From Micromonospora sp. NBC_01740 (GTDB lineage Bacteria; Actinomycetota; Actinomycetes; Mycobacteriales; Micromonosporaceae): a stretch of 64,000 bases of DNA. The position numbers and the translations under genes were made by a program. How positions within the stretch are numbered: position 1 is the first letter of the stretch; the number at the start of each line of letters is the position of its first letter. Positions 1 through 64,000 of the stretch are shown here, piece after piece. The stretch is taken from the NCBI RefSeq assembly GCF_035920365.1, contig NZ_CP109150.1, forward strand, positions 1,426,001 to 1,490,000, read 5' to 3'. The notes under the pieces were generated by a model. It was not told the DNA's origin, did not search any database, and worked only from the letters and a program-made list of their open reading frames with translations.

Positions 1-1
1 G

Positions 2-58
2 GACTTCCACGAGGTCGCCGACTCCGAAGTCACGGAAGCGCTGACAGCGACTGCGTGA
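2..58 (+). CDS. C-terminal end of an unidentified protein (truncated by window edge)
   Basis: An open frame enters from the left edge and ends at TGA 56-58. Only the last 18 residues are visible (ending EALTATA). It lies 22 bases before the next gene in the same direction. The fragment is too short to assign a family, and it could be a chance open frame. Confidence 0.4.
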   Translation, partial: DFHEVADSEVTEALTATA

Positions 59-80
59 CCTGACCGGGTACGGTCGGAGG

Positions 81-497
81 ATGAGCCTGACCTGTCCCAA
101 GTGTCACGGAGAAATGCGCCAGTACGAGCGCAGCGGCGTCACCATCGACCAGTGCGGCGAATGCCGGGGGATCTTCCTCGATCGCGGTGAGCTGGAGAAG
201 CTGTTCGAGGCGGAGGCCAACTGGAGTCGCCAGCAGGGCGCGGCCCCGGCACAGCCCGCCCACCAGCAGGGCGGCTACCCCGGCCAGCCGAGCCACCAGC
301 AGGGCGGTTACCCGCCCCCGCCGCCCCCGCCGCCCGCACCCGCTCCGCACCAGCCGGGCTACGGCGCCGTCCCGCCGCCGCCCCCGCCGGTGCACGGCTA
401 CCCGCCGGCCCCCGCCTACGGCCAGCAGCACCACGGCTACCACGGCCACTACAAGCGCAAGAAGCACAAGAGCTTCCTGGACGAGATGTTCGGCTGA
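81..497 (+). CDS. TFIIB-type zinc-ribbon protein with Pro/Gly/Tyr/His-rich tail
   Basis: This 138-residue protein begins with a compact zinc ribbon. CPKCHGEM (about residues 5-12) and CGECRGIFLDRGELEKL (about 25-41) supply two CxxC pairs, the pattern of the zf-TFIIB family of small bacterial proteins. From about residue 50 to 120 the chain is low-complexity, rich in Pro, Gly, Tyr, Gln and His with repeats of HQQGGYPGQP type. It ends in a basic stretch (KRKKHKSFLDEMFG). The ATG at 81 follows a GGAGG at 75-79 that is very close to the start. There is no signal peptide or membrane segment. The family is widespread in actinobacteria but its role is not established; zinc binding is inferred from the motif. 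Confidence 0.85.
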   Translation: MSLTCPKCHGEMRQYERSGVTIDQCGECRGIFLDRGELEKLFEAEANWSRQQGAAPAQPAHQQGGYPGQPSHQQGGYPPPPPPPPAPAPHQPGYGAVPPPPPPVHGYPPAPAYGQQHHGYHGHYKRKKHKSFLDEMFG

Positions 498-508
498 GCC
501 ACTCCGTC

Positions 509-538
509 GACCGGGCCGGCTCCTCGACCGGCCCGGTC
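509..538 (+). terminator. hairpin terminator after the zinc-ribbon gene
   Basis: GACCGGGCCGG (509-519) and CCGGCCCGGTC (528-538) form a perfect 11-bp stem with an 8-base loop, 12 bases after the stop codon. There is no T-tract, as is common in high-GC actinobacteria. Confidence 0.6.
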
Positions 539-616
539 ACCCGTGGTCTGGTGCCACGCCCCGTTCCGCCGCCGTTCGCCGTGCCGAGCGGCGGCGGCCG
601 TGCGACGCTGCGCTCC

Positions 617-1297
617 ATGACGCACCGCGGACGACACCTCGCGCTGGCGCAGGCGTACGACGGGATCACCCGCGTCGTCACCGACCTCGACGACGCGGAC
701 CTGCAACGGCCCACCCGGTGCCGGGGCTGGCTCGTCGCGGATCTGCTGTTCCACGTGCTCTGCGACGCCCAGCGTGCGCTGGTCGCGCTGGCCAGCCCCG
801 CCGAGGGCCCGCCCGACGTGGACGACGTGACCTACTGGCGCGCGTTCCCGGCCGAGAGGGACGGTGACGGCGCGCGGCACGCCTGGTGGGCCCGCCGCTC
901 CGCAGCCGCCTTCGACCGCCCCGGCGGGATCGTCCGGCTCTGGACCAACACCGCACCCGCCGCCGTACGCGCCGCGGGCGCGGCCGACCCCGACGGCCAC
1001 GTGACCACCCAGGGGCACGTGCTGCGGGTGCCGGACCTGCTCGCCACGCTGACCACCGAGGCCGTCGTGCACCACCTGGACCTGGTCCTCGACCTGCCCG
1101 ACGCGCCCCTGCCCGGAGTGCTGGCCACGCGGGTCGCCGTGACCACCATGGACGGCCTGCTCAGCGACGACGCCGTCCGACCGGCCGCGTGGAGCGACGC
1201 GGATTACCTGCTCAAGGCCACCGGCCGACTGCCGCTCACCGACCGCGACCAGCTCGAACTCGGCGAGGTCGCCGGCTGGTTCCCCCTGCTGGGCTGA
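617..1297 (+). CDS. maleylpyruvate isomerase-like / DinB-fold (TIGR03083-type) protein
   Basis: This 226-residue soluble protein opens with RGRHLALAQAYDGITRVVTDL and continues RPTRCRGWLVADLLFHVL. That is the typical helix followed by a 'W-x-v-x-dll-H' motif of the DinB_2/mycothiol-dependent maleylpyruvate isomerase N-terminal domain, with a second metal-ligand-type histidine pair in EAVVHHLDL. Members are four-helix-bundle enzymes, often mycothiol-dependent in actinobacteria; the substrate cannot be read from sequence. I chose ATG 617 because homology begins right after it, although the frame is open from 551. It converges on dnaB with 15 bases between the stops. Confidence 0.75.
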   Translation: MTHRGRHLALAQAYDGITRVVTDLDDADLQRPTRCRGWLVADLLFHVLCDAQRALVALASPAEGPPDVDDVTYWRAFPAERDGDGARHAWWARRSAAAFDRPGGIVRLWTNTAPAAVRAAGAADPDGHVTTQGHVLRVPDLLATLTTEAVVHHLDLVLDLPDAPLPGVLATRVAVTTMDGLLSDDAVRPAAWSDADYLLKATGRLPLTDRDQLELGEVAGWFPLLG

Positions 1298-1312
1298 CCG
1301 GCGCGGCCGCCC

Positions 1313-4225
1313 TCAGACGATGGCCATGTCCACGAAGCGCGACAGGTGGAGCTGCGCGGCCACCGTCACCGTGTCGGTGGGGCCATTTCTGTGCTTGGCA
1401 ACAATGAAATCCGCCTCCCCGGCACGCGGCGACTCCTTGTCGTAGTAGTCGTCGCGGTGCAACAGGATGACGACGTCGGCGTCCTGCTCGATCGAGCCCG
1501 ATTCACGCAGGTCGGACAGCTGCGGTCGCTTGTCGGTGCGCTGCTCCGGGCCACGGTTCAGCTGACTGACCGCGATCACCGGGCACTCCACCTCCTTGGC
1601 GAGCAGCTTGAGGCCACGGGAGAGGTCCGCGACCTCCTGCTGCCGGCTCTCGGTGCGCTTCGGAGAGGTCATCAGCTGGAGATAGTCGACCACGATCAGC
1701 TTGAGGTCGTGCCGCTGCTTGAGCCGGCGCGCCTTGGCCCGGATCTCCATCAGGTTCATGCTCGGCGTGTCGTCGACGAAGAGCGGCGCCTCACTGATCT
1801 CGCCCATGCAGCGGGCGAGCTTGGTCCAGTCGTCGTCGGAGAGCTGGCCGCTGCGCAGGACGTGCAGGGGCACGCGCGCCTCGGCCGACAGCAACCGCAT
1901 GACGATCTCGACCTTGCTCATTTCCAGCGAGAAGATGGCCGCCGCCTGGTTTGCCCTGATCGCGGCGTTGCGCGCGAAGTCCATGCTCGCCGTGCTGTTG
2001 TGTGTCGGGATCATCGCCCGACCCGCAAGGTAGAGGTGCTCGGGATTGTCCACCGTGACGCACCGGACCGGCACGCTCGCCACCGGTCGGACGTCGACGA
2101 TGAAACGGCTGTCCGTCCGGGAGTTGCTCTCGCTACGGCGCCGCAGCCGGTGCGCCTCCCGCTTGCGGGTCAGGCGGAACACTTCGTCCCTCGTCGTGAA
2201 GTTCAAGTTGAAGGCGATCGAGCTTTCCGCGGTGCGCCCCTTGACGGTCTTCCGGCTGACCGAGCAGCGGTACCCGAGACTGACGACCAACTCGTGCACG
2301 TCCTCGGCGAGGCGGGGGGACGTCGTGGTGAACTGCACGTTCCCGCTGACGGTCACGGTGCCGTCGGTGTCGAGCAGCCCGGCCAGCAGCGCTCGCCGCT
2401 GCGCCTCCGAGGCCCGCAGGTACGCGGCGGGGACGTGCTTGTCGCCCAACACCCCGGCCGCCCGCAGGTAACCACGGAAGGAGCCGTAACGCTTGTGGCA
2501 GTCGCGGCACCTGCGACTTGCGTTCCAGGCGCTGGCGTCCACTCTCCCGCAGTGGGCGCAACCTTCGCGCCGCGCCGCAGGGACGAGTCCTTTCGACCGG
2601 CCCCCACACGACTGGCCGCAGGTATGGATCGCCGGGCCACGAGGCGTGAAGACGGCGTGGCAGACGACGCATTCACGGTCCGGGATCGCGGGCAGCCGCG
2701 GCGGACGAATGGTGTAGACCATCGGCCCCGAAGGTCTGACCTCGAAGCCGTCGGACTCGATTCCGGCCAGGATCTCCGGGTCGACGGTGGTGACCCTTCC
2801 TTCCGCCGTGTGGCCGTCGCCGAGCCAGACGCCGAGCGTGTACGGCGCAAGCGGGAGTTCGCGTTCCGGAAGGCGGAGTGCGGCGGCGTTTTCGACCGCA
2901 TGATTGAGTCGTCGGTCGGCCGTGTTCGTACGCAGGGTCGCTCGTATCTGCTCCGTCGTCACCACGTCTTGCAGCTCCGCCGCCGCCAGGCTCTCCGACC
3001 ACTGCTCGACACGCTCCAGCAACTGGCGGTAGAGACGGCGGGCCGGATAGGCCCTGGCCGGGCGCACACGCGGGCGCCTGCGCATGACGACGGGCGACTC
3101 GTCGGCGATGTCGCGCGTCACCCGGTGGGCGGTGTGCGTGAACTCCGGGCCGAGCACGGCGGCCAGCTCCGCGATCGTGACGTCGTCGCCGGGCGCCGCG
3201 CCGGCGGCTGCCCGGTGCAGCCGTTCGATGGCCTCGGGAGACCAGTGGTTGCGGCGGCGGGCGGGGGCAGCGCGGCGGCTTGCCCGCGTAGTGGTCTTCC
3301 ACAGGTGTTCACCGTCGGCGACGATCACCGAGCCGTCGGAAAACTCGACCTCGTAGCACGGCCGGTCGTGCCGTACCTCGAACGCGGCGGTGACCTTCGT
3401 CGGCAGGCCGTCAGCGCTCAGCAACTCGTCGCCGACCTTCACGTCCCCCATGGTGGTCCAGCCCGTCGGCGTGGGAAGGGGGGTGTCCAGCGCGAGCGCC
3501 TTACCCAACCCGGGGCGTCCGGCGACGATCACGAGTTGCCCCGCGTGCAGGCCGTTGAGCAGGCGGTCCAGGTCGGTGAAGCCGGTGGGGACGCCGGTCA
3601 TCATGCCGCCCTGGGCGCCCACCGCCTCGATCTCGTCCAGTGTCGGCTGGAGCATGTCGGCGAGTACGGCGAAGTCCTCGCTGACGCGGCGCTCGGTGAT
3701 GTCGTAGACCGCCTGCTGGGCGAGGTCGACGACGTCGTCGACGTCGCGGCTGCCGCCCTGAGCCGTGCCGTAGCCCAGCTGCACGATCTTGGTGCCGGCC
3801 TCGACCAGACGCCGCAGGACCGCCCGCTCGCTGACAATGCGGGCGTAGTAGGCCGCGTTCGCGGCGGTCGGCACGCTGGCGATCAGCGTATGCAGGTAGG
3901 GGGCGCCGCCGATCCGGACGAGATCGCCGGAGTTGGCCAGGGCCGCCGCCACAGTGATGGAGTCGGCCGGCTCACCCCGGCCGTAGATCTCCAGGATGGT
4001 GTCGAAGATGGTGGCGTGCACCGGCCGGTAGAAGTCGTTGGTCTTGAGGATCTCCACGACGTCGGCGACGGCGTCCTTGGACAGCAGCATGCCGCCGAGG
4101 ACGCACTGCTCGGCGGCGATGTCCTGGGGCGGGGTCTTGTCGAACTGGCCGTCGCGCTGCGGCGGCGGGGACGCGTGCCCCCCGCCCGATCGCGAGTCCG
4201 CCCGCATGTCGTCGGTGACCGACAC
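1313..4225 (-). CDS. dnaB: replicative DNA helicase DnaB interrupted by an intein
   Basis: This is the hexameric 5'-3' replicative helicase of the replication fork. The 970-residue precursor has a 242-residue N-extein (N-terminal DnaB domain, starting near QCVLGGMLLSKDAVADVVE, then the RecA-like core up to the P-loop GRPGLGK). A 501-residue intein follows, and then a 227-residue C-extein that resumes STASMDFARN, with SLEMSK and Walker B LIVVDYLQLM. Excision would give a normal-length helicase of about 469 residues. I chose GTG 4225 over the in-frame GTG 4240 because GGAGGGGGA precedes it at good spacing. The same neighbourhood (rpsF-ssb-rpsR-rplI-dnaB) is found in mycobacteria and Streptomyces, and mycobacterial dnaB also carries inteins. 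The helicase cannot bind ATP before splicing, because the insertion lies between the P-loop Lys and Ser/Thr. Confidence 0.95.
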   Translation of the reverse strand: MSVTDDMRADSRSGGGHASPPPQRDGQFDKTPPQDIAAEQCVLGGMLLSKDAVADVVEILKTNDFYRPVHATIFDTILEIYGRGEPADSITVAAALANSGDLVRIGGAPYLHTLIASVPTAANAAYYARIVSERAVLRRLVEAGTKIVQLGYGTAQGGSRDVDDVVDLAQQAVYDITERRVSEDFAVLADMLQPTLDEIEAVGAQGGMMTGVPTGFTDLDRLLNGLHAGQLVIVAGRPGLGKALALDTPLPTPTGWTTMGDVKVGDELLSADGLPTKVTAAFEVRHDRPCYEVEFSDGSVIVADGEHLWKTTTRASRRAAPARRRNHWSPEAIERLHRAAAGAAPGDDVTIAELAAVLGPEFTHTAHRVTRDIADESPVVMRRRPRVRPARAYPARRLYRQLLERVEQWSESLAAAELQDVVTTEQIRATLRTNTADRRLNHAVENAAALRLPERELPLAPYTLGVWLGDGHTAEGRVTTVDPEILAGIESDGFEVRPSGPMVYTIRPPRLPAIPDRECVVCHAVFTPRGPAIHTCGQSCGGRSKGLVPAARREGCAHCGRVDASAWNASRRCRDCHKRYGSFRGYLRAAGVLGDKHVPAAYLRASEAQRRALLAGLLDTDGTVTVSGNVQFTTTSPRLAEDVHELVVSLGYRCSVSRKTVKGRTAESSIAFNLNFTTRDEVFRLTRKREAHRLRRRSESNSRTDSRFIVDVRPVASVPVRCVTVDNPEHLYLAGRAMIPTHNSTASMDFARNAAIRANQAAAIFSLEMSKVEIVMRLLSAEARVPLHVLRSGQLSDDDWTKLARCMGEISEAPLFVDDTPSMNLMEIRAKARRLKQRHDLKLIVVDYLQLMTSPKRTESRQQEVADLSRGLKLLAKEVECPVIAVSQLNRGPEQRTDKRPQLSDLRESGSIEQDADVVILLHRDDYYDKESPRAGEADFIVAKHRNGPTDTVTVAAQLHLSRFVDMAIV
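1997..3499 (-). mobile_element. class 3 intein with LAGLIDADG homing endonuclease and two zinc-ribbon motifs
   Basis: This is a 501-residue in-frame insertion in dnaB between the P-loop Lys and the +1 Ser. It starts with Ala1, not Cys or Ser, and ends THN before Ser+1. It shows the noncontiguous Trp-Cys-Thr signature of class 3 inteins: Trp67 in GEHLWKT (block B), Cys480 in VRCVTVDNPEH (block F) and Thr499 in IPTHN (block G). The Trp67 position and the Cys-to-Thr spacing of 19 match the mycobacteriophage Bethlehem DnaB intein as I recall it. Two LAGLIDADG-type motifs, LGVWLGDGHT (about 222-231) and LLAGLLDTDG (371-380), keep their acidic residues, so the endonuclease may be active. Between them lie two zinc-ribbon patterns (Cys277/280/294/298 and Cys314/317/331/334). 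Confidence 0.93.
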
Positions 4226-4617
4226 GGGTCCCCCCTCCACTGCGTCGGATCTGGATCCAGCCCTGTCGCCGGGATGGACAACCTCGACCTGCCGGTCGAT
4301 CGGGGGTCATCGCACGACCGGTCGGGGGCCAACCATACGGAACCCGAGGTCAGCCCCTCAACCACGTCGGTGGACGAGCCTCGGGACAACCTGTGGACGC
4401 CGGGGGACAAGCATGTGCGCAGGGTGTGCACAGCCTGTGGACAACGGCTGGGGAATTCTCCGCTGCAAGGTGCTGACCTGCGGAAACACAATCCCCAGCC
4501 TGTGGACGGCAAGTTTTCGGTCGAACTGCGCGGTCGAACGTCCCGTACTATCTCCAGCGAACGGCTACACCTGCACAGCGGATTGCGCAATCGGTTGAGA
4601 AGGGTCACGCTCCGGCC
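4226..4617. other. dnaB upstream region with DnaA-box-like sites
   Basis: This 392-base gene-free stretch separates the divergent dnaB (minus) and the membrane-protein gene at 4618 (plus). It holds a perfect actinobacterial DnaA box on the minus strand (TGTGGACAA, 4436-4444) and two variants (TGTGGACGC 4392-4400; TGTGGACGG 4501-4509). It is locally less GC-rich around 4440-4600. No coding potential is seen. Promoters for both genes should lie here, but I cannot place them. Confidence 0.5.
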
Positions 4618-6225
4618 GTGAGTAACCGGGACTGGGGACGCGGAGAGGGCGGTCCGCGCGAGCCGGTCGCCTCCTGGGACGATCCCGCCGACCCGGCACC
4701 GGTCGATCCGTACGAGCACGCTCCCGCGCGGCACCGCACGCCGAGCCGGCGCCGGGCTGTCGAGCGCGGGCAGCAGGAGCCGGTCGACAGCTACCTGCCG
4801 CGTTGGGCCCTGGAATCGGGGATCCGCAGCGCCGACGGCGGTGGCCGTCACGCCGCGCCCGACGACGAGGTGGGGATCGAGGCCCACCAACCGCACTCCG
4901 GTGCCTGGCGGGCCACGGAGACCACGAACAGCTGGCACCGGGTCAGCGAGACGAGCTGGCGCGAGACCCCGGCGATCGACGCTGTTCCGCAGTCGGAGCA
5001 CACCGGAGAGTGGACGTTCGGCGCTGCCCAGCAGTCGGAGCACACCGGGGAGTGGACGTTCGACCGTCCGCAGGAGCGGGGATACTCCGGGCGGCGGCGG
5101 GCCGAGGACGACCCCGTCTCGGGCTCGGCGCCGCCGAGCCGGCCGAGGCGCCTGCCGTCGCAACGCCCGCAGGTCGTCTGGTCCGGCCTGGAGGAGGCGG
5201 ACGCGTCCGGGTCCGTACCGGATCGGGAGGCCGAGCGGCCGGCCCGCCGGGGCCGGCGGGCGGCGGAGGACCGCCCCGCCGTCGATCCCTGGGACCGGGA
5301 GTCGCACCTCGCCGCGTCCGAGAGCCCACCCTCCCCTCCGGCGGTGGACGCGTGGGACGCGTCGGGTGTGCACGCGTGGCACCCGGCCGGTGAGATCGAC
5401 CGCTGGGACCACGCCGACACCGGCCGGTGGGACCGGGCCGACGACACCGGCAGCTGGGACCGAAGCGACGGCACGGGTCGGTGGGACCGGACCGACGGCA
5501 CCGGTGAGTGGCGCCGGTCCGACGACACCGGCGCGTGGGAGCGATGTTCCGACGACGGCGGGTGGGACAGGACCGCGCCGGGCTCCGGCGGGGGCGCCGT
5601 GCAGGAATGGTCCTGGCCGGGGCAGGACGACCGGAGCGAGGGTTTCTGGTCGGGCACCCGGCTGGCGGGCGACGATCCCCGCTGGATGGACCCGCCGGCG
5701 TCGGCGCCCCGGTCACCCGTGGTGCCCTACTCCGCGCCGCGGCCGCGTCCCGCGCCGCGTCGGCGCGTAGCCGAGCCGGTCGGTGCCGCGACGGCGTCGG
5801 CCGTACGCCGTAGGGCCGGGACCGCCGGGGCGGGGGCGTGGGGCCGTCGTATCGAGGACGACCTGCTCGATCCCGATCCTGGCGGTCCGTGGCGGTCGCT
5901 GCTCTACACGGTCGCGTGCTATCTGGTGCCGGCGGCGCTGATCTTCGTCTGGTTGCTGACCCTGGACGGACAGGTGCCGGCGGGGTGTGTCACCGACATC
6001 AGCGGAGGGGGTTGCGACTCGCCTCGGGCGCGGGCGCTTGGCTCGCTGGCAGCGGGCCTGCCGCGCTTCGGGTTGGCGCTGGCCAGCAGCCTGGTCGTGG
6101 CGCTGCTGCTGCGCCGGGTCGGTACGACGTGGCGTTCGGCCAGCGTCGCGCTGGCGGCGGCCGTGGTCGGCGGCGGTCTCTCGACGGTGATGATCAGCGC
6201 GGTGACGGGCCAGCCGATCGGCTGA
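4618..6225 (+). CDS. large repeat-containing membrane protein of unknown function
   Basis: This is a 535-residue protein that I do not recognise as a named family. The first about 420 residues are hydrophilic, acidic and Trp-rich, with short repeats. Two copies of a QSEHTGEWTF unit fall near residues 125-150. Six or more TGxWDRxDD-like units fall near 262-320. The last about 110 residues carry three or four hydrophobic segments (LLYTVACYLVPAALIFVWLL, a FGLALASSLVVALLL segment, and a VALAAAVVGGGLSTVMI segment), so the C-terminus is an integral membrane domain. I chose GTG 4618 because no in-frame start lies closer to the hydrophobic part with a better ribosome site; AGAAGGGT lies upstream. It stands alone between divergent dnaB and convergent rplI. 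The repeat region suggests a flexible cytosolic tail. Confidence 0.8.
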   Translation: MSNRDWGRGEGGPREPVASWDDPADPAPVDPYEHAPARHRTPSRRRAVERGQQEPVDSYLPRWALESGIRSADGGGRHAAPDDEVGIEAHQPHSGAWRATETTNSWHRVSETSWRETPAIDAVPQSEHTGEWTFGAAQQSEHTGEWTFDRPQERGYSGRRRAEDDPVSGSAPPSRPRRLPSQRPQVVWSGLEEADASGSVPDREAERPARRGRRAAEDRPAVDPWDRESHLAASESPPSPPAVDAWDASGVHAWHPAGEIDRWDHADTGRWDRADDTGSWDRSDGTGRWDRTDGTGEWRRSDDTGAWERCSDDGGWDRTAPGSGGGAVQEWSWPGQDDRSEGFWSGTRLAGDDPRWMDPPASAPRSPVVPYSAPRPRPAPRRRVAEPVGAATASAVRRRAGTAGAGAWGRRIEDDLLDPDPGGPWRSLLYTVACYLVPAALIFVWLLTLDGQVPAGCVTDISGGGCDSPRARALGSLAAGLPRFGLALASSLVVALLLRRVGTTWRSASVALAAAVVGGGLSTVMISAVTGQPIG

Positions 6226-6390
6226 CGATCAGCGCGACGACACGACCATGCTGCCGCTGCTAGCCGAAGGCACTGGCTGGTGATCAGCGTGGCCGGCCGG
6301 TGGCTGACGCACCGCCGCCCTGGTCGGCCCGCACCGCGACGAGCTGGCCGACCGCGCGAGCGGGAGCGTACGCCGCAGGCCGTACACGAA

Positions 6391-6420
6391 CAGGGCCCGC
6401 ACCGGTCGGTGCGGGCCCTG
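6391..6420. terminator. bidirectional hairpin terminator between the 4618 gene and rplI
   Basis: CAGGGCCCGCACCG (6391-6404) pairs perfectly with CGGTGCGGGCCCTG (6407-6420), leaving a 2-base centre. It sits between two convergent genes, so it can serve both the rpsF-rplI transcript and the membrane-protein gene. Confidence 0.8.
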
Positions 6421-6441
6421 TCGTGGTGCTCGGGTGAGGTG

Positions 6442-6888
6442 TCAGCCCTGGACGACGTTGAGGTCGAACTTGGCGCTCACCTCGGGGTGCAGCTTGATCT
6501 GCACCGGGTAGGAGCCGGTCGACTTGATCGGACCGGACAGTTCCAGCCGACGACGGTCGAGGACCGGACCACCGGCGGCCTTGACGGCGTCGACGATCTC
6601 GGCCGGGGTGACCGAGCCGAAGAGCCGACCGCCGTCGCCGGCGCGGGCCTTCAGGCTGACCTTGAGGCCCTCGAGCTGGCCCTTGACCTCGTTGGCGTGG
6701 CCGAGGTCGCGGATCTCACGGGCCGAACGGGCCCGCTTGATGACCGTGACCTGCTTCTCCGCACCCTTGGTCCAGGCGATCGCGAAGCCCTGCGGCAGCA
6801 GGTAGTTACGGCCGTAGCCGTTCTTGACCTCGACGATGTCGCCCGGGGCACCGAGGCCGGACACCTCCTGAGTCAGGATGATCTTCAT
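6442..6888 (-). CDS. rplI: 50S ribosomal protein L9
   Basis: This 148-residue ribosomal protein begins [34 protein letters not shown], the classic L9 N-terminal rRNA-binding domain. A connecting helix follows, then the C-terminal domain ([19 protein letters not shown]). It binds 23S rRNA at the base of the L1 stalk. GAGGAGG lies a normal distance before the ATG at 6888. It is the last gene of the rpsF-ssb-rpsR-rplI cluster, 14 bases after rpsR, and is followed by a strong hairpin at 6391-6420. Confidence 0.98.
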
Positions 6889-6902
6889 ATCGGTGCCTCC
6901 TC

Positions 6903-7142
6903 TCAGCGGGCCGTGGCCGTGTACGGCAGGAGCGCCATCTCACGGGCGTTCTTGACCGCACGGGCGATCTGCCGCTGCTGCTGCGAGGTCACGCCGGTCA
7001 CCCGCCGAGCGCGGATCTTGCCGCGGTCGGAGATGAACTTGCGCAGCAGCGCGGTGTCCTTGTAATCGATATAGGTGATCCCGTCCTTGTCGAGCGGGTT
7101 CACCTTCTTCTTCGGTTTGCGAAGTGCAGCGGCCTTGGCCAT
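6903..7142 (-). CDS. rpsR: 30S ribosomal protein S18
   Basis: This 79-residue protein contains [22 protein letters not shown] and [22 protein letters not shown], the highly conserved core of S18. It pairs with S6 on the 30S platform. The ATG at 7142 ([16 protein letters not shown]) gives the expected length; the longer upstream open frame is ssb sequence read in the wrong frame. It lies 41 bases after ssb and 14 before rplI. The rRNA-binding core lacks the CxxC pair of zinc-binding S18 paralogues, so this is the zinc-independent form. Confidence 0.98.
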
Positions 7143-7183
7143 TGCTCGTGCTCCTGGTTTGCGATCGCGGGCGCTCGGCGCCA

Positions 7184-7705
7184 TTAGAACGGGGGCTCCT
7201 CGTCGAAGTTGCCGCCACCCGAACCACCGCGCGAGGGTGCCGGTGCAGCCGAGGCCCAGGGGTCGTCGAAGTTGCCTCCGCCGCCGCCCTGGCCACCTCC
7301 ACCACCACCGCCACCGAAGCCGCCGCCACCGCCGCCGGAGCGGGACATCTTCTGCACCTTCGCCGTGGCGTAGCGCAGCGACGGGCCGATCTCGTCGACC
7401 TCGAGCTCGATGACGGTGCGCTTCTCGCCCTCGCGCGTCTCGTACGACCGCTGACGCAGCCGGCCCGAGACGATCACGCGGGCGCCCCGCTGGAGCGACT
7501 CGGCGACGTGCTCCGCCGCCTGCCGCCACACGGTGCACGCCAGGAAGAGCGGCTCGCCGTCCTTCCATTCGCCGGAGGCCTTGTCCATGAACCGGGGCGT
7601 CGAAGCGACCCGGAACTTGGCGACCGCCGCACCGGACGGGGTGAACCGCAACTCGGGGTCATCGGTCAGGTTGCCGATGACCGTGATGGTGGTGTCTCCT
7701 GCCAT
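7184..7705 (-). CDS. ssb: single-stranded DNA-binding protein
   Basis: This 173-residue SSB begins [25 protein letters not shown], and the OB-fold runs to about residue 115 ([20 protein letters not shown]). A Gly-rich linker (about 125-160) with runs of Gly follows. The acidic C-terminal tip NFDEEPPF is the protein-interaction tail that recruits replication and repair partners. I preferred ATG 7705 to the longer frame at 7723 because GAGGAGATGGTC precedes it. It coats single-stranded DNA at the fork. The gene sits between rpsF and rpsR, the usual actinobacterial arrangement. Confidence 0.97.
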
Positions 7706-7804
7706 GACCATCTCCTCGCGCACTCATCAGTTCTGCCGTACAGGCTCTCAGAGCCCTCCGACAGTGCCGATGAGGCTGATCCGGGTGGACCGGGGTTGAA
7801 TGCT

Positions 7805-8095
7805 TTAGCGCATCTCCGGCCGGATGACCTTGGTGCGCAGCACGGACTCGTTGAGCCGCAGCTGACGGTCCAGCTCGGCCACCGCTGCGGGCGTCGCCTG
7901 CAGGTCGATGACGGCGTAGATGCCTTCGGCCTTCTTGTTGATCTCGTACGCGAGGCGCCGGCGGCCCCACACGTCCGTCTTCTCGACCGAGCCACCCGCA
8001 GTCCGGATCACGTTCAGGTACGTGTCGAGCGACGGGGCGACGGTGCGCTCCTCGAGGCTGGGGTCGAGGATCACCATGACTTCGTAATGACGCAA
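7805..8095 (-). CDS. rpsF: 30S ribosomal protein S6
   Basis: This 96-residue protein has [21 protein letters not shown] at its start and [21 protein letters not shown] in the middle, diagnostic of S6, which forms a dimer with S18 on the 30S platform. The start is TTG 8095; AGGAGG lies upstream at 8106-8111 (complement). It is the first gene of rpsF-ssb-rpsR-rplI. Its leader can fold so that the Shine-Dalgarno is paired (see the leader feature), consistent with known S6:S18 feedback in other bacteria. Confidence 0.97.
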
Positions 8096-8104
8096 GACGT
8101 GCTC

Positions 8105-8149
8105 ACCTCCTGTGGGCTAAGCGGCCACGGTCCTTCCGTGGCAGGAGGT
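8105..8149 (-). promoter_or_regulatory. candidate S6:S18 autoregulatory leader of rpsF
   Basis: Reading the minus strand, ACCTCCTG (8149-8142) can pair with CAGGAGGT (8112-8105), which contains the rpsF Shine-Dalgarno. Immediately inside, CCACGG (8141-8136) and CCGTGG (8130-8125) form a 6-bp hairpin with loop AAGGA. It is followed by an unpaired segment starting CCG. A stem-loop next to a CCG bulge is the known recognition pattern of the S6:S18 complex on rpsF leaders in other phyla. The pairing is seen; the regulation is inferred. Confidence 0.5.
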
Positions 8150-8734
8150 CGTGCGTCGTGGCCCGCGCCGGTTCCGGGGGAACCCGGCCGTACGCGGACA
8201 ACCGGACCAGGATACCCGGTCCCGACGATCATGCCCGGGGTGGTCGGCGGGGTCCTTCCACCGGGCGAGGCGACGGGGGCCCGCGTCGACGTCGCTGTCG
8301 ATGCGAGCCCCCGTACACGAGGCCGCGGGGCGTCCCGTCCGCATTCCTTGGGTGGGACCTGGGGAGGAACGACCACACCGATGAGGTTGGACCGGGGACG
8401 CCCCGCGGAGCTTTATCGTGTTGTTACCTGACGTTACAACGGCTCTTGCCCCTTGTCGGGGGAAATGGCGGAATTCTCCGACAAATTTCCCGATGAGCCC
8501 GGTTCCGTCAGGGCGGGCCCCCGCCGCGCCGGGCCGCGCGACGGGGTGCCCCCGCTCTCGGGCGGTTCGACGCGCCTCCGGGACGGGCCGACCAGCGGCC
8601 GTTCCGGGCCGGCTGCGGCAACCGTGGATCCCACTCGCATCAACGACCGCCGCCGCTGGGAGGTGACGCGAGGAACGGCGAGTCCGCCACCGCCGTCATC
8701 CCGGCTGTCGGCGACGCGACGTAGGCTCCCGTGC
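8150..8734. other. intergenic region between divergent rpsF and nfo
   Basis: This gene-free stretch of about 585 bases has no plausible coding frame with a ribosome-binding site. It should hold the rpsF promoter and the nfo promoter. A near-palindrome of 21 bases (8420-8440; arms GTTGTTAC and GTTACAAC) is flanked by a less GC-rich stretch and could be an operator. A T/A-containing segment, 8460-8495, also stands out from the GC-rich background. No known regulator can be assigned. Confidence 0.4.
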
Positions 8735-9526
8735 ATGCGTATCGGAGCCCACGTCGATTCGACCGACCCGGTGGCGGAGGCGACCGCCCGAGGGGCCGAG
8801 GCCGTGCAGTTCTTCCTCTCCGACCCCCAGGGGTGGAAGGCGCCGAAGCCGCGGGAGGACGCGGACCGGCTGCGGGCCGCGGGCGTCGACCTCTACGTGC
8901 ACGCGCCGTACGTCATCAACGTCGCCACCCTGAACAACCGGATCCGGATCCCCAGCCGCAAGCTGCTGCTCGGGCACGCCCAGGCGGCCGCCGCCATCGG
9001 CGCCAAGGGGCTGATCGTGCACGGCGGGCACGTCAATGCCGGCGACGACCTGGCCGTCGGCTTCGACAACTGGCGCAAGACCTTCGCGTACGCGGCGGAC
9101 TCCGGCGGCTTCGGCGTGCCCGTCCTGATCGAGAACACCGCCGGCGGTGACAACGCCTGCGCCCGGCGGCTCGACGCGCTCGCCCGCCTCTGGGACGCCG
9201 TCGGCGATCACGAGGTGGGCTTCTGCCTGGACACCTGCCACGCCCACGCCGGCGGCGAGGAGCTGCTCGGGCTCGTCGACCGGGTCAAGGCGATCACCGG
9301 CCGGATCGACCTGGTGCACGCCAACAACTCCAAGGGCGCGTTCAACTCCGGCCAGGACCGGCACGACAACCTCGACGGCGGCACGATCGACCCGGAGCTG
9401 GTGGTGGCGGTCATCCGCGCGGCCGGCGCACCGGTCATCGTCGAGACCCCGGGCGGGGTCGACGGTCAGGGGGCCGACATCGCCTTCCTACGCGACCGGC
9501 TGGGCACGGGGAGCCCGGCGGCATGA
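8735..9526 (+). CDS. nfo: endonuclease IV (AP endonuclease, Nfo family)
   Basis: This 263-residue TIM-barrel enzyme cleaves DNA at abasic sites in base-excision repair. The metal-ligand pattern of the family is visible: [65 protein letters not shown] and VIVETPGG. These supply the His, Glu and Asp ligands for the three zinc ions. I chose ATG 8735 ([12 protein letters not shown]) because family homology starts there, although the frame is open back to 8453. Its stop overlaps the start of the next gene (ATGA, 9523-9526), so the two are probably translationally coupled. Confidence 0.93.
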
Positions 9527-11850
9527 CGACCGAGCAGTCCGCCTCCGGCAGCCCCCGTCCCGACTCCGCCGCCGAGAAGGCCGACGCCGCCGGGAAGACG
9601 GAAGCCGCCGGAAAGACCGACACGACCGGCGCCACGACCGGCCCGGCCGCCGCCAGGACCGGAGGGGCCCGATCCAAGGCTGGGGCGGCCGAGCCCAAGG
9701 CTGGAGCAGCCGAGCCCAAGGCTGGGGCGACCGAGCCCAAGGCCGGTGGAGCCCGGCCCGGTGCCGGCACGGCCCATGCCGAGGCCGGGGCACCCGCCGG
9801 GGCGGTCGGGTCCGACGGGACCGGCGCGACCGGCGTGACCGAGACGGAAAACGGTAAGACCGACGACACGGCGGGCGGGGCCGACAAGACCGCAACCAAG
9901 GCGGGCAGGGACGACGCCAGGGCGGGCGCAACCGACAAGGACGACGCCAAGGCCGGCGGAACCGACAAAGACGGCGCCAAGGCGGGTGCACCCAGCAAGA
10001 CGGACGCCAAGGCGGGCAAGGACGGCGCCAAGGCGGCCGGCAAGAGCCAGGACGGGGGTAACAAGGAGGGCAAGCCGGACCGGTGGGAGGCCTTCGCGTC
10101 CGCCCCCGAACCGGTGCCCTCCCGGCTCGGGCGCGCCGTGCGGGCGGTGGGCCGCCGGCTGATCCACGAGTGGACGCTCGCGACGCTCGCCTCGCTGGCG
10201 TTGGCCGTGCTGCTGACCTGGCCCACGCTGCGCTACCCGCGACACACCCTGCCGCAGGACTACTGGGACCCCAGCCTCCAGGCGTGGCAGATGGCCTGGT
10301 CGGGGCACATCCTGCTGACCAACCCGGCGCAGATGTGGCAGTCGAACACCTTCTTTCCGGAGTCCTGGAGCTTCGCCTTCTCCGACACCCTGCTCGGCTA
10401 CGCCCCGGCGGGCATGATCGGCACCGGTCCCGAAGCCGCCGTGCTCCGCTACAACATCATGTTCGTGCTGGCCCACGCGCTCGCCATGCTCGGGGCGTAC
10501 GCGCTGGCCCGTCAGCTCGGCGCCGGCCGGATCGGCTCCGCGGTGGCCGGGGCGAGCTTCGCGTACGCGCCGTGGCTGCTGGCCCAGGCCGGGCACCTGC
10601 ACGTGATCTCCAACGGCGGCATCCCGCTGGCGTTGGCGATGCTCGCCCGGGGGCACGGCTGGTCGTTGCGGCACGGGTACCGTCCCGAACGCCGGCACGA
10701 CGGCTGGGTCTACGCCGGCTGGTTCGTGGCGGCCTGGCAACTCAGTCTCGGCTTCGGCATCGGGCTGCCGTTCGCGTACTTCCTCGCCGGGACCGTGCTG
10801 GTCGCGGCCGTCACCTGGTTCCTGCGGCGGTGGGTCGTCCGGCCGGTCAAGCGCCCGTTCGGCCGCCGGTTGCTGATCGCGGACCTGGTCGGCGGCCTGT
10901 TCTTCGCCGGTGTCGGCGGCCTGCTGGCCATCCCGTACTTCAAGGTGGCGGGGGCGCACCCGCAGGCGGAGCGTTCCATCGGCGACATCGGCGTCTACTC
11001 GCCGCCGGCGGCCGGCTTCTTCACGGCACCCGCCGAGTCGCGGGTCTGGGGCGCCCTGCACGAGGGCGCGCGGGCGGCGCTGCCCTGGCACCCGGAGATG
11101 ACCCTGCTGCCCGGCTTCGTGCTCTACGCGCTCGCCGCCGGCGGGCTCTTCTTCTCGGTGTGGAAGCTGCGCCACCGGCTGCTGCTGCTCACCGGGGTGG
11201 TGGTGACGATGGTGCTCGCCATGGGCACCCGGTTCTTCGACGGCACCTTCACCTACGTGCCGCTGTTCGACCACCTGCCCGGCTGGAACGGCATCCGCAC
11301 CCCGGGCCGGCTGATGCTCTGGACCACGCTGCTGCTCGGGCTGCTCGCGGCGGGCGCGGTCAGCGCGTTCGCCACCCGGGTACGGGAGGTCTACGCCGAG
11401 CGGATCCCCTCCTGGCCGAGCCCGTGGCTGCGGCTGGCCACTCTGCTGCCGCTGGTGCTGGTGCTCGGCGAGGGGCTGAACGCCACGCCGCACCCGGTCG
11501 TGCCGTCCCAGCCGGCCGCGATGCGCACCGTGGAGGGACCGCTGCTGGTGCTGCCGAGCAGCCAGAGCCTCGACCAGCCGGTGATGCTCTGGTCCACCAG
11601 CAAGTTCCAGGACCTGGTCAACGGGGGCAGCGGCTTCACCCCGCGCCAACTCGACGACGTACGCCGGGTGACGCTGGCCTTCCCCGATCAGACCAGCGTC
11701 GACTACCTGCGCGTCCTCGGCGTACGCAACGTGCTGCTGATGCGGGACCACATCGTCGGCACGCCGTGGGAGGTCACGGTGGACGCACCGGTCGACGGGC
11801 TCGGCATCACCCGCGAGGAAGTAGGGAACATCGTGATCTACCGCCTGTGA
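9523..11850 (+). CDS. polytopic membrane protein, GT-C glycosyltransferase-like, with Ala/Lys/Gly-rich tail
   Basis: This 775-residue protein starts with about 195 residues of low-complexity, charged sequence built from repeats like AEPKAGA and [10 protein letters not shown] multi-spanning membrane protein follows, with ten or more hydrophobic segments starting near residue 215 ([15 protein letters not shown]). An acidic first periplasmic loop, [11 protein letters not shown], and further segments up to about 650 give it the look of GT-C-fold lipid-linked sugar transferases. A soluble C-terminal part (about 655-775) follows. The donor and acceptor are unknown. It overlaps nfo by 4 bases. It is convergent with the small membrane protein at 11863. 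The function is inferred from topology only. Confidence 0.7.
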
Positions 11851-11862
11851 CCCTCATCACCC

Positions 11863-12189
11863 TCACGTTGACCTCGCAGCAGCCTCCCGGTCGTCCGATC
11901 CCCCGAAGAGCTTGCGGGCACCGGAGAGGATCGCCAACACCGCGACCGTGAACAGACCGAACAGCCCGTTCAACCACCAGTCGACCATGTTGGCGGAGAA
12001 ACACAGGTTCCCCGGTGTGCAGTCGGTGTCGCCGAGCTCGAACCTGCCAGCGATGATTCCGGCAGGAAAGCAGAGCAGCGCGACACAGCCGCCCAGGCCG
12101 AAGAACCACCCGGACGCCCGCCGGACGAGGGCCAGGCCGAGCCAGACCGTGACGAGCAGCGCGGGCAGGATCGCGTCGACGGCGCTCAC
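11863..12189 (-). CDS. small membrane protein of unknown function
   Basis: This 108-residue protein has three hydrophobic segments: ILPALLVTVWLGLALV (about 7-22), GWFFGLGGCVALLCFPAGIIAG (about 27-48) and LNGLFGLFTVAVLAILSG (about 73-90). A short loop between the second and third contains two Cys (DTDCTPGNLC), which could form a disulfide outside the membrane. The start is GTG 12189. It lies 45 bases downstream of the GT87-like gene in the same direction and may share its transcript. I do not recognise a named family. Confidence 0.65.
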   Translation of the reverse strand: MSAVDAILPALLVTVWLGLALVRRASGWFFGLGGCVALLCFPAGIIAGRFELGDTDCTPGNLCFSANMVDWWLNGLFGLFTVAVLAILSGARKLFGGSDDREAAARST

Positions 12190-12234
12190 ACCGGTCGACG
12201 GGGAAGGGACCCCCGACAGGGCGCCATCAGGACG

Positions 12235-13794
12235 TCACTCGCCGGCCACCGTCCGCCCGCCCCCGCCCCCGCCGCCGGCCGCGGCCGAGCTGGCCGCCAA
12301 CTCCGTCGGTTGCGGCGAGGCCGGGGCTGGTCGACGCCAGCGAGCCACCCAGGATGCGTCCCTGGTGCCGTTGAACACGCCACCGTCTGGATCGTCCGGA
12401 TAGGTCTTGCGGACCGCGTCCAGTTCGGGGTTCAGGATCTCCCGGACGACCAGCACGCAGAGCACCACGACGGTGGCCAGGCGCAGCGTCGACGCCAGCA
12501 CGAAGACGCCCTCCGGGAAGACCGGCTTGCTGGTCGCCGCGCCGAGCAGCTCGCCGTAGAACGCCACGAAGTAGCAGACCTCGGCCACCTGCCAGGCGAG
12601 GAAGGCGCCCCATTTCGGGCGGGCAAGCACCACCAGCGGCAGCAGCCAGAGCACGAACTGCTGCGACCACACCTTGCTGAAGATCAGGAAGGCGGCGACC
12701 ACCAGGAACGCGAGCTGGGCGAGCCGGGGCCGGCGCGGGGCCAGCAGCCCCAGCGCGGCCACCCCGAGGCAGGCCAGCCCGAAGAGGGCGTACGACAGGG
12801 TGTTCAGCGTCGGGATGTTGGCGTTGAGCCACTCGAACGGCCCGAGGTCGGCGGGGTTGGCGTTGCCGAACTTTCCGTCCAGGTAGCGGCCGATGTACCA
12901 GAGGGTGCCCCAGTCGATGGGCCGGGTCGAGTTCAGCTCGAAGAAGCGGTCCCAGTTCTCCCGGTAGGGAATGGCGACCGGAAGGTTCACGAGGACCAGG
13001 GAGACGAGGGCCGCGCCGAGGGCGGTGAGGGCGGCGCGGAGCCGCCCGGCGCGCAGTCCCAGCACCAGGATCGGGCCGAGGATGAACAGCGGCCACATCT
13101 TGGCCGCCCCGGCGAGACCGAGCAGGACGCCGGCCGCCAGTGGTCGGCTGCGGGCCCAGGCGAAGAGGCCGAACGCGGCCAGGCCGATGGCGAGCAGGTC
13201 CCAGTTGACCGTGGCGGTGAGCATCAGCGCGGGGGCGAGCGCGAAGAGCGCGGCGTCCCATGGTCGCCGGCGGCGTAGGGCGAGGAGCATCGCCACGGTG
13301 GCGACCGCCAGCGCGCCGAGCACCAGCGCGTTCAGGTTGTAGAACCACATGCCCTGGTTGAGCCCCGGGTCGTTCTGGCCGAGGGCGTGCACGGGCAGGC
13401 CGAGGGCGCCCATGAAGTAGCCGGTGAGCACCGGGTACTCGACGGGGTGGTCCTGGTAGGGCACCGCACCCTCGTTGAGCCGCTCGGCGTAGTAGAGCGC
13501 CAGCACGTCGGTGTAGCAGAACCGGGTGTACTGCACGTTGTTCTGCCAGGCGCCGTCCTGGCAGGGCGACTTCTGCACCCAGTGCAACGCCAGGGTCAGG
13601 CAGACCAGGGCCAGGACGATGCGGGTCGCGGTCCAGAACCGGTTCTCCCGCCCGGCGGGCCGGTCCAGGGCGACGGCGTGGTCGCCCAGCGGGCCGCCGA
13701 TGGCGCCGGAGAGGCCCCGGACGAAGCCGTCGGAGCGGGACGGATGGTCAGGGGCACCGGCGTCGTCGATGCCTCGCGTCGACTGCGTGCTCAT
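12235..13794 (-). CDS. GT87-family-like mannosyltransferase (DUF2029), Rv0051-like
   Basis: This 519-residue integral membrane protein has about ten hydrophobic segments. After a polar N-terminus of about 50 residues, the first segment (RIVLALVCLTLALHW) leads into a long extracytoplasmic loop with HPVEYPVLTGYFMG. This loop motif and the overall topology fit polyprenyl-phosphomannose-dependent GT87/DUF2029 proteins. The position next to the ponA1-like gene matches mycobacterial Rv0051. Sugar and acceptor are not readable. A perfect 20-bp-stem terminator (13861-13905) separates it from the PBP gene upstream, so it probably has its own promoter within about 65 bases. Confidence 0.75.
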   Translation of the reverse strand: MSTQSTRGIDDAGAPDHPSRSDGFVRGLSGAIGGPLGDHAVALDRPAGRENRFWTATRIVLALVCLTLALHWVQKSPCQDGAWQNNVQYTRFCYTDVLALYYAERLNEGAVPYQDHPVEYPVLTGYFMGALGLPVHALGQNDPGLNQGMWFYNLNALVLGALAVATVAMLLALRRRRPWDAALFALAPALMLTATVNWDLLAIGLAAFGLFAWARSRPLAAGVLLGLAGAAKMWPLFILGPILVLGLRAGRLRAALTALGAALVSLVLVNLPVAIPYRENWDRFFELNSTRPIDWGTLWYIGRYLDGKFGNANPADLGPFEWLNANIPTLNTLSYALFGLACLGVAALGLLAPRRPRLAQLAFLVVAAFLIFSKVWSQQFVLWLLPLVVLARPKWGAFLAWQVAEVCYFVAFYGELLGAATSKPVFPEGVFVLASTLRLATVVVLCVLVVREILNPELDAVRKTYPDDPDGGVFNGTRDASWVARWRRPAPASPQPTELAASSAAAGGGGGGGRTVAGE

Positions 13795-13860
13795 GAAGGT
13801 GCATCCTGCCGTACATCGGGCCTCCGCGTCCCCTCCCTCTCACGACACGTCGATACGCGA

Positions 13861-13905
13861 AACGCCGCCGGCGGCCGGAGAGGTGCTCCGGCCGCCGGCG
13901 GCGTT
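13861..13905 (-). terminator. terminator of the penicillin-binding protein gene
   Basis: AACGCCGCCGGCGGCCGGAG (13861-13880) pairs perfectly with CTCCGGCCGCCGGCGGCGTT (13886-13905) around a 5-base loop. It lies 6 bases beyond the PBP stop codon, on the minus strand. Confidence 0.85.
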
Positions 13906-13911
13906 CGTCGA

Positions 13912-16860
13912 TCAGTCGTTGTCCGGTCTGGGTGTCAGGCTCGGTAGCAGCCCGCCGCCGCCACCGTCCCGGCCGGGGCGCGGATCGGTCGGGGTGGTGG
14001 GCGCGGTGGGCCCGCCGGGGCCACCGGGGCCACCGGGGCCACCGGGGCCACCGGGGCCACCGGGGGGATTGCCACCGCCGTTGTTGCCGCCGGGCGGGCA
14101 GAGCAGCTCCAGCGGACCGCAGTTCGGCGGGCCCGTCGGAGGCGGCGGGGGCGGGGGCGCCTCACCGTTGCCGGTGTTCGGATTGCCGACGTTCGCCGCA
14201 GGCGGGAAGTCCTTCTTCTCCCATTTCTTGACCTTGTGTGCCTCGTCCATGAACCGTTCCCAGATGGTGCCCGGCAGGTTGCCGCCACTGATCTTGTTGC
14301 CGTTCTTCAGCTTGAGCGGCTTGCGGTCCTTGACGTTGCCGACCCAGACGGCGGTGGCGATCTGCGGGGTGTAGCCGATCATCCAGGCGTCGCCGTTGTC
14401 GTCGCTGTCCGCCTTGAGTTCCCAGGTGCCGGTCTTGGAAGCGGCCTTCCGGCCGTCGTCGAGCTTGTGGTCGACCCGCGCCGGGTACTGCTCCAGCACC
14501 GAGGTCACGTCCGCCACGACGTCCTTGTCGATGCGCTGCTCACCCTTGAGGGAACCCTCGTCGGCGATCTTCTTCCACTTGCCGGTGGCCTCGTCCCTCT
14601 TCTCGACGGAGTAGAGGAAGTGGGCCTTGTGGTAGCGGCCCTGGTTGGCGAAGGTGGCGACGCCGTTGGCGTGGTCCAGGACGGTGATCGGGTACTGGCC
14701 GTAGCCGATGACGTGGAAGAACGGGTTCGGCGCGATGTCCTTCGGGTCGGTCTTGGTGAGGTCGTAGCCCTTCGGCGGGTCGGTGTCCGACCGCCACATC
14801 ATGCTGACCCCGGCCTTGGCCGCCATGTCGACGACCTTGTCCGGGCCGATCGCCTCGGTGACGTGGTAGAACGGCACGTTCAGCGACTTGAGGGTGGAGA
14901 CCGTCAGGGTGCAGGAGTTGCCGCACTCCGGGTTGTCGACGCCGGCGTTGCTGACCTTGAACTTGGTGTCCTTCGGGGTGAAGGCCTTGCCCTTCCAGCG
15001 CGACTCGAGGGCCTTGCCCTCCTTGAGCGCCGCCGCCAGCGTGTAGATCTTGAAACTCGAGCCCGGCGGGTGACCGCCGTAGGGGTTGCCGGAGGAGTCG
15101 ATGTTCCTGCCGGCGTAGTCGGTGCCGGTGCCGTTGTCGCCGCCGTAGTAGGCGAGCACGCGACCGTTCTTCGGCTCGATGGCGACCACCGCCGCCATCA
15201 GGTTCGGCGGCTGGCCGGCGAGTTCAGATCCCTTGGTCCTGCGCTGGGCGGTCTCGACCGCCGCCTCCTGGATCTTCGTGTCGATCGTGGTGCGGATCTT
15301 GTAGCCACCCGACATGAGCGCCTGGGAACAGAGCGGCTTGGCGTCGGTGATCTGCTCCTCCTTGTCGACGCAGATGCCCTTGTCCCGCATCTCCTGCTTG
15401 ACGTAGTTGATCACGTTGCCGTACGGGGTGTTGACGCCGAAGTCGATGCCGGCGCCGCCCTGGTTCGGCTTCTTGGGCATCGGGTACTCGGCCAGGGTGG
15501 GCGCCGCCGGCTTGCCCGGGGCGTTCAGCCAGCCCTCGGCGACCATGCCGCCGATCACGTACTCCCAGCGGGACTTGGCTTCGGCAAGGTTCACCGCCGG
15601 GTCGTAGCCCTTGTGGCCCATGCCGGCCTCCGGCTGCTTGATCAGCGCGGCGAGGACCGCGCCCTCGGCCACGCTCAGCTTGTTCGCCGGCTTGCCGTAG
15701 TACGTCTGCGCCGCCGCCTCGATGCCGTGCGCGCCCCGCCCGAAGTAGATGATGTTCAGGTAGTGCTGCATGATCTGCGGCTTGGTGTACTCGTCGTTGA
15801 GCTTGGAGGCGAGAATCGCCTCCTTGACCTTCCGGGCGTAGGTGTCGTCCTTCAGGTTGTCGAACGCGTTGCGCGCGTACTGCTGGGTGATCGTCGAGGC
15901 GCCCTGCTTGCTGCCGCCGGAGACGTTGTTCCACGCGGCCCGGACGATGCCCTTGTAGTCCACACCCGAGTGCTCGTAGAAGTTGCGGTCCTCGGCCGCG
16001 GCGACGGCGTCCTGCACCCACTTCGGGATCTGGTCGATGGTGACCAGGGTCCGGTTCTGCGTGCCGACCTTCGCGATGATCGTCTTGTTGTCGGACGCGT
16101 AGAGGGTGGTCGCCTGCGGCGGCGTGGTGTCCTCCGGAAGGACCACGTTGGTCGAGTAGTAGGTGAAGCCGACGACGCCGAGCCCGGCGAGCATGATGAA
16201 CACGGCGAAGGCGGCGATCAGCATGTTGACCCGCTTGCGCTTCTTCGCCCGCGACGCACCGGCCGGGTTGCCCGCGCCGCGCCCGCGCCGACCGGGGCCG
16301 GTCGGCCCGCCGGGCCCACCCGGGCCGCCTGCGGCCGGCGAGACGCTCGCCCGGGCCGAGGCGCGGCCGCTGACGCCGCCGACCGCCGCCGATCCGACGC
16401 TGGCCCGTCCGGCCGGGGCGGCGCCGACGGCGGCGGAGCCCACCGAGGCGCGACCTGCCGGCCCGCCGGCCGGGGAGACCGGCACCGAAGCGCGACCCGA
16501 GCCCGCCGCCCGGCCGACGCCGGGCGCAGGCGAGACCGGCACGGCCCGGCCGGGCGCCGCCCGACCGACCGAGGCCGAACCCACCGAGGCGGAGCCCACC
16601 GAGGCTGTTCCGGCGCGCGGCGGAACGGCTGCGGACGCCGAACCGGGAACGGAACCGCCGCGCGGCGGAACGGCGGCCGAGCCGCCGACCGAGGCCCGCC
16701 CGCCGGCGGCGCGGGGCGCGACCGAGGCGCGGCCCGCGGGTGCCGTACCGTCCTGTGCAGCCGACCAGCCGCCCCCGGAGGCGTCACCGCCGGGGTCGCC
16801 GTGCTGGCCCGGAATCTGGGCCCGCCCGCGCGGGGAACTGGAATCGCCGTACGAGTTCAT
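13912..16860 (-). CDS. bifunctional class A penicillin-binding protein (PonA1-like)
   Basis: This 982-residue enzyme polymerises and cross-links peptidoglycan. A long cytosolic N-terminus (1-210) is built of repeats like PAGRASVGSAAVG and is followed by a basic KKRKR and one membrane segment (about 212-235). The GT51 domain shows AAAEDRNFYEHSGVDYKG (about 285-300), GASTITQQYARN and GRGAHGIEAAAQTYYGK. The transpeptidase shows SSFK (SxxK, about 600), SLN (about 657) and KTG (about 808). The C-terminal tail is a tandem Gly-Gly-Pro run. It maps to the ponA1/Rv0050 position next to the DUF5318 and GT87-like genes. GAGGA lies immediately before the ATG, which is tight spacing. It is the likely elongation PBP of this organism. 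Confidence 0.93.
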   Translation of the reverse strand: MNSYGDSSSPRGRAQIPGQHGDPGGDASGGGWSAAQDGTAPAGRASVAPRAAGGRASVGGSAAVPPRGGSVPGSASAAVPPRAGTASVGSASVGSASVGRAAPGRAVPVSPAPGVGRAAGSGRASVPVSPAGGPAGRASVGSAAVGAAPAGRASVGSAAVGGVSGRASARASVSPAAGGPGGPGGPTGPGRRGRGAGNPAGASRAKKRKRVNMLIAAFAVFIMLAGLGVVGFTYYSTNVVLPEDTTPPQATTLYASDNKTIIAKVGTQNRTLVTIDQIPKWVQDAVAAAEDRNFYEHSGVDYKGIVRAAWNNVSGGSKQGASTITQQYARNAFDNLKDDTYARKVKEAILASKLNDEYTKPQIMQHYLNIIYFGRGAHGIEAAAQTYYGKPANKLSVAEGAVLAALIKQPEAGMGHKGYDPAVNLAEAKSRWEYVIGGMVAEGWLNAPGKPAAPTLAEYPMPKKPNQGGAGIDFGVNTPYGNVINYVKQEMRDKGICVDKEEQITDAKPLCSQALMSGGYKIRTTIDTKIQEAAVETAQRRTKGSELAGQPPNLMAAVVAIEPKNGRVLAYYGGDNGTGTDYAGRNIDSSGNPYGGHPPGSSFKIYTLAAALKEGKALESRWKGKAFTPKDTKFKVSNAGVDNPECGNSCTLTVSTLKSLNVPFYHVTEAIGPDKVVDMAAKAGVSMMWRSDTDPPKGYDLTKTDPKDIAPNPFFHVIGYGQYPITVLDHANGVATFANQGRYHKAHFLYSVEKRDEATGKWKKIADEGSLKGEQRIDKDVVADVTSVLEQYPARVDHKLDDGRKAASKTGTWELKADSDDNGDAWMIGYTPQIATAVWVGNVKDRKPLKLKNGNKISGGNLPGTIWERFMDEAHKVKKWEKKDFPPAANVGNPNTGNGEAPPPPPPPTGPPNCGPLELLCPPGGNNGGGNPPGGPGGPGGPGGPGGPGGPTAPTTPTDPRPGRDGGGGGLLPSLTPRPDND
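14017..14061. repeat. five tandem copies of a 9-bp unit (GGGGCCACC) encoding Gly-Gly-Pro
   Basis: Five exact head-to-tail 9-bp units sit in the 3' part of the PBP gene and continue partially at 14062-14067. On the minus strand each reads GGTGGCCCC, giving a collagen-like GGP run near the C-terminus. Such perfect units are prone to copy-number change by replication slippage. Confidence 0.9.
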
Positions 16861-17057
16861 TCCTCACACCCTGCCGTCGCGGTGGGACGCGACTGCGCCG
16901 CCACCGGTTTGCCGTGAGATGGGACACCTGTCGAGGGCGGCACGTGCGTGCCGGTCGACAGGTGCCACTTGCGAATCAATCGGGCCAATCAGACCAACGA
17001 TCCGTCGGTCTCCCCAGGCGTGCGTGCGCTGGCCGGGGTCGGCCGATCGAGCGAAGA

Positions 17058-17525
17058 TCACCGTTGCGCCTCTCGCCTCCGTCGACTGCCCGCACCGTTA
17101 CCCGAGGCGGCCGCGCCGCCCACCGCGTCCTGCTCCTGCCCACCCTCCGGACTCCCGGTCAGGCCGTCCCGGCCGAGCAGGTACTGCTCGACGAGATGGT
17201 TCCAGTCACAGCCGAGGCACACCTCCACCACGAAGACCTGGAACTCACGCACCGTCATCGCCAGCACCGGCAACTCGGCCAGTGTCCGGGCCTGGCCGGC
17301 TGACTGCTTGAGTTCGTCGCCGTAAATGTAGTGGACGTGGGTCAGGTTCTCGCTCCGGCAGATCGGACACCGCTCGTCGGTCGGCTCCCCGTGGAAGCGG
17401 GCGGCGTTCTTCAGGTAGGGCGAGGCGTCGCAGACGTCGTACGTGCCGACCCGGCCCGCGAGGAGCTCACGCAGCACCGCTCGCTTCCGGAGCGAGTAGT
17501 CGACTACCTGGCGCTGCGTACGCAT
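17058..17525 (-). CDS. DUF5318 family protein (Rv0049-like)
   Basis: This 155-residue soluble protein begins MRTQRQVVDYSLRKRAVLRELLAGRVGTYDVCDASPYLKNAA. It has CPIC and CLGC pairs (about residues 54-57 and 104-107), a possible metal-binding arrangement. This is the actinobacterial DUF5318 family, encoded next to ponA1 in mycobacteria as well. The last about 40 residues are low-complexity. No function is established. It lies 197 bases upstream of the PBP gene in the same direction and may be co-transcribed with it. The start ATG is at 17525. Confidence 0.8.
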   Translation of the reverse strand: MRTQRQVVDYSLRKRAVLRELLAGRVGTYDVCDASPYLKNAARFHGEPTDERCPICRSENLTHVHYIYGDELKQSAGQARTLAELPVLAMTVREFQVFVVEVCLGCDWNHLVEQYLLGRDGLTGSPEGGQEQDAVGGAAASGNGAGSRRRREAQR

Positions 17526-17633
17526 GCGGAGAAGGGTACGCGGTCTCGTCGGACGGGGCGACCACGGTGACGATGCGTGACCGGAGAACCTCGGAGCGGG
17601 GGTTTGCCCTGATCACGGCGATCCGCTAGCGTG

Positions 17634-17656
17634 CGATGTATCGGTCCGATACATCG
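17634..17656. promoter_or_regulatory. perfect palindromic operator upstream of the PadR gene
   Basis: CGATGTATCGG (17634-17644) and CCGATACATCG (17646-17656) are perfect 11-base inverted repeats around one central base, 44 bases before the PadR start. They contain the ATGT...ACAT half-sites typical of PadR-family operators, so autoregulation by the adjacent PadR is the simplest reading. Confidence 0.75.
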
Positions 17657-17699
17657 CGGCGGTTACCGCTCCGCGTAGAGGGTACAGAGAGGATGGCCC

Positions 17700-18338
17700 G
17701 TGCTCGAGCTCGCCATCCTCGGCCTCCTGCAGGAGTCTCCGATGCACGGCTACGAGCTGCGCAAGGAGCTGACCGCCAAGCTCGGTGCGATCAGGGCGGC
17801 GATCAGCTACGGCTCGCTCTATCCCACGCTGCGCAGGTTGCAGGCGGCGGGATGGATCACCGAGGCCGCGGAGGCACCCGCCACGGTCGAGGAGGTTCCC
17901 GCGCTGACCAGCCGACGAGGTCGGGTGGTCTACGAGATCACGGCGGAGGGCAAGGAACGCTTCGCCCAACTGATCGCGCAGACCGGGCCGGAGACGTACG
18001 ACGACACGGGTTTCGGCGTGCACTTCGCGTTCTTCGCCCGGACCGACCAGGCGACCCGGCTCCGCATCCTCGAGGGTCGCCGGCGAAAGATCGAGGAACG
18101 CCGTGAAGGGCTTCGCGACGTGCTCGGCAGGGCGGCCGAGCGGCTCGACGCCTACACGCTGGAACTGCAGCGCCACGGCCTGGACGCCTGTGAGCGCGAG
18201 GTCCGCTGGCTGGAGGAGCTCATCGCCAACGAGCGCTCCGGCCGTGCCCCGACGGTCCCGTCAACCGGGACGGCCGGCGGCCGACGAGAAGACAACAGCC
18301 CGCCTCCGCCTGGAGAGTCCAGGAAAGAGCGGCCGTGA
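17700..18338 (+). CDS. PadR-family transcriptional regulator
   Basis: This 212-residue regulator begins [23 protein letters not shown], and [18 protein letters not shown] follows. Together they form the PadR winged helix. The C-terminal part (from about 100) includes a long helical segment ([21 protein letters not shown]) for dimerisation, as in the Vir-like PadR subfamily. The start is GTG 17700, after GAGAGGATGGCCC. A perfect palindrome (17634-17656) lies just upstream. Its stop is 23 bases before ino1, so PadR and Ino1 probably share one transcript, as in mycobacteria (Rv0047c-Rv0046c). The effector ligand is unknown. Confidence 0.92.
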
Positions 18339-18361
18339 TGAAGAAGAAGGAGGCAGACGCT

Positions 18362-19441
18362 ATGGGCTCCGTCCGCGTCGCCATCGTCGGTGTGGGTAAC
18401 TGCGCCTCGTCCCTCGTACAGGGCGTGGAGTACTACCGGAACGCCGACCCGAACGACCGCGTCCCGGGTCTCATGCACGTCACCTTCGGCGATTACCACG
18501 TTTCGGACGTGCAGTTCGTCGCGGCGTTCGACGTGGACGCCAAGAAGGTGGGCATGGACCTCGCCGAGGCGATCGTCGCCAGCGAGAACAACACCATCAA
18601 GCTCTGCGACGTGCCGCCGACCGGCGTCACCGTGCAGCGCGGTCCGACCTTCGACGGTCTGGGCCAGTACTACCGCGAGATCGTCGAGGAGTCCGACGCC
18701 AAGCCGGTCGACGTCGCCCAGGCGCTGCGCGACGCGCAGGTCGACGTCGTGGTCTCGTACCTGCCGGTCGGTTCCGAGCAGGCCGACAAGTTCTACGCCC
18801 AGGCCGCGATCGACGCCGGTTGCGCGTTCGTCAACGCGCTCCCGGTCTTCATCGCCTCCGACCCGGAGTGGGCCAAGAAGTTCGAGGACGCGGGCCTGCC
18901 GATCGTCGGCGACGACATCAAGAGCCAGGTCGGCGCCACCATCGTGCACCGCGCGCTGGCGAAGCTGTTCGAGGACCGGGGCGTCGAGCTGCTGCGCACG
19001 TACCAGCTCAACTTCGGCGGCAACATGGACTTCATGAACATGCTGGAGCGCAACCGCCTGGTCTCGAAGAAGATCTCGAAGACCCAGTCGGTCACCTCGC
19101 AGATCCCGCACGAGATGAGCAAGAGCGACGTGCACATCGGCCCGTCGGACCACGTGCCGTGGCTGGACGACCGCAAGTGGGCGTACATCCGCCTGGAGGG
19201 CCGCTCCTTCGGCGACACCCCGCTGAACGCCGAGCTCAAGCTCGAGGTGTGGGACTCGCCGAACTCGGCCGGTGTCATCATCGACGCCGTCCGCGCCGCG
19301 AAGATCGCGCTGGACCGGAAGATCGGCGGCCCGATCCTGTCGGCCTCGTCGTACTTCATGAAGTCCCCGCCGGTGCAGTACGCCGACCACGACGCGCACG
19401 CCGCCGTCGAGGCGTTCATCGCCGGTGACGCCGAGCGCTGA
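18362..19441 (+). CDS. ino1: myo-inositol-1-phosphate synthase
   Basis: This 359-residue NAD-dependent enzyme converts glucose-6-phosphate to inositol-1-phosphate. That is the first step to phosphatidylinositol and, in actinobacteria, to mycothiol. The nucleotide-binding [12 protein letters not shown] is at residues about 10-21, with [12 protein letters not shown] and [11 protein letters not shown] characteristic of the actinobacterial form. I chose ATG 18362 because AAGAAGGAGG precedes it at proper spacing; an in-frame GTG at 18335 overlaps the PadR stop. It ends at a 15-bp hairpin (19462-19493). Confidence 0.96.
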
Positions 19442-19461
19442 CGCGCCGACACCAGCACCAT

Positions 19462-19493
19462 CGAGGGCCGGGTCCGCACGGACCCGGCCCTCG
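19462..19493 (+). terminator. terminator of PadR-ino1 operon
   Basis: CGAGGGCCGGGTCCG (19462-19476) pairs perfectly with CGGACCCGGCCCTCG (19479-19493). It starts 21 bases after the ino1 stop. Confidence 0.85.
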
Positions 19494-19584
19494 CCGCGTC
19501 CAGCCCTTCCGCAGCCGTACGCGCAACGGCCACCGGCCGCACACGGGGTCGAAGGGACGGCGACGCGCCGTTACGCTGACCGAC

Positions 19585-20319
19585 GTGACGTCCCTCCCTC
19601 ATGGCGGCGCGCGACGGGTCGTCGGGGCTTTCGCCGTCGCGGTGCTCCTTCCGGTCCTCGTCGGCTGCGCGGCACCGGGATCCGACCCGACCAGCGCGCC
19701 GGCCGGCGGCGTGGCACCGGCCGACGGCACCACGACAGCCGGTGGCACGGCACCGGCAGCCAGCACGGCACCGGACGGCGGCGTCGGCTCGGCCCGCCCA
19801 GTCACCTCCCCAGCGCCGCCCGAGGCCGACTGCGTCAGGGCGGGCACGCCGGTCGCGCGCCCCGGGCAGGTCGCCCCGTCCGGTGGCGGGGTCCCGGCCG
19901 TCACGTCGCGTCCACCCGGCACCCGACAGCCGCTGACCGACGAGCAGCGCCGCGCGGAGGAGTTCCGCCGCCAGCAGGCGGCCAACGACGCCTTCCGGCA
20001 GCGTGGGACGCTCGGCGAGGAGGCGGCCAGCGGCGCCCGGGCCTGCGCTGCGGACGTCAGGAAGAGCCTCAAGCTGCTGACCGCCGGCGGCCGGGACGAG
20101 CCCGGGCAGGAGGCCGTCCGGCGGGCGATCGTGGCGACGGGGCTGACCGGGGTCACCGTGCGGCCACCGGGTCGGCTCGACCTCGGCCCCGTCGACGGGC
20201 TGGTCTTCGCGGGCTGGACCGGCCGGGCGTGCGTCTTCGGCAGCGTCCGGGCGGGCGACGTCACGGTGGAGATCGGCACCCGCATCGCCGACGGCGGCTG
20301 TCTGCCCGCCCCGAGCTGA
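19585..20319 (+). CDS. putative lipoprotein of unknown function
   Basis: This 244-residue protein has a signal peptide followed by a lipobox: AFAVAVLLPVLVGCAAPG, with Cys at about residue 28. It is probably lipid-anchored outside the membrane. An Ala/Gly/Thr/Pro-rich linker (about 30-95) leads to a small domain (about 115-244) with two Cys near residues 153 and 215 (ARACAADVRKSL and RACVFGSV) that could form a disulfide. The start is GTG 19585. I recognise no named family. It is convergent with ogt, with 26 bases between the stops. Confidence 0.7.
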   Translation: MTSLPHGGARRVVGAFAVAVLLPVLVGCAAPGSDPTSAPAGGVAPADGTTTAGGTAPAASTAPDGGVGSARPVTSPAPPEADCVRAGTPVARPGQVAPSGGGVPAVTSRPPGTRQPLTDEQRRAEEFRRQQAANDAFRQRGTLGEEAASGARACAADVRKSLKLLTAGGRDEPGQEAVRRAIVATGLTGVTVRPPGRLDLGPVDGLVFAGWTGRACVFGSVRAGDVTVEIGTRIADGGCLPAPS

Positions 20320-20345
20320 ACCGGGCGGGTGCGGGCGGGACCGCG

Positions 20346-20825
20346 TCAGGACCAGGCGCGGCGCAGGGCGACCCCGGCCTCCAGCTCCAGCAGCTTCACC
20401 TTCCGGTCCAGGCCGCCGCCGAAACCGACCAGCTTGCCGCCGGCACCGACGATCCGGTGGCACGGCACGAGCACCGGGATCGGGTTGCGGTTGCAGGCCA
20501 CCCCGACCGCGCGGGCGGCACCCGGGTCGCCGAGCCGGCGGGCCACCTCGCCGTAGGTGAGCGTCTCCCCGTACGGGATGCGGGTCATCTCCCGCCAGAC
20601 GCCCCGTTCGAAGTCGGACCCGCCCGGCGCGGCCAGCGGCACCGCGAACCCGGTCAGCTCGCCCGCAAAGTACGCCCGCAGCTCCGCCAGCGCCTGTCGG
20701 GCCGCCTCGTCGCCCGGCTCCTCGGTCGCTGCGTCGACCCGGCCGAAGTGGGCCCGGCACACGTGGGTGCCGTCGGTGGCGACGGAGAACTCGCCGATCG
20801 GGGAGTCGAGCACGGTCCAGCGCAT
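20346..20825 (-). CDS. ogt: methylated-DNA--protein-cysteine methyltransferase
   Basis: This 159-residue suicide repair protein transfers alkyl groups from O6-alkylguanine to its active-site Cys. The active site is VLVPCHRIVGAGGKLVGFGGG (Cys near residue 125), preceded by PYGETLTYGEVARRLG of the helix-turn-helix DNA-binding part. The start ATG 20825 (MRWTVLDSPIGEFSVAT) fits homology; the frame is open back to 20891. It is single-domain, without the AraC-type Ada regulator. It is divergent from the sigma-factor gene at 21080, with 254 bases between them. Confidence 0.95.
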   Translation of the reverse strand: MRWTVLDSPIGEFSVATDGTHVCRAHFGRVDAATEEPGDEAARQALAELRAYFAGELTGFAVPLAAPGGSDFERGVWREMTRIPYGETLTYGEVARRLGDPGAARAVGVACNRNPIPVLVPCHRIVGAGGKLVGFGGGLDRKVKLLELEAGVALRRAWS

Positions 20826-21079
20826 CTCCCCATTGTCCCCGGTGCCCCGACAGTGCCTCCCGCCCGAGCCGCCGGACGGGCCGCCGGGCATCCGGGTCGC
20901 CGACGAGAGGCGGCCGGGCCGGTCAGCTGCCGACGGTGGTCAGGGGTTGCCGAGGACAAGGGTGGCTCCTTCTCGTCGATGTCGAGATCGGCGCCCGATC
21001 CGGATCTTGTCAACATCTGGATTGCGGGCGACGGCAAAGTTCGGACGCCGGGGAGCGTCAGAGCTACCGGAGGTGGGCG

Positions 21080-21595
21080 GTGACCGAAGGGACCGACGGG
21101 GAGTTCACCGCGTTCGTCAACGAACGGGGAAACGTCCTGCTGCGCATCGCATACGCCCTGGCCGGCGACCAGCGCGGCGCCGAGGACCTGCTGCAGAACG
21201 CGCTGGCCAAGGCGTACGCCCGGTGGCCCCGGATCCGCGGCGACGCCGAGCCGTACGTGCGGCGGATCCTCTACCACGACCAGGTCTCCGGATGGCGGCG
21301 CCGGTCCCGGCGGCCCGAGGTGCCGGTCGCGGTGCTGCCCGAGCGGGTGGGCAGCCGGGACAGCGGTCAGGACGCCGACCTGCGGATGCTGCTGCGCGAC
21401 GCGTTGCTGTCGCTGCCGCCCCGGCAACGCGCCGTGCTGACCCTGCGCTACCTGGAGGACCTCAGCGTCGAGCAGACCGCCGCGCTGCTCGGCTGCCGGG
21501 CCGGCACGGTCGCCAGCCAGACCTCGAAGGCACTGGCCAGGCTGCGGCAACTGGTACCCGTCCTCGACGACAGCGTCACGGAGGAGGTCCGATGA
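21080..21595 (+). CDS. ECF RNA polymerase sigma factor (SigE-type, TIGR02983-like)
   Basis: This 171-residue sigma-70 family ECF factor has region 2 (EFTAFVNERGNVLLRIAYALAGDQRGAEDLLQ, about 10-40) and region 4 (LLSLPPRQRAVLTLRYLEDLSVEQTAALLGC, about 110-140). It recognises extracytoplasmic-stress promoters with an anti-sigma partner. The start GTG 21080 follows GGAGG at 21068-21072. Its stop overlaps the next gene's ATG (ATGA, 21592-21595), which is typical for a sigma with its membrane regulator. This is the SigE-family actinobacterial ECF type rather than the classic trxB-linked SigM, which is at 30498. Confidence 0.9.
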   Translation: MTEGTDGEFTAFVNERGNVLLRIAYALAGDQRGAEDLLQNALAKAYARWPRIRGDAEPYVRRILYHDQVSGWRRRSRRPEVPVAVLPERVGSRDSGQDADLRMLLRDALLSLPPRQRAVLTLRYLEDLSVEQTAALLGCRAGTVASQTSKALARLRQLVPVLDDSVTEEVR

Positions 21596-22731
21596 ACGGC
21601 TCCGGGGAGGACGTCCTGCGTTCCGCCGTACGGGAGATCGCGGCCGAGGCCCGGGCGGCGCCCGACCTCGCCGACCGGGCCCTGCGCCGGGGCCGACGGC
21701 TGCGTCGCCGTCGCCGCACGACCGCCGCCGGAGGCGCCCTAGCGGCGCTGGTCGCCCTCGTCGGGCCGTACGCCTGGCTGCGACCCGGCGCACCCCCGGA
21801 CACCGCCACCTGGGCACCGGTCGTCACCCCGGTGGCGACGGTGTCGGCCGCCCCGCGCACGATGTCCGTCGTCCCCGCGCCGACCGGCGACTGGACGCGG
21901 GTGGTCGTGACGCTGCCCGGCGGCTGGGTGCTGACCGGCGCCACCTCCACCGGCACTCCCGCCGTGCAGGGGTACGCCCTGGACCGCGAGAGCGGCCGGT
22001 ACGTCGCCGCCGACCGCCGGTACGAGGAGACGTGGGCCGCGCCCCGTGGCGGGACCGCCGCCGTCGTCGACTACGAACGCGCCGGCCGGATCGGCCTGCT
22101 CGACCTGGGCCAGGGGACGGTCCGCTGGATCCGCACCGGCAGCCACATCATGACCCCGCACTGGTCGCCGGACGGGCGGCGGTTGGCGCTGACCCTGCTG
22201 GACAAGGAGAGCGCCAGCTTCTCCCTCGGCGTGCTCGACGCGGCCACCGGCGCCTACCGCACCTTCCCGGTGGACACCGACCGGTACTTCTGCACCGACC
22301 GCTGCTTCTTCACCTGGAGCCGGGACGGCCGGGAGGTCGCGCTCCAGCAGACCGATCCCGGTGCCCCGCGCTCCGAGTCCCGGCCGCACGCGCGCCGGGG
22401 CGTGCAGTTCTTCTCCGCCACGAACGGCCGGCCGACCCGGTTCGTGCCCGTCCCGGGCGACCCCGCCGGCCCCTGGTCGTGGTCGCCGGACGGGCGGCTC
22501 GTGGTCGTCAAGGGCCAGGACGGCCCGAAGCTGGCGGAGGTGGCGACCGGGCGGGTGATCGGCCCGGCTCCCGCCGAGGACGCCGTCTGGGTCGCCGACG
22601 ACCGGCTGCTGCACCGCGCCGGCTGGACGGCCGAGATGGTGCTGGTCGACCTCGACGGTCGGGAACTGGCGCGGCAGGCCCTCCCCGCGTCGCTGGAGGT
22701 CAACCTGACCCTCGCGATCGCGCCCCGCTGA
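21592..22731 (+). CDS. membrane-anchored beta-propeller-like protein, candidate partner of the ECF sigma factor
   Basis: This 379-residue protein overlaps the sigma gene by 4 bases. After a hydrophilic N-terminus (about 1-44), with a basic stretch before the membrane (RGRRLRRRRR), one segment (GGALAALVALVGPYAWL, about 46-62) spans the membrane. The outer part has repeats with the pattern HWSPDGRRLAL and WSPDGRLVVV, plus TAAVVDYERAGR, like TolB/WD40-type blades. The cytosolic part is short and lacks the HxxxCxxC zinc anti-sigma motif. An anti-sigma role is inferred only from coupling to the sigma gene. Confidence 0.7.
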   Translation: MNGSGEDVLRSAVREIAAEARAAPDLADRALRRGRRLRRRRRTTAAGGALAALVALVGPYAWLRPGAPPDTATWAPVVTPVATVSAAPRTMSVVPAPTGDWTRVVVTLPGGWVLTGATSTGTPAVQGYALDRESGRYVAADRRYEETWAAPRGGTAAVVDYERAGRIGLLDLGQGTVRWIRTGSHIMTPHWSPDGRRLALTLLDKESASFSLGVLDAATGAYRTFPVDTDRYFCTDRCFFTWSRDGREVALQQTDPGAPRSESRPHARRGVQFFSATNGRPTRFVPVPGDPAGPWSWSPDGRLVVVKGQDGPKLAEVATGRVIGPAPAEDAVWVADDRLLHRAGWTAEMVLVDLDGRELARQALPASLEVNLTLAIAPR

Positions 22732-22795
22732 GCGGCCCCACGTCGCGCCCGGCTGAACGGCCCACGTCGCGGCCCTGCTGAGCCGCCGGCGTCCC
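22711..22795. repeat. degenerate tandem repeats over the stop codon of the propeller-like gene
   Basis: Three diverged copies of a unit of about 25 bases follow each other here: GCGCCCCGCTGAGCGGCCCC, then GCGCCCGGCTGAACGGCCC, then GCGGCCCTGCTGAGCCGCC. The first contains the stop codon of the gene ending at 22731. They suggest local slippage duplication around the 3' end. Confidence 0.6.
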
Positions 22796-22821
22796 GGCCG
22801 ACGTTGCGGGGCACCGATACC

Positions 22822-23343
22822 GTGCAGGCCGTGGCCACGGGGACGCTGATCTTCCTCATCATCGGCGGCGCGGGCGTCGCGGTACTGGCGCTCGCCCTGC
22901 TCGGCGGCGAGCTGCTCCACTTCGGCAACCCGGACTTCGACGGTCCGGTGTCGGTGGAGGCGGTCGCCGGGTTCACCGGAGCGCTCGGCTTCGGCGCCGC
23001 GATCGTCAACGAGCTGGTCGGTGGGCGTACGCCCGGCATGATCGCCGTGGCCCTGGCCGGCGGCGTCGTCGCGGCCGTGCCCACCGCCTGGGCCGCGGCC
23101 CGGCTGAGCCGGGCGGCCCGCGACATGCGCACCGACCCCACCCCCACCCGCCACCACCTGGTCGGCGCGCTCGGCCTGGTGGTCACCCCCGTGCCCGCCG
23201 ACGGCTACGGCGAGGTCCGGGTCCGGGTGGCCGGCCAGCCGGTCAAGCTCAACGCCCGCGCCGACCGGCCGATCCCGGTCGGCGCCCAGATCTTCGTGGT
23301 CGAGGCGCTCAGCGAGACCAGCGTGCACGTCGAGACCTACTGA
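22822..23343 (+). CDS. NfeD-like membrane protein (OB-fold)
   Basis: This protein of about 173 residues has three hydrophobic segments (ATGTLIFLIIGGAGVAVLALALL; VAGFTGALGFGAAIVN; GMIAVALAGGVVAAVPTAW). A C-terminal domain follows, GLVVTPVPADGYGEVRVRVAGQPVKLNARADRPI, whose GEV...G...LNA pattern is the OB-fold of NfeD-type proteins. NfeD proteins work with flotillins in membrane organisation, and a flotillin-like gene begins 28 bases later. The start is uncertain: TTG 22804, GTG 22822 and GTG 22831 are all in frame, and none has a clear Shine-Dalgarno. Confidence 0.8.
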   Translation: MQAVATGTLIFLIIGGAGVAVLALALLGGELLHFGNPDFDGPVSVEAVAGFTGALGFGAAIVNELVGGRTPGMIAVALAGGVVAAVPTAWAAARLSRAARDMRTDPTPTRHHLVGALGLVVTPVPADGYGEVRVRVAGQPVKLNARADRPIPVGAQIFVVEALSETSVHVETY

Positions 23344-23371
23344 ACCCCCTCATAGAAAACAGGACGGTCAC

Positions 23372-24889
23372 ATGCCCCTTCTCATCGCCATCGGCGGCGC
23401 GGTCCTCCTCGTCCTCGTGCTCGTGCTCTTCGTGCTCTCCCGCATCAAGGTGGCCGGGCCGAACGAGGCGTTCATCGTCACCGGCCGCAAGGGCCGCACC
23501 ACGCAGACCGCCGACGGCGGCCGGTCGACCGACAACTCCGGGCAGAAGGTCGTGCTCGGCGCGTCCGTCTTCGTCCTGCCCGTGGTGCAGAAGCTCCAGT
23601 CGCTCGACCTGTCCAGCCGGCGGATCGACGTCGGCATCAAGGGCGCGGTCAGCAAGCAGGGCATCCGTGCCGACCTGCACGGCGTCGCGATCGTCAAGGT
23701 CGGCGGCACCGAGGACGCCATCCGCGCCGCCGCGCAGCGCTTCCTGCACCAGCAGGACGAGATCGAGGACTTCACCCGCGAGGTGCTGGCCGGCGCGCTG
23801 CGCTCGATCGTCGGCCGGCTCACCGTCGAGGAGGTCATCCGGGACCGGGCGGCGTTCGCCAGCGCGGTCGCCGAGGAGGCCGAGCACTCGATGACCAACC
23901 AGGGCCTGGTGCTGGACACCTTCCAGCTCCAGGACATCCTGGCCGAGGGCTCCTACCTCCAGGACCTGGGTCGGCCGGAGGCGGCCCGGGTGCTCAAGGA
24001 CGCGGCCATCGCCGAGGCGCGGGCCCGGCAGCAGGCCGAGCAGGAGCGGCTGCTCGCCGAGGAGGCCATCGCCGAGGCCAACCGGAACCTGTCGCTGAAG
24101 CAGGCCGCCATCCAGGCGGAGATCGACGCGGCCAAGGCGAAGTCCGCCGCCGCCGGGCCGCTCGCCCAGGCCGAGCGGGACCAGGCGATCCTCTCCGAGC
24201 AGCAGAAGGTCGCCGAGCGCAACGCCGAGCTCAAGCAGCGTCAGCTCGACACGGAGGTGCGCAAGCCGGCCGACGCCGCCCGGTACAAGGTGGAGCAGGA
24301 GGCCGAGGCGTCCCGCAACGCGGCCGTACTGAACGCCGACGCGCAGCGCCAGGCCGTCATCGCCGCCGCCCAGGCCGCCGCCGAGCAGGCCCGGCTCACC
24401 GGTGAGGGCGAGCGGGCCCGCCGGGCCGCGCTGGCCGAGGCCAACGCCATCGAAGGCGCCAAGGAGGGTGAGGCCGAGCAGCGCCGCCGCTCCGCAATCG
24501 CCGAGGCGGTCGAGCGGGAGGGTGCGGCCGAGGCCGCGGCCATCCTGGCCAAGGGGCAGGCCGAGGCCGACGCGATGGCCCGCAAGGCCGAGGCCTTCGC
24601 GGCGTACGGCGAAGCCGCCGTGCTGGACCTGCTGGTCAAGGTGCTGCCGCAGGTCGTCGAGGCGGCCAGCGCCCCGATCGGCGCGATCGACAAGATGACC
24701 GTCATCTCCACCGACGGCGCCTCGTCGCTGACCAAGTCGGTGGCGGGCAACGTGGCCCAGGGGCTCCAGCTCGGCAGCGACCTGACCGGCATCGACCTGG
24801 CCGGCCTGCTTGGCAAGCTCGGCTCAGCGGCGGCGACCACCGGCAACGGCAAGCCGCCCGTCGACGGCACGGCGGTCGAGACCCGCTGA
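23372..24889 (+). CDS. flotillin-like SPFH-domain protein
   Basis: This 505-residue membrane scaffold protein has an N-terminal membrane hairpin (LLIAIGGAVLLVLVLVLFVL, about 3-22). The SPFH domain (about 30-190) includes VAGPNEAFIVTGRKG and IDVGIKGAVSKQGIRADL. An Ala/Glu-rich coiled coil (about 200-400, e.g. AEARARQQAEQERLLAEEAIA) with repeated EAAA/AEQ heptads is the hallmark of flotillins, and a C-terminal domain follows. It assembles into oligomeric rings at the membrane; with NfeD upstream it forms the usual pair. AGGACGGTC precedes the ATG. Confidence 0.92.
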   Translation: MPLLIAIGGAVLLVLVLVLFVLSRIKVAGPNEAFIVTGRKGRTTQTADGGRSTDNSGQKVVLGASVFVLPVVQKLQSLDLSSRRIDVGIKGAVSKQGIRADLHGVAIVKVGGTEDAIRAAAQRFLHQQDEIEDFTREVLAGALRSIVGRLTVEEVIRDRAAFASAVAEEAEHSMTNQGLVLDTFQLQDILAEGSYLQDLGRPEAARVLKDAAIAEARARQQAEQERLLAEEAIAEANRNLSLKQAAIQAEIDAAKAKSAAAGPLAQAERDQAILSEQQKVAERNAELKQRQLDTEVRKPADAARYKVEQEAEASRNAAVLNADAQRQAVIAAAQAAAEQARLTGEGERARRAALAEANAIEGAKEGEAEQRRRSAIAEAVEREGAAEAAAILAKGQAEADAMARKAEAFAAYGEAAVLDLLVKVLPQVVEAASAPIGAIDKMTVISTDGASSLTKSVAGNVAQGLQLGSDLTGIDLAGLLGKLGSAAATTGNGKPPVDGTAVETR

Positions 24890-24925
24890 CGCGATCCGGC
24901 AGCGGTCGGATCCGCTGAGCGCGAC

Positions 24926-24957
24926 AGGGCGCCGTCCCCGGCCGGGAGCGGCGCCCT
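24926..24957 (+). terminator. terminator after the flotillin-like gene
   Basis: AGGGCGCCG (24926-24934) and CGGCGCCCT (24949-24957) form a 9-bp stem. An inner TCCC/GGGA pairing could extend it. It lies 36 bases after the flotillin stop and before the convergent CCA-transferase gene. Confidence 0.7.
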
Positions 24958-25032
24958 TCTCGTGTCGTCCGGGCGTGGCCCGCGTCGGACCGGCTCCCTG
25001 AAGGCCGACAGATCCGTGGCGCCCTGGCCGGG

Positions 25033-26493
25033 CTACTCGACGATGCCCTCGTCGCGGGCCCAGCGCAGCAGCTCCGCCTCGGCCTCGTCGCGGTCCAGCG
25101 GGCCGCGCTCCAGGCGCAGCTCCTTGAGGTGTTTCCAGGCCTGTCCGACGACGGGTCCCGGCGGTACGCCCAGCAGCTCCATGATGGCGTTGCCGTCCAG
25201 GTCGGGCCGGACCCGCGCCAGGTCCTCCTCGGCGGCGATCCGGGCGATCCGCTCCTCCAGCGCGTCGTAGTCGGCGGCGAGCTGGGCCGCCTTGCGGCGG
25301 TTGCGGGTGGTGCAGTCCGACCGGGTCAGCTTGTGCAGCCGCGGCAGCAGGTCACCGGCGTCGGCGACGTATCGGCGCACCGCCGAGTCGGTCCACTCGC
25401 CCCGGCCGTAGCCGTAGAAGCGCAGGTGCAGCGCCACCAGCGCGGTCACCTTGGAGGTGATCTCCTTCGGGTAGCGCAGCGCCTTCAGCCGGGCCTTGGT
25501 GAGCCGGGCGCCGACCACCTCGTGGTGGTGGAAGCTGACCCGGCCGTCCGAGCCCACCGCCTTCGTCGCCGGCTTACCGACGTCGTGCATCAGCGCGGCC
25601 ATCCGCAGGACGAAGTCCGGCCCCTCCGTCTCGTACGAGACGGCGTTGCTCACCACGGTCAGGGTGTGCTCGTAGACGTCCTTGTGCTGGGCGTGCTCGT
25701 CGATCTCCAGCTTGAGCCCGGTCAGCTCCGGCAGGAAGCGCTCGGCGAGCCCGGTGTCGACCAGCAGCCGCAGCCCGGTGATCGGGTCCGCGCCGCAGAG
25801 CAGCTTGGTGAACTCGTCGCGGATCCGCTCGGCCGTGATCCGGTCCAGGTCGCCGGCCATCCGGGTCATCGCCGCGTACGCGTCGGGGTGCACCGCGAAG
25901 CGCAGCTGCGCGGCGAAGCGGGCCGCGCGCAGCATCCGCAGCGGGTCGTCGCCGAACGACTCCGCCGGGGTGCCCGGGGTGCGGATCACCTTGGCGGCCA
26001 GGTCGTCCAGCCCACCGTGCGGGTCGGTGAACCGGTGCTCGGGCAGGCTGACCGCCATCGCGTTGATGGTGAAGTCGCGCCGCCGCAGGTCCTCGGCGAG
26101 GTCGGTGCCGTACTCGACGATCGGGTTGCGGCTGACCTGGTCGTAGGACTCGGCACGGAAGGTGGTGATCTCCAGCCGCAGCCCGTCGCGCTGGCACCCG
26201 ATGGTGCCGAACTCCCGGCCGGTCTCCCAGATCGACTCGGCCCAGCCGCGCACGATGCGCAGGGTCTCGTCGGGGTGCGCGTCGGTGCAGAAGTCGAGGT
26301 CGTCGCCGAGGCGGCCGAGCAGGGCGTCGCGTACCGAACCGCCCACCAGGTGCAGCTCGTGGCCGGCCCGCGCGAACCGGCGGCCCAACTCGTCGGCGAC
26401 CGGGGAGACCCGGAGCAGTTCGGCAACGGCGTTGCGCTGTGCGGCGGTGAGTTCGCGGCGGTCGGCGGCGTGGGGAGCGGAGGCTTCGGACAT
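25033..26493 (-). CDS. CCA-adding tRNA nucleotidyltransferase
   Basis: This 486-residue enzyme adds or repairs the 3' CCA of tRNAs. The head domain has the class II signature LVGGSVRDALLGRLGDDLDF (about 50-69), RRRDFTINAMA (about 136-146), and DDPLRMLRAARF (neck). An HD-type phosphohydrolase motif, ALMHDVGKPAT, is in the C-terminal half, as in actinobacterial CCA enzymes. It is the only plausible tRNA nucleotidyltransferase in the window. The start is ATG 26493. It is divergent from murJ (132 bases). Neighbouring murJ and sigM fit the conserved origin-region order (Rv3907c-Rv3910). Confidence 0.95.
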   Translation of the reverse strand: MSEASAPHAADRRELTAAQRNAVAELLRVSPVADELGRRFARAGHELHLVGGSVRDALLGRLGDDLDFCTDAHPDETLRIVRGWAESIWETGREFGTIGCQRDGLRLEITTFRAESYDQVSRNPIVEYGTDLAEDLRRRDFTINAMAVSLPEHRFTDPHGGLDDLAAKVIRTPGTPAESFGDDPLRMLRAARFAAQLRFAVHPDAYAAMTRMAGDLDRITAERIRDEFTKLLCGADPITGLRLLVDTGLAERFLPELTGLKLEIDEHAQHKDVYEHTLTVVSNAVSYETEGPDFVLRMAALMHDVGKPATKAVGSDGRVSFHHHEVVGARLTKARLKALRYPKEITSKVTALVALHLRFYGYGRGEWTDSAVRRYVADAGDLLPRLHKLTRSDCTTRNRRKAAQLAADYDALEERIARIAAEEDLARVRPDLDGNAIMELLGVPPGPVVGQAWKHLKELRLERGPLDRDEAEAELLRWARDEGIVE

Positions 26494-26625
26494 GGGAGCG
26501 CCAGACTATCGGTCCCGACGGGGATGCGGTCCGCCGGGCGCGGGTAACGGGTGGCCGTTGACTATCGTCTGTGACGTGCGGGCCCGGGCCCGGCTCCGAC
26601 GTTCCCCTGCCTTGGAGGCGACAAG

Positions 26626-28389
26626 ATGAGCGGCGGTCTCTACCGCAGCGCGAACGCCGCACAGGGCGGCGCACCCGGCGGCGCGACGCCCGGCGGGCCG
26701 TCGGACGGCGCCACGTTCATCTCCGCCGAGCCGCTCAACCAGCCGGCCATGGAGTCGACCGCGCCGCCACAGGAGCAGGTGGCCGAGGCCAGCGCCGCGA
26801 CCAACAGCGCGGTGATGGCCATGGGCAGCCTGGTCAGCCGCGGTACGGGCTTCCTGCGCAACCTGGTGATCGCGGCGGCGCTCGGCGGCGCGCTGGTCGG
26901 TGACGCGTACACCACCGCGCAGATCCTGCCCGGGATGGTCTACGAGTTCCTGCTCGGCGGCGTACTCACCAGCGTGCTGATCCCGGTGCTGGTACGGCGG
27001 CGCAAGTCGGACGCGGACGGCGGCCAGGCGTACGCCCAGCGGCTGCTCACCCTGGCGGTGCTGGCGCTCGGCGTGGCCGCGTTGTTGGCAGTGCTGTCGG
27101 CATCGTGGTTGACCATGCTCTACGGCAGCGGTGAGTCGGCCGGCGAATATTCGAAGCTGGTCACGGGGCTGGCCCGCCTGATGCTGCCGATGATCTTCTT
27201 CTCCGGGTTGAGCGCGCTGATCAGCGCGGTGCTCAACACCCGGGGCCACTTCGCCGCCCCGATGTGGGCGCCGATCCTGAACAACCTGGTGGTGATCGCC
27301 ACCGCCGGCCTCTACATCGCGATCTTCGGCGCGGACATCATCAAGCCGGACGAGATGACGACCGGGCGGATCCTGCTGATCGGCGGCGGCACCCTGCTCG
27401 GCGTCGCCATCCAGGCCGCCGGCCTGCTGCCGGCGCTGCGCAAGGTCGGCTTCCGCTGGAAGCTGCGCTTCGACTTCCGCAAGCTCGGCCTGCGCGAGCT
27501 GGGCCGGCTCGGGGCGTGGATGTTCTGCTACGTCGCGGTCAGCCAGATCGGCCTGATCGTGCTGTTCAACCTGCTGAACCGGGCGGGCAGGGAGAACGCC
27601 GCCGGCCCGCTAATCTACAACAACGTCTTCCTGCTGCTGATGACGGCGCACGGCATCATCGCCGTCTCGATCATCACCGCGCTGATGCCCCGGATGAGCG
27701 CGGCCGCCGCCGACGGCCGGTACGCCGACGTGGCGGCCGACCTGTCCCGGGGCACCCGGACGGTCACCGCGGTGCTCGCCCCGATCGCGGTCTGCTACGC
27801 CGTGCTCGCCTCCCCGATCTCGTTCACCCTGTTCCGCTGGGGCGCCTTCGACGAGGGCAACGCCACCGCCACCTCGGTGGTGCTGCTGGCCGCCGCGCTC
27901 GCCCTGGTGCCGTTCGCGGTCAGCCAGCTCTTCACGTTCGCCTTCTACGCCCTGCCGGACACCCGCACCCCGGCGCTGATCAACATTCCGGTGGTGGCGC
28001 TGCGCATCGGGGTGCAGATCGTGCTCTTCGCGGTCTTCTCGGCAAGCTTCGCCGGCGCCGGCATGATGATCGGCAACGCCGTCTCCTACCTGGCCGCCGC
28101 GATCGCCTCCGCCTGGCTGCTACGTCCCCGGGTGGGTCGGATCGGCCTCGGCGAGATCATGCGCACCAGCGCGCGGGTCGCGGTCGCGGCGCTCGGCGCG
28201 GCGGTGGTCGGCCTGATCGTGGTCAAGCTGCTGCCCGGCGACGACACGCCGAGCCGCCTGGAGGCCGTCGTCCAGCTCGTGGTCGGTGGGGCGGTGATCG
28301 GCGGGACGTACCTCGGGCTGGCCATGGTCCTGCGGATCGGCGAGATCACCGAGGTCGTGGGCATGGTCCGCCGCCGGCTGGGCCGCTGA
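26626..28389 (+). CDS. murJ: lipid II flippase MurJ (MviN)
   Basis: This 587-residue integral membrane protein of the MOP superfamily flips lipid II across the membrane for peptidoglycan synthesis. After a polar N-terminus of about 60 residues, the membrane core contains MGSLVSRGTGFLRNLVIAAALG, with PGMVYEFLLGGVLTSVLIPVLV and AAPMWAPILNNLVVIATAGLY typical of MurJ. Fourteen or so segments run to the end. GGAGGCGACAAG precedes the ATG. The mycobacterial homologue (Rv3910) carries a C-terminal pseudokinase and extracellular domain; here those domains are a separate gene, about 510 bases downstream in the same direction. Confidence 0.95.
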   Translation: MSGGLYRSANAAQGGAPGGATPGGPSDGATFISAEPLNQPAMESTAPPQEQVAEASAATNSAVMAMGSLVSRGTGFLRNLVIAAALGGALVGDAYTTAQILPGMVYEFLLGGVLTSVLIPVLVRRRKSDADGGQAYAQRLLTLAVLALGVAALLAVLSASWLTMLYGSGESAGEYSKLVTGLARLMLPMIFFSGLSALISAVLNTRGHFAAPMWAPILNNLVVIATAGLYIAIFGADIIKPDEMTTGRILLIGGGTLLGVAIQAAGLLPALRKVGFRWKLRFDFRKLGLRELGRLGAWMFCYVAVSQIGLIVLFNLLNRAGRENAAGPLIYNNVFLLLMTAHGIIAVSIITALMPRMSAAAADGRYADVAADLSRGTRTVTAVLAPIAVCYAVLASPISFTLFRWGAFDEGNATATSVVLLAAALALVPFAVSQLFTFAFYALPDTRTPALINIPVVALRIGVQIVLFAVFSASFAGAGMMIGNAVSYLAAAIASAWLLRPRVGRIGLGEIMRTSARVAVAALGAAVVGLIVVKLLPGDDTPSRLEAVVQLVVGGAVIGGTYLGLAMVLRIGEITEVVGMVRRRLGR

Positions 28390-28900
28390 CCGAAACCCGT
28401 CTCTCGGGGCGGGCGACACGCTGCGGGCGGACTGCACTCTCTGTGAACGAGGATCACCAGCCTGGGGATGCGCCTGTGGATAACTCCGTGATTCGCCGCT
28501 CAGGCACCGAAAGGGCCTGTGGATAACCAGCCGTACGGCTGAGCATGGCGGTCCGGTCGGGGGGAACCCGGCTGCGTCGGCGCGATCGCCGCAACGGCCG
28601 GCCCCTCCCTGCGGACGCTTGCGGCCAACCTCTAGATTGGCCAGTACATGTGCCAGCAACGTGGCTGACAACGGGAGCAACCGGACAAGTCGGCCGCCTG
28701 CCGGCAGCTCGGCCCGGGAGCGGCGCGAAGATGACATGTCGGGGAGACGGCCAACCCGGGTAAGGTCGCTCTCGACGGGTACGGCAGGCGCCGGCGCTCC
28801 GCGTCGACACCGGTCGGCCGGTTCCTTCGAAGGCAGAGCGGGAAGCCACATGCCCAGCAGCGCGGGTCCATCGATCGACACGATCACCGAGGGAGGACGG
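28390..28900. other. murJ-pseudokinase spacer with two perfect DnaA boxes
   Basis: This gene-free stretch has two perfect E. coli-type DnaA boxes on the minus strand (TGTGGATAA at 28475-28483 and 28518-28526), 43 bases apart. No coding frame with a ribosome site is seen. The region is long enough for a separate promoter for the downstream pseudokinase gene. Its last 51 bases (28850-28900) may instead be coding if ATG 28850 is the start. Confidence 0.5.
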
Positions 28901-30454
28901 GTGACCCAGGTCGGCGAAGGTCAGGAGGCGGAGGAGAGCGCTCCTCAGGTCATGACCTTCGGTGCTCCCACGGCCGGTGAGATCCTCGCCGAGCGTTACG
29001 AGCTGGTCGAGCACATCAACAACGACAGCGCGGGTCGGCTGGTCTGGCGCGGGGTCGACGTCATCCTGCGCCGTCCCGTCGCGGTCGTGCTGCGCTACCC
29101 GGGTGGCGACTCGGCCACCGAGATGCTCCAGGGCGCCGTCGCGGCCAGCCGTGTCATCCACCCCAACCTGGTCGGCGTCTACGACGCGATCGACGAGGCC
29201 GAGCGGGCGTACGTGGTGCGGGAGTGGGTCGACGGGCAGTCGCTGCGCGAGCTGGTCACCGACGGGCCGATGGACCCGGCGCGCGCCACCACCATCGGCA
29301 ACGCGGTCGCCAGCGCCCTCGCCGCCGTGCACGCCACCGGCATGGTGCACGGCAACGTCCACCCCGGCACGGTGATGATCAGTGACGACGGCCGGGTGGT
29401 GCTGGCCGACGCGCGCACCGACGGCGCCGACAGCCAGCAGAGCGACGTCCGCGCGATCGGCGGGGTCCTCTACTTCGCCCTGACCGGGCACTGGCCGCAC
29501 GCCGAGGCCCCGCTGCGTGGCGCCACCGCCGGCCACGGCCGGGCCGCCATCCCCGACGCCGTACGCGACGCGGCCGGCGCGATCGCCGCCCCCCGGCAGG
29601 TGCGGGCGGGCGTGCCGGCGTACCTCGACGACCTCACCATGGACCTGCTGGACGCCGAGATCGAGCCGCCCTCGTCGGACGTGCTCGCGGCCGAGCTGGC
29701 CCGGCTGGACGTGCCGGCCGACGAGCAGTTCCTCGACAGCGCCGGCCCGCTGCGCTTCGCGGCCGACACCGGCGAGGAGCCGTCGCCGCTCGCCGCCGCC
29801 GGCGGACGCAAGGTCGCGATCGGCATCGCCAGCCTGCTGGCGGTCGCGCTGGTCGGCCTGCTGATCGGCATCACCGCCCTGGGCGGCGGTGACGACGACC
29901 CACAGACCAACCCGGTCGCGGCGCCCTCGTCGAACGCGCCCGCCGGCGACGCCACCCCGGCCGCCATCACGGCCGGGCCGCTGAAGATCAGCACCGCCCG
30001 GATCATCGACCCGGAGGGCGACCGGACCGAGGTCCGCAACGCCGACAAGGTGTACGACGGGGACGAGGACGAGGGCTGGGAGACCCAGACCTACCGGGGG
30101 CGCGCCAACTTCGGCAACCTCAAGAAGGGCATGGGCGTCTGGATCGACCTCGGCGGCGAGCACACGGTCAAGTCCGTGCAGGTGCTCCTGTCCGCCCGGG
30201 GCGCCTCCGCCCAGCTCTACGCCGGCACCACCGACCGGCCGTCGTCGTCCTCCGGGGACGCCCAGCTCTTCGCGGACTACAGGAAGACCGCGATCGGCCA
30301 GCCGTTCGAGGAGCACGAGGGCACCAAGATGACCTTCAACGGCTTCAACGCCGACCAGAAGTACCGCTACCTGCTGTTCTGGATCACCGAGCTGCCGTCG
30401 AGCGACGGCGGCTACAAGCTCGGCGTCCAGGAGATCACGGTCCAGGGGTCGTGA
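28901..30454 (+). CDS. membrane-bound Ser/Thr pseudokinase with extracellular sugar-binding-like domain (MurJ partner)
   Basis: This protein of about 517 residues has a kinase-like fold (about 25-290) beginning AGEILAERYELVEHIN. The catalytic residues are lost: the VAIK Lys is replaced (RRPVAVVLRYPG), the catalytic loop reads HGNVHPGTV instead of HRDxKxxN, and DFG is replaced by ADAR. One membrane segment (about 305-328, IGIASLLAVALVGLLIGI) leads to an outer domain (about 360-517) ending KLGVQEITVQGS. This matches the C-terminal half of mycobacterial MviN (Rv3910), which binds FhaA after phosphorylation. I chose GTG 28901 because GGGAGG precedes it; ATG 28850 is the alternative. Confidence 0.85.
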   Translation: MTQVGEGQEAEESAPQVMTFGAPTAGEILAERYELVEHINNDSAGRLVWRGVDVILRRPVAVVLRYPGGDSATEMLQGAVAASRVIHPNLVGVYDAIDEAERAYVVREWVDGQSLRELVTDGPMDPARATTIGNAVASALAAVHATGMVHGNVHPGTVMISDDGRVVLADARTDGADSQQSDVRAIGGVLYFALTGHWPHAEAPLRGATAGHGRAAIPDAVRDAAGAIAAPRQVRAGVPAYLDDLTMDLLDAEIEPPSSDVLAAELARLDVPADEQFLDSAGPLRFAADTGEEPSPLAAAGGRKVAIGIASLLAVALVGLLIGITALGGGDDDPQTNPVAAPSSNAPAGDATPAAITAGPLKISTARIIDPEGDRTEVRNADKVYDGDEDEGWETQTYRGRANFGNLKKGMGVWIDLGGEHTVKSVQVLLSARGASAQLYAGTTDRPSSSSGDAQLFADYRKTAIGQPFEEHEGTKMTFNGFNADQKYRYLLFWITELPSSDGGYKLGVQEITVQGS

Positions 30455-30497
30455 GGCGGCCACCGCGCTCCGGGCACCGCATCCGCCGGACGTGGTG

Positions 30498-31283
30498 ATG
30501 GGCGTACGCGGCGAACGGGTGACCGGTGGACCGGCGGGTCCGCCGGTCTCGTCGTCGGTGCCACCGTCCGGGCCGGCGGACCTCGATCTCCTGCACGCCC
30601 ACGTGGCCGGCGACCCGCACGCCTTCGCCGAGCTCTTCCACCGGCACCGGGACCGGCTCTGGGCGGTGGCCCTTCGCACACTTGGCGACCGCGAGGAGGC
30701 CGCCGATGCCCTCCAGGACGCCCTGCTCTCCGCCCACCGCGCCGCCGGGCGGTTCCGGGGCGACTCGGCGGTCACCACCTGGCTGCACCGGATCGTGGTG
30801 AACGCGTGCCTGGACCGGATCCGCCGCCGCCAGGCGCACCCGACGGTGCCGCTGCCGGACGGCGTCCGGGACACCGATTCCGGCACCGGGGGCGTCGAGC
30901 CGGCGGCACCCGTCCAGGACCACGACACGGCGCTCGTGGTCCGGCAGGCACTCGCCGATCTGCCGCCCGAGCAGCGGGCGGCGCTGATCCTGGTCGACGT
31001 GCAGGGTTACCCCGTGGCCGAGGTGGCCCGGATCCTCGACGTGGCCGAGGGGACGGTCAAGAGCCGGTGCGCCCGGGGCCGGGCCCGCCTGGCGACACAG
31101 CTCGGGCACCTGCGCCCCGCCAGGCAGAAGACGGAGCCGCAGGCCACCCCGCAGCGGGCGGAGCCGGCCCCGGCGACGGGCCCGAACGTGCCGGCCGTCA
31201 CCCGAGGGAACCCGCGGTCGCCCGAGGGCGTCCGATCGGGGTCGGGACGGTCCCGGCGGGATCTCCACCAGGAGGACGCGTGA
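30498..31283 (+). CDS. sigM: ECF RNA polymerase sigma factor SigM
   Basis: This sigma factor of about 261 residues has region 2 with HRHRDRLWAVALRTLGDREEAADALQDALLSAHR, and region 4 with LPPEQRAALILVDVQGYPVAEVARIL and VKSRCARGRARL. The location, upstream of an anti-sigma and trxB-trxA and after murJ, is the same as mycobacterial and streptomycete sigM. In mycobacteria SigM responds to cell-envelope and secretion conditions. The proline-rich C-terminal extension (about 210-261) is unusual. Three in-frame starts (GTG 30492, GTG 30495, ATG 30498) are adjacent; I used the ATG. The stop overlaps the anti-sigma start (GTGA). Confidence 0.92.
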   Translation: MGVRGERVTGGPAGPPVSSSVPPSGPADLDLLHAHVAGDPHAFAELFHRHRDRLWAVALRTLGDREEAADALQDALLSAHRAAGRFRGDSAVTTWLHRIVVNACLDRIRRRQAHPTVPLPDGVRDTDSGTGGVEPAAPVQDHDTALVVRQALADLPPEQRAALILVDVQGYPVAEVARILDVAEGTVKSRCARGRARLATQLGHLRPARQKTEPQATPQRAEPAPATGPNVPAVTRGNPRSPEGVRSGSGRSRRDLHQEDA

Positions 31284-32392
31284 CTGCCGGGGGGTACAGG
31301 GAGGTCGACCACGACCTGCTCGCCGACTACCTCGGCGGGGCGCTGGACGGCACCCCGGACGAGGATCTCGTCGCCCGACTGGTCGACGAGGACCCCGGCT
31401 GGGCGCAGGCGTACGCGCTGCTGGCTCCGGCCGTGGCGGACGTCCACGCGGACCTGGCCACCTGGGGCGCGTCCGCACCCGAGATGCCGGCCGACGTCAC
31501 CGACCGGATCGTTGCCGCCCTGGCCCACGCCACGGCGTCCGACCCCGGCACCGCGTCCGACCTCGCCATTGCGGACTCCGCAGGTCCGGGCCGATCCGAG
31601 CCGGGCCGGTCGGGGCCCGGCCGGGTTGAGCCGGGCGGCCGGGGGGCGGGGGACGACGCGACGTCCGCCGAGGAACGGCCGGCGGAGGGTCAACCAACGG
31701 TCAGAACAGGCATCGGGGCGGTGCCGGCACAGCCGCTCGGCGGGTCCGGGAGACGTCCTGCCGGCGTACCCCGGTCGGAGCCGGGCCGCAGCGGGGCCAC
31801 CGGGCCCGGGCGACGACGGCGCCGCTGGTCCCGGCTGGCCGGGCCGGTCGCGCTGGCCGCCGTGTCGATCGCGGCGGTCGGGCTCGGCGTCGACCAGCTC
31901 ACCAGGGACCAGCAGATGGGCGGTGCCGCGGACACGGCGTTGCCCGCGACGACGAACCGTGAGGACGCCGCCCCCGCCGCCACGCCCTTCCGGATCGCCG
32001 GCGAGCCGTCGGTGCGCAGCGGAACGGACTACACGCAGGAGTCCCTGGCCGCCCTTCCGTCGTCGCCGAAGGCACGGCCGTTCACCGGCGGCCCGCCCGG
32101 GGAGCAGCCCGGCGTCCAGGCGGAGGGCGGGCGGCTGCCCGGCTCCGTCACCGGGCTCGACCGGCTCACCGACCCCGCCGCGCTGGGCGCCTGCATCGCT
32201 GAGATCAAGGCCGAGCACGGCAACGGTCCGCTGGTGGTCGACGTGGTCGACTACGCCCGGTTCCAGGGGCGTCCGGCGCTGATCGTGCGCTTCACCGACG
32301 CCACGGGAGCGCACTGGGCCTGGGCGAGCGGGCCGGAATGCGGTGTGCCCGGGTCCGGCTCGGACAGCCGCTACCGCACGCGGGTAGGGTGA
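31280..32392 (+). CDS. membrane-bound anti-sigma factor of SigM (RsmA-like)
   Basis: This 370-residue protein starts at GTG 31280, after AGGAGG, overlapping sigM by 4 bases. The cytosolic N-terminus YREVDHDLLADYLGGALDGTPDEDLVARLVDEDPGW (about 5-40) is the sigma-binding-type segment; it has no zinc-binding HxxxCxxC. A charged linker and one membrane segment (GPVALAAVSIAAVGLGV, about 190-206) precede an outer C-terminal domain (about 240-370) with two Cys (LGACIAEI and PECGVP) that could form a disulfide. The position between sigM and trxB matches Rv3912. Confidence 0.8.
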   Translation: MTAGGYREVDHDLLADYLGGALDGTPDEDLVARLVDEDPGWAQAYALLAPAVADVHADLATWGASAPEMPADVTDRIVAALAHATASDPGTASDLAIADSAGPGRSEPGRSGPGRVEPGGRGAGDDATSAEERPAEGQPTVRTGIGAVPAQPLGGSGRRPAGVPRSEPGRSGATGPGRRRRRWSRLAGPVALAAVSIAAVGLGVDQLTRDQQMGGAADTALPATTNREDAAPAATPFRIAGEPSVRSGTDYTQESLAALPSSPKARPFTGGPPGEQPGVQAEGGRLPGSVTGLDRLTDPAALGACIAEIKAEHGNGPLVVDVVDYARFQGRPALIVRFTDATGAHWAWASGPECGVPGSGSDSRYRTRVG

Positions 32393-32451
32393 ATTCGCGG
32401 TCACCGGCCGTTTGGCCGTCCACGTGACCTGACCCACCGGATGACCGGCTC

Positions 32452-32479
32452 GGGAATCCCCGGTTCGTACGATGACGTT
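32452..32479 (+). promoter_or_regulatory. candidate SigR/SigH-type promoter of trxB-trxA
   Basis: GGGAAT (32452-32457) and GTT (32477-32479), separated by 19 bases, fit the oxidative-stress sigma (SigR in Streptomyces, SigH in mycobacteria) promoter pattern GGGAAT-N18/19-GTT. They lie about 90 bases before the trxB start. Thiol-stress control of trxBA by SigR is known in Streptomyces; here it is inferred from the match. Confidence 0.55.
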
Positions 32480-32569
32480 CTGCACATCGAAGTGCCGGCA
32501 CCGAGCGGCGTCGGCATCGGATCGGCATCGGTGCGCGCCGATGGCGAACAACACAATCGGGAGACGGCA

Positions 32570-33523
32570 GTGGACGAGGTCCGCAACCTGATCATCATCG
32601 GCTCCGGGCCAGCCGGTTACACGGCGGCGGTCTACGCGGCGCGCGCCAACCTCAAGCCGCTCATCATCGAGGGCGTGCAGTCCGGCGGTGCGCTGATGAC
32701 CACCACCGAGGTGGAGAACTTCCCCGGTTTCGCCGACGGCATCCTCGGCCCCGAGCTGATGGACAACATGCGCAAGCAGGCCGAGCGGTTCGGCGCGGAG
32801 TTCCTCACCGACGACGTGACGCGGGTCGAGCTGAAGGACACCGGCAGCGTGGGTTCCGACGCCGTCAGCACCGTCTGGGTGGGCCAGACCGCCTACCGGG
32901 CCAGGGCGGTCATCCTCTCCACCGGCTCCGCGTGGCGTCCGCTCGGCGTGCCCGGCGAGCAGGAGTACCTGGGCCACGGCGTCTCGTCCTGCGCGACCTG
33001 TGACGGCTTCTTCTTCCGCAACCAGCACATCGTGGTCGTGGGCGGCGGTGACTCGGCGATGGAGGAGGCCAGCTTCCTCACCCGGTTCGCCGACTCGGTC
33101 ACCATCATCCACCGCCGGGACTCCTTCCGGGCCAGCAAGATCATGGCCGAGCGGGCACTGAGCAACGACAAGATCAAGGTCGAGTGGAACACCACGGTCG
33201 AGGAGATCCTCGGCGACGACGGCAAGGTCTCCGGGGTGCGGGTACGCAACACGCACACCGGCGAGTCCAAGGTCCTCGACGTCACCGGCGTCTTCGTGGC
33301 CATCGGTCACGACCCGCGCAGCGAGCTCTTCCGGGGGCAGGTGGAGATGGACGACGAGGGCTACGTGAAGGTCCAGGCGCCCAGCACCCGGACCAGCGTG
33401 CCCGGCGTCTTCGCCGCCGGCGACCTGGTGGACCACACGTACCGGCAGGCGATCACCGCCGCCGGCACCGGCTGCGCCGCCGCGCTGGACGCCGAGCGCT
33501 TCATCGCCACGCTGCAGGGCTGA
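32570..33523 (+). CDS. trxB: thioredoxin reductase
   Basis: This 317-residue flavoenzyme reduces thioredoxin with NADPH. The FAD site [18 protein letters not shown] is at about 7-24, the redox-active disulfide CATCDG is near residue 141, and the NADPH site [16 protein letters not shown] follows. [14 protein letters not shown] is the second FAD motif. I preferred GTG 32570 because GGGAG precedes it and homology starts there; the open frame extends to 32441. It lies 32 bases before trxA, and both probably run from one promoter (see 32452-32479). Confidence 0.97.
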
Positions 33524-33555
33524 ACAACCGAAACACATCCCGGAGGAGGGTCATA

Positions 33556-33879
33556 GTGGGAGCAACGAGGTCGGTCACCGACGCGAGTTTCGCCGCCGAC
33601 GTGCTGAAGTCCGACAAGCCGGTTCTGGTGGATTTCTGGGCCGAGTGGTGCGGCCCGTGCCGCAAGGTGTCGCCGCTGCTGGAGGAGATCGCCGGCGAGA
33701 TGGGCGACCAGGTCACCATCGTCAAGCTCAACATCGACGAGAACCCGGAGACCGCCCGCACCTACCGGGTGATGTCGGTCCCCACCCTCACCGTCTTCAA
33801 GAACGGCGAGCCGGTGCAGTCGATCGCCGGCGCCAAGCCGAAGGGCGAGCTCGTCAGGCTCATCGAATCGGCGCTCTGA
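33556..33879 (+). CDS. trxA: thioredoxin
   Basis: This 107-residue thioredoxin has the active-site WAEWCGPCRKVSPLLEEI (Cys near residues 32 and 35) and the cis-Pro motif MSVPTLTVFKNGE. It transfers electrons from TrxB to ribonucleotide reductase and other targets. The start GTG 33556 follows GGAGGAGG. The strong U-tract terminator at 33892-33940 follows. Confidence 0.96.
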   Translation: MGATRSVTDASFAADVLKSDKPVLVDFWAEWCGPCRKVSPLLEEIAGEMGDQVTIVKLNIDENPETARTYRVMSVPTLTVFKNGEPVQSIAGAKPKGELVRLIESAL

Positions 33880-33891
33880 GCAGCACCGACG

Positions 33892-33940
33892 CGCGTCGAC
33901 CCCGTACCCGGTCCGCCGGGCACGGGGTCGACGCGTTTTT
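33892..33940 (+). terminator. intrinsic terminator of trxB-trxA with T-tract
   Basis: CGCGTCGACCCCGTACCCGG (33892-33911) and CCGGGCACGGGGTCGACGCG (33916-33935) form a 20-bp stem with one mismatch, followed by TTTTT (33936-33940). Such a classical T-tract is rare in this genome. Confidence 0.9.
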
Positions 33941-34029
33941 CCCGACGTGGGGCACCCGGAGCCCCCGGAACGCATAGCCTCAAGCGGGGGCCGCCCGGCC
34001 AGCAACCGTCCGTGCAGAGGGGGTCGTGC

Positions 34030-35193
34030 GTGCGTCCGATCCGACCCGGTGACCGTGGACCCGCGGTGACCGAGATCCGTACGGTGCTGACCGGCCTCGA
34101 CCTGCTCGTCCCGACGGCACCGGGCGCGGACGAGTTCGACACGCACACCGAACGGGCCGTGCGGGCCTTCCAGCAGTCGCGTGGGCTCAGCGTGGACGGC
34201 CGGGTCGGTGCGGAGACCTGGCGGGCCCTGGACGCCGCCCGCTGGCGGCTGGGCGCCCGCACGCTCTACCACGCGGTTCCGGAGCCGCTCACCGGTGAGG
34301 ACGTCCGCTCGCTCCAGGAGCGGCTGCTGGAGATGGGGTACGACGTCGGGCGCGCGGACGCCATCTACGGCGTACGGACCTCCAGGGCGGTCGCCCAGTT
34401 CCAGCGCGAGGTCGGGCTGACGCCCGACGGCTCGTGCGGTCCGCACACCATGAACGCGCTGCGCCGACTCGGCCGCAAGGTCGTCGGCGGGCGGCCGCAG
34501 TGGCTGCGCGAGTCCGACGCCATCCGGCAGTCCGGCCCGGCGCTGGTGGGCCGGACCGTCGTCATCGACCCCGGGCACGGGGGCACCGACCCGGGCGTGG
34601 TGGTGCCGGACGGATCGCTGCGGTGGACCGAGGCGGATCTCGTGTACGACCTGGCCAGCCGGTTGGAGGGCAGGCTCGCCGCCGCGGGCGTCCGGGTGCA
34701 GCTCACCCGTGGGCCGGCCCAGGAGGACTGCCTGCCCGACGTCGACCGGGCGGAGCTGGCCAACTCGCTCGGCGCCGACGTGTTCATCTCGCTGCACGTA
34801 GACGAGCACGTCAACCCGGAGGCCGAGGGGGTGGCGACCTACCACTACGGCACCGACAACGGGGTGACCTCGGCGACCGGGGAGCGGCTGGCCGGGCTGG
34901 TGCAGCGGGAGATCGTCGCCCGCACCGGGCTGCGCGACTGCCGTACGCACGCGAAGGCGTGGGACCTGCTCCGGCTGACCCGGATGCCGGCCGTACGCGT
35001 CGAGGTCGGCTACCTCACCTCGCCCACCGACCGGGCCCGACTGGTCGGCCCCCGGTTCCGGGACAGGGTGGTGGAGGCCGTCGTCGCCGCCGTGCAGCGC
35101 ATGTACTTCCCCGTCGAGCGCGACGTCCCCACCGGCTCGATCGACGTGAGCGCACTGCGGGCGGTGGTGGCCGCCGGCACGGTCGTCGACTGA
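34030..35193 (+). CDS. cwlM: N-acetylmuramoyl-L-alanine amidase-like regulator CwlM
   Basis: This 387-residue protein has two N-terminal peptidoglycan-binding domains (about 1-65 and 75-145, with AVRAFQQSRGLSVDGRVG and AVAQFQREVGLTPDGSCG). An Amidase_3 domain follows (about 175-365: VIDPGHGGTDPG with the first zinc His, WTEADL with Glu near 200, FISLHVDEH, VEVGYLTSPTDRARL with the catalytic Glu). The ligand residues are kept. In mycobacteria CwlM (Rv3915) acts in the cytoplasm as a PknB-phosphorylated activator of MurA. There is no signal peptide here, in line with that. The start GTG 34030 follows GAGGGGG. It follows trxA as in mycobacteria. Confidence 0.9.
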   Translation: MRPIRPGDRGPAVTEIRTVLTGLDLLVPTAPGADEFDTHTERAVRAFQQSRGLSVDGRVGAETWRALDAARWRLGARTLYHAVPEPLTGEDVRSLQERLLEMGYDVGRADAIYGVRTSRAVAQFQREVGLTPDGSCGPHTMNALRRLGRKVVGGRPQWLRESDAIRQSGPALVGRTVVIDPGHGGTDPGVVVPDGSLRWTEADLVYDLASRLEGRLAAAGVRVQLTRGPAQEDCLPDVDRAELANSLGADVFISLHVDEHVNPEAEGVATYHYGTDNGVTSATGERLAGLVQREIVARTGLRDCRTHAKAWDLLRLTRMPAVRVEVGYLTSPTDRARLVGPRFRDRVVEAVVAAVQRMYFPVERDVPTGSIDVSALRAVVAAGTVVD

Positions 35194-35251
35194 GCCGCCT
35201 GCCGACTCCCGACCGGACTCCGCCGCCGGGGCCGGACGCGCCGGCGCGGGA

Positions 35252-35917
35252 TCAGCCGGCCGTTGAGCGGGTGGCCGGGGCCGGACGGACCGGGCGGAGC
35301 AGCGTCTCGGGGCTCATCGAGCCGAGCAGCTTCTCCAGCGCGTACTCGACGTCGGACTTCCAGCTCAACGCGGTACGCAACTCCAGCCGCAGGCGGGGGA
35401 AGCGCGGATGCGGGCGGACCGTCTTGAAGCCCACGGAGAGGAAGAAGTCGGCCGGGGCGACGCAGGCGCCGGCGGGGTCGGCCGCGTCGCCGAACTTGGC
35501 GTCGCCGAAGGCCTCGATCGCCTTGATGCCGCGCTTGGTGAGGTCCCGGGCGACGCCCTGGACCAGCATCCGGCCCAGCCCGCCGCCGACGAAGGCGGGC
35601 ACCACGTTGGCCGTCATCAGCAGCGCGGCGTCGGCGGAGACCGGGGAGGTGGGGAAGGCCATCGAGCGGGGCACGTAGGCCGGCGGGGCGTACAGGACGA
35701 AGCCGGCCGGCATGCCGTCGACGTAGACGAGCTTGCCGCAGGAGCCCCACTCCAGCAGCGTCTGCGAGACCCAGGCCTCCTTCTCCAGCCCCGGGTCGCC
35801 CGCGGCACAGGCCCGGTCCGCCGAGACCGGATCAAGCTCCCAGTAGACGCACTGCCGGCACGGGCGGGGCAGGTCCTCCAGGGTGTCGAGGGTCAAGCTG
35901 ACCAGACGTCGCGACAT
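35252..35917 (-). CDS. GNAT-family N-acetyltransferase (Rv3916c-like)
   Basis: This 221-residue protein has a GNAT-like core. LVYVDGMPAGFVLYAPP precedes VVPAFVGGGLGRMLVQGVARDLTKRGIKAIEAFG, where GGGLGRML is the acetyl-CoA-binding loop. An N-terminal CRQCVYWE (about 20-27) could bind a metal or be redox-active. It follows cwlM in the convergent direction, as Rv3916c does, and lies near parB in the conserved origin block. The substrate is unknown. Confidence 0.8.
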   Translation of the reverse strand: MSRRLVSLTLDTLEDLPRPCRQCVYWELDPVSADRACAAGDPGLEKEAWVSQTLLEWGSCGKLVYVDGMPAGFVLYAPPAYVPRSMAFPTSPVSADAALLMTANVVPAFVGGGLGRMLVQGVARDLTKRGIKAIEAFGDAKFGDAADPAGACVAPADFFLSVGFKTVRPHPRFPRLRLELRTALSWKSDVEYALEKLLGSMSPETLLRPVRPAPATRSTAG

Positions 35918-36211
35918 TGGTGTATCCCCACATTAGGCTCGGAGGTGAGACCGGCACGGAACGACAACACCGCCTACCTGCCCCCGACGAGCGATCGTAC
36001 GCCGCAAACGGACGCTGCGGGAGGGGACTCGCGAATGCCTCTCCTTCCGGGGCGCCGGCCGGGGTCCGCGATGTGGACGCCGGTCACTTCGCGGTTACGC
36101 CCCTGGCAGACGGCGACTAGGATCGACACTCGGCGTCCCGCGTCGCCATGGTCGCAGGTGTCCCGGGTACGCCGGGGCGGGAGCCACCCGAGCAGCCATC
36201 GAGGTGATGTC

Positions 36212-37525
36212 ATGACCGGCACGACGCTCGACGACTACACCGACCGGTACGCCCGCCGCGTACGAGGCATGACCGCCTCGGAGATCCGTGCGCTCTTCGC
36301 GGTGGCCAGTCGGCCGGAGGTGGTCTCGCTCGCCGGTGGCGCCCCCTACATCGCGGCGCTGCCGCTCGACGCGGTCGGCGAGATGCTCGGCCGGCTCGGC
36401 GCCGAGCACGGCGCCACCACCCTCCAGTACGGCATCGGCCAGGGCACCCTGGAACTGCGCGAGCGGATCTGCGAGGTGATGGCGCTCTCCGGCATCGACG
36501 CCGCCTGCGGCGCCTCCCCGGACGACGTGGTGGTCACCGTGGGCGGGCAGCAGGCCCTCGACCTGGTGGCCCGACTCTTCCTCGACCCCGGGGACGTGGT
36601 GCTCGCCGAGGGCCCGACCTACGTCGGCGCGCTCGGGGTGTTCCAGGCCGCCCAGGCGCAGGTCGTGCACGTGCCGATGGACGACGACGGGCTGATCCCG
36701 GAGGCGCTGGAGGCGGCCATCGCCGAGCAGGCGCGCGCCGGCCGGCGGGTCAAGTTCCTCTACACCATCCCGACCTACCAGAACCCGACCGGCGTGACGC
36801 TGACCGAGCAGCGGCGGGAGCGGGTGCTCGACATCTGCGAGCGCGCCGGCCTGCTGGTGGTCGAGGACGACCCGTACGGTCAGCTGGGTTTCGAGGGCGA
36901 CGCGCCGGCGCCGCTGCGCGCGCGGCGGCGCGACGGGGTCTTCTACCTCAGCACCTTCTCCAAGACCTTCGCCCCGGGCCTGCGGGTCGGCTGGATCCTC
37001 GCGCCGCACGCCGTCCGCGACAAGCTGGTCATCGCCAGCGAGGCGCAGATCCTCTGCCCGAGCGGCTACGCGCAGGCCGCCGTCTCCACCTACCTCGGCA
37101 CCATGCCCTGGCGCGAGCAGCTCAAGGTCTACCGCGAGGTCTACCGGGAACGGCGCGACGCGATGCTCGCCGCGCTGGACGACCTGATGCCCGCCGGCAC
37201 TACGTGGACGACGCCGGCCGGCGGCCTCTTCGTCTGGGCGACCCTGCCCGACGGCCTCGACTCCAAGGCGATGATGCCCCGGGCCATCGCCGCCCGGGTG
37301 GCGTACGTCCCGGGCACCGGCTTCTACGCCGACGGCACCGGCACCGGCAACATGCGGCTCAACTTCTCGTTCCCGTCCCCGGAGCGGATCCGCGAGGGCG
37401 TGCGCCGGTTGGCCGGCGTGATGGAGCAGGACATTGCCATGCGGCGGGTCTTCGGCACGGTCGGCCGCCCCGGAGCGCGGCGCGGGCAGGCCGGCGCGGA
37501 CACGCCGGGACCCGACTTGGCATGA
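36212..37525 (+). CDS. PLP-dependent aminotransferase (class I/II, 2-aminoadipate-type)
   Basis: This 437-residue aminotransferase fold has VVVTVGGQQALDLVARLFLD (about 108-127), NPTGVTLTEQRRERVLDICERAGLLVVEDDPYGQL, and the PLP lysine in LSTFSKTFAPGLRVGW (Lys near 254), followed by AEGPTYVGAL-type substrate loops. The pattern resembles LysN/MocR-type aminotransferases but has no N-terminal GntR domain. I chose ATG 36212, after GAGGTGATGTC; the frame is open back to 35408. It lies 7 bases before the Ddl-like gene, so the pair is probably one transcript. The substrate is unknown. Confidence 0.88.
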   Translation: MTGTTLDDYTDRYARRVRGMTASEIRALFAVASRPEVVSLAGGAPYIAALPLDAVGEMLGRLGAEHGATTLQYGIGQGTLELRERICEVMALSGIDAACGASPDDVVVTVGGQQALDLVARLFLDPGDVVLAEGPTYVGALGVFQAAQAQVVHVPMDDDGLIPEALEAAIAEQARAGRRVKFLYTIPTYQNPTGVTLTEQRRERVLDICERAGLLVVEDDPYGQLGFEGDAPAPLRARRRDGVFYLSTFSKTFAPGLRVGWILAPHAVRDKLVIASEAQILCPSGYAQAAVSTYLGTMPWREQLKVYREVYRERRDAMLAALDDLMPAGTTWTTPAGGLFVWATLPDGLDSKAMMPRAIAARVAYVPGTGFYADGTGTGNMRLNFSFPSPERIREGVRRLAGVMEQDIAMRRVFGTVGRPGARRGQAGADTPGPDLA

Positions 37526-37532
37526 TTCCGGC

Positions 37533-38531
37533 ATGGTTCCCACCGCTGCCGACCGTTCCGTCGTGACCGACTCCGCCGTCACCGCCGACCTGCGGGTGCT
37601 GGTGCTCGCCGGCGGGCTCTCCTACGAACGTGACGTCTCGCTGCGGTCCGGTCGCCGGGTGCTCGACGCGCTGCGCGCGGTCGGGATGGACGCCGAGCTG
37701 CGGGACGCCGACGTGGCGCTGCTGCCGGCCCTGAGCGCCGATCCGCCGGACGCCGTCGTGATCGCCCTGCACGGCGCCACCGGCGAGGACGGATCGCTGC
37801 GTGGCGTGCTCGACCTCTGCGGCGTCCCGTACGTGGGGTGCGACGCCCGCACGTCACGGCTCGCCTGGGACAAGCCCTCGGCCAAGGCGGTGCTCCGCGA
37901 GGCGGGCATCCCGACCCCGGACTGGGTCGCCCTCCCGCACGACCGGTTCTCCGAGCTGGGCGCCGTGGCGGTGCTGGACCGGATCGTCGAGCGGCTGGGG
38001 CTGCCGCTCATGGTGAAGCCCGCCCAGGGCGGTTCGGGGCTGGGCGCCGCGGTGGTCCGGGACGCCGCGTCCCTGCCGGCCGCGATGGTCGGCTGCTTCG
38101 CGTACGACCCCACGGCGCTGGTCGAGCGGTACGTGCCCGGCATGGACGTGGCGGTCTCGGTGGTCGACCTGGGCGACGGGCCGCGCGCCCTGCCCGCGGT
38201 GGAGATCGTGCCCCGCAACGGGGTGTACGACTACGCCGCCCGCTACACCGCCGGCCGGACGACCTGGCACACCCCCGCCCGGCTGGAGCCGGCGGTGGCC
38301 GGTGCGGTGGCCGACGTCGCGCTGGCCGCGCACACCGCGCTCGGGCTGCGCGACCTGAGCCGCGTCGACCTGATCGTGGACTCAGCCGGCCAGCCGCACG
38401 TGCTGGAGGTCAACGTCTCACCGGGGATGACGGAGACCTCACTGCTGCCGCTCGCGGTCCAGGCCGCCGGTCTCGACTTCGGCAGGATGGTCGGCACCCT
38501 GGTGGCCCGCGCCGCAGCCCGCCACCCCTGA
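37533..38531 (+). CDS. D-alanine--D-alanine ligase-like ATP-grasp enzyme
   Basis: This 332-residue ATP-grasp protein starts VLVLAGGLSYERDVSLRSG. It continues VVIALHGATGEDGSLRGVLDLCGVPYVGCDARTS, MVKPAQGGSGLGAAVV and HVLEVNVSPGMTETSLLPLA, all motifs of the Ddl family. The family ligates D-Ala-D-Ala for peptidoglycan. It could be the main Ddl or a paralogue; another copy would lie outside the window. The start ATG 37533 is 7 bases after the aminotransferase stop. The ligands for ATP and Mg2+ are kept. Confidence 0.87.
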   Translation: MVPTAADRSVVTDSAVTADLRVLVLAGGLSYERDVSLRSGRRVLDALRAVGMDAELRDADVALLPALSADPPDAVVIALHGATGEDGSLRGVLDLCGVPYVGCDARTSRLAWDKPSAKAVLREAGIPTPDWVALPHDRFSELGAVAVLDRIVERLGLPLMVKPAQGGSGLGAAVVRDAASLPAAMVGCFAYDPTALVERYVPGMDVAVSVVDLGDGPRALPAVEIVPRNGVYDYAARYTAGRTTWHTPARLEPAVAGAVADVALAAHTALGLRDLSRVDLIVDSAGQPHVLEVNVSPGMTETSLLPLAVQAAGLDFGRMVGTLVARAAARHP

Positions 38532-38675
38532 CCGACCGGTCCACCGGCCCACCTTCCGGGCGGGGGTTCAGCGCTGGGGTGCCGCCGCCGGCCGTCGCCC
38601 CGTCCGGTCCGCCGCCTCGCTTGCCGGACTGGCGGTGACCACCTGGCTCGCCGCGCTGGCCGGGCTGTCCGCTGC

Positions 38676-38709
38676 GCGGCCACCCGTAGGTACGTCCTTG
38701 GGTGGCCGC
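38676..38709. terminator. bidirectional hairpin between ddl-like and HIT-like genes
   Basis: GCGGCCACCC (38676-38685) and GGGTGGCCGC (38700-38709) pair over 10 bp with a 14-base loop between the two convergent genes. Confidence 0.65.
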
Positions 38710-38716
38710 CCCGGTT

Positions 38717-39454
38717 CTACGGCTGGCTGCCCGACCGTCCGGCGTCCGTGGGGGACGCCTCGCCCTCCGACTCCTGCGCCGGCGGGGTCTCCTCGGCGGA
38801 CTCGATCACGGACACCGCCTCGCCCTCCGTCGGAGCGTCTTCCGCCGGGGGCTGCCCGGTGAAGCTGGAAGGCGCCTGCCACTGGATGCGCGGTGGCTCC
38901 GCCAGCGGTCGGCCCCCGAACTCCGCCAGCCAGGCGGCGACCATGGCCAGGTTCTCCCGCCACCGCGCCTCGGAGATGGGCGGCAGGATCGAGTCCCACA
39001 GGGAGAGGAAGGTCCCCCGCAGCTGGAGCTGACCGTAGGGCCGGGCGAGGAACCACATGTGCAGGTGCGCCGAGCCGTCGCCCCAGCGGTTGACGTGCAC
39101 CCGGGCGACCCCGTCGAGGGACCGGATGGCCCGCTCCAGCCGTACGGTCATCACGCCCAGTTCGGCGGCGAGCAGATTCGGCAGGTCGCCGAGGTCGAGA
39201 TGCGAGCGGGATTCCAGGATCAGCACCATCGGCAGCCCGGTAGGGCGGTCCATGGCGCGTACCCGCCATCGCTCACCCACCCAGATGTAGGCGTCGTCGG
39301 GGGCGTTGCAGGCGGTGCAGTCCCGGTTTCCCTCGCCCTTGCGCGGCGGCTCGACCGGGACCGGGTCATCGAGTTGCTTGACACGAAGGTCGCCCTCGAA
39401 GGGAAAGGACGGCCACTGGGTGAAGTCCGGAACGGAGGGAGGGGTGTCGTGCAC
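38717..39454 (-). CDS. HIT-like protein of unknown function
   Basis: This protein of about 245 residues has a HIT-superfamily-like core. NRDCTACNAPDDAYIWVGERWRV (CxxC near residue 44-47), VLILESRSHLDLGDLPN and the histidine motif HVNRWGDGSAHLHMWFLARP are similar to the nucleotide-binding HIT motif. A low-complexity acidic tail (about 205-245) follows. I chose GTG 39454 (MHDTPPSVPDFTQW); GTG 39481 is an alternative. Upstream lies the parS region. HIT proteins act on nucleotide-phosphate bonds; the substrate is unknown. Confidence 0.7.
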   Translation of the reverse strand: MHDTPPSVPDFTQWPSFPFEGDLRVKQLDDPVPVEPPRKGEGNRDCTACNAPDDAYIWVGERWRVRAMDRPTGLPMVLILESRSHLDLGDLPNLLAAELGVMTVRLERAIRSLDGVARVHVNRWGDGSAHLHMWFLARPYGQLQLRGTFLSLWDSILPPISEARWRENLAMVAAWLAEFGGRPLAEPPRIQWQAPSSFTGQPPAEDAPTEGEAVSVIESAEETPPAQESEGEASPTDAGRSGSQP

Positions 39455-39550
39455 GACGCTGACACTAACCGGTCTCGGCACCGCTGTCCCTACCCGAACG
39501 ATCGGCCGGACGGCCCCAGTTCAGCCATGACGGGAGCACCGAGAGTGGCT

Positions 39551-39684
39551 CTGTCCACAGGTATCCATAGGCGCCCACAGGTTGATGAGACGCCGGACAC
39601 AGGCCGTCATCCACAGGCTGCCACCCCATTTCACGCGGGGTTTCACGTGAAACGGGGGCGCCTGTGGATAACCCCTGTGGATAA
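39551..39684. other. DnaA-box cluster beside parS
   Basis: CTGTCCACA (39551-39559), TCATCCACA (39607-39615), TGTGGATAA (39663-39671) and TGTGGATAA (39676-39684) are DnaA-box-like. The last two are perfect boxes on the minus strand, and they flank the parS at 39640-39653. Confidence 0.6.
39640..39653. other. parS centromere-like site
   Basis: GTTTCACGTGAAAC is a perfect parS consensus palindrome, the ParB-binding site. Confidence 0.95.
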
Positions 39685-39730
39685 CTTTCGGGCACGCGAG
39701 CACGGATCCTCCGTCGGGGTGGAGTCGTCG

Positions 39731-39744
39731 GTTCCACGTGAAAC
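39731..39744. other. parS site, one-base variant
   Basis: GTTCCACGTGAAAC differs from the parS consensus at one base (T to C at position 4). Confidence 0.8.
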
Positions 39745-40434
39745 GGAGGCACGTCGGGTGGGTTCCGTCATCGCTTCCGCCGCCGTTGGACGCCGTGGTC
39801 GGCATCGCCGTGGTTCGGGCTCACCGTTGCATTCAGGATCTTGTCCCCGCTGTCCCAGGTCGTCGCCACGCGAACGACCTGGGCCGTCCACCGCTTCCGC
39901 AGCGCGACATGCACCGAACCCCGACCAGTGCCGCGCCGCCCGCGGACCGCGCCCCGCGCAGGGCGGCAGGCGATCGGAGGCGCGGGCCAGCGTGTGGCGG
40001 CGGAAGGCACTCATCGGCGTGCCCGCATAGTTGGACGAGCGTCATGACCGGTTGTCATCCACGCCGGTTCGGTACGGCGGGAGGGTGCATCGTGTGCAGC
40101 CTGTCCGGAGGGGGGTCTGGGAGCGGAGGGGTGAACGGACGGAGGTAGGGACGGGCCAGTCCTGATCGGTCAGGCAGCAACCGCCGAGCGACCATCCGAA
40201 CGCGGTGGACGGCGGCAGCATCGACTTACGCGTGTCCGCAGCGGCCGTGGCCACATGGATGCCGGCTGACACTCGACGCAGGACGCGTCCGGGCTGCCGG
40301 GCGGGGAGGGTGAAGAGGCCGGGAGACCGAGAAGCCTCGAACCGCTGAGACAAGCGAGATCAGCCACGCAACGGAACGGCCATTACAACCCGGCCCCCGT
40401 GAAACAGGCCGTCGGCCGGGCAGGGCACTGAGCG

Positions 40435-40464
40435 GGCACCTCCCCGCGTCAGCGAGGAGGTGCC
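40435..40464. other. strong hairpin in the parS region
   Basis: GGCACCTCC (40435-40443) and GGAGGTGCC (40456-40464) pair perfectly. With one mismatch the stem can be extended so that the loop is GTCA. No gene is nearby, so it could be a structured RNA or a terminator of an unknown transcript. Confidence 0.4.
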
Positions 40465-40562
40465 GATGCCGGTCCTGTTAGCGACGGGAGGGTCGGCTCC
40501 CCCCGCCCTCTCGCGGCGCTGAGCGGCCCTGTCGAGCGGGTCCAGCCCTGTGGGTACCGATA

Positions 40563-40606
40563 CCTGCGCCAGCGCCCTCAACGCGCGCTGAGGGCGCTGG
40601 CGCAGG
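40563..40606. other. long perfect hairpin in the parS region
   Basis: CCTGCGCCAGCGCCCTCA (40563-40580) pairs perfectly with TGAGGGCGCTGGCGCAGG (40589-40606) around an 8-base loop. An 18-bp perfect stem without a neighbouring gene is unexplained. Confidence 0.55.
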
Positions 40607-40770
40607 CACTGAGGATCGTCGGTGACTCGGCTGTGGTTTCCTCGGCGGCGTTTCCGCTACCGGCTCACCGAGGGGCGCGGCAGGTTCTGGATCCGGTCAG
40701 GCTCCTCCGGGCTCAGGGTCCCGCCCTCGCCGTTGCCCACCCACCGCTTCGCAGATCGCAGGCCCGGCCG

Positions 40771-40784
40771 GTTTCACGTGAAAC
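40771..40784. other. parS centromere-like site
   Basis: Perfect GTTTCACGTGAAAC parS palindrome, 40 bases from the next site. Confidence 0.95.
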
Positions 40785-40823
40785 GGTCGAGGCGGCTCAA
40801 GAACCGCCCTGACCCGATCCCGG

Positions 40824-40837
40824 GTTTCACGTGAAAC
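40824..40837. other. parS centromere-like site
   Basis: Perfect GTTTCACGTGAAAC parS palindrome. Confidence 0.95.
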
Positions 40838-40901
40838 GCCGCCACCCGCCCGGATCTCCTGAACGCGCTGATCGAGGATGCGCAACCCGCAGCACATGCA
40901 A

Positions 40902-40930
40902 CGGCCGCGTGATCCGGGATCACGCGGCCG
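40902..40930 (-). terminator. terminator of the parA-parB operon
   Basis: CGGCCGCGTGATCC (40902-40915) and GGATCACGCGGCCG (40917-40930) form a perfect 14-bp stem with a single central base, about 97 bases beyond the parB stop. Confidence 0.75.
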
Positions 40931-41026
40931 GCAGTGGTGCCATTCGCAACGATGCTGGGCCCGATCGTCACGCCGAGCCCCGTTGCGCAACGCGGCGGCG
41001 TTGTCCCGCAGGACCGCCGACCGGGG

Positions 41027-42088
41027 TCAGGCCTCCGGCTCCTCTTCCTGACCGACGCCGATGAGGTCCACGATCCGCTCCAGGTCGTCGACCGTTGCGA
41101 ACTCGATGGTGATCTTGCCCTTGCTCCGGCCGATGTCCACCTTCACGCGGGTGTCGAACCGGTCGGAGAGGCGGTCGGCGAGATCCGTCAGTGCGGGAGC
41201 ATGCGGCTTCGGACGACGCTTGGCCGTCTCCTTCTTGCTCGTACCGTCGCTCAGGGCCAGCGCGACGATCTCCTCGGTCGCGCGGACCGAGATCCCCTCG
41301 GCGACGATCCGGCGCGCCAGCTGCTCCTGCGCCTCGGCCTCGTCGAGGCTCAGGAGCGCACGGGCGTGCCCGGCGGAGAGGATCCCTGCGGCGACCCGGG
41401 TCTGGACCTGCGCGGGCAGATTGAGCAGCCGGATGGTGTTCGAGATCTGCGGCCGGCTCCGCCCGATGCGCCGGGCGAGCTCCTCGTGGGTGGCGCCGAA
41501 CTCGTCCAGCAGTTGCTGGTACGCGGCCGCCTCCTCCAGCGGGTTCAGATTCGCCCGGTGGATGTTCTCCAGCAACGCGTCCCGGAGCATGGCGTCGTCG
41601 TGGGTGTCCCGGACGATGGCCGGGATGTTCTCCCGCCCGACGGCCTGCGCGGCACGCCAGCGCCGCTCACCCATGACCAGCTCGTACTTCTCGTCGTCGA
41701 GCTGTCGTACGACGATCGGCTGGAGGAAGCCGACCTCCTGGATGGAGGTCTTCAGCTCCTCCAGGGCGTCCTCGTCGAAGACCTGACGCGGCTGCTTCGG
41801 GTTCGGCACGATGGCGTCGACCGGGATCTCGGCGAACCGGGCACCCGGCACCGGGCTGAGTTCGGCCTGCGGCTCGGGCTGTGCCACCACCGGTGGGATC
41901 GCCACGGTCGGCACCGGGCCGGTGGGCACCGGTCCCGCCGGCGCAGCCGCGGCAGTGTCAGCAGCCGCCTCCACGGGAGCTGGCGACTCCTCTGCGGTGA
42001 TCGGCTCAACTACGGCGGTCGGCGCCGGCCCGGTCGGGATGAGCGCCCCCAGGCCCCGCCCCAGACCGCCCCGAGGACGGTTCTTCAT
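41027..42088 (-). CDS. parB: chromosome-partitioning protein ParB
   Basis: This 353-residue protein has the N-terminal [17 protein letters not shown] (ParA-interacting) and the ParB/Srx CTPase domain with [17 protein letters not shown] and [11 protein letters not shown]. The helix-turn-helix (about 215-240, [25 protein letters not shown]) reads parS, and a C-terminal dimerisation domain ends the chain. ParB loads on parS and spreads on DNA as a sliding clamp. An about 80-residue disordered Pro/Ala-rich segment follows the N-terminal motif. It is 27 bases after parA. The six parS in this window are its targets. Confidence 0.96.
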
Positions 42089-42115
42089 GCCACGCCTCCC
42101 AGCGACTGTTCCGCA

Positions 42116-43420
42116 CTACGCATTCCGGCCCACCGGCTCCTTGACGCCACGCTCGGCGATCTCCTGGGCAGCTTCGAAGTAGCTCGTCGCCCCCCGCGAT
42201 CCCGGATCGTAGGTCATCACCGACTGGCCGTAGCTGGGTGCCTCCGAGACGCGGACGTTGCGGGGGATGACCGCCTGGAGCACCTTGTCGCCGAAGTGGT
42301 TCCGCACGTCCTGCTCGACGGCGTCGGCCAGCCGGGTGCGCCGGTCGTACATGGTGAGCAGGATGGTGGAGACGTCAAGCTTCGGGTTCAGGTGCTGGCG
42401 CACCAGGTTGATGTTGTTGATCAGCTGGTTCAGCCCCTCCAGCGCGTAGTACTCGCACTGGATCGGGATTAGCACCTCCTGCGCGGCCACGAGCGCGTTG
42501 ACCGTGAGCAGGCCGAGCGAGGGCGGGCAGTCGATGAAGACGTAGTCGAAGTGGCCGGGGTAGGCGGCGATCGCCCGGGCCAGCCGGGACTCGCGGGCCA
42601 CCACCGACACCAGCTCGATCTCCGCGCCGGCGAGGTCGATCGTCGCCGGTACGCACCAGAGGTTGGGGATCCCCTCGACGCCCTGGGCGACCTCCTCCAG
42701 CGGCACGCTGTTGATGAGGCAGTCGTAGACGTCCGGCACACCGGTGTGGTGCGGGACGTTCAGCCCGGTGGAGGCGTTCCCTTGCGGGTCCAGGTCGACC
42801 ACCAGCACCCGGTTGCCGTGCAGGGCTAGCGCCACCGCAAGGTTGACCGTGGTCGTGGTCTTTCCCACGCCGCCCTTCTGGTTCGCGACGCACATGACCC
42901 GGGTCCGTTCCGGGCGAGGCATCGTCACCTCGCCACTCGGATTAAGGATCTGCACGGCGCGCATCGCCTCCATAGCCAACGGTGGGTCATCCTCTTCGCG
43001 CGTCGGGGTTTCACGTGAAACGTACGCGGCCTCGGCGACGGTGGCTCCGGGGGAGCCGGCCGGGGGCGCGAACGGGTCGGTGACGGGAACGGGTTCGGGA
43101 GTCGCGTCCGGCACGGAGTCCGGGGTGGGCTGCTGCGGCACGGCGGACTCGAACCGCGCCGAGGCCGACGGGTTGCGCCGGACGGCAATCACCCGGCCGC
43201 CGGCCGAATTGCCGGCCCGCGGCACGTCGGCCGTGGCGCGGATCGCCGGAGGCTCCGGCACGTCCGGCTCGGCGCCGCCCGACCGAACGGCCGCGTCCCC
43301 GTCCTGCGGCGGGTTCGTCGGCCCGTCGGGCGACCAGCTCGGGTAGTCGGTTTCACGTGAAACGGGGTCGCCCGCTGGCCCCGTCACGCGTGGATCGTCG
43401 TACCTTCCGTCGTCATGCAC
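42116..43420 (-). CDS. parA: chromosome-partitioning ATPase ParA (Soj)
   Basis: This 434-residue protein has a Walker-type P-loop, VANQKGGVGKTTTTVNLAVALA, near residue 180, and FDYVFIDCPPSLGLL. About 165 residues before it are a disordered, Pro/Ala-rich extension that is longer than typical Soj. The ATPase moves ParB-parS complexes and interacts with the nucleoid. Two parS sites lie inside the coding sequence (43008 and 43350) and translate as VSRET. The start is ATG 43420. It is the first gene of parA-parB. Confidence 0.95.
   Translation of the reverse strand: MHDDGRYDDPRVTGPAGDPVSRETDYPSWSPDGPTNPPQDGDAAVRSGGAEPDVPEPPAIRATADVPRAGNSAGGRVIAVRRNPSASARFESAVPQQPTPDSVPDATPEPVPVTDPFAPPAGSPGATVAEAAYVSRETPTREEDDPPLAMEAMRAVQILNPSGEVTMPRPERTRVMCVANQKGGVGKTTTTVNLAVALALHGNRVLVVDLDPQGNASTGLNVPHHTGVPDVYDCLINSVPLEEVAQGVEGIPNLWCVPATIDLAGAEIELVSVVARESRLARAIAAYPGHFDYVFIDCPPSLGLLTVNALVAAQEVLIPIQCEYYALEGLNQLINNINLVRQHLNPKLDVSTILLTMYDRRTRLADAVEQDVRNHFGDKVLQAVIPRNVRVSEAPSYGQSVMTYDPGSRGATSYFEAAQEIAERGVKEPVGRNA
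43008..43021. other. parS site within parA
   Basis: Perfect GTTTCACGTGAAAC, inside the parA coding sequence (encodes VSRET near residue 135). Confidence 0.95.
43350..43363. other. parS site within the 5' end of parA
   Basis: Perfect GTTTCACGTGAAAC inside parA (encodes VSRET near residue 22), about 60 bases after the start. ParB binding here could affect parA expression. Confidence 0.95.
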
Positions 43421-43697
43421 CTGTCATCCCTGCCCGCTTCGGATGGTCGGTCCGCACCCCGTCAACTGGCCGTACGCGATCGCACCGCGGAGCGTACGGC
43501 CCGGCGGGAGCGGCGGGACCGGTGAACGTCCGTTGCCGCCCGCTCCACACTATCGACGCGCAGCCAGCCTACGGCTCACGGGCGCGACCGGTCCACGTCG
43601 GGTTCTCATCCTTCCGTCCACCCGTACCGGTTCAACGACGCAACCGCCGGCCGGGAAGCCGGTAGGCGGACATCCCGCGTGGGTGTCCGAGAGGGAC

Positions 43698-44648
43698 TCA
43701 CCGCCGCCGGGAGCGGCCGCCGCGAGCGCTCTTCGCGGCCTTCGGCCGGGCCGGTCCGATCATCCGCTCCCGCACGATCTCCACCACCGTCGTCGGCGGG
43801 TCGATCACTCCCTCGCCGCAGCGGTGCACCTCGGGCTCACCGCCACCGAGTCGGGCCACGGTCTGCGCGTGCTCGGCGATCTCCTCCGCGGCGGACGCCC
43901 CCTTGAGCGCGATCAGCCGACCGCCGCGCACGGCCAGCGGCAGGCACCACGTCGAGAGCCGGTCGAGCGGTGCGACGGCGCGCGCGGTGACCACGTCCCC
44001 GCTCAGCGGACCGATGCCGGTCGACCCGGTCGCCGCCTCGTCGGCGCGCCCCCGGAACACCCGGACCATCTTCGCCAACCCGAGGTGCTGCACCGCCTCG
44101 ATGAGGAAGGAGGTGCGCCGGGAGAGCGGTTCGATCAGGGTCACCGTCAGGTCGGGTCGCGCGATGGCCAGCACCAGGCCGGGCAGCCCGGCCCCGGAGC
44201 CGACGTCGAGCACCGTCGCGCCCTCCGGGATGCGCTCGGCGACCGCCGCGCAGTTGAGCAGGTGGCGATCCCAGATCCGGGGCGCCTCGCGCGGGCCGAT
44301 CAGGCCGCGGACCACGCCGTCGGTGGCGAGCAGTTCGGCGTACGCGGCGGCCAGGTCGAGGCGGTCGCCGAAGAGGGTGCGCGCCGCAGCGGCCAACTCC
44401 GGCGGCAGCACCGCCACGGCCGGAGAAGCGTCCTCCGCCGTCACGGCCGAGGACAGGGCGTCCTCGGAGGTGTCAGTCGGTGACGGGGCGTTCTCAGGGG
44501 CGACGGTCGAGGACGGGGCGCCCTCAGGGGCGTCGATCGACGGCGCGGCGTCGGAAGTCACGGTCGGCTCGGGCCGGACAGGCGACGGCCCGGGCGGCGT
44601 GCCACCCGGGCCGTCCACGGCACCGGCCGTGGTGTCGTCGTGGGTCAC
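43698..44648 (-). CDS. rsmG: 16S rRNA 7-methylguanosine methyltransferase RsmG (GidB)
   Basis: This 316-residue enzyme methylates G527 of 16S rRNA. The methyltransferase domain (about 85-300) shows IWDRHLLNCAAVAERIPEGATVLDVGSGAGLPGLVLAIARPDLTVTLIEPLSRR with the SAM-binding GSGAGLPG. The N-terminal extension of about 85 residues is unusual: it is low-complexity and acidic, with repeats such as APENAPSPTDTSEDAL and VTAEDA. A basic tail ends the chain. I chose GTG 44648, 5 bases after jag; the frame is open to 44750. Loss of this gene gives low-level streptomycin resistance in other bacteria. It is the middle of the jag-rsmG-parA block. Confidence 0.94.
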   Translation of the reverse strand: MTHDDTTAGAVDGPGGTPPGPSPVRPEPTVTSDAAPSIDAPEGAPSSTVAPENAPSPTDTSEDALSSAVTAEDASPAVAVLPPELAAAARTLFGDRLDLAAAYAELLATDGVVRGLIGPREAPRIWDRHLLNCAAVAERIPEGATVLDVGSGAGLPGLVLAIARPDLTVTLIEPLSRRTSFLIEAVQHLGLAKMVRVFRGRADEAATGSTGIGPLSGDVVTARAVAPLDRLSTWCLPLAVRGGRLIALKGASAAEEIAEHAQTVARLGGGEPEVHRCGEGVIDPPTTVVEIVRERMIGPARPKAAKSARGGRSRRR

Positions 44649-44653
44649 CCGGG

Positions 44654-45244
44654 TCAGTCCGCCGGCCGGACGATGATGCGCCGGTTCGGCTCGACGCCCT
44701 CGGACTCGCTCTCCACGCCGCTCATCGCGTTGACCACGTCGTGCACGCACTTGCGCTCGAACGCGGACATCGGCTCCAGGCGCACGGGCTCGCCGTGCTC
44801 CTTGACCTTCTCCACGGCGTTCTTGGCGACGGCGGCGAGTTCCTTGCGGCGGGTCGCCCGGTAGCCGCCGACGTCGAGCAGCAGCCGGCTCGGGGTGCCG
44901 GTCTGCCGGAAGACGGCCAGCCGGGCGAGCTCCTGGAGCGCCTCCAGGGTGGCGCCGCGCTGGCCGACGAGGTTCTGCAGCCGGCCGCCGACCACCTCGA
45001 CGACGGGACGACCGGCCGAGACCAACTCGTCGATGTCGCCGTCGTAGTCGAGGATGTCGAGCAGGCCCTCGACGTAGTCGGCCGCGATCTCGCTCTGCCG
45101 GAACAGCTCGCTCTCGCCGACGGCCTTCTTCTCCCGGGTGCCCGACTCCTCGTCGGTCTCCTCGGTCTCGCCGTTCACCGCGGTCGGCTCGGTCCCCTCC
45201 TCGTCCAGGGACTCGTCGGCGCGGGGGGTGCTGGTGTCGGTCAC
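44654..45244 (-). CDS. jag: RNA-binding protein Jag (KhpB)
   Basis: This 196-residue protein has an acidic N-terminus (about 1-50), then a KH domain (about 60-130: GRPVVEVVGGRLQNLVGQRGATLEALQELARLAVF) and an R3H domain (about 130-196: EPMSAFERKCVHDVVNAMSGVESESEGVEPNRRIIV). Jag binds RNA and works with KhpA in other bacteria; the yidC-jag linkage is conserved. The start is GTG 45244. A 214-base gap separates it from yidC. Confidence 0.95.
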   Translation of the reverse strand: MTDTSTPRADESLDEEGTEPTAVNGETEETDEESGTREKKAVGESELFRQSEIAADYVEGLLDILDYDGDIDELVSAGRPVVEVVGGRLQNLVGQRGATLEALQELARLAVFRQTGTPSRLLLDVGGYRATRRKELAAVAKNAVEKVKEHGEPVRLEPMSAFERKCVHDVVNAMSGVESESEGVEPNRRIIVRPAD

Positions 45245-45420
45245 GGTCTCATCTCCGTACTCGCTCGGCCGGACCGTCGGGTCCGCTGGTTTCCCGGGGC
45301 CGGCGGGAGGTCGCCGGTGCCCACGGGCACGTCTGTCGTAGGGCAGTTTCGCCCGTGGCCGCGCCGCGCGCGGCGGTTCCGCCCCGGCGCCGGCCGTACG
45401 GCGGCTGCGCGGTGCGGAAC

Positions 45421-45450
45421 GGGCCGCCGCCGGTCTCCCGACGGCGGCCC
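45421..45450 (-). terminator. hairpin after yidC
   Basis: GGGCCGCCG (45421-45429) and CGGCGGCCC (45442-45450) pair 9 bp immediately beyond the yidC stop (minus strand). It may partly terminate before jag. Confidence 0.5.
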
Positions 45451-45458
45451 GGACGTTC

Positions 45459-46445
45459 TCAGCCCTGCCGTTTGGCGGGGCCCTTCTTCGGGTTGACCGG
45501 CTTGGCGCCCGGCTTGGGGCCGGCGACCTTCGGCGCGACCGGCTTGGCCGGGGCCGGGGGGGCCGACTTGGTGCGGCCCAGCAGGCCGCCCGTCTTCGCC
45601 GGCTGCACCGGGTTGCGGGACGAGGTGCCCGGCTTGCTGGTGGCGGTGGGCGGCGGCGGGAACTTCCGCAGCACCCACTGCTGCTGCGCGAGGGTGAAGA
45701 GGTTGTTGGTGACCCAGTAGATGATCACACCGATGGGGAAGATGGCACCGGAGATGAGCAGCGACAGCGGGATGCCGTAGAGCATCAGCTTCTGGATCAT
45801 CCGCTGCTGCGGGTCCTCGGCCCAACCGGTCTTCAGGATCATCTGGCGGCTGGTGAGGTAGGTGGTGCCCATCATCACCAGGACGAGGATCCCGGCGATG
45901 ATCTTCACGGTGGTGCCGTTGGCGCCGAGCCGCGTCAGCTCCTCGGCGGTGGAGCCGAACTTGCCGGCGATCGGGGCGGTGAAGAGCTTCGCGGACGAGG
46001 CGCTCTCGAACTGGCTGATCGTCCAGCCGTAGAGGGTCTTACCGGCCTCGCTCTTGTCCGGGTTGAGCCGACGGAGCACGTGGAAGAGGCCCAGGAAGAC
46101 GGGAATCTGGAGGAACATCGGAAGGCAGCCCATGAGCGGGTTGGCCTTTTCCTTCCGGTAGAGCTCCATCATCTCTTTCTGGAGCGTCTCCCGGTCACCC
46201 TTGTGCTTCTCCTGCAGCGCCTTCACCTGTGGCTGGAGCGCCTGCATCGCCCGCTGCGACTTGATCTGCTTGACGAAGACGGGGAAGAGGATCACCCGGA
46301 CGGTGACCACCAGGAAGATGATGGCGAGGATCCAGGCCCAGTTGGTGCCGATCACCGCCGGATCCGGCACCCCGACGAAGTCCCAGGCCCCGTGCCAGAC
46401 CAGCAGGATCCACGAAATCGCGTAGTAGATCCAGTCGAGACTCAA
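45459..46445 (-). CDS. yidC: membrane protein insertase YidC
   Basis: This 328-residue insertase places proteins in the inner membrane with or without Sec. It has five membrane segments, the first near SLDWIYYAISWILLVW, then WAWILAIIFLVVTVRVILFPVFV with the conserved Arg in the groove and LMGCLPMFLQIPVFLGLFHVL. ILVLVMMGTTYLTSRQ and SGAIFPIGVIIYWVTNNLFTLAQQ follow. A basic Pro/Ala/Lys-rich tail (about 275-328) binds ribosomes. TTG 46445 is the start, with GGAG 8 bases before it. yidD is 3 bases upstream. Confidence 0.95.
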   Translation of the reverse strand: MSLDWIYYAISWILLVWHGAWDFVGVPDPAVIGTNWAWILAIIFLVVTVRVILFPVFVKQIKSQRAMQALQPQVKALQEKHKGDRETLQKEMMELYRKEKANPLMGCLPMFLQIPVFLGLFHVLRRLNPDKSEAGKTLYGWTISQFESASSAKLFTAPIAGKFGSTAEELTRLGANGTTVKIIAGILVLVMMGTTYLTSRQMILKTGWAEDPQQRMIQKLMLYGIPLSLLISGAIFPIGVIIYWVTNNLFTLAQQQWVLRKFPPPPTATSKPGTSSRNPVQPAKTGGLLGRTKSAPPAPAKPVAPKVAGPKPGAKPVNPKKGPAKRQG

Positions 46446-46448
46446 TTC

Positions 46449-46736
46449 TCAGGCTCCAGTCACATCGGCGCGGCGGCGGCCGCCCGGCTTCGGCACCGGG
46501 TCGTGTCCACCTGGGTGAAAGGGGTGGCAGCGCAACAGCCGCCGGGCCGTCAGGCCAGCTCCCCGGATCGCGCCGTGCACCGCCACCGCCTCCAGGGCGT
46601 AGGCACTGCACGACGGGTAGAACCGACAGCGGGCCGGCAGAGCCGGACTTATCCACCGACGGTACGCGATGACGGGCCCGCTCAGCACCCGGGCACCGAT
46701 CGTCGTCGGCCGGGGCTCGGCCGGTCCGCTGGTCAC
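46449..46736 (-). CDS. yidD: membrane protein insertion efficiency factor YidD
   Basis: This 95-residue protein contains [35 protein letters not shown], with the three Cys ([10 protein letters not shown] and [13 protein letters not shown]) and HPFHPGG motif of YidD. The protein helps YidC insertion. It overlaps rnpA by 4 bases and is followed by yidC after 3 bases, an arrangement conserved in most bacteria. Confidence 0.96.
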
Positions 46737-47149
46737 CGGGACCGCCGCCCGCGGGGCGCCTTCGCCGCGACGATCGCCGCGTCCAGGTCGGCGCCGAGTC
46801 GCGGGTACGAGGCGTCGGCCGCGGCGGGCTGCGCGCGTACGACCAGGGTGCTTCCCGCGGGCAGAGCCGCCAGCCGCTCGCGGACCAGGTGCCGCAGGCG
46901 ACGCCGGACCCGGTTGCGGACCACGGCGTTCCCGACGGCCTTGGACACGACGAAGCCGGCGCGGGCCGGCGCGGAGGGTTGCTCCGCACCGCTGCTCCGC
47001 GCCGGCTCCGGCGAGGTTGCTGTCGCGGCCTCGGGGGTTGTCGGCAGACTCAGGTGGACGACGACCGCGCCACGGCCGGCGCGTCGACCACCCCGGACCG
47101 CTGCGGCGAAGTCAGTGCTGCGCCGCAGTCGCTGTGCGGCCGCCAGCAC
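46733..47149 (-). CDS. rnpA: ribonuclease P protein component
   Basis: This 138-residue basic protein assists the RNA subunit in 5' maturation of tRNAs. The family motif is [16 protein letters not shown] (about 80-95) after [10 protein letters not shown]. The N-terminus [17 protein letters not shown] is typical. It has a somewhat longer internal segment than usual ([20 protein letters not shown]). The start is GTG 47149. It lies 36 bases after rpmH. Confidence 0.95.
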
Positions 47150-47185
47150 GACTGCCCACGTCCCCCGGACCTGACCCGGTCGGCC

Positions 47186-47323
47186 TCAGGCCGACAGGCG
47201 GGTGCGGCCCTTGGAGCGACGGGTCGAAAGGATGGCGCGGCCGGCACGGGTGCGCATGCGCAGCCGGAAGCCGTGGGTCTTCGCGCGCCGGCGGTTGTTC
47301 GGCTGGTAGGTGCGCTTGCTCAC
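47186..47323 (-). CDS. rpmH: 50S ribosomal protein L34
   Basis: This 45-residue basic protein begins [20 protein letters not shown] and includes [19 protein letters not shown], the standard L34. The start GTG 47323 follows GGAGA. It is the first gene of rpmH-rnpA-yidD-yidC on the minus strand. The divergent dnaA starts at 47957. Confidence 0.98.
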
Positions 47324-47626
47324 GTCAGGCTCTCCGTTTTCGTACGCCCCGGGCGAGGGGTCGCCGGGATCGTGTGGTGGTCCAGGCCACCTCGGCGGTG
47401 GCCCCCGATCGGTGCTGCCCGGCGGCGCGGGACCTCGGCGATGCGGGGAAGCGACCGCGGACAGCAAGCACCTAACACCCTAGCAGAGGGCGAGAGAGCA
47501 GCCGTTCCAGCCTACGCAGGGCGGCAACGACCGTCAAACACCCTCAGCAGGGCGGACACCGGGCCCTCCCGGCGACCGGAGCGGCGGTTTTCGCTGATGT
47601 CGACGAGGGTCGCCGCGCGTCGGCGG

Positions 47627-47656
47627 TTGATGGCGCGCCGACAACGCTGTTACCGT
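47627..47656 (+). promoter_or_regulatory. candidate dnaA promoter
   Basis: TTGATG (47627-47632) and TACCGT (47651-47656), 18 bases apart, resemble a housekeeping promoter (TTGACA/TAnnnT). They are about 300 bases before the dnaA start. The match is imperfect and unverified. Confidence 0.3.
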
Positions 47657-47819
47657 GCCCGATTGCGGTCAGCGTCGAAAGGTCCGGTCGTCGCCGGCGG
47701 GCAAGACCGGACAAGGTAGTGAATCGTTCGGCACGGTGAACCCGCTTCAGCGCCCGTTCAGGCAGGGGGCAGGTCCGACCCGCGTCCGGCGGGCGGCCAC
47801 AATCGGTGCGTACACAGGC

Positions 47820-47839
47820 TGTGGATAACTTGTGGACGA
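47820..47839 (-). promoter_or_regulatory. DnaA boxes in dnaA promoter region
   Basis: TGTGGATAA (perfect, 47820-47828) and TGTGGACGA (one-base variant, 47831-47839) lie 120-140 bases before dnaA, a common arrangement for DnaA autorepression. Confidence 0.65.
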
Positions 47840-47956
47840 GAACCGGTCGGCCGTCCGGTGGGTGTCGTTCCACCCGCGCGTACGCGGCGGGCCCGGGACG
47901 GCCGACCGGAGAAGACGGCGGCGTCGGCGGAGCAGAGGCGAGGGGGTGGCACGACG

Positions 47957-49789
47957 GTGACCGGTACGACCGACCTTGCCGCGGTGTGGACAGCAACGAC
48001 CGACGAGCTCGCCGACGAGATCATCTCCGCGCAGCAGCGGGCGTACCTGCGGCTGACCCGGCTGCGGGCCATCGTCGAGGACACGGCGCTGCTCTCCGTC
48101 CCGGACGCCTTCACCCGGGACGTGATCGAGTCCCGCCTGCGCCCGGCGATCACGGAGGCGCTCACCCGCCGACTGGGCCGGCCGATCCAGGTCGCGGTGA
48201 CCGTACGCGTGCCCGACGACGGTTCCGGCCGCCCGGCGGGGACCGTCTACCGCAGTGTTCCCGAGCCGGGGCCGGCCGACCACGACGGCGGGCCGCCCGG
48301 CTACGCCGACGCCGGCTACGACGGGTTGCCCGGGCAGCGCGACGGCGGGGACCACGACGCCGGGCAGTCGCCGCTCATCCCCGAACAGGCGCACCCCCGG
48401 CGCCGGCCCGACACGTCGTCGCCGGGCGACGACGGGCACCGGCCGGACGACCGGGACGGGCAGGAGGCCCTGTTCAGCACCGCCTTCGCCGAGCCGCCGC
48501 GCCCCGACCGGTCGGGGCCGCTCCGGCACCCGTCCGAGCGCCGGAGCTACGACGAGCAGGCAGCCCGGCTGGACCGGCCGACCGCCGACACCCGGGGGTA
48601 CGAGCCGCGCTACCGCGAGGACGCCGTCTCCCCCCGGGACCAGCACGTGATCCGGGCGCTGCCCCGCGACACCGGCACGGACAACGGGCCCGGACGGGGT
48701 GGCGCGGATCACCGGCCCGGTGGCCGGGACGACCGCCGCATGCCCGGCGCCGACGGCGGGGGCAACCGGCTCAACCCGAAGTACATGTTCGAGACGTTCG
48801 TCATCGGCTCGTCCAACCGCTTCGCCCACGCGGCGAGCGTCGCGGTCGCCGAGTCGCCGGCGAAGGCGTACAACCCGCTGTTCATCTACGGCAGCTCGGG
48901 GCTGGGCAAGACGCACCTGCTGCACGCCATCGGGCACTACGCCACGACGCTGGGCAACGCGCGCTCGGTCCGGTACGTCTCGACCGAGGAGTTCACCAAC
49001 GACTTCATCAACTCGCTCCGGGACGACAAGACCAGTGCGTTCCAGCGGCGCTACCGCGACGTCGACATCCTGCTGATCGACGACATCCAGTTCCTGGAGA
49101 ACCGCGAGCGTACGCAGGAGGAGTTCTTCCACACGTTCAACACCCTGCACAACGCCAACAAGCAGATCGTGATCACCTCGGACCGGTCGCCGAAGCAGCT
49201 CGCGACCCTGGAGGACCGGCTGCGTACCCGCTTCGAGTGGGGACTGCTCGCCGACATCCAGCCGCCGGACCTGGAGACCCGGATCGCGATCCTGCAGAAG
49301 AAGGCGGCGCAGGAGCGCCTCTACGCCCCACCGGACGTGCTGGAGTTCATCGCCTCGCGGGTGTCGAACTCGATCCGGGAGCTGGAGGGCGCGCTGATCC
49401 GGGTGACGGCGTTCGCCAGCCTGACCCGCTCGACGGTCGAGCTGGCGCTGGCCGAGGAGGTGCTGCGGGACTTCATCCCGGACGGCGCCGGGCCGGAGAT
49501 CACCGCCGACCAGATCATGGTCTCCACCGCCGACTACTTCGGGGTGAGCCTGGAGGACCTGCGCGGCCACTCCCGCTCCCGGGTGCTGGTGAACGCCCGC
49601 CAGGTGGCCATGTACCTGTGCCGGGAGCTGACCGACCTGTCGCTGCCCCGCATCGGGCAGGCCTTCGGCGGCCGGGACCACACCACGGTCATGCACGCCG
49701 ACCGCAAGATCCGCCAGCAGATGGCCGAGCGCCGGTCGCTCTACAACCAGATCGCCGAGCTGACCAACCGGATCAAGCAAAACACCTGA
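47957..49789 (+). CDS. dnaA: chromosomal replication initiator protein DnaA
   Basis: This 610-residue AAA+ initiator has domain I (about 1-90; [22 protein letters not shown]). Domain II (about 95-270) is a long Pro/Gly/Asp-rich linker. Domain III has the Walker [14 protein letters not shown] near 314 and Walker [11 protein letters not shown] near 370. Domain IV ends with the DnaA signature [14 protein letters not shown] near 573. It binds DnaA boxes at oriC immediately downstream. The start GTG 47957 follows a purine-rich GAGGGGGTGG; the frame is open to 47858. A T-tract terminator (49806-49838) follows. Confidence 0.97.
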
Positions 49790-49805
49790 GCGACGGCTAA
49801 CGGAC

Positions 49806-49838
49806 GCGCCCGACCGGACCATCGGTCGGGCGCTTTTT
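49806..49838 (+). terminator. intrinsic terminator of dnaA
   Basis: GCGCCCGACCG (49806-49816) and CGGTCGGGCGC (49823-49833) form an 11-bp stem followed by TTTTT (49834-49838), 16 bases beyond the dnaA stop. Confidence 0.9.
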
Positions 49839-49920
49839 CGTCCTCCACAGCCGGTCCCGGCTTGACCCTCGACATGGTCTAGGCCACAGCATCTGAGCCG
49901 TGACCGTCCACCGCCCGGAT

Positions 49921-50382
49921 CGTTGTCCACATCTCGTTGTCCACAGCCTGTGGGAAACTACGGTCCGTCCACCCCCAGTTACCCACAGGTTGTGGACAAA
50001 CCCTGGGGACGAGCCTGTGGACGCCTGGGGACAACCGGTTGGTTGTCCACCGACGACGATCTACCTGTGGGAAACCTGTTGAAGGTTCTGGGGATGACGC
50101 CGTCGGTGCGGCTTCCGCCTGTCCACAGGTCTGGGGAGAAAGTCGGTGGATAACCGGTGGATAACCGGTGGACGACGGTGGACAACTTGGGGGCGCCGGC
50201 CGCCTGTGGACCGGGACGCGAGTTTTACCCCGGGTTCTCCACAGGTAAACCACCGGTGGATAACGTGTCTGAGCTGCGCAAACGCGGGTTCTCCACAGTT
50301 TGCACAGGTGCGATGAAGATGACGAGTTATCTCTTCTAAGAGAACAAAAACCAATCATCACCGTTGGACTTCCTGTGGATTG
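49921..50382. other. chromosomal origin of replication oriC
   Basis: Between dnaA and dnaN lies a dense array of DnaA-box-like 9-mers. Perfect TTGTCCACA boxes are at 49923-49931 and 49937-49945 (plus) and 49991-49999 (minus). Near-matches include CTGTCCACA (50119-50127), TTGTCCACC (50043-50051), GGTGGATAA (50145, 50156, 50255), GGTGGACAA (50177), TTCTCCACA (50235, 50289) and TGTGGATTG (50374). An A/T-rich stretch (about 50315-50365) is a candidate unwinding element. The dnaA-oriC-dnaN order is that of Streptomyces and mycobacteria. Confidence 0.93.
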
Positions 50383-50550
50383 GCCGGAACGCCGTCGTGG
50401 ACGGCCTCCCGGCACCAGGAGTCCACGGGGTCGGGCGCACAGCCGATGCCCACGCGCCCTAAGGTGCGATGGGTACCCGCACGGACAGGCGGGTCGGTAG
50501 GCAGCGGTCGGCATGAGAGAGTTGTCGCTGACGTCGACGCGGAGGCATTG

Positions 50551-51684
50551 ATGAAGTTCCGAGTGGAGCGCGACGCGCTCGCCGAGGCCGTGGCCTGGAC
50601 CGCGAAGAGCCTGCCCAACCGGCCGTCCGTACCGGTGCTCGCCGGCGTGATGCTGCGCGTCACCGACGGCAACCTGCAGGTTTCCGGCTTCGACTACGAG
50701 GTCTCCAGCCAGGTGACCGTCGAGGTGCAGGGGGACGCCGACGGCGCCGCCCTGGTCTCCGGCCGGCTGCTGGCCGAGATCACCAAGGCGCTGCCCGCCA
50801 AGCCGGTGGACATCGCCGCCGTCGGCGCGCACCTCGAGTTGGTCTGCGGCAGCGCCCGGTTCACCCTGCCCACCATGCCGGTCGAGGACTACCCGTCCCT
50901 GCCGGAGATGCCGGAGAGCACCGGCACCGTCGACGCCGCCGCCTTCGCCGCCGCGGTCGCGCAGGTGGCCATCGCCGCCGGGCGCGACGAGACGCTGCCG
51001 ATGATGACCGGCGTACGCATCGAGCTCTCCGGCGGCACGCTGGCCATGCTCGCCACCGACCGCTACCGGCTGGCCCTGCGCGAGATGGAGTGGAACCCGG
51101 ACGACGCCGAGGTGAGCGTCAACGCCCTCGTGCCGGCCCGGACCCTGCACGACACCGCCAAGGCCCTCGGCCCGATCGGCGGCCAGGTCGTCATGGCGCT
51201 CTCCCAGGGCGCGGCCGGCGAAGGCATGATCGGCTTCGCGGGCGGCACCCGGCGCACCACCAGCCGGCTGCTCGACGGCGCGAACTACCCGCCCGTGCGC
51301 TCGCTCTTCCCGGCCAGCCACAACGCCGAGGCGCGGGTGCCCGTCAGCACCCTGATCGAGGTCGTCAAGCGCGTCGCCCTGGTGGCCGAGCGGACCACCC
51401 CGGTGCTGCTCAGCTTCAGCACCGACGGCCTGGTGGTCGAGGCCGGCGGCACCGAGGAGGCGCGGGCCAGCGAGGCCATGGAGGCCACCTTCACCGGTGA
51501 CCCGCTGACCATCGGCTTCAACCCCCAGTACCTGATCGACGGCCTGACCAACCTGGGGGCCCAGTTCGCCGTGCTCTCGTTCGTCGACGCCTTCAAGCCC
51601 GCGGTGATTTCGCCCGCCGGCGAGGATGGCGAGGTCATCCCCGGGTACCGGTACCTCATCATGCCGATCCGCGTCTCCCGCTGA
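50551..51684 (+). CDS. dnaN: DNA polymerase III sliding clamp (beta subunit)
   Basis: This 377-residue clamp begins [35 protein letters not shown] and ends [28 protein letters not shown]. It contains [30 protein letters not shown]. The ring tethers the polymerase to DNA. ATG 50551 follows GGAGGCATTG. It is the first gene after oriC. Three beta domains are visible by length. Confidence 0.97.
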
Positions 51685-51725
51685 TCGCACCCCGAGAAGA
51701 CCCCGACGCACGGAGGTAGGAACAC

Positions 51726-52598
51726 ATGCAGCTCGGCCTGGTAGGGCTCGGCCGGATGGGCGGCAACATGCGCGAGCGGTTGCGCGCCGCCGGGCACGAG
51801 GTGGTCGGCTTCGACCACAACGCGGAGCTGAGCGATGTCGCGACCCTGGCGGAGCTGGCGGAGAAGCTGGAGTCGCCCCGCGCGATCTGGGTCATGGTTC
51901 CCGCCGGTGTCACCGACGCGACCATCGACGAACTCGCCGACGTTCTCGGCGAGGGCGACATCATCATCGACGGTGGCAACTCCCGCTTCAGCGACGACGC
52001 GCCCCGCGCCGAGCGGCTGAACGAGCGCGGCATCGGCTACCTCGACGCCGGCGTCTCCGGTGGCGTCTGGGGCCGGCAGAACGGCTACGCCCTGATGGTC
52101 GGCGGCGCCCAGGAGCACGTCGACCGGCTCATGCCGATCTTCGAGTCGCTGAAGCCGGAGGGCGAGTTCGGCTTCGTGCACGCCGGGCCGGTCGGCGCCG
52201 GGCACTACGCCAAGATGGTGCACAACGGCATCGAGTACGGCCTGATGCACGCCTACGCCGAGGGCTACGAGCTGCTGGCCAAGTCCGAGCTGGTCACCAA
52301 CGTGCCGGGGGTGTTCAAGTCCTGGCGCGAGGGCACCGTGGTCCGCTCCTGGCTGCTCGACCTGCTGGACCGGGCCCTCGACGAGGACCCGGAGCTGGCC
52401 GAGCTGAGCGGCTACACGGAGGACACGGGCGAGGGCCGCTGGACGGTCGACGAGGCGGTCCGGCTGGCCGTGCCGCTGAACGTGATCACCGCCTCGCTCT
52501 TCGCCCGCTTCGCCTCCCGCCAGGACGACTCGCCCGCCATGAAGGCCGTCGCCGCGCTGCGCCAGCAGTTCGGCGGTCACGCCGTCCGCAAGCGCTGA
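51726..52598 (+). CDS. gnd: 6-phosphogluconate dehydrogenase (decarboxylating), short type
   Basis: This 290-residue enzyme oxidises 6-phosphogluconate to ribulose-5-phosphate in the pentose-phosphate route. The cofactor site is [19 protein letters not shown], followed by [32 protein letters not shown] and [18 protein letters not shown]. This is the short, YqeC-type form that is also found next to dnaN in Streptomyces. GGAGG lies 9 bases upstream. The gene sits between dnaN and recF. Confidence 0.94.
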
Positions 52599-52615
52599 CC
52601 GGAATCCCCGCGCCT

Positions 52616-53749
52616 GTGTACGTCCGCCGGCTCGAACTGGTCGACTTCCGCTCGTACGAGCGGGTCGGCGTGGACCTGGAGCCGGGGGCGAACGTCCTGA
52701 TCGGCGCCAACGGCGTCGGCAAGACGAACCTGGTCGAGGCGCTGGGCTACGTGGCGACCCTGGATTCGCACCGGGTCGCCACGGACGCCCCCCTCGTCCG
52801 GATGGGCGCCTCCTCGGCGGTGATCCGCTGCGCGGTCGTGCACGAGGGGCGCGAGCTGCTGGTCGAGCTGGAGATCGTTCCGGGCAAGGCCAACCGGGCC
52901 CGGCTCGGACGGTCGCCGGCCCGCCGGGCGCGGGACGTCCTCGGCGCGCTCCGGCTCGTGCTGTTCGCCCCGGAGGACCTGGAACTCGTCCGGGGCGACC
53001 CGGCCGAGCGCCGCCGCTACCTCGACGACCTGCTGGTCAGCCGTCAGCCCCGGTTCGCCGGAGTGCGGGCCGACTACGAGCGGGTGGTCAAGCAGCGCAA
53101 CGCGTTGCTGCGCACCGCGTACCTGGCCCGCAAGACGGGCGGGTCGCGGGGCGGGGACCTGTCGACCCTCGCGGTCTGGGACACCCACCTGGCCCGGCAC
53201 GGCGCCGAGCTGCTCGCCGGCCGGCTGGAACTGGTCGCCGCGCTGGGCCCGCACGTGACGAAGGCGTACGACGCTGTCGCGGCGGGACGGGGGGCCGCCG
53301 GGATCGCGTACCGGCCGACGGTGGAACTGGCGGAGCCCACCACCGACCGGGAGGCCCTGGCGGCGGCGCTGACCGCCGCGCTCGTCGAGTCCCGCCCCGC
53401 CGAGGTCGAGCGGGGCACCACCCTGGTCGGCCCGCACCGCGACGAACTGGCGCTGACCCTGGGCCCGCTGCCCGCCAAGGGGTACGCGAGCCACGGCGAG
53501 TCCTGGTCGTACGCCCTGGCGCTGCGGCTCGCCGCCTACAACCTGCTCCGCTCCGACGGCATCGAGCCGGTGCTGGTGCTCGACGACGTCTTCGCCGAGC
53601 TGGACGCCGGGCGGCGGGAGCGGCTGGCGGAGCTGGTCGGCGGGGCGAGCCAGCTGCTGGTGACCTGCGCGGTCGACGAGGACGTGCCGGTGTCCCTGCG
53701 CGGCGCCCGGTACGCCGTGGGCGAGGGGACGGTGCGACGTGCCGGATGA
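52616..53749 (+). CDS. recF: DNA replication and repair protein RecF
   Basis: This 377-residue SMC-like ATPase loads RecA at gaps. The Walker [21 protein letters not shown] is near residues 30-49, and the signature and Walker B are in [22 protein letters not shown] near 320. The start GTG 52616 ([19 protein letters not shown]) is inferred from homology; there is no strong ribosome site. It overlaps DciA by 11 bases. The order dnaN-gnd-recF-dciA-gyrB is conserved in actinobacteria. Confidence 0.95.
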
Positions 53750-54350
53750 GCAGCTTCCGCCGGCCCGGCTCGGCCCGGGCCGTGGCGGCGGAACGACCGG
53801 CGGCGACTCCGGCAGCGCGACGGGCGGCGATGCGCCGGCCGGGGCGAGCGGCCCGGAGCTGGCGCGGGCCGTGCTGGACGCGGCGCGCGCCCGTCGGGAG
53901 TCGGCGGCCCGTACGCGTCGGCGTACCTCCGGCGGGGGCGACGGCGAGGGCGGCCAGCGGCGGCTGCGCGGCTACTCCGGCCCCGGGCCGGACCCGCGCG
54001 ATCCGCAGCTGCTCGGCGCGGTGCTCAACCGGCTCGTCAAGGCGCGTGGCTGGCAGCAGCCGGCGGCCGAGGCGACGGTGTTCGGCGCCTGGGAGCGGGT
54101 GGTGGGCCCGGAGGTGGCCCAGCACAGCCGGCCGGTGAAGCTGGAGGACGGCGAGCTGACCGTGGAGGCCCGCTCGACCGCGTGGGCCACCCAGCTGCGG
54201 CTGCTGGCCGGCTCGCTGCTCAAGCAGATCGCCAGCGAGGTCGGCCACAACGTGGTGCGCAAGCTGCACATCCACGGCCCGGCAGCGCCCTCCTGGTCGA
54301 AGGGCCCGCGCCGGGTCCGTGGCCGCGGCCCGCGGGACACCTACGGCTGA
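53739..54350 (+). CDS. dciA: DUF721 protein DciA, probable DnaB helicase operator
   Basis: This 203-residue protein has a disordered Gly/Ala/Arg-rich N-terminus (about 1-80). The DUF721 domain follows (about 85-190: [66 protein letters not shown]). DciA is the ancestral bacterial helicase-loading partner and acts on DnaB. The start is GTG 53739, overlapping recF by 11 bases. Its partner DnaB in the same window carries an intein. Confidence 0.9.
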
Positions 54351-54353
54351 CGG

Positions 54354-54581
54354 TCAGCGACCCTCGCGCCGGGCCTCCCGCTCGGCGCGCTTGCGCTCGC
54401 GCTGCTCGCGACTCCACTGCTTGCGCCGCTCCAGGTCTCGCTTCCACGCCTCCCGGGCGTGGTTCGAGCCGCCCTGCACCGCGCCCTGCACCTCCGGCGG
54501 GCCGGCGAGGCGCCGGAACGCCCAGGCCATCAGGCGGCCGCCCTCGCCCGGGGCCTTCGGGGTGGGCTTCTCCTCGGTCAT
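54354..54581 (-). CDS. small basic hypothetical protein
   Basis: This 75-residue protein is highly charged; its C-terminal half is a run of Lys/Arg/Glu with a likely helix (WKRDLERRKQWSREQRERKR). The start is ATG 54581. It is convergent with dciA (3 bases between the stops) and divergent from the OhrR-type gene. The 54616-54644 operator lies between the two divergent starts, so it could serve both. I do not recognise a family. Confidence 0.5.
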   Translation of the reverse strand: MTEEKPTPKAPGEGGRLMAWAFRRLAGPPEVQGAVQGGSNHAREAWKRDLERRKQWSREQRERKRAEREARREGR

Positions 54582-54615
54582 CGCCTGGCCTCCGGTGCGA
54601 CGGGAACGATTGGCG

Positions 54616-54644
54616 TACCAATCATTGGTACACCAATCATTGGT
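54616..54644. promoter_or_regulatory. tandem palindromic operators before the OhrR-type gene
   Basis: TACCAATCATTGGTA (54616-54630) is a perfect palindrome. ACCAATCATTGGT (54632-54644) is a second one, with centres 15 bases apart. They are 30-60 bases before the regulator start at 54676. The arrangement suggests cooperative binding of a MarR/OhrR dimer pair to its own promoter. Confidence 0.8.
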
Positions 54645-54675
54645 ACGCTCGCAACGACGACGAGGAGGCCCGCCC

Positions 54676-55136
54676 GTGACCGACCAGCCCGACGGGGATC
54701 CCCTGGCGCTGGAACAGCAGGTGTGCTTCGCGCTCTCCGTCGCCGCGCGCGGCGTCGTCGCCGTCTACCGGCCCCTGCTGGAGCCGATGGGGCTCACCCA
54801 TCCGCAGTACCTGGTGATGCTCGCCCTCTGGCAGCACGCGCCGCTGTCCGTACGCGACCTCAGCCGCCTGCTCCAGCTCGACCCCGGCACACTGTCGCCC
54901 CTGCTCAAGCGGCTGGAGGCGACCGGCTACGTCCGGCGCGAACGCGACCCCGCCGACGAGCGGAGCCTCGCGGTGACGCTGACCGCCGCCGGCCAGGCGC
55001 TGCGGGCGCGGGCGGAGCAGATCCCGCCAGCGATCGTCGAACGGCTCGGCATGCCGGTCGAGGACCTGCGCCACCTGCACGCCGTGCTGACCCGGGTCAT
55101 CGACGCCGCCAACCGCGGGTCCGCCGCCGAGCGGGG

Positions 55137-55152
<16 letters not shown>
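54676..55152 (+). CDS. OhrR-type MarR-family organic-peroxide sensor
   Basis: This 158-residue winged-helix repressor begins PLALEQQVCFALSVAARGVVAVYRPLLEPMGLTHPQYLVM. Cys17 aligns with the sensing Cys of OhrR, and Tyr31 matches its partner Tyr. The second partner Tyr is His42 here. No other Cys is seen, so this is the one-Cys class. The recognition part is LSVRDLSRLLQLDPGTLSPLLKRLEATGYVRRERDPADERS. The start GTG 54676 follows GAGGAGG. The palindromes upstream suggest autoregulation. No ohr peroxidase gene lies adjacent. The 3' end overlaps the convergent 55137 gene by 16 bases. Confidence 0.88.
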
Positions 55153-58144
<2,992 letters not shown>

Positions 58145-58186
58145 CGGGTCCCGGCGGGCCGGCCGGTCATCCACCGGCCGACCCGC

Positions 58187-58238
58187 CTGTCCACAGAGTT
58201 ATCCACAGCACGGCCGGTATCCACAGCCGTTATCCACA
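58187..58238. other. four DnaA boxes between gyrB and gyrA
   Basis: CTGTCCACA (58187-58195), TTATCCACA (58199-58207), GTATCCACA (58217-58225) and TTATCCACA (58230-58238) are all on the plus strand within 52 bases. Two are perfect. No second origin is known here. Confidence 0.75.
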
Positions 58239-58274
58239 GCACGAAAACGACTCTGAGTCTGATAAGGGTTAACA

Positions 58275-60794
58275 GTGACCGATATCCCCGAGTCCACACC
58301 CAACGAGCCCGAGCTCCCGGAGACCGTTGCCGCCGTCGTCGCGCACGACCGCATCGAACCGGTCGGGCTCGAGGTGGAGATGCAGCGCTCCTACCTCGAC
58401 TACGCGATGAGCGTCATCGTCGGGCGGGCGCTGCCGGACGTCCGGGACGGGCTCAAGCCGGTCCACCGCAAGATCCTCTACGCCATGTTCGACTCCGGCT
58501 ACCGGCCGGACCGGGGCTACGTGAAGTGCTCCCGTGTGGTCGGCGACGTGATGGGTCAGTTCCACCCGCACGGCGACTCGGCGATCTACGACGCGCTGGT
58601 CCGGATGGCGCAGCCCTGGTCGCTGCGCTACCCGCTGGTCGACGGCAACGGCAACTTCGGCTCGCCGGGCAACGATCCTGCTGCCGCGATGAGATATACC
58701 GAATGCAAGCTGGACCCGCTGGCCATGGAGATGCTGCGGGACATCGACGAGGACACCGTCGACCTCCAGGACAACTACGACGGCCGGGCCAAGGAGCCCA
58801 CCATCCTGCCGTCGCGGATCCCGAACCTCCTCGTCAACGGCTCCGAGGGCATCGCGGTCGGCATGGCCACCAAGATCCCGCCGCACAACCTGCGCGAGAT
58901 CGGCGCGGCCGTGCAGTGGTGCCTGGAGCACCCGGAGGAGGACGAGGCCACCACCCTCGACGCGCTGCTGGAGATCGTCAAGGGGCCGGACTTCCCCACC
59001 CACGGCCTGATCGTGGGCACGCAGGCGATCCAGGACGCGTACCGCACCGGGCGCGGGTCGATCCGGATGCGGGCCGTGGTGGAGGTCGAGGAGGACAAGC
59101 GGGGTCGCCCCTGCCTGGTCGTCAGCGAACTGCCCTACCAGGTGAACCCGGACAACCTGGCCGAGCGGATCGCCGAGCTGATCAAGGAGGGCAAGCTCGC
59201 CGGCATCGCCGACATCCGCGACGAGTCCTCCGGGCGTACCGGCATGCGGATCGTGCTCGTGCTCAAGCGCGACGCCGTGGCCAAGGTGGTGCTGAACAAC
59301 CTCTACAAGCACACCCAGCTTCAGGAGACCTTCGGCGCCAACATGCTGGCGCTGGTCGACGGGGTGCCGCGCACGCTCAACCTGGCCCAGTTCATCCGCT
59401 ACTACGTCGAGCACCAGATTGACGTGATCCGCCGGCGGACGGCGTTCCGGCTGCGCAAGGCGGAGGAGCGGGCGCACATCCTGCGCGGTCTGTCCAAGGC
59501 GCTGGACGCCCTCGACGAGGTGATCGCCCTGATCCGGCGCTCGCCCACGGTCGAGGACGCCCGGCAGGGCCTGATCCGGCTGCTGGAGATCGACGAGATC
59601 CAGGCGACCGCGATCCTCGACATGCAGCTGCGCCGGCTCGCCGCGTTGGAGCGGCAGCGGATCCTGGACGACCTGGCAAAGCTGGAGGTGGAGATCGCCG
59701 ACCTCAAGGACATCCTCGCCAAGCCCGAGCGGCAGCGCAGGATCGTCTCGGAGGAGCTGGGCGAGATCGTCGCCAAGTGGGGCGACGAGCGGCGCACCAA
59801 GATCGTGCCGTTCGAGGGCGAGGTCTCCATGGAGGACCTCATCGCCCGCGAGGACGTGGTGGTCACGATCACCCGTACGGGTTACGCGAAGCGGACCAAG
59901 GTCGACCTCTACAGGTCACAGCGGCGCGGCGGCAAGGGTGTCAGCGGTGCGACGCTCCGACAGGACGACATCGTCAGCCACTTCTTCGTATGCTCGACCC
60001 ACGACTGGATGCTCTTCTTCACCAACAAGGGGCGCGTCTATCGGGCGAAGGCGTACGAACTGCCGGAGGCCAGTAGGGTGGCCAAGGGCCAGCACGTGGC
60101 CAATCTGCTCGCGTTCCAGCCCGACGAGCAGATCGCGCAGATCATCGAGATTCCGAACTACCAGGTGGCTCCCTACCTGGTACTTGCCACGAAGAACGGC
60201 CTGGTGAAGAAGACTCGGCTCGAGGAGTTCGACTCCCCCCGGTCCGGCGGCATCATCGCGATCAACCTGCGCGACGAGGACGAGCTGGTCGGGGCGGCGC
60301 TCGTCGCGCCGGAGGAGGATCTGCTGCTGGTCTCGAAGAACGCGCAGGCGATCCGGTTCAACGCGAGCGACGAGGCGTTGCGCCCGATGGGGCGGGCCAC
60401 CTCGGGCGTGATCGGCATGCGCTTCAGCGAGGAAGACGTCCTGCTGGCCATGGAGGTGGTCCGCGAGGGGCTGGACGTTCTGGTGGCCACGAACGGGGGA
60501 TATGCGAAACGCACCCCGATCGAGGAATACCCCGTGCAGGGCCGGGGAGGTAAGGGCGTGCTGACTGCGAAGATCACCGAGCGGCGCGGTGGTCTGGTCG
60601 GCGCGGTGGTGATCGACCCGGACGACGAGCTGTTCGCGATCACCAGCAACGGTGGTGTCATCCGGACTCCGGTGAAGCCTGTACGCCGTACGCGTGACCG
60701 GAACACAATGGGGGTCAAGCTGATGGACCTTCCGGATGGCGTGACTATCGTGGCGATTGCTCGCAATGCCGACGAGCCTGACGAACAGGACTAG
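58275..60794 (+). CDS. gyrA: DNA gyrase subunit A
   Basis: This 839-residue breakage-reunion subunit has the catalytic Tyr in [21 protein letters not shown]. The quinolone region reads [17 protein letters not shown], with Ser102 and Asp106 at the positions where resistance mutations occur, i.e. wild type. The GyrA box SQRRGGKG is in the C-terminal wrapping domain. It ends 5 bases before the DUF3566 gene. The start GTG 58275 lacks a strong ribosome site. The long linker after the N-terminal part is ordinary for actinobacteria. Confidence 0.97.
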
Positions 60795-60798
60795 TTGA

Positions 60799-61710
60799 AT
60801 GACGGAGACACAGGCGAAGTCGGGGAACACGGGGACCTCGGCCACCCCGGTCGACGAGGAGGCCGCGAAGAGCGGCACACCAGCGACCGGCCGCGCGGCC
60901 GTGGGTCGGGCGACCGTCCCCGCCGACGCGCCTGCCCCGAAATTCACCCGGGCGCCCGGGATGACACCGCCTCCGGACAAGCCCTCCGAGGACGGCGACG
61001 CGGCGGACCGGACCGAGGCGGTGGGGGTTGACAAGCCGGCCCCCGCCGCCAAGCCGGCCGCCGCCACACCGACGACGACGCAGCCGCTGAAGGTCGGTGC
61101 CGCCCAGTCGACCGGCACCACCGGGACACAGCCGCGGATCACGGGCTCCACCGGCACACAGCCCCGCGTGACGGGCACCGCGAAGCCGCAGCCGGACGGC
61201 GGCGGCCCGGCCGGCGCCGGCCGCCCCGCCAACGGGGGCGGCCTGCCGCCGGGTATCAGCGGCGCCGCCGCCGTCGGGGCGGCCCGTGTGGGTGATGCGG
61301 TACGCGCCGCGCGTACGTCGGTCAGTTCGGCCGCGTCGCGCGGGCCGCGCCGGGCCCGGCTGAACCTCAAGCGGATCGACCCCTGGTCCGTCATGAAGTT
61401 CGCGTTCGCGGTCTCGGTGGTGCTCTTCATCGTCGTGGTGGTGGCCACCTCGGTGCTCTACCTGGCCCTCGACGCGATGGGCGTGTTCACCAGCGTCAAC
61501 GACAGCCTGACCGACCTGGTCAGCGCGGGCGGCGGCCAGAGCACCAGCGGCTTCCAGATCACCGCCAAGGGCGTGATCCTGAGCTCGGCGCTGATCGGCC
61601 TGGTCAACGTCGTGCTGTTCACGGCGCTCGCCACGCTCGGGGCCTTCGTCTACAACGTCTGCGCGGACCTGGTCGGCGGCATCGAGCTGACCCTCGCCGA
61701 GCGCGACTGA
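60799..61710 (+). CDS. DUF3566 membrane protein (Rv0007-like)
   Basis: This 303-residue protein has a disordered Pro/Ala/Thr-rich N-terminus (about 1-165). A DUF3566 domain follows with two membrane segments (KFAFAVSVVLFIVVVVATSVLYLALDAMG and VILSSALIGLVNVVLFTALATLG) and a conserved RLNLKRIDPWSVMK start. The family lies next to gyrA in actinobacteria, and Rv0007 is the mycobacterial member. The function is not established. It starts 4 bases after the gyrA stop. The 61719-61757 hairpin follows. Confidence 0.88.
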   Translation: MTETQAKSGNTGTSATPVDEEAAKSGTPATGRAAVGRATVPADAPAPKFTRAPGMTPPPDKPSEDGDAADRTEAVGVDKPAPAAKPAAATPTTTQPLKVGAAQSTGTTGTQPRITGSTGTQPRVTGTAKPQPDGGGPAGAGRPANGGGLPPGISGAAAVGAARVGDAVRAARTSVSSAASRGPRRARLNLKRIDPWSVMKFAFAVSVVLFIVVVVATSVLYLALDAMGVFTSVNDSLTDLVSAGGGQSTSGFQITAKGVILSSALIGLVNVVLFTALATLGAFVYNVCADLVGGIELTLAERD

Positions 61711-61718
61711 ACCACCTC

Positions 61719-61757
61719 GGAAGCCGGGGCACCGCCGAGCGCGGAGCCCCGGCTTCC
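61719..61757 (+). terminator. terminator after the DUF3566 gene
   Basis: GGAAGCCGGGGC (61719-61730) and GCCCCGGCTTCC (61746-61757) form a perfect 12-bp stem with a 15-base loop, 8 bases after the stop. Confidence 0.8.
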
Positions 61758-61931
61758 GTGCGTCCGGAGCACGTCACCGGGCGTTCGGGCGGGGCGTGCG
61801 GGCGACGTAATCGGCTGGGCCGGGCGGGAAGCCTCCGGTAGGTTCAGAAGCGACGGCAACGCCCGGACGTCGCGGCGGCCCCCGATTTGGGGCCGGACGG
61901 ACGGATGGGTTAACCTTGCTCGTCGCCACGC

Positions 61932-62005
61932 GGGGCTATAGCTCAGTCGGTTAGAGCGCAGAGCTGATAACTCTGAGGTCGCTGGTTCGATTCCAGCTAG
62001 CCCCA
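61932..62005 (+). tRNA. tRNA-Ile (GAT)
   Basis: A 74-base cloverleaf has acceptor GGGGCTA/TAGCCCC, D-arm GCTCAGTCGGTTAGAGC, anticodon stem-loop CAGAGCTGATAACTCTG with anticodon GAT, and T-arm GCTGGTTCGATTCCAGC. The discriminator base is A. CCA is not encoded. It lies at the ileT position next to gyrA. Confidence 0.97.
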
Positions 62006-62049
62006 CCGCACATTCGTCCGACGGCAGTCGAGCGCGAGGGGTAGGCCCC

Positions 62050-62178
62050 ATGTTCAAGAAGCTTCTGATCCTGGCCGGCGTCGTTGGTGTGGCAGCCGTG
62101 GTGGCCAGGAAGGTCAAGGCTTCCAACGACGAGCGCGCCCTGTGGCACGAGGCGACCACCGCGCCCGACCTGCGCTGA
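62050..62178 (+). CDS. DLW-39-like micro-protein
   Basis: This 42-residue protein begins with MFKKLLILAGVVGVAAVVARKVKA, one membrane segment with a basic end, and closes ALWHEATTAPDLR. This fits the DLW-39-type small proteins that lie between tRNA-Ile and tRNA-Ala in actinobacteria. Its function is unknown. The start is ATG 62050, after GGGGTAGG. Confidence 0.8.
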   Translation: MFKKLLILAGVVGVAAVVARKVKASNDERALWHEATTAPDLR

Positions 62179-62220
62179 TCTCGCTGGCACTGCCGGCACC
62201 GGCGGCTTCGTCCGCCTCCC

Positions 62221-62296
62221 GGGGCCCTAGCTCAACTGGCAGAGCACTGCCTTTGCAAGGCAGGGGTTAGGGGTTCGAGTCCCCTGGGCTCCACCA
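62221..62296 (+). tRNA. tRNA-Ala (TGC)
   Basis: A cloverleaf has acceptor GGGGCCC/GGGCTCC (one G-U pair), D-arm GCTCAACTGGCAGAGC, anticodon stem-loop CTGCCTTTGCAAGGCAG with anticodon TGC, T-arm GGGGTTCGAGTCCCC, discriminator A and encoded CCA. It pairs with tRNA-Ile, the standard ileT-alaT position. Confidence 0.97.
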
Positions 62297-62346
62297 GCAC
62301 TTCCCTTGGTTGATCTCGTTCCTGACGCTCGCGACAGCATCACCGG

Positions 62347-62985
62347 TCAGCGCAGGAAGGTGAAGAGCGTTCCCGTGGCGTCCAGAGGTCGCGGTGTGCC
62401 CTCGAACCGGTGGACGCCGACGGAGAACCGCACGTCGGCCGGAGCGTGGAACGCCTCCTCAACGAAGCCGGCGTCGCGAAGCCACCCCCGTACGGCCGGC
62501 GTGAGGTCCGGTGCCCGCCGCGCCCGGGTCCAGATCACGGTGGCACCCGCCGCGCAGAACTGGGGCAGGGCGGCGACCGTCCGCTGCACGTCGGCGTCCG
62601 GGATGTTGCCGAAGACTCCGACCATGAGCACCAGGTCGGCCGGAACCGTCCCGGCGTAGGAGGAGAGCTGGCCCGCGTCCGCCTGCCTGATCACGAGGTG
62701 GGAGAGGCCGGCCCGGTCGGCGGCGGCCCGCGCGGCGGCCACGTTGCCGGCGTCGTACTCGAGCAGGGTCACGTGCATGCGCGGGGAGGCGGGCCGTGCG
62801 GCGAGGACGCCGATGAGGTCGTGGCCCTGCCCCGCGCAGGCGCTGACCACCGTCAGCCGTTCCTCGGAGCGCTCGTCGAGCCACGAGGCGATGTGCTGCT
62901 GCACCAGCCGCAGCCGACGCGACAGCGGGGAGTCCACGTCGGCGTACGGCTCGTGCCACGCCTGCCAGTCGGTACCGCCGGTCAC
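62347..62985 (-). CDS. class I SAM-dependent methyltransferase
   Basis: This 212-residue protein has TVVSACAGQGHDLIGVLAA (SAM-binding motif I, about 43-61), VTLLEYDAGNVAAAR and ADLVLMVGVFGNIPDADV in a Rossmann-type layout. The substrate is unknown. It overlaps the HAD gene by 4 bases (62982-62985), so it is probably translated from the same transcript. The start is GTG 62985. The gene ends 51 bases from tRNA-Ala in convergent orientation. Confidence 0.75.
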   Translation of the reverse strand: MTGGTDWQAWHEPYADVDSPLSRRLRLVQQHIASWLDERSEERLTVVSACAGQGHDLIGVLAARPASPRMHVTLLEYDAGNVAAARAAADRAGLSHLVIRQADAGQLSSYAGTVPADLVLMVGVFGNIPDADVQRTVAALPQFCAAGATVIWTRARRAPDLTPAVRGWLRDAGFVEEAFHAPADVRFSVGVHRFEGTPRPLDATGTLFTFLR

Positions 62986-63737
62986 GGGCGGGCGTGCTCA
63001 CGCAGCAGCGCGAGGAGCCCGTGGCCGTCCTCGATCCGCGCGTCCGGTTCGACTCCCGGGAGCGCCGGTTCCCGGTCGGTGCGGGGCGAGCGCATCAGGA
63101 TCGCGGCGCCCGTGCCGGCGCGACGGGCGCACACGACGTCGCGGTGCACGGTGTCGCCGACGAACCAGCAGTCGCCGATCGGCACCGTGATGGCGCGTGC
63201 CGCCAGCAGCGCCAGTTCCGGGTTCGGCTTCCGGGGCCCGGCCTCGTCGCTGTAGAACTCGGCCCCGAACAGCCCGGAGAGCCCCGCGGCGGCCAGGAAG
63301 TCCCGGTGGGCGGCGCCGCAGAGCGTGTTGCTGACGACCGCCATCGGCAGGCCGGCGTCGGCGGCGTGCCGCAGGGCCTCGCCGATGCCGGGACGCACCG
63401 CCCACTCCCGGCGCCAGGTCCAGGCGTACGCCAGCGGGGTCGCCTCCCGCTCGACGGCGGCGCGGGCCTCCTGCGGCCAGGACCGGGTCACGAAGTCGGC
63501 CCACACCTGGGCGTGCGGCAGCTCGACCGGGTCGTCCGTCCTGCCCACGTCGTCGCGCCACAGGGCGTAGGCCCGCGAGCCCTCGCCCAGGTCACGGGTG
63601 ATCTGCTCGTCCGGTACGGCGCCGTCGACGAGTTCGGCGAGGCGCCGCACCAGACCCGGCGGGGCCGGCGGTTGGGGTGGCGCGTCGGCCAGGACGCCGC
63701 CGAAGTCCAGCAGGAGAGCCCGAGGGGGACGAAGCAT
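62982..63737 (-). CDS. HAD-superfamily hydrolase
   Basis: This protein of about 251 residues begins RALLLDFGGVLADAPP (DxG, motif I, with the second Asp replaced by Gly). It has VSNTLCGAAHRDFL (motif II), GPRKPNPELALL (motif III Lys), and GDCWFVGDTVHRDVVCARRAG (motif IV). It is likely a phosphatase on small metabolites. I chose ATG 63737 because GAGGATGACGGGC precedes it; ATG 63746 is too close to the ribosome site. The DFGG layout suggests the haloacid-type branch. The substrate is unknown. Confidence 0.8.
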   Translation of the reverse strand: MLRPPRALLLDFGGVLADAPPQPPAPPGLVRRLAELVDGAVPDEQITRDLGEGSRAYALWRDDVGRTDDPVELPHAQVWADFVTRSWPQEARAAVEREATPLAYAWTWRREWAVRPGIGEALRHAADAGLPMAVVSNTLCGAAHRDFLAAAGLSGLFGAEFYSDEAGPRKPNPELALLAARAITVPIGDCWFVGDTVHRDVVCARRAGTGAAILMRSPRTDREPALPGVEPDARIEDGHGLLALLREHARP

Positions 63738-63767
63738 GCCCGTCATCCTCGCGCACCGGGACAGGCG

Positions 63768-64000
63768 TCACCACTGTCGATACACGGTCGCCTTGCCGCC
63801 CGTCACCAGGCTGGCCGGCGGTACGTCCTCGGCCACGACCGCGCCGGCGGCGACCACCGCGTCCCGGCCGATGCTGACGCCGGGGAGGATCGTGGCACCG
63901 GCGCCGATCCACACGTTCTCCGCCACGTCGATGGGCCCTCCGCTGAGCCAGCCCCGTCGCTCCTCCGGATCGACCGGGTGGCCGACGGTGATGAAGGTGG
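63768..64000 (-). CDS. hexapeptide O-acetyltransferase, truncated by window edge
   Basis: The C-terminal 77 residues are visible. TFITVGHPVDPEERRGW is the typical catalytic-His segment of maltose/galactoside-type O-acetyltransferases, and IDVAENVWIGAGATILPGV is a left-handed beta-helix hexapeptide repeat. GRDAVVAAGAVVAEDVPPASLVTG follows, and the protein ends YRQW. It uses acetyl-CoA; the substrate is probably a sugar. The start is outside the window. Confidence 0.85.
   Translation of the reverse strand, partial: TFITVGHPVDPEERRGWLSGGPIDVAENVWIGAGATILPGVSIGRDAVVAAGAVVAEDVPPASLVTGGKATVYRQW

Follow-up and report, generated by a model that had tools for sequence, protein, structure and literature searches.

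The dnaB gene and its insert

The window analysed here is a 64,000-nucleotide stretch of Micromonospora sp. NBC_01740 (NZ_CP109150.1). It contains a dnaB gene whose frame is open throughout. The encoded precursor matches profiles PF03796 (1.8e-98), PF00772 (4.6e-33) and TIGR00665 (5.1e-156). The gene is arranged as follows.

1313..4240, minus strand: dnaB precursor, 975 residues with the intein
3500..4240, minus strand: N-extein, terminating in GRPGLGK, the first part of Walker A
1997..3499, minus strand: predicted class 3 intein, 501 residues, ALALDTPLPTP...MIPTHN
1313..1996, minus strand: C-extein, opening with STASMDF; stop codon at 1313-1315
1994..1996, minus strand: Ser+1 (codon AGC), predicted second nucleophile and P-loop serine

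Since the N-extein ends in GRPGLGK, and the C-extein starts with STASMDF, Walker A is split between its Lys and Ser. An earlier note on this DNA had proposed that an intein interrupts the DnaB P-loop, and the junction lies there. DnaB is likely inactive before splicing; for a DnaB P-loop intein, inactivity of the unspliced protein has been called "reasonable to assume" (PMC6195587). The 469-residue spliced DnaB anticipated by the note is obtained when translation is taken from the sixth codon (970-501); counting from the first GTG gives 474. Relatives such as P0007 begin at this sixth codon (MSVTDD).

Splicing residues and intein class

The residues expected to direct splicing are listed below.

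3497..3499, minus strand: Ala1, intein position 1, without a nucleophile
3356..3358, minus strand: Cys48, equivalent in position to Cys48 of Msm DnaBi1 (see below)
3299..3316, minus strand: block B, Asp62-x-x-His65-x-Trp67, residue positions checked
2060..2062, minus strand: Cys480, block F, expected branching nucleophile
1997..2005, minus strand: block G, Thr499-His500-Asn501, the intein C-terminal end

The earlier note had called the insert a class 3 intein, with a non-standard start at Ala1 and signature residues Trp67, Cys480 and Thr499. The residues were confirmed, and the class is supported. Position 1 is not the Cys or Ser of class 1. The three signature residues align, in solved class 3 inteins, with Trp B:12, Cys F:4 and Thr G:5. 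Other class 3 features are also present, namely Ser+1, the terminal His500-Asn501 and His65 (B:10). We sampled 151 genomes of the genus. Nine signature residues, checked by position (A1, C48, D62, H65, W67, C480, T499, H500 and N501), are kept in all 74 that bear the intein, Ala1 included (74/74), and no stop was reported within any of the 74.

In a protein search, 7274 of 7992 scored candidates are homologues of the window intein at E <= 0.001. From a set of 120 listed homologues, a script cut out the intein in 115 (5 were not extracted), two of which, at 200 and 582 residues, are evidently mis-cut. A1, C48, D62, H65 and W67 occur in 114 of the 115, with a gap in one, and C480, T499, H500 and N501 in all 115. 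In phmmer searches of PDB sequences, the intein matched 6rix (E 2.2e-41), 6riy and 6bs8 (E 9.7e-37) well beyond chance, with alignments from residue 1 and to residue 501. Hence, given full-length homology to solved class 3 mini-inteins of the same site, the class 3 reading is well supported. As for the HINT fold expected of the class, the AlphaFold model aligns with 6riy and 6bs8 over just 69 columns (TMt 0.33-0.34), and its active-site ends are of low confidence (pLDDT <50 at residues 1-4 and 490-501). Its fold matches include 6riy (MchDnaB-1), and the best is PI-SceI (VDE, the yeast VMA1 intein), an intein plus LAGLIDADG endonuclease (E 9.9e-13; 11-13% identity). PI-SceI is a class 1 intein, and the DnaB intein of mycobacteriophage Bethlehem is class 3, with a block F nucleophile.

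Class 3 chemistry was shown by experiment for Mycolicibacterium smegmatis (Msm) DnaB-1, also called DnaBi1, and M. leprae (Mle) DnaB (PMC5222942). The residues given there are His65, Trp67, Cys118 and Asn139 for Msm, and His65, Trp67, Cys124 and Asn145 for Mle. In both, as in the window intein (480 to 501), Trp is at 67 and the Cys-to-Asn distance is 21. Msm DnaBi1 (6bs8, 6own) occupies P-loop site b, and its Cys48 is described as important for splicing (PMC6195587). It shares with the window intein this site, Ala1, Cys48, Asp62, His65, Trp67, Ser+1 and a block F Cys placed 21 positions ahead of the last Asn (PMC6195587, PMC5222942), with 70% identity over 69 aligned columns. The M. chimaera DnaB1 intein (MchDnaB-1; 6rix, 6riy), a class 3 DnaB intein like that of M. 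leprae, is 77% identical over 69 columns. However, as described, these are mini-inteins (Msm, 139 residues and no endonuclease; Mch, a chain of 145 residues; Mle, ending at Asn145), whereas the window intein has 501 residues, with an endonuclease and a cysteine module. Judged by sequence, it belongs to the DnaBi1 lineage of mycobacteria, occupies DnaB site b, and adds a full-length member to the well-studied class 3 family.

By analogy with the tested relatives, Cys480 would attack the Lys|Ala1 bond and take over the N-extein, which would then be transferred to Ser+1. Cyclisation of Asn501 would release the intein. A peptide bond would then join the exteins, restoring GRPGLGKST and active DnaB. 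DnaB is essential, and the C-extein has one match in its own genome, so the precursor presumably must give working DnaB. It is very improbable that the insert no longer splices, or that it takes a class 2 route by direct Ser+1 attack with the WCT residues marking ancestry only: Ala1 does exclude class 1, Ser+1 is present and splicing of this intein is a prediction, but the signature is invariant, all 74 inteins are free of reported stops, and in the closest tested relatives changing Cys F:4 to Ala blocks splicing (PMC5222942).

The endonuclease and its cysteine-rich module

The earlier note was silent on the endonuclease, the cysteine module and how common the family is. The central part of the intein contains the following.

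2813..2836, minus strand: first LAGLIDADG motif, LGVWLGDG, residues 222-229; Asp228 kept in 69/74
2498..2671, minus strand: cysteine-rich module, with Cys277, 280, 294, 298, 314, 317, 331 and 334
2234..2401, minus strand: LAGLIDADG_3 match (PF14528, 1.5e-9; 38.5 bits, cut-off 22.5)
2360-2389, minus strand: second LAGLIDADG motif, LLAGLLDTDG, inside the LAGLIDADG_3 match

The window intein thus has the two motifs with acidic residues that mark a LAGLIDADG homing endonuclease; both are intact in 59 of the 74 genus inteins. We put the probability that the insert is a class 3 intein with a homing-type endonuclease at roughly 0.93, splicing and cutting both being predicted.

The eight module cysteines form four CxxC/CxxxC pairs (277/280, 294/298, 314/317 and 331/334), with spacing like that of zinc sites. 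We think it reasonably likely that the module binds zinc, and its probable role is that of an arm that contacts DNA and is stabilised by zinc. Less likely, the cysteines could make up a redox element or a structural disulphide, or the module could be a remnant in decay. This alternative would agree with the 21 of 74 genus genomes that have no cysteine in the module region, and with Pfam, where neither the whole intein nor residues 247-346 matched a zinc family above cut-off (best in the cysteine stretch, zf-Vps39_C, E 0.2, 11.7 bits against a cut-off of 24.7). In modules of homologues, zinc families were matched in single members only (E 0.0056, 0.013 and 0.026). Against it, at least two close cysteine pairs occur in 98 of 112 delimited DnaB-site modules, and FtsK-site relatives have a helix-turn-helix match at the corresponding place (HTH_23, E <= 0.05, in 19/36 FtsK proteins and 0/36 DnaB proteins). 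The splicing domains of DnaB and FtsK P-loop inteins are related, and the stretch between the catalytic motifs is different. Among 51 viral loci inspected by pattern, 24 distinct candidates emerged, with unreliable N-ends, and none had a close cysteine pair.

Yeast HO and WHO are intein-derived LAGLIDADG nucleases with CxxC-rich zinc fingers, and the window module is likewise cysteine-paired. According to PMC7282813, no organism is known to have any other intein-zinc finger fusion, and VDE has no zinc finger. However, the HO and WHO fingers follow the intein-like region, in proteins described without exteins or splicing (PMC7282813), whereas the window module lies inside an intein of the splicing type.

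Distribution and homing

As an intein, that of the window is ordinary, being carried by about half (74/151) of the genus genomes sampled. The P-loop is intact in the other 77, an exact partition. Presence and absence change 41 times on the best dnaB tree, 24 of these on well-supported (starred) branches. Distances between inteins track those between exteins (Spearman 0.38; Mantel, 0/500 as high), and 27 of 74 inteins share their nearest neighbour with the extein; hence, descent is mixed, vertical and horizontal.

The central LAGLIDADG endonuclease would cut intein-free dnaB at the P-loop codons. The intein would then be copied in with a few flanking codons, from -1 to about +8 (AAG|AGC...). 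Intein-free lineages with silent changes in the target would resist cutting. Of 24 independent pairs, about 23 have AGC at +1 on the intein side (reverse, 0), and 15.4 have AAG at -1 (reverse, 0.1). The patchy distribution and the flanking codons are indirect signs of such cutting and homing, and we consider homing with co-conversion quite probable. Note that one genus alone supplies a convenient collection of natural target sites, with 74 alleles occupied and 77 empty.

A codon trough at the insertion site

Preferred codons are lost locally around site b. In intein-free alleles, Phe+7 is TTT in 56 of 77, compared with 3/395 elsewhere. Ser+1 is AGC in 72/74 intein alleles, against 4/77 without the intein. 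Across codons -1..+8, preferred codons are retained in intein alleles and lost in intein-free ones; among the 24 pairs, GC3 here favours the intein allele in 15.4 and the intein-free allele in 1.4 (median p 7e-4). GC3 did not differ significantly at -60..-30 (5.4 vs 3.8), -20..-6 (3.9/3.1), +10..+25 (6.8/2.7), +40..+70 (8.9/3.0) or +100..+130 (6.2/3.7). Several of these control windows lean in the same direction without significance, +40..+70 most (median p 0.18). Codons -5..-2 are equally poor in both allele types (GC3 0.57 with the intein, 0.56 without; pairs 6.4 vs 5.1), and GGT at -4 is equally common (55/74 and 59/77). A further dip, at C-extein codons about +190..+210 (0.78-0.80), coincides with no known intein and is unexplained.

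We infer two processes behind the trough, namely homing that co-converts a short flank, and silent changes by which the target escapes the endonuclease. Because recoding at -5..-2 is seen with and without the intein, our confidence in silent escape is lowered to slightly under even; this shared poverty, with the shared GGT at -4, means that escape alone is an insufficient explanation. More broadly, we tentatively suggest an arms race at silent sites. In genera with DnaB inteins in circulation, alleles of dnaB that lack one would have taken up rare synonymous codons along some 15 codons at the homing site. The essential motif there, whose protein sequence is fixed, would in this way evade the endonuclease. 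The intein, in turn, would have an exchangeable module, zinc-type at DnaB and helix-turn-helix-type at FtsK. The setting opens two questions to testing: how a host resists a homing element in a gene whose protein is unchangeable, and by what route a homing endonuclease reaches new targets. If the arms race is real, local codon anomalies could betray homing sites or past exposure, even in intein-less genomes. A full-text literature search, assessed by titles and abstract openings, found no report of codon troughs at intein sites. Haloarchaeal MCM inteins are also helicase inteins, with resistant empty alleles and co-conversion of flanking codons, as proposed here; resistance there is linked to a flanking amino acid (Pro) in the account of PMC10643990, whereas the Micromonospora dnaB differences are silent.

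The trough could instead reflect lost GC-biased gene conversion, a less favoured but serious possibility. Where an allele carrying a 1.5 kb insert coexists with one lacking it, recombination would fail nearby and silent sites would drift to an AT-rich mutational balance. This would suit a trough that spans a few tens of bases, is common to both allele types at -5..-2 and +9/+10, and is deepest at the site of intermediate frequency (b, 74/151), then site a (43/151), with no broad dip at the less often occupied sites in RecA (5/41) and FtsK (at least 12/151). Changes also run toward A/T even where an alternative GC codon exists (+9 in intein-free alleles is CGA in 47/77 and CGG in 19/77). However, the two allele types differ at -1..+8, where an endonuclease would read, and the GC-rich flank of intein alleles would still need co-conversion.

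Other sites and other genomes

The second DnaB intein site shows a weaker codon dip.

1493..1498, minus strand: DnaB site a (RESG|SIEQ), vacant in this gene, filled in 43/151 genomes

At its N-flank, occupied and free alleles differ little (9.9 vs 3.4 pairs, median p 0.12). For FtsK, 30 loci were fetched (25 intein-free and parsed, 4 unparsed, 1 occupied), and the P-loop has no trough in the 25 (0.94-0.98). In 30 intein-free RecA loci there is no broad trough, just GGT at +7/+8, with one 5-codon bin at 0.68. The idea of a trough at every intein site was rejected, as FtsK and RecA intein sites lack a broad dip.

The trough is unlikely to be a general feature, whether translational or regulatory, of P-loops or of dnaB; the controls from FtsK, RecA and outgroups mostly spoke against that. 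Conservation of P-loop residues is strong, and small dips do remain: outgroup dnaB falls slightly at site b (0.85-0.91) and to as low as 0.78 at site a (two 5-codon bins), and the RecA P-loop to 0.79 in one bin. However, the trough, defined in outgroups as gene minus site over 0.25, is absent at the FtsK P-loop and in 39 of 45 outgroup intein-free dnaB genes with GC3 >= 0.78. Six of the eight small-genome strains within the genus also lack it (0.93-1.0; the others, 0.79 and 0.71), and the eight form one branch of the dnaB tree.

Outgroup troughs occur in 3/4 genes from genera with an intein allele also fetched, against 3/41 others (Fisher p 0.005), with exposure labels taken only from the 67 outgroup loci that were read, out of 192 genomes having a match. 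Outgroup L232 is a counterexample to this association. At family level, the P-loop is intact in 113 of 250 genomes, 26 in the same genus and 87 in others. The family script used 76 of these 87 rows; of the 11 left out (genera g92, g97, g104, g109, g110, g113, g114, g126, g131), five bear rare TTG/TTA or AAA. Such marks occur in 13/20 intein-free genomes of six frequent-intein genera, against 6/56 in five few-intein genera (p 7e-6, uncorrected for kinship, with three g113 rows added; 4/53 and p 1.3e-6 before). Across 10 genera, the Spearman correlation is not significant (rho -0.58, p 0.08). Against an exposure reading, g95 has the marks in 2/5 without a strong match. Occupancy here means a strong match (E under 1e-30, not FtsK type) among the matches listed. 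Three genomes, G353, G451 and G491, combine an intact P-loop with a strong intein match.

The window's DnaB intein belongs to class 3

The insert and its host gene occupy the following positions in the window:
4240 to 1313, minus strand: dnaB frame, 975 aa, stop-free throughout
3499 to 1997, minus strand: intein, 501 aa, starting ALALDTPLPTPTGW, final residues MIPTHN

DnaB domains PF00772 and PF03796 (Pfam) flank the insert, and its closest named homologue, from Micromonospora sp. NPDC047812, is 97% identical. The junctions, GRPGLGK on the N side and STASMDF on the C side, bear out the earlier claim that the P-loop is split. Ala1, Trp67, Cys480 and Thr499, on which the earlier note had based a class 3 assignment, were confirmed by residue position. 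Cys48, Asp62, His65, His500 and Asn501 also occupy places seen in class 3 relatives.

Searched with phmmer against PDB sequences, the intein aligned with two mini-inteins of class 3 from DnaB: 6rix of M. chimaera, at E 2.2e-41, and 6bs8 of M. smegmatis, at E 9.7e-37. The alignment begins at residue 1 and reaches the final Asn, taking in the N-terminal 75-80 residues and the C-terminal 35. An AlphaFold model (mean pLDDT 84.2, pTM 0.68, ends poorly modelled) matches PI-SceI and the two class 3 DnaB inteins. As described in PMC5222942, Msm DnaB-1 and Mle DnaB have His65 and Trp67 at matching places, as well as the block F Cys, with 21 residues from that Cys to Asn, and changing Cys F:4 to Ala stopped splicing. 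Msm DnaBi1 is placed at the same P-loop site, Lys/Ser (site b), where the P-loop Ser is its Ser+1 (PMC6195587). Judged by sequence, the insert is firmly assigned to class 3. The earlier finding was right as stated, and of a known kind. Two features make it stand out: the intein, of splicing type, houses a cysteine module, and silent sites show a footprint.

A variable cysteine module lies within the endonuclease

LAGLIDADG_3 matches intein residues 367-422 (38.5 bits, Pfam cut-off 22.5). Between the two LAGLIDADG motifs, LGVWLGDG and LLAGLLDTDG, are eight cysteines in four close pairs. This module varies among homologues at the same DnaB site. It could be delimited by script in 112 of 116 DnaB-site inteins: 7 have no close pair, 7 have 1, 50 have 2, 2 have 3, 44 have 4 and 2 have 5. 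The 74 genome-sampled inteins have 8-9 module-region cysteines in 13 cases, 4-5 in 33 and 0-3 in 28. No Pfam zinc family scored above cut-off when either the whole intein or the cysteine stretch was scanned.

The genus has a second class 3-type intein, of ~495 aa, at the FtsK P-loop (GATGAGK/A...THN/S), about 45% identical to the window's intein. At least 12 of the 151 sampled genomes have a match of this type that directly adjoins an FtsK C-extein match; the window's genome has only the DnaB copy. Compared with one FtsK intein, P0133, the DnaB intein has 46/75 identical residues in its N-terminal splicing part, 31/105 across residues 76-180 and 34/82 across 181-262; the module has 21/68, the endonuclease core 62/114 and the C end 26/36. 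Hence, the module is poorly conserved between the two, yet no less so than the 76-180 arm. None of the 38 FtsK modules that could be delimited, of 105, has close cysteine pairs. HTH_23 was detected at E <= 0.05 in 19/36 FtsK proteins and 0/36 DnaB proteins, with P0160, another FtsK-type relative, the only one seen above the cut-off (27.7 against 24.6 bits). Loci L018-L020, L022 and L024-L026 carry FtsK P-loop class 3-type inteins that lack the cysteine module, often with a helix-turn-helix match at that place.

The intein is patchily distributed and its empty site is recoded

The window's intein matched in 93 of the 151 genomes sampled from its genus. Removing 14 weak matches (E above 1e-30) and 5 FtsK-only genomes left 74 with a DnaB intein, all parsed from loci; the remaining 77 have an intact P-loop pattern. 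Presence and absence changed 41 times, 24 on starred branches, on a quick dnaB tree (891 bases, none near either intein site; SH-aLRT only). Shuffled labels gave a mean of about 50 changes, and 0/500 were as low as 41. Separately, a RecA intein with Cys1, at MFG/SPE, occurs in 5/41 genomes searched (L340-L344), and the outgroup dnaB L227 has a P-loop intein ending VVVHN, unlike the class 3-type THN end.

We numbered codons from the junction (-1, Lys; +1, Ser) and scored G/C at third positions (GC3). In 60 alleles empty at both sites, GC3 is about 0.94 away from them. The lowest 15-codon value is at site b (0.52); the codon window starting at +165, at the second DnaB site (site a, RESG/SIEQ), scores 0.68. 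Across the 77 intein-free alleles, GC3 is down to 0.51 over C-extein codons +1 to +10 and to 0.69 over N-extein codons -10 to -1. The codons involved are rare for the same amino acid elsewhere in these genes: AAA for Lys-1 (45/77 against 25/780), TTG for Leu-3 (37/77 against 46/2190), GCA for Ala+3 (43/77 against 54/2572), TTT for Phe+7 (56/77 against 3/395) and AAT for Asn+10 (62/74 against 3/246). In these loci (L082-L158), rare synonymous codons cluster at -5 to +10, with a weaker second dip at site a. A third, shallower dip, near C-extein codons +190 to +210 or so in the 151 dnaB alleles, coincides with no known intein site.

Homing and escape may explain the footprint

Intein alleles differ from intein-free alleles at the junction, with AAG at -1 in 73/74 against 32/77 and AGC at +1 in 72/74 against 4/77. 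In about 23/24 independent pairs, AGC at +1 goes with the intein. The intein-GC3 association was upheld in such pairs at -1 to +8; other codon windows tried gave no significant association. Homing is likely, with co-conversion that is short and lopsided (from -1 to about +8), because AGC at +1 tracks the intein and the more distant flanks do not. Rare codons are retained in intein alleles at +9 (CGA, 23/74) and +10 (AAT, 25/71). On the homing reading, an intein allele whose upstream flank is recoded would have been a recoded allele before it was invaded. Resistant alleles and co-conversion are already described for other homing elements (PMC10643990, PMC7282813). In the part of the literature our search covered, we found no published report of codon troughs as markers of intein sites.

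Silent escape from the endonuclease is the best single reading of why sites became recoded, at a probability of roughly 0.45. Its odds are lowered because the upstream dip is common to both allele types (codons -5 to -2, GC3 0.57 and 0.56). Local loss of GC-biased gene conversion, which also fits several of the facts, is a less probable source of the recoding.

No codon dip was evident at the FtsK P-loop in 25 intein-free loci, nor a broad one at the RecA intein site and P-loop across 30 loci, where individual bins stood at 0.68 and 0.79. Outgroup dnaB has GC3 of 0.85-0.91 at site b (35 genes with GC3 above 0.85) and 0.78-0.97 at site a (32 genes). Small-genome strains of the same genus, which form one tree branch and were chosen after their values were known, have site b GC3 of 0.93-1.0 in 6/8, with 0.79 and 0.71 in the other two. 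Exposure tests in outgroups and at family level run in the same direction, and are weak or uncorrected for kinship.

Other features of the window

Antisense to dnaB, on the plus strand at 1346-4621, is a 1091-codon open frame with no evidence of a gene; long antisense open frames are usual in GC-rich DNA. Genes for tRNA-Ile (GAT) and tRNA-Ala (TGC) lie at 61932-62296.
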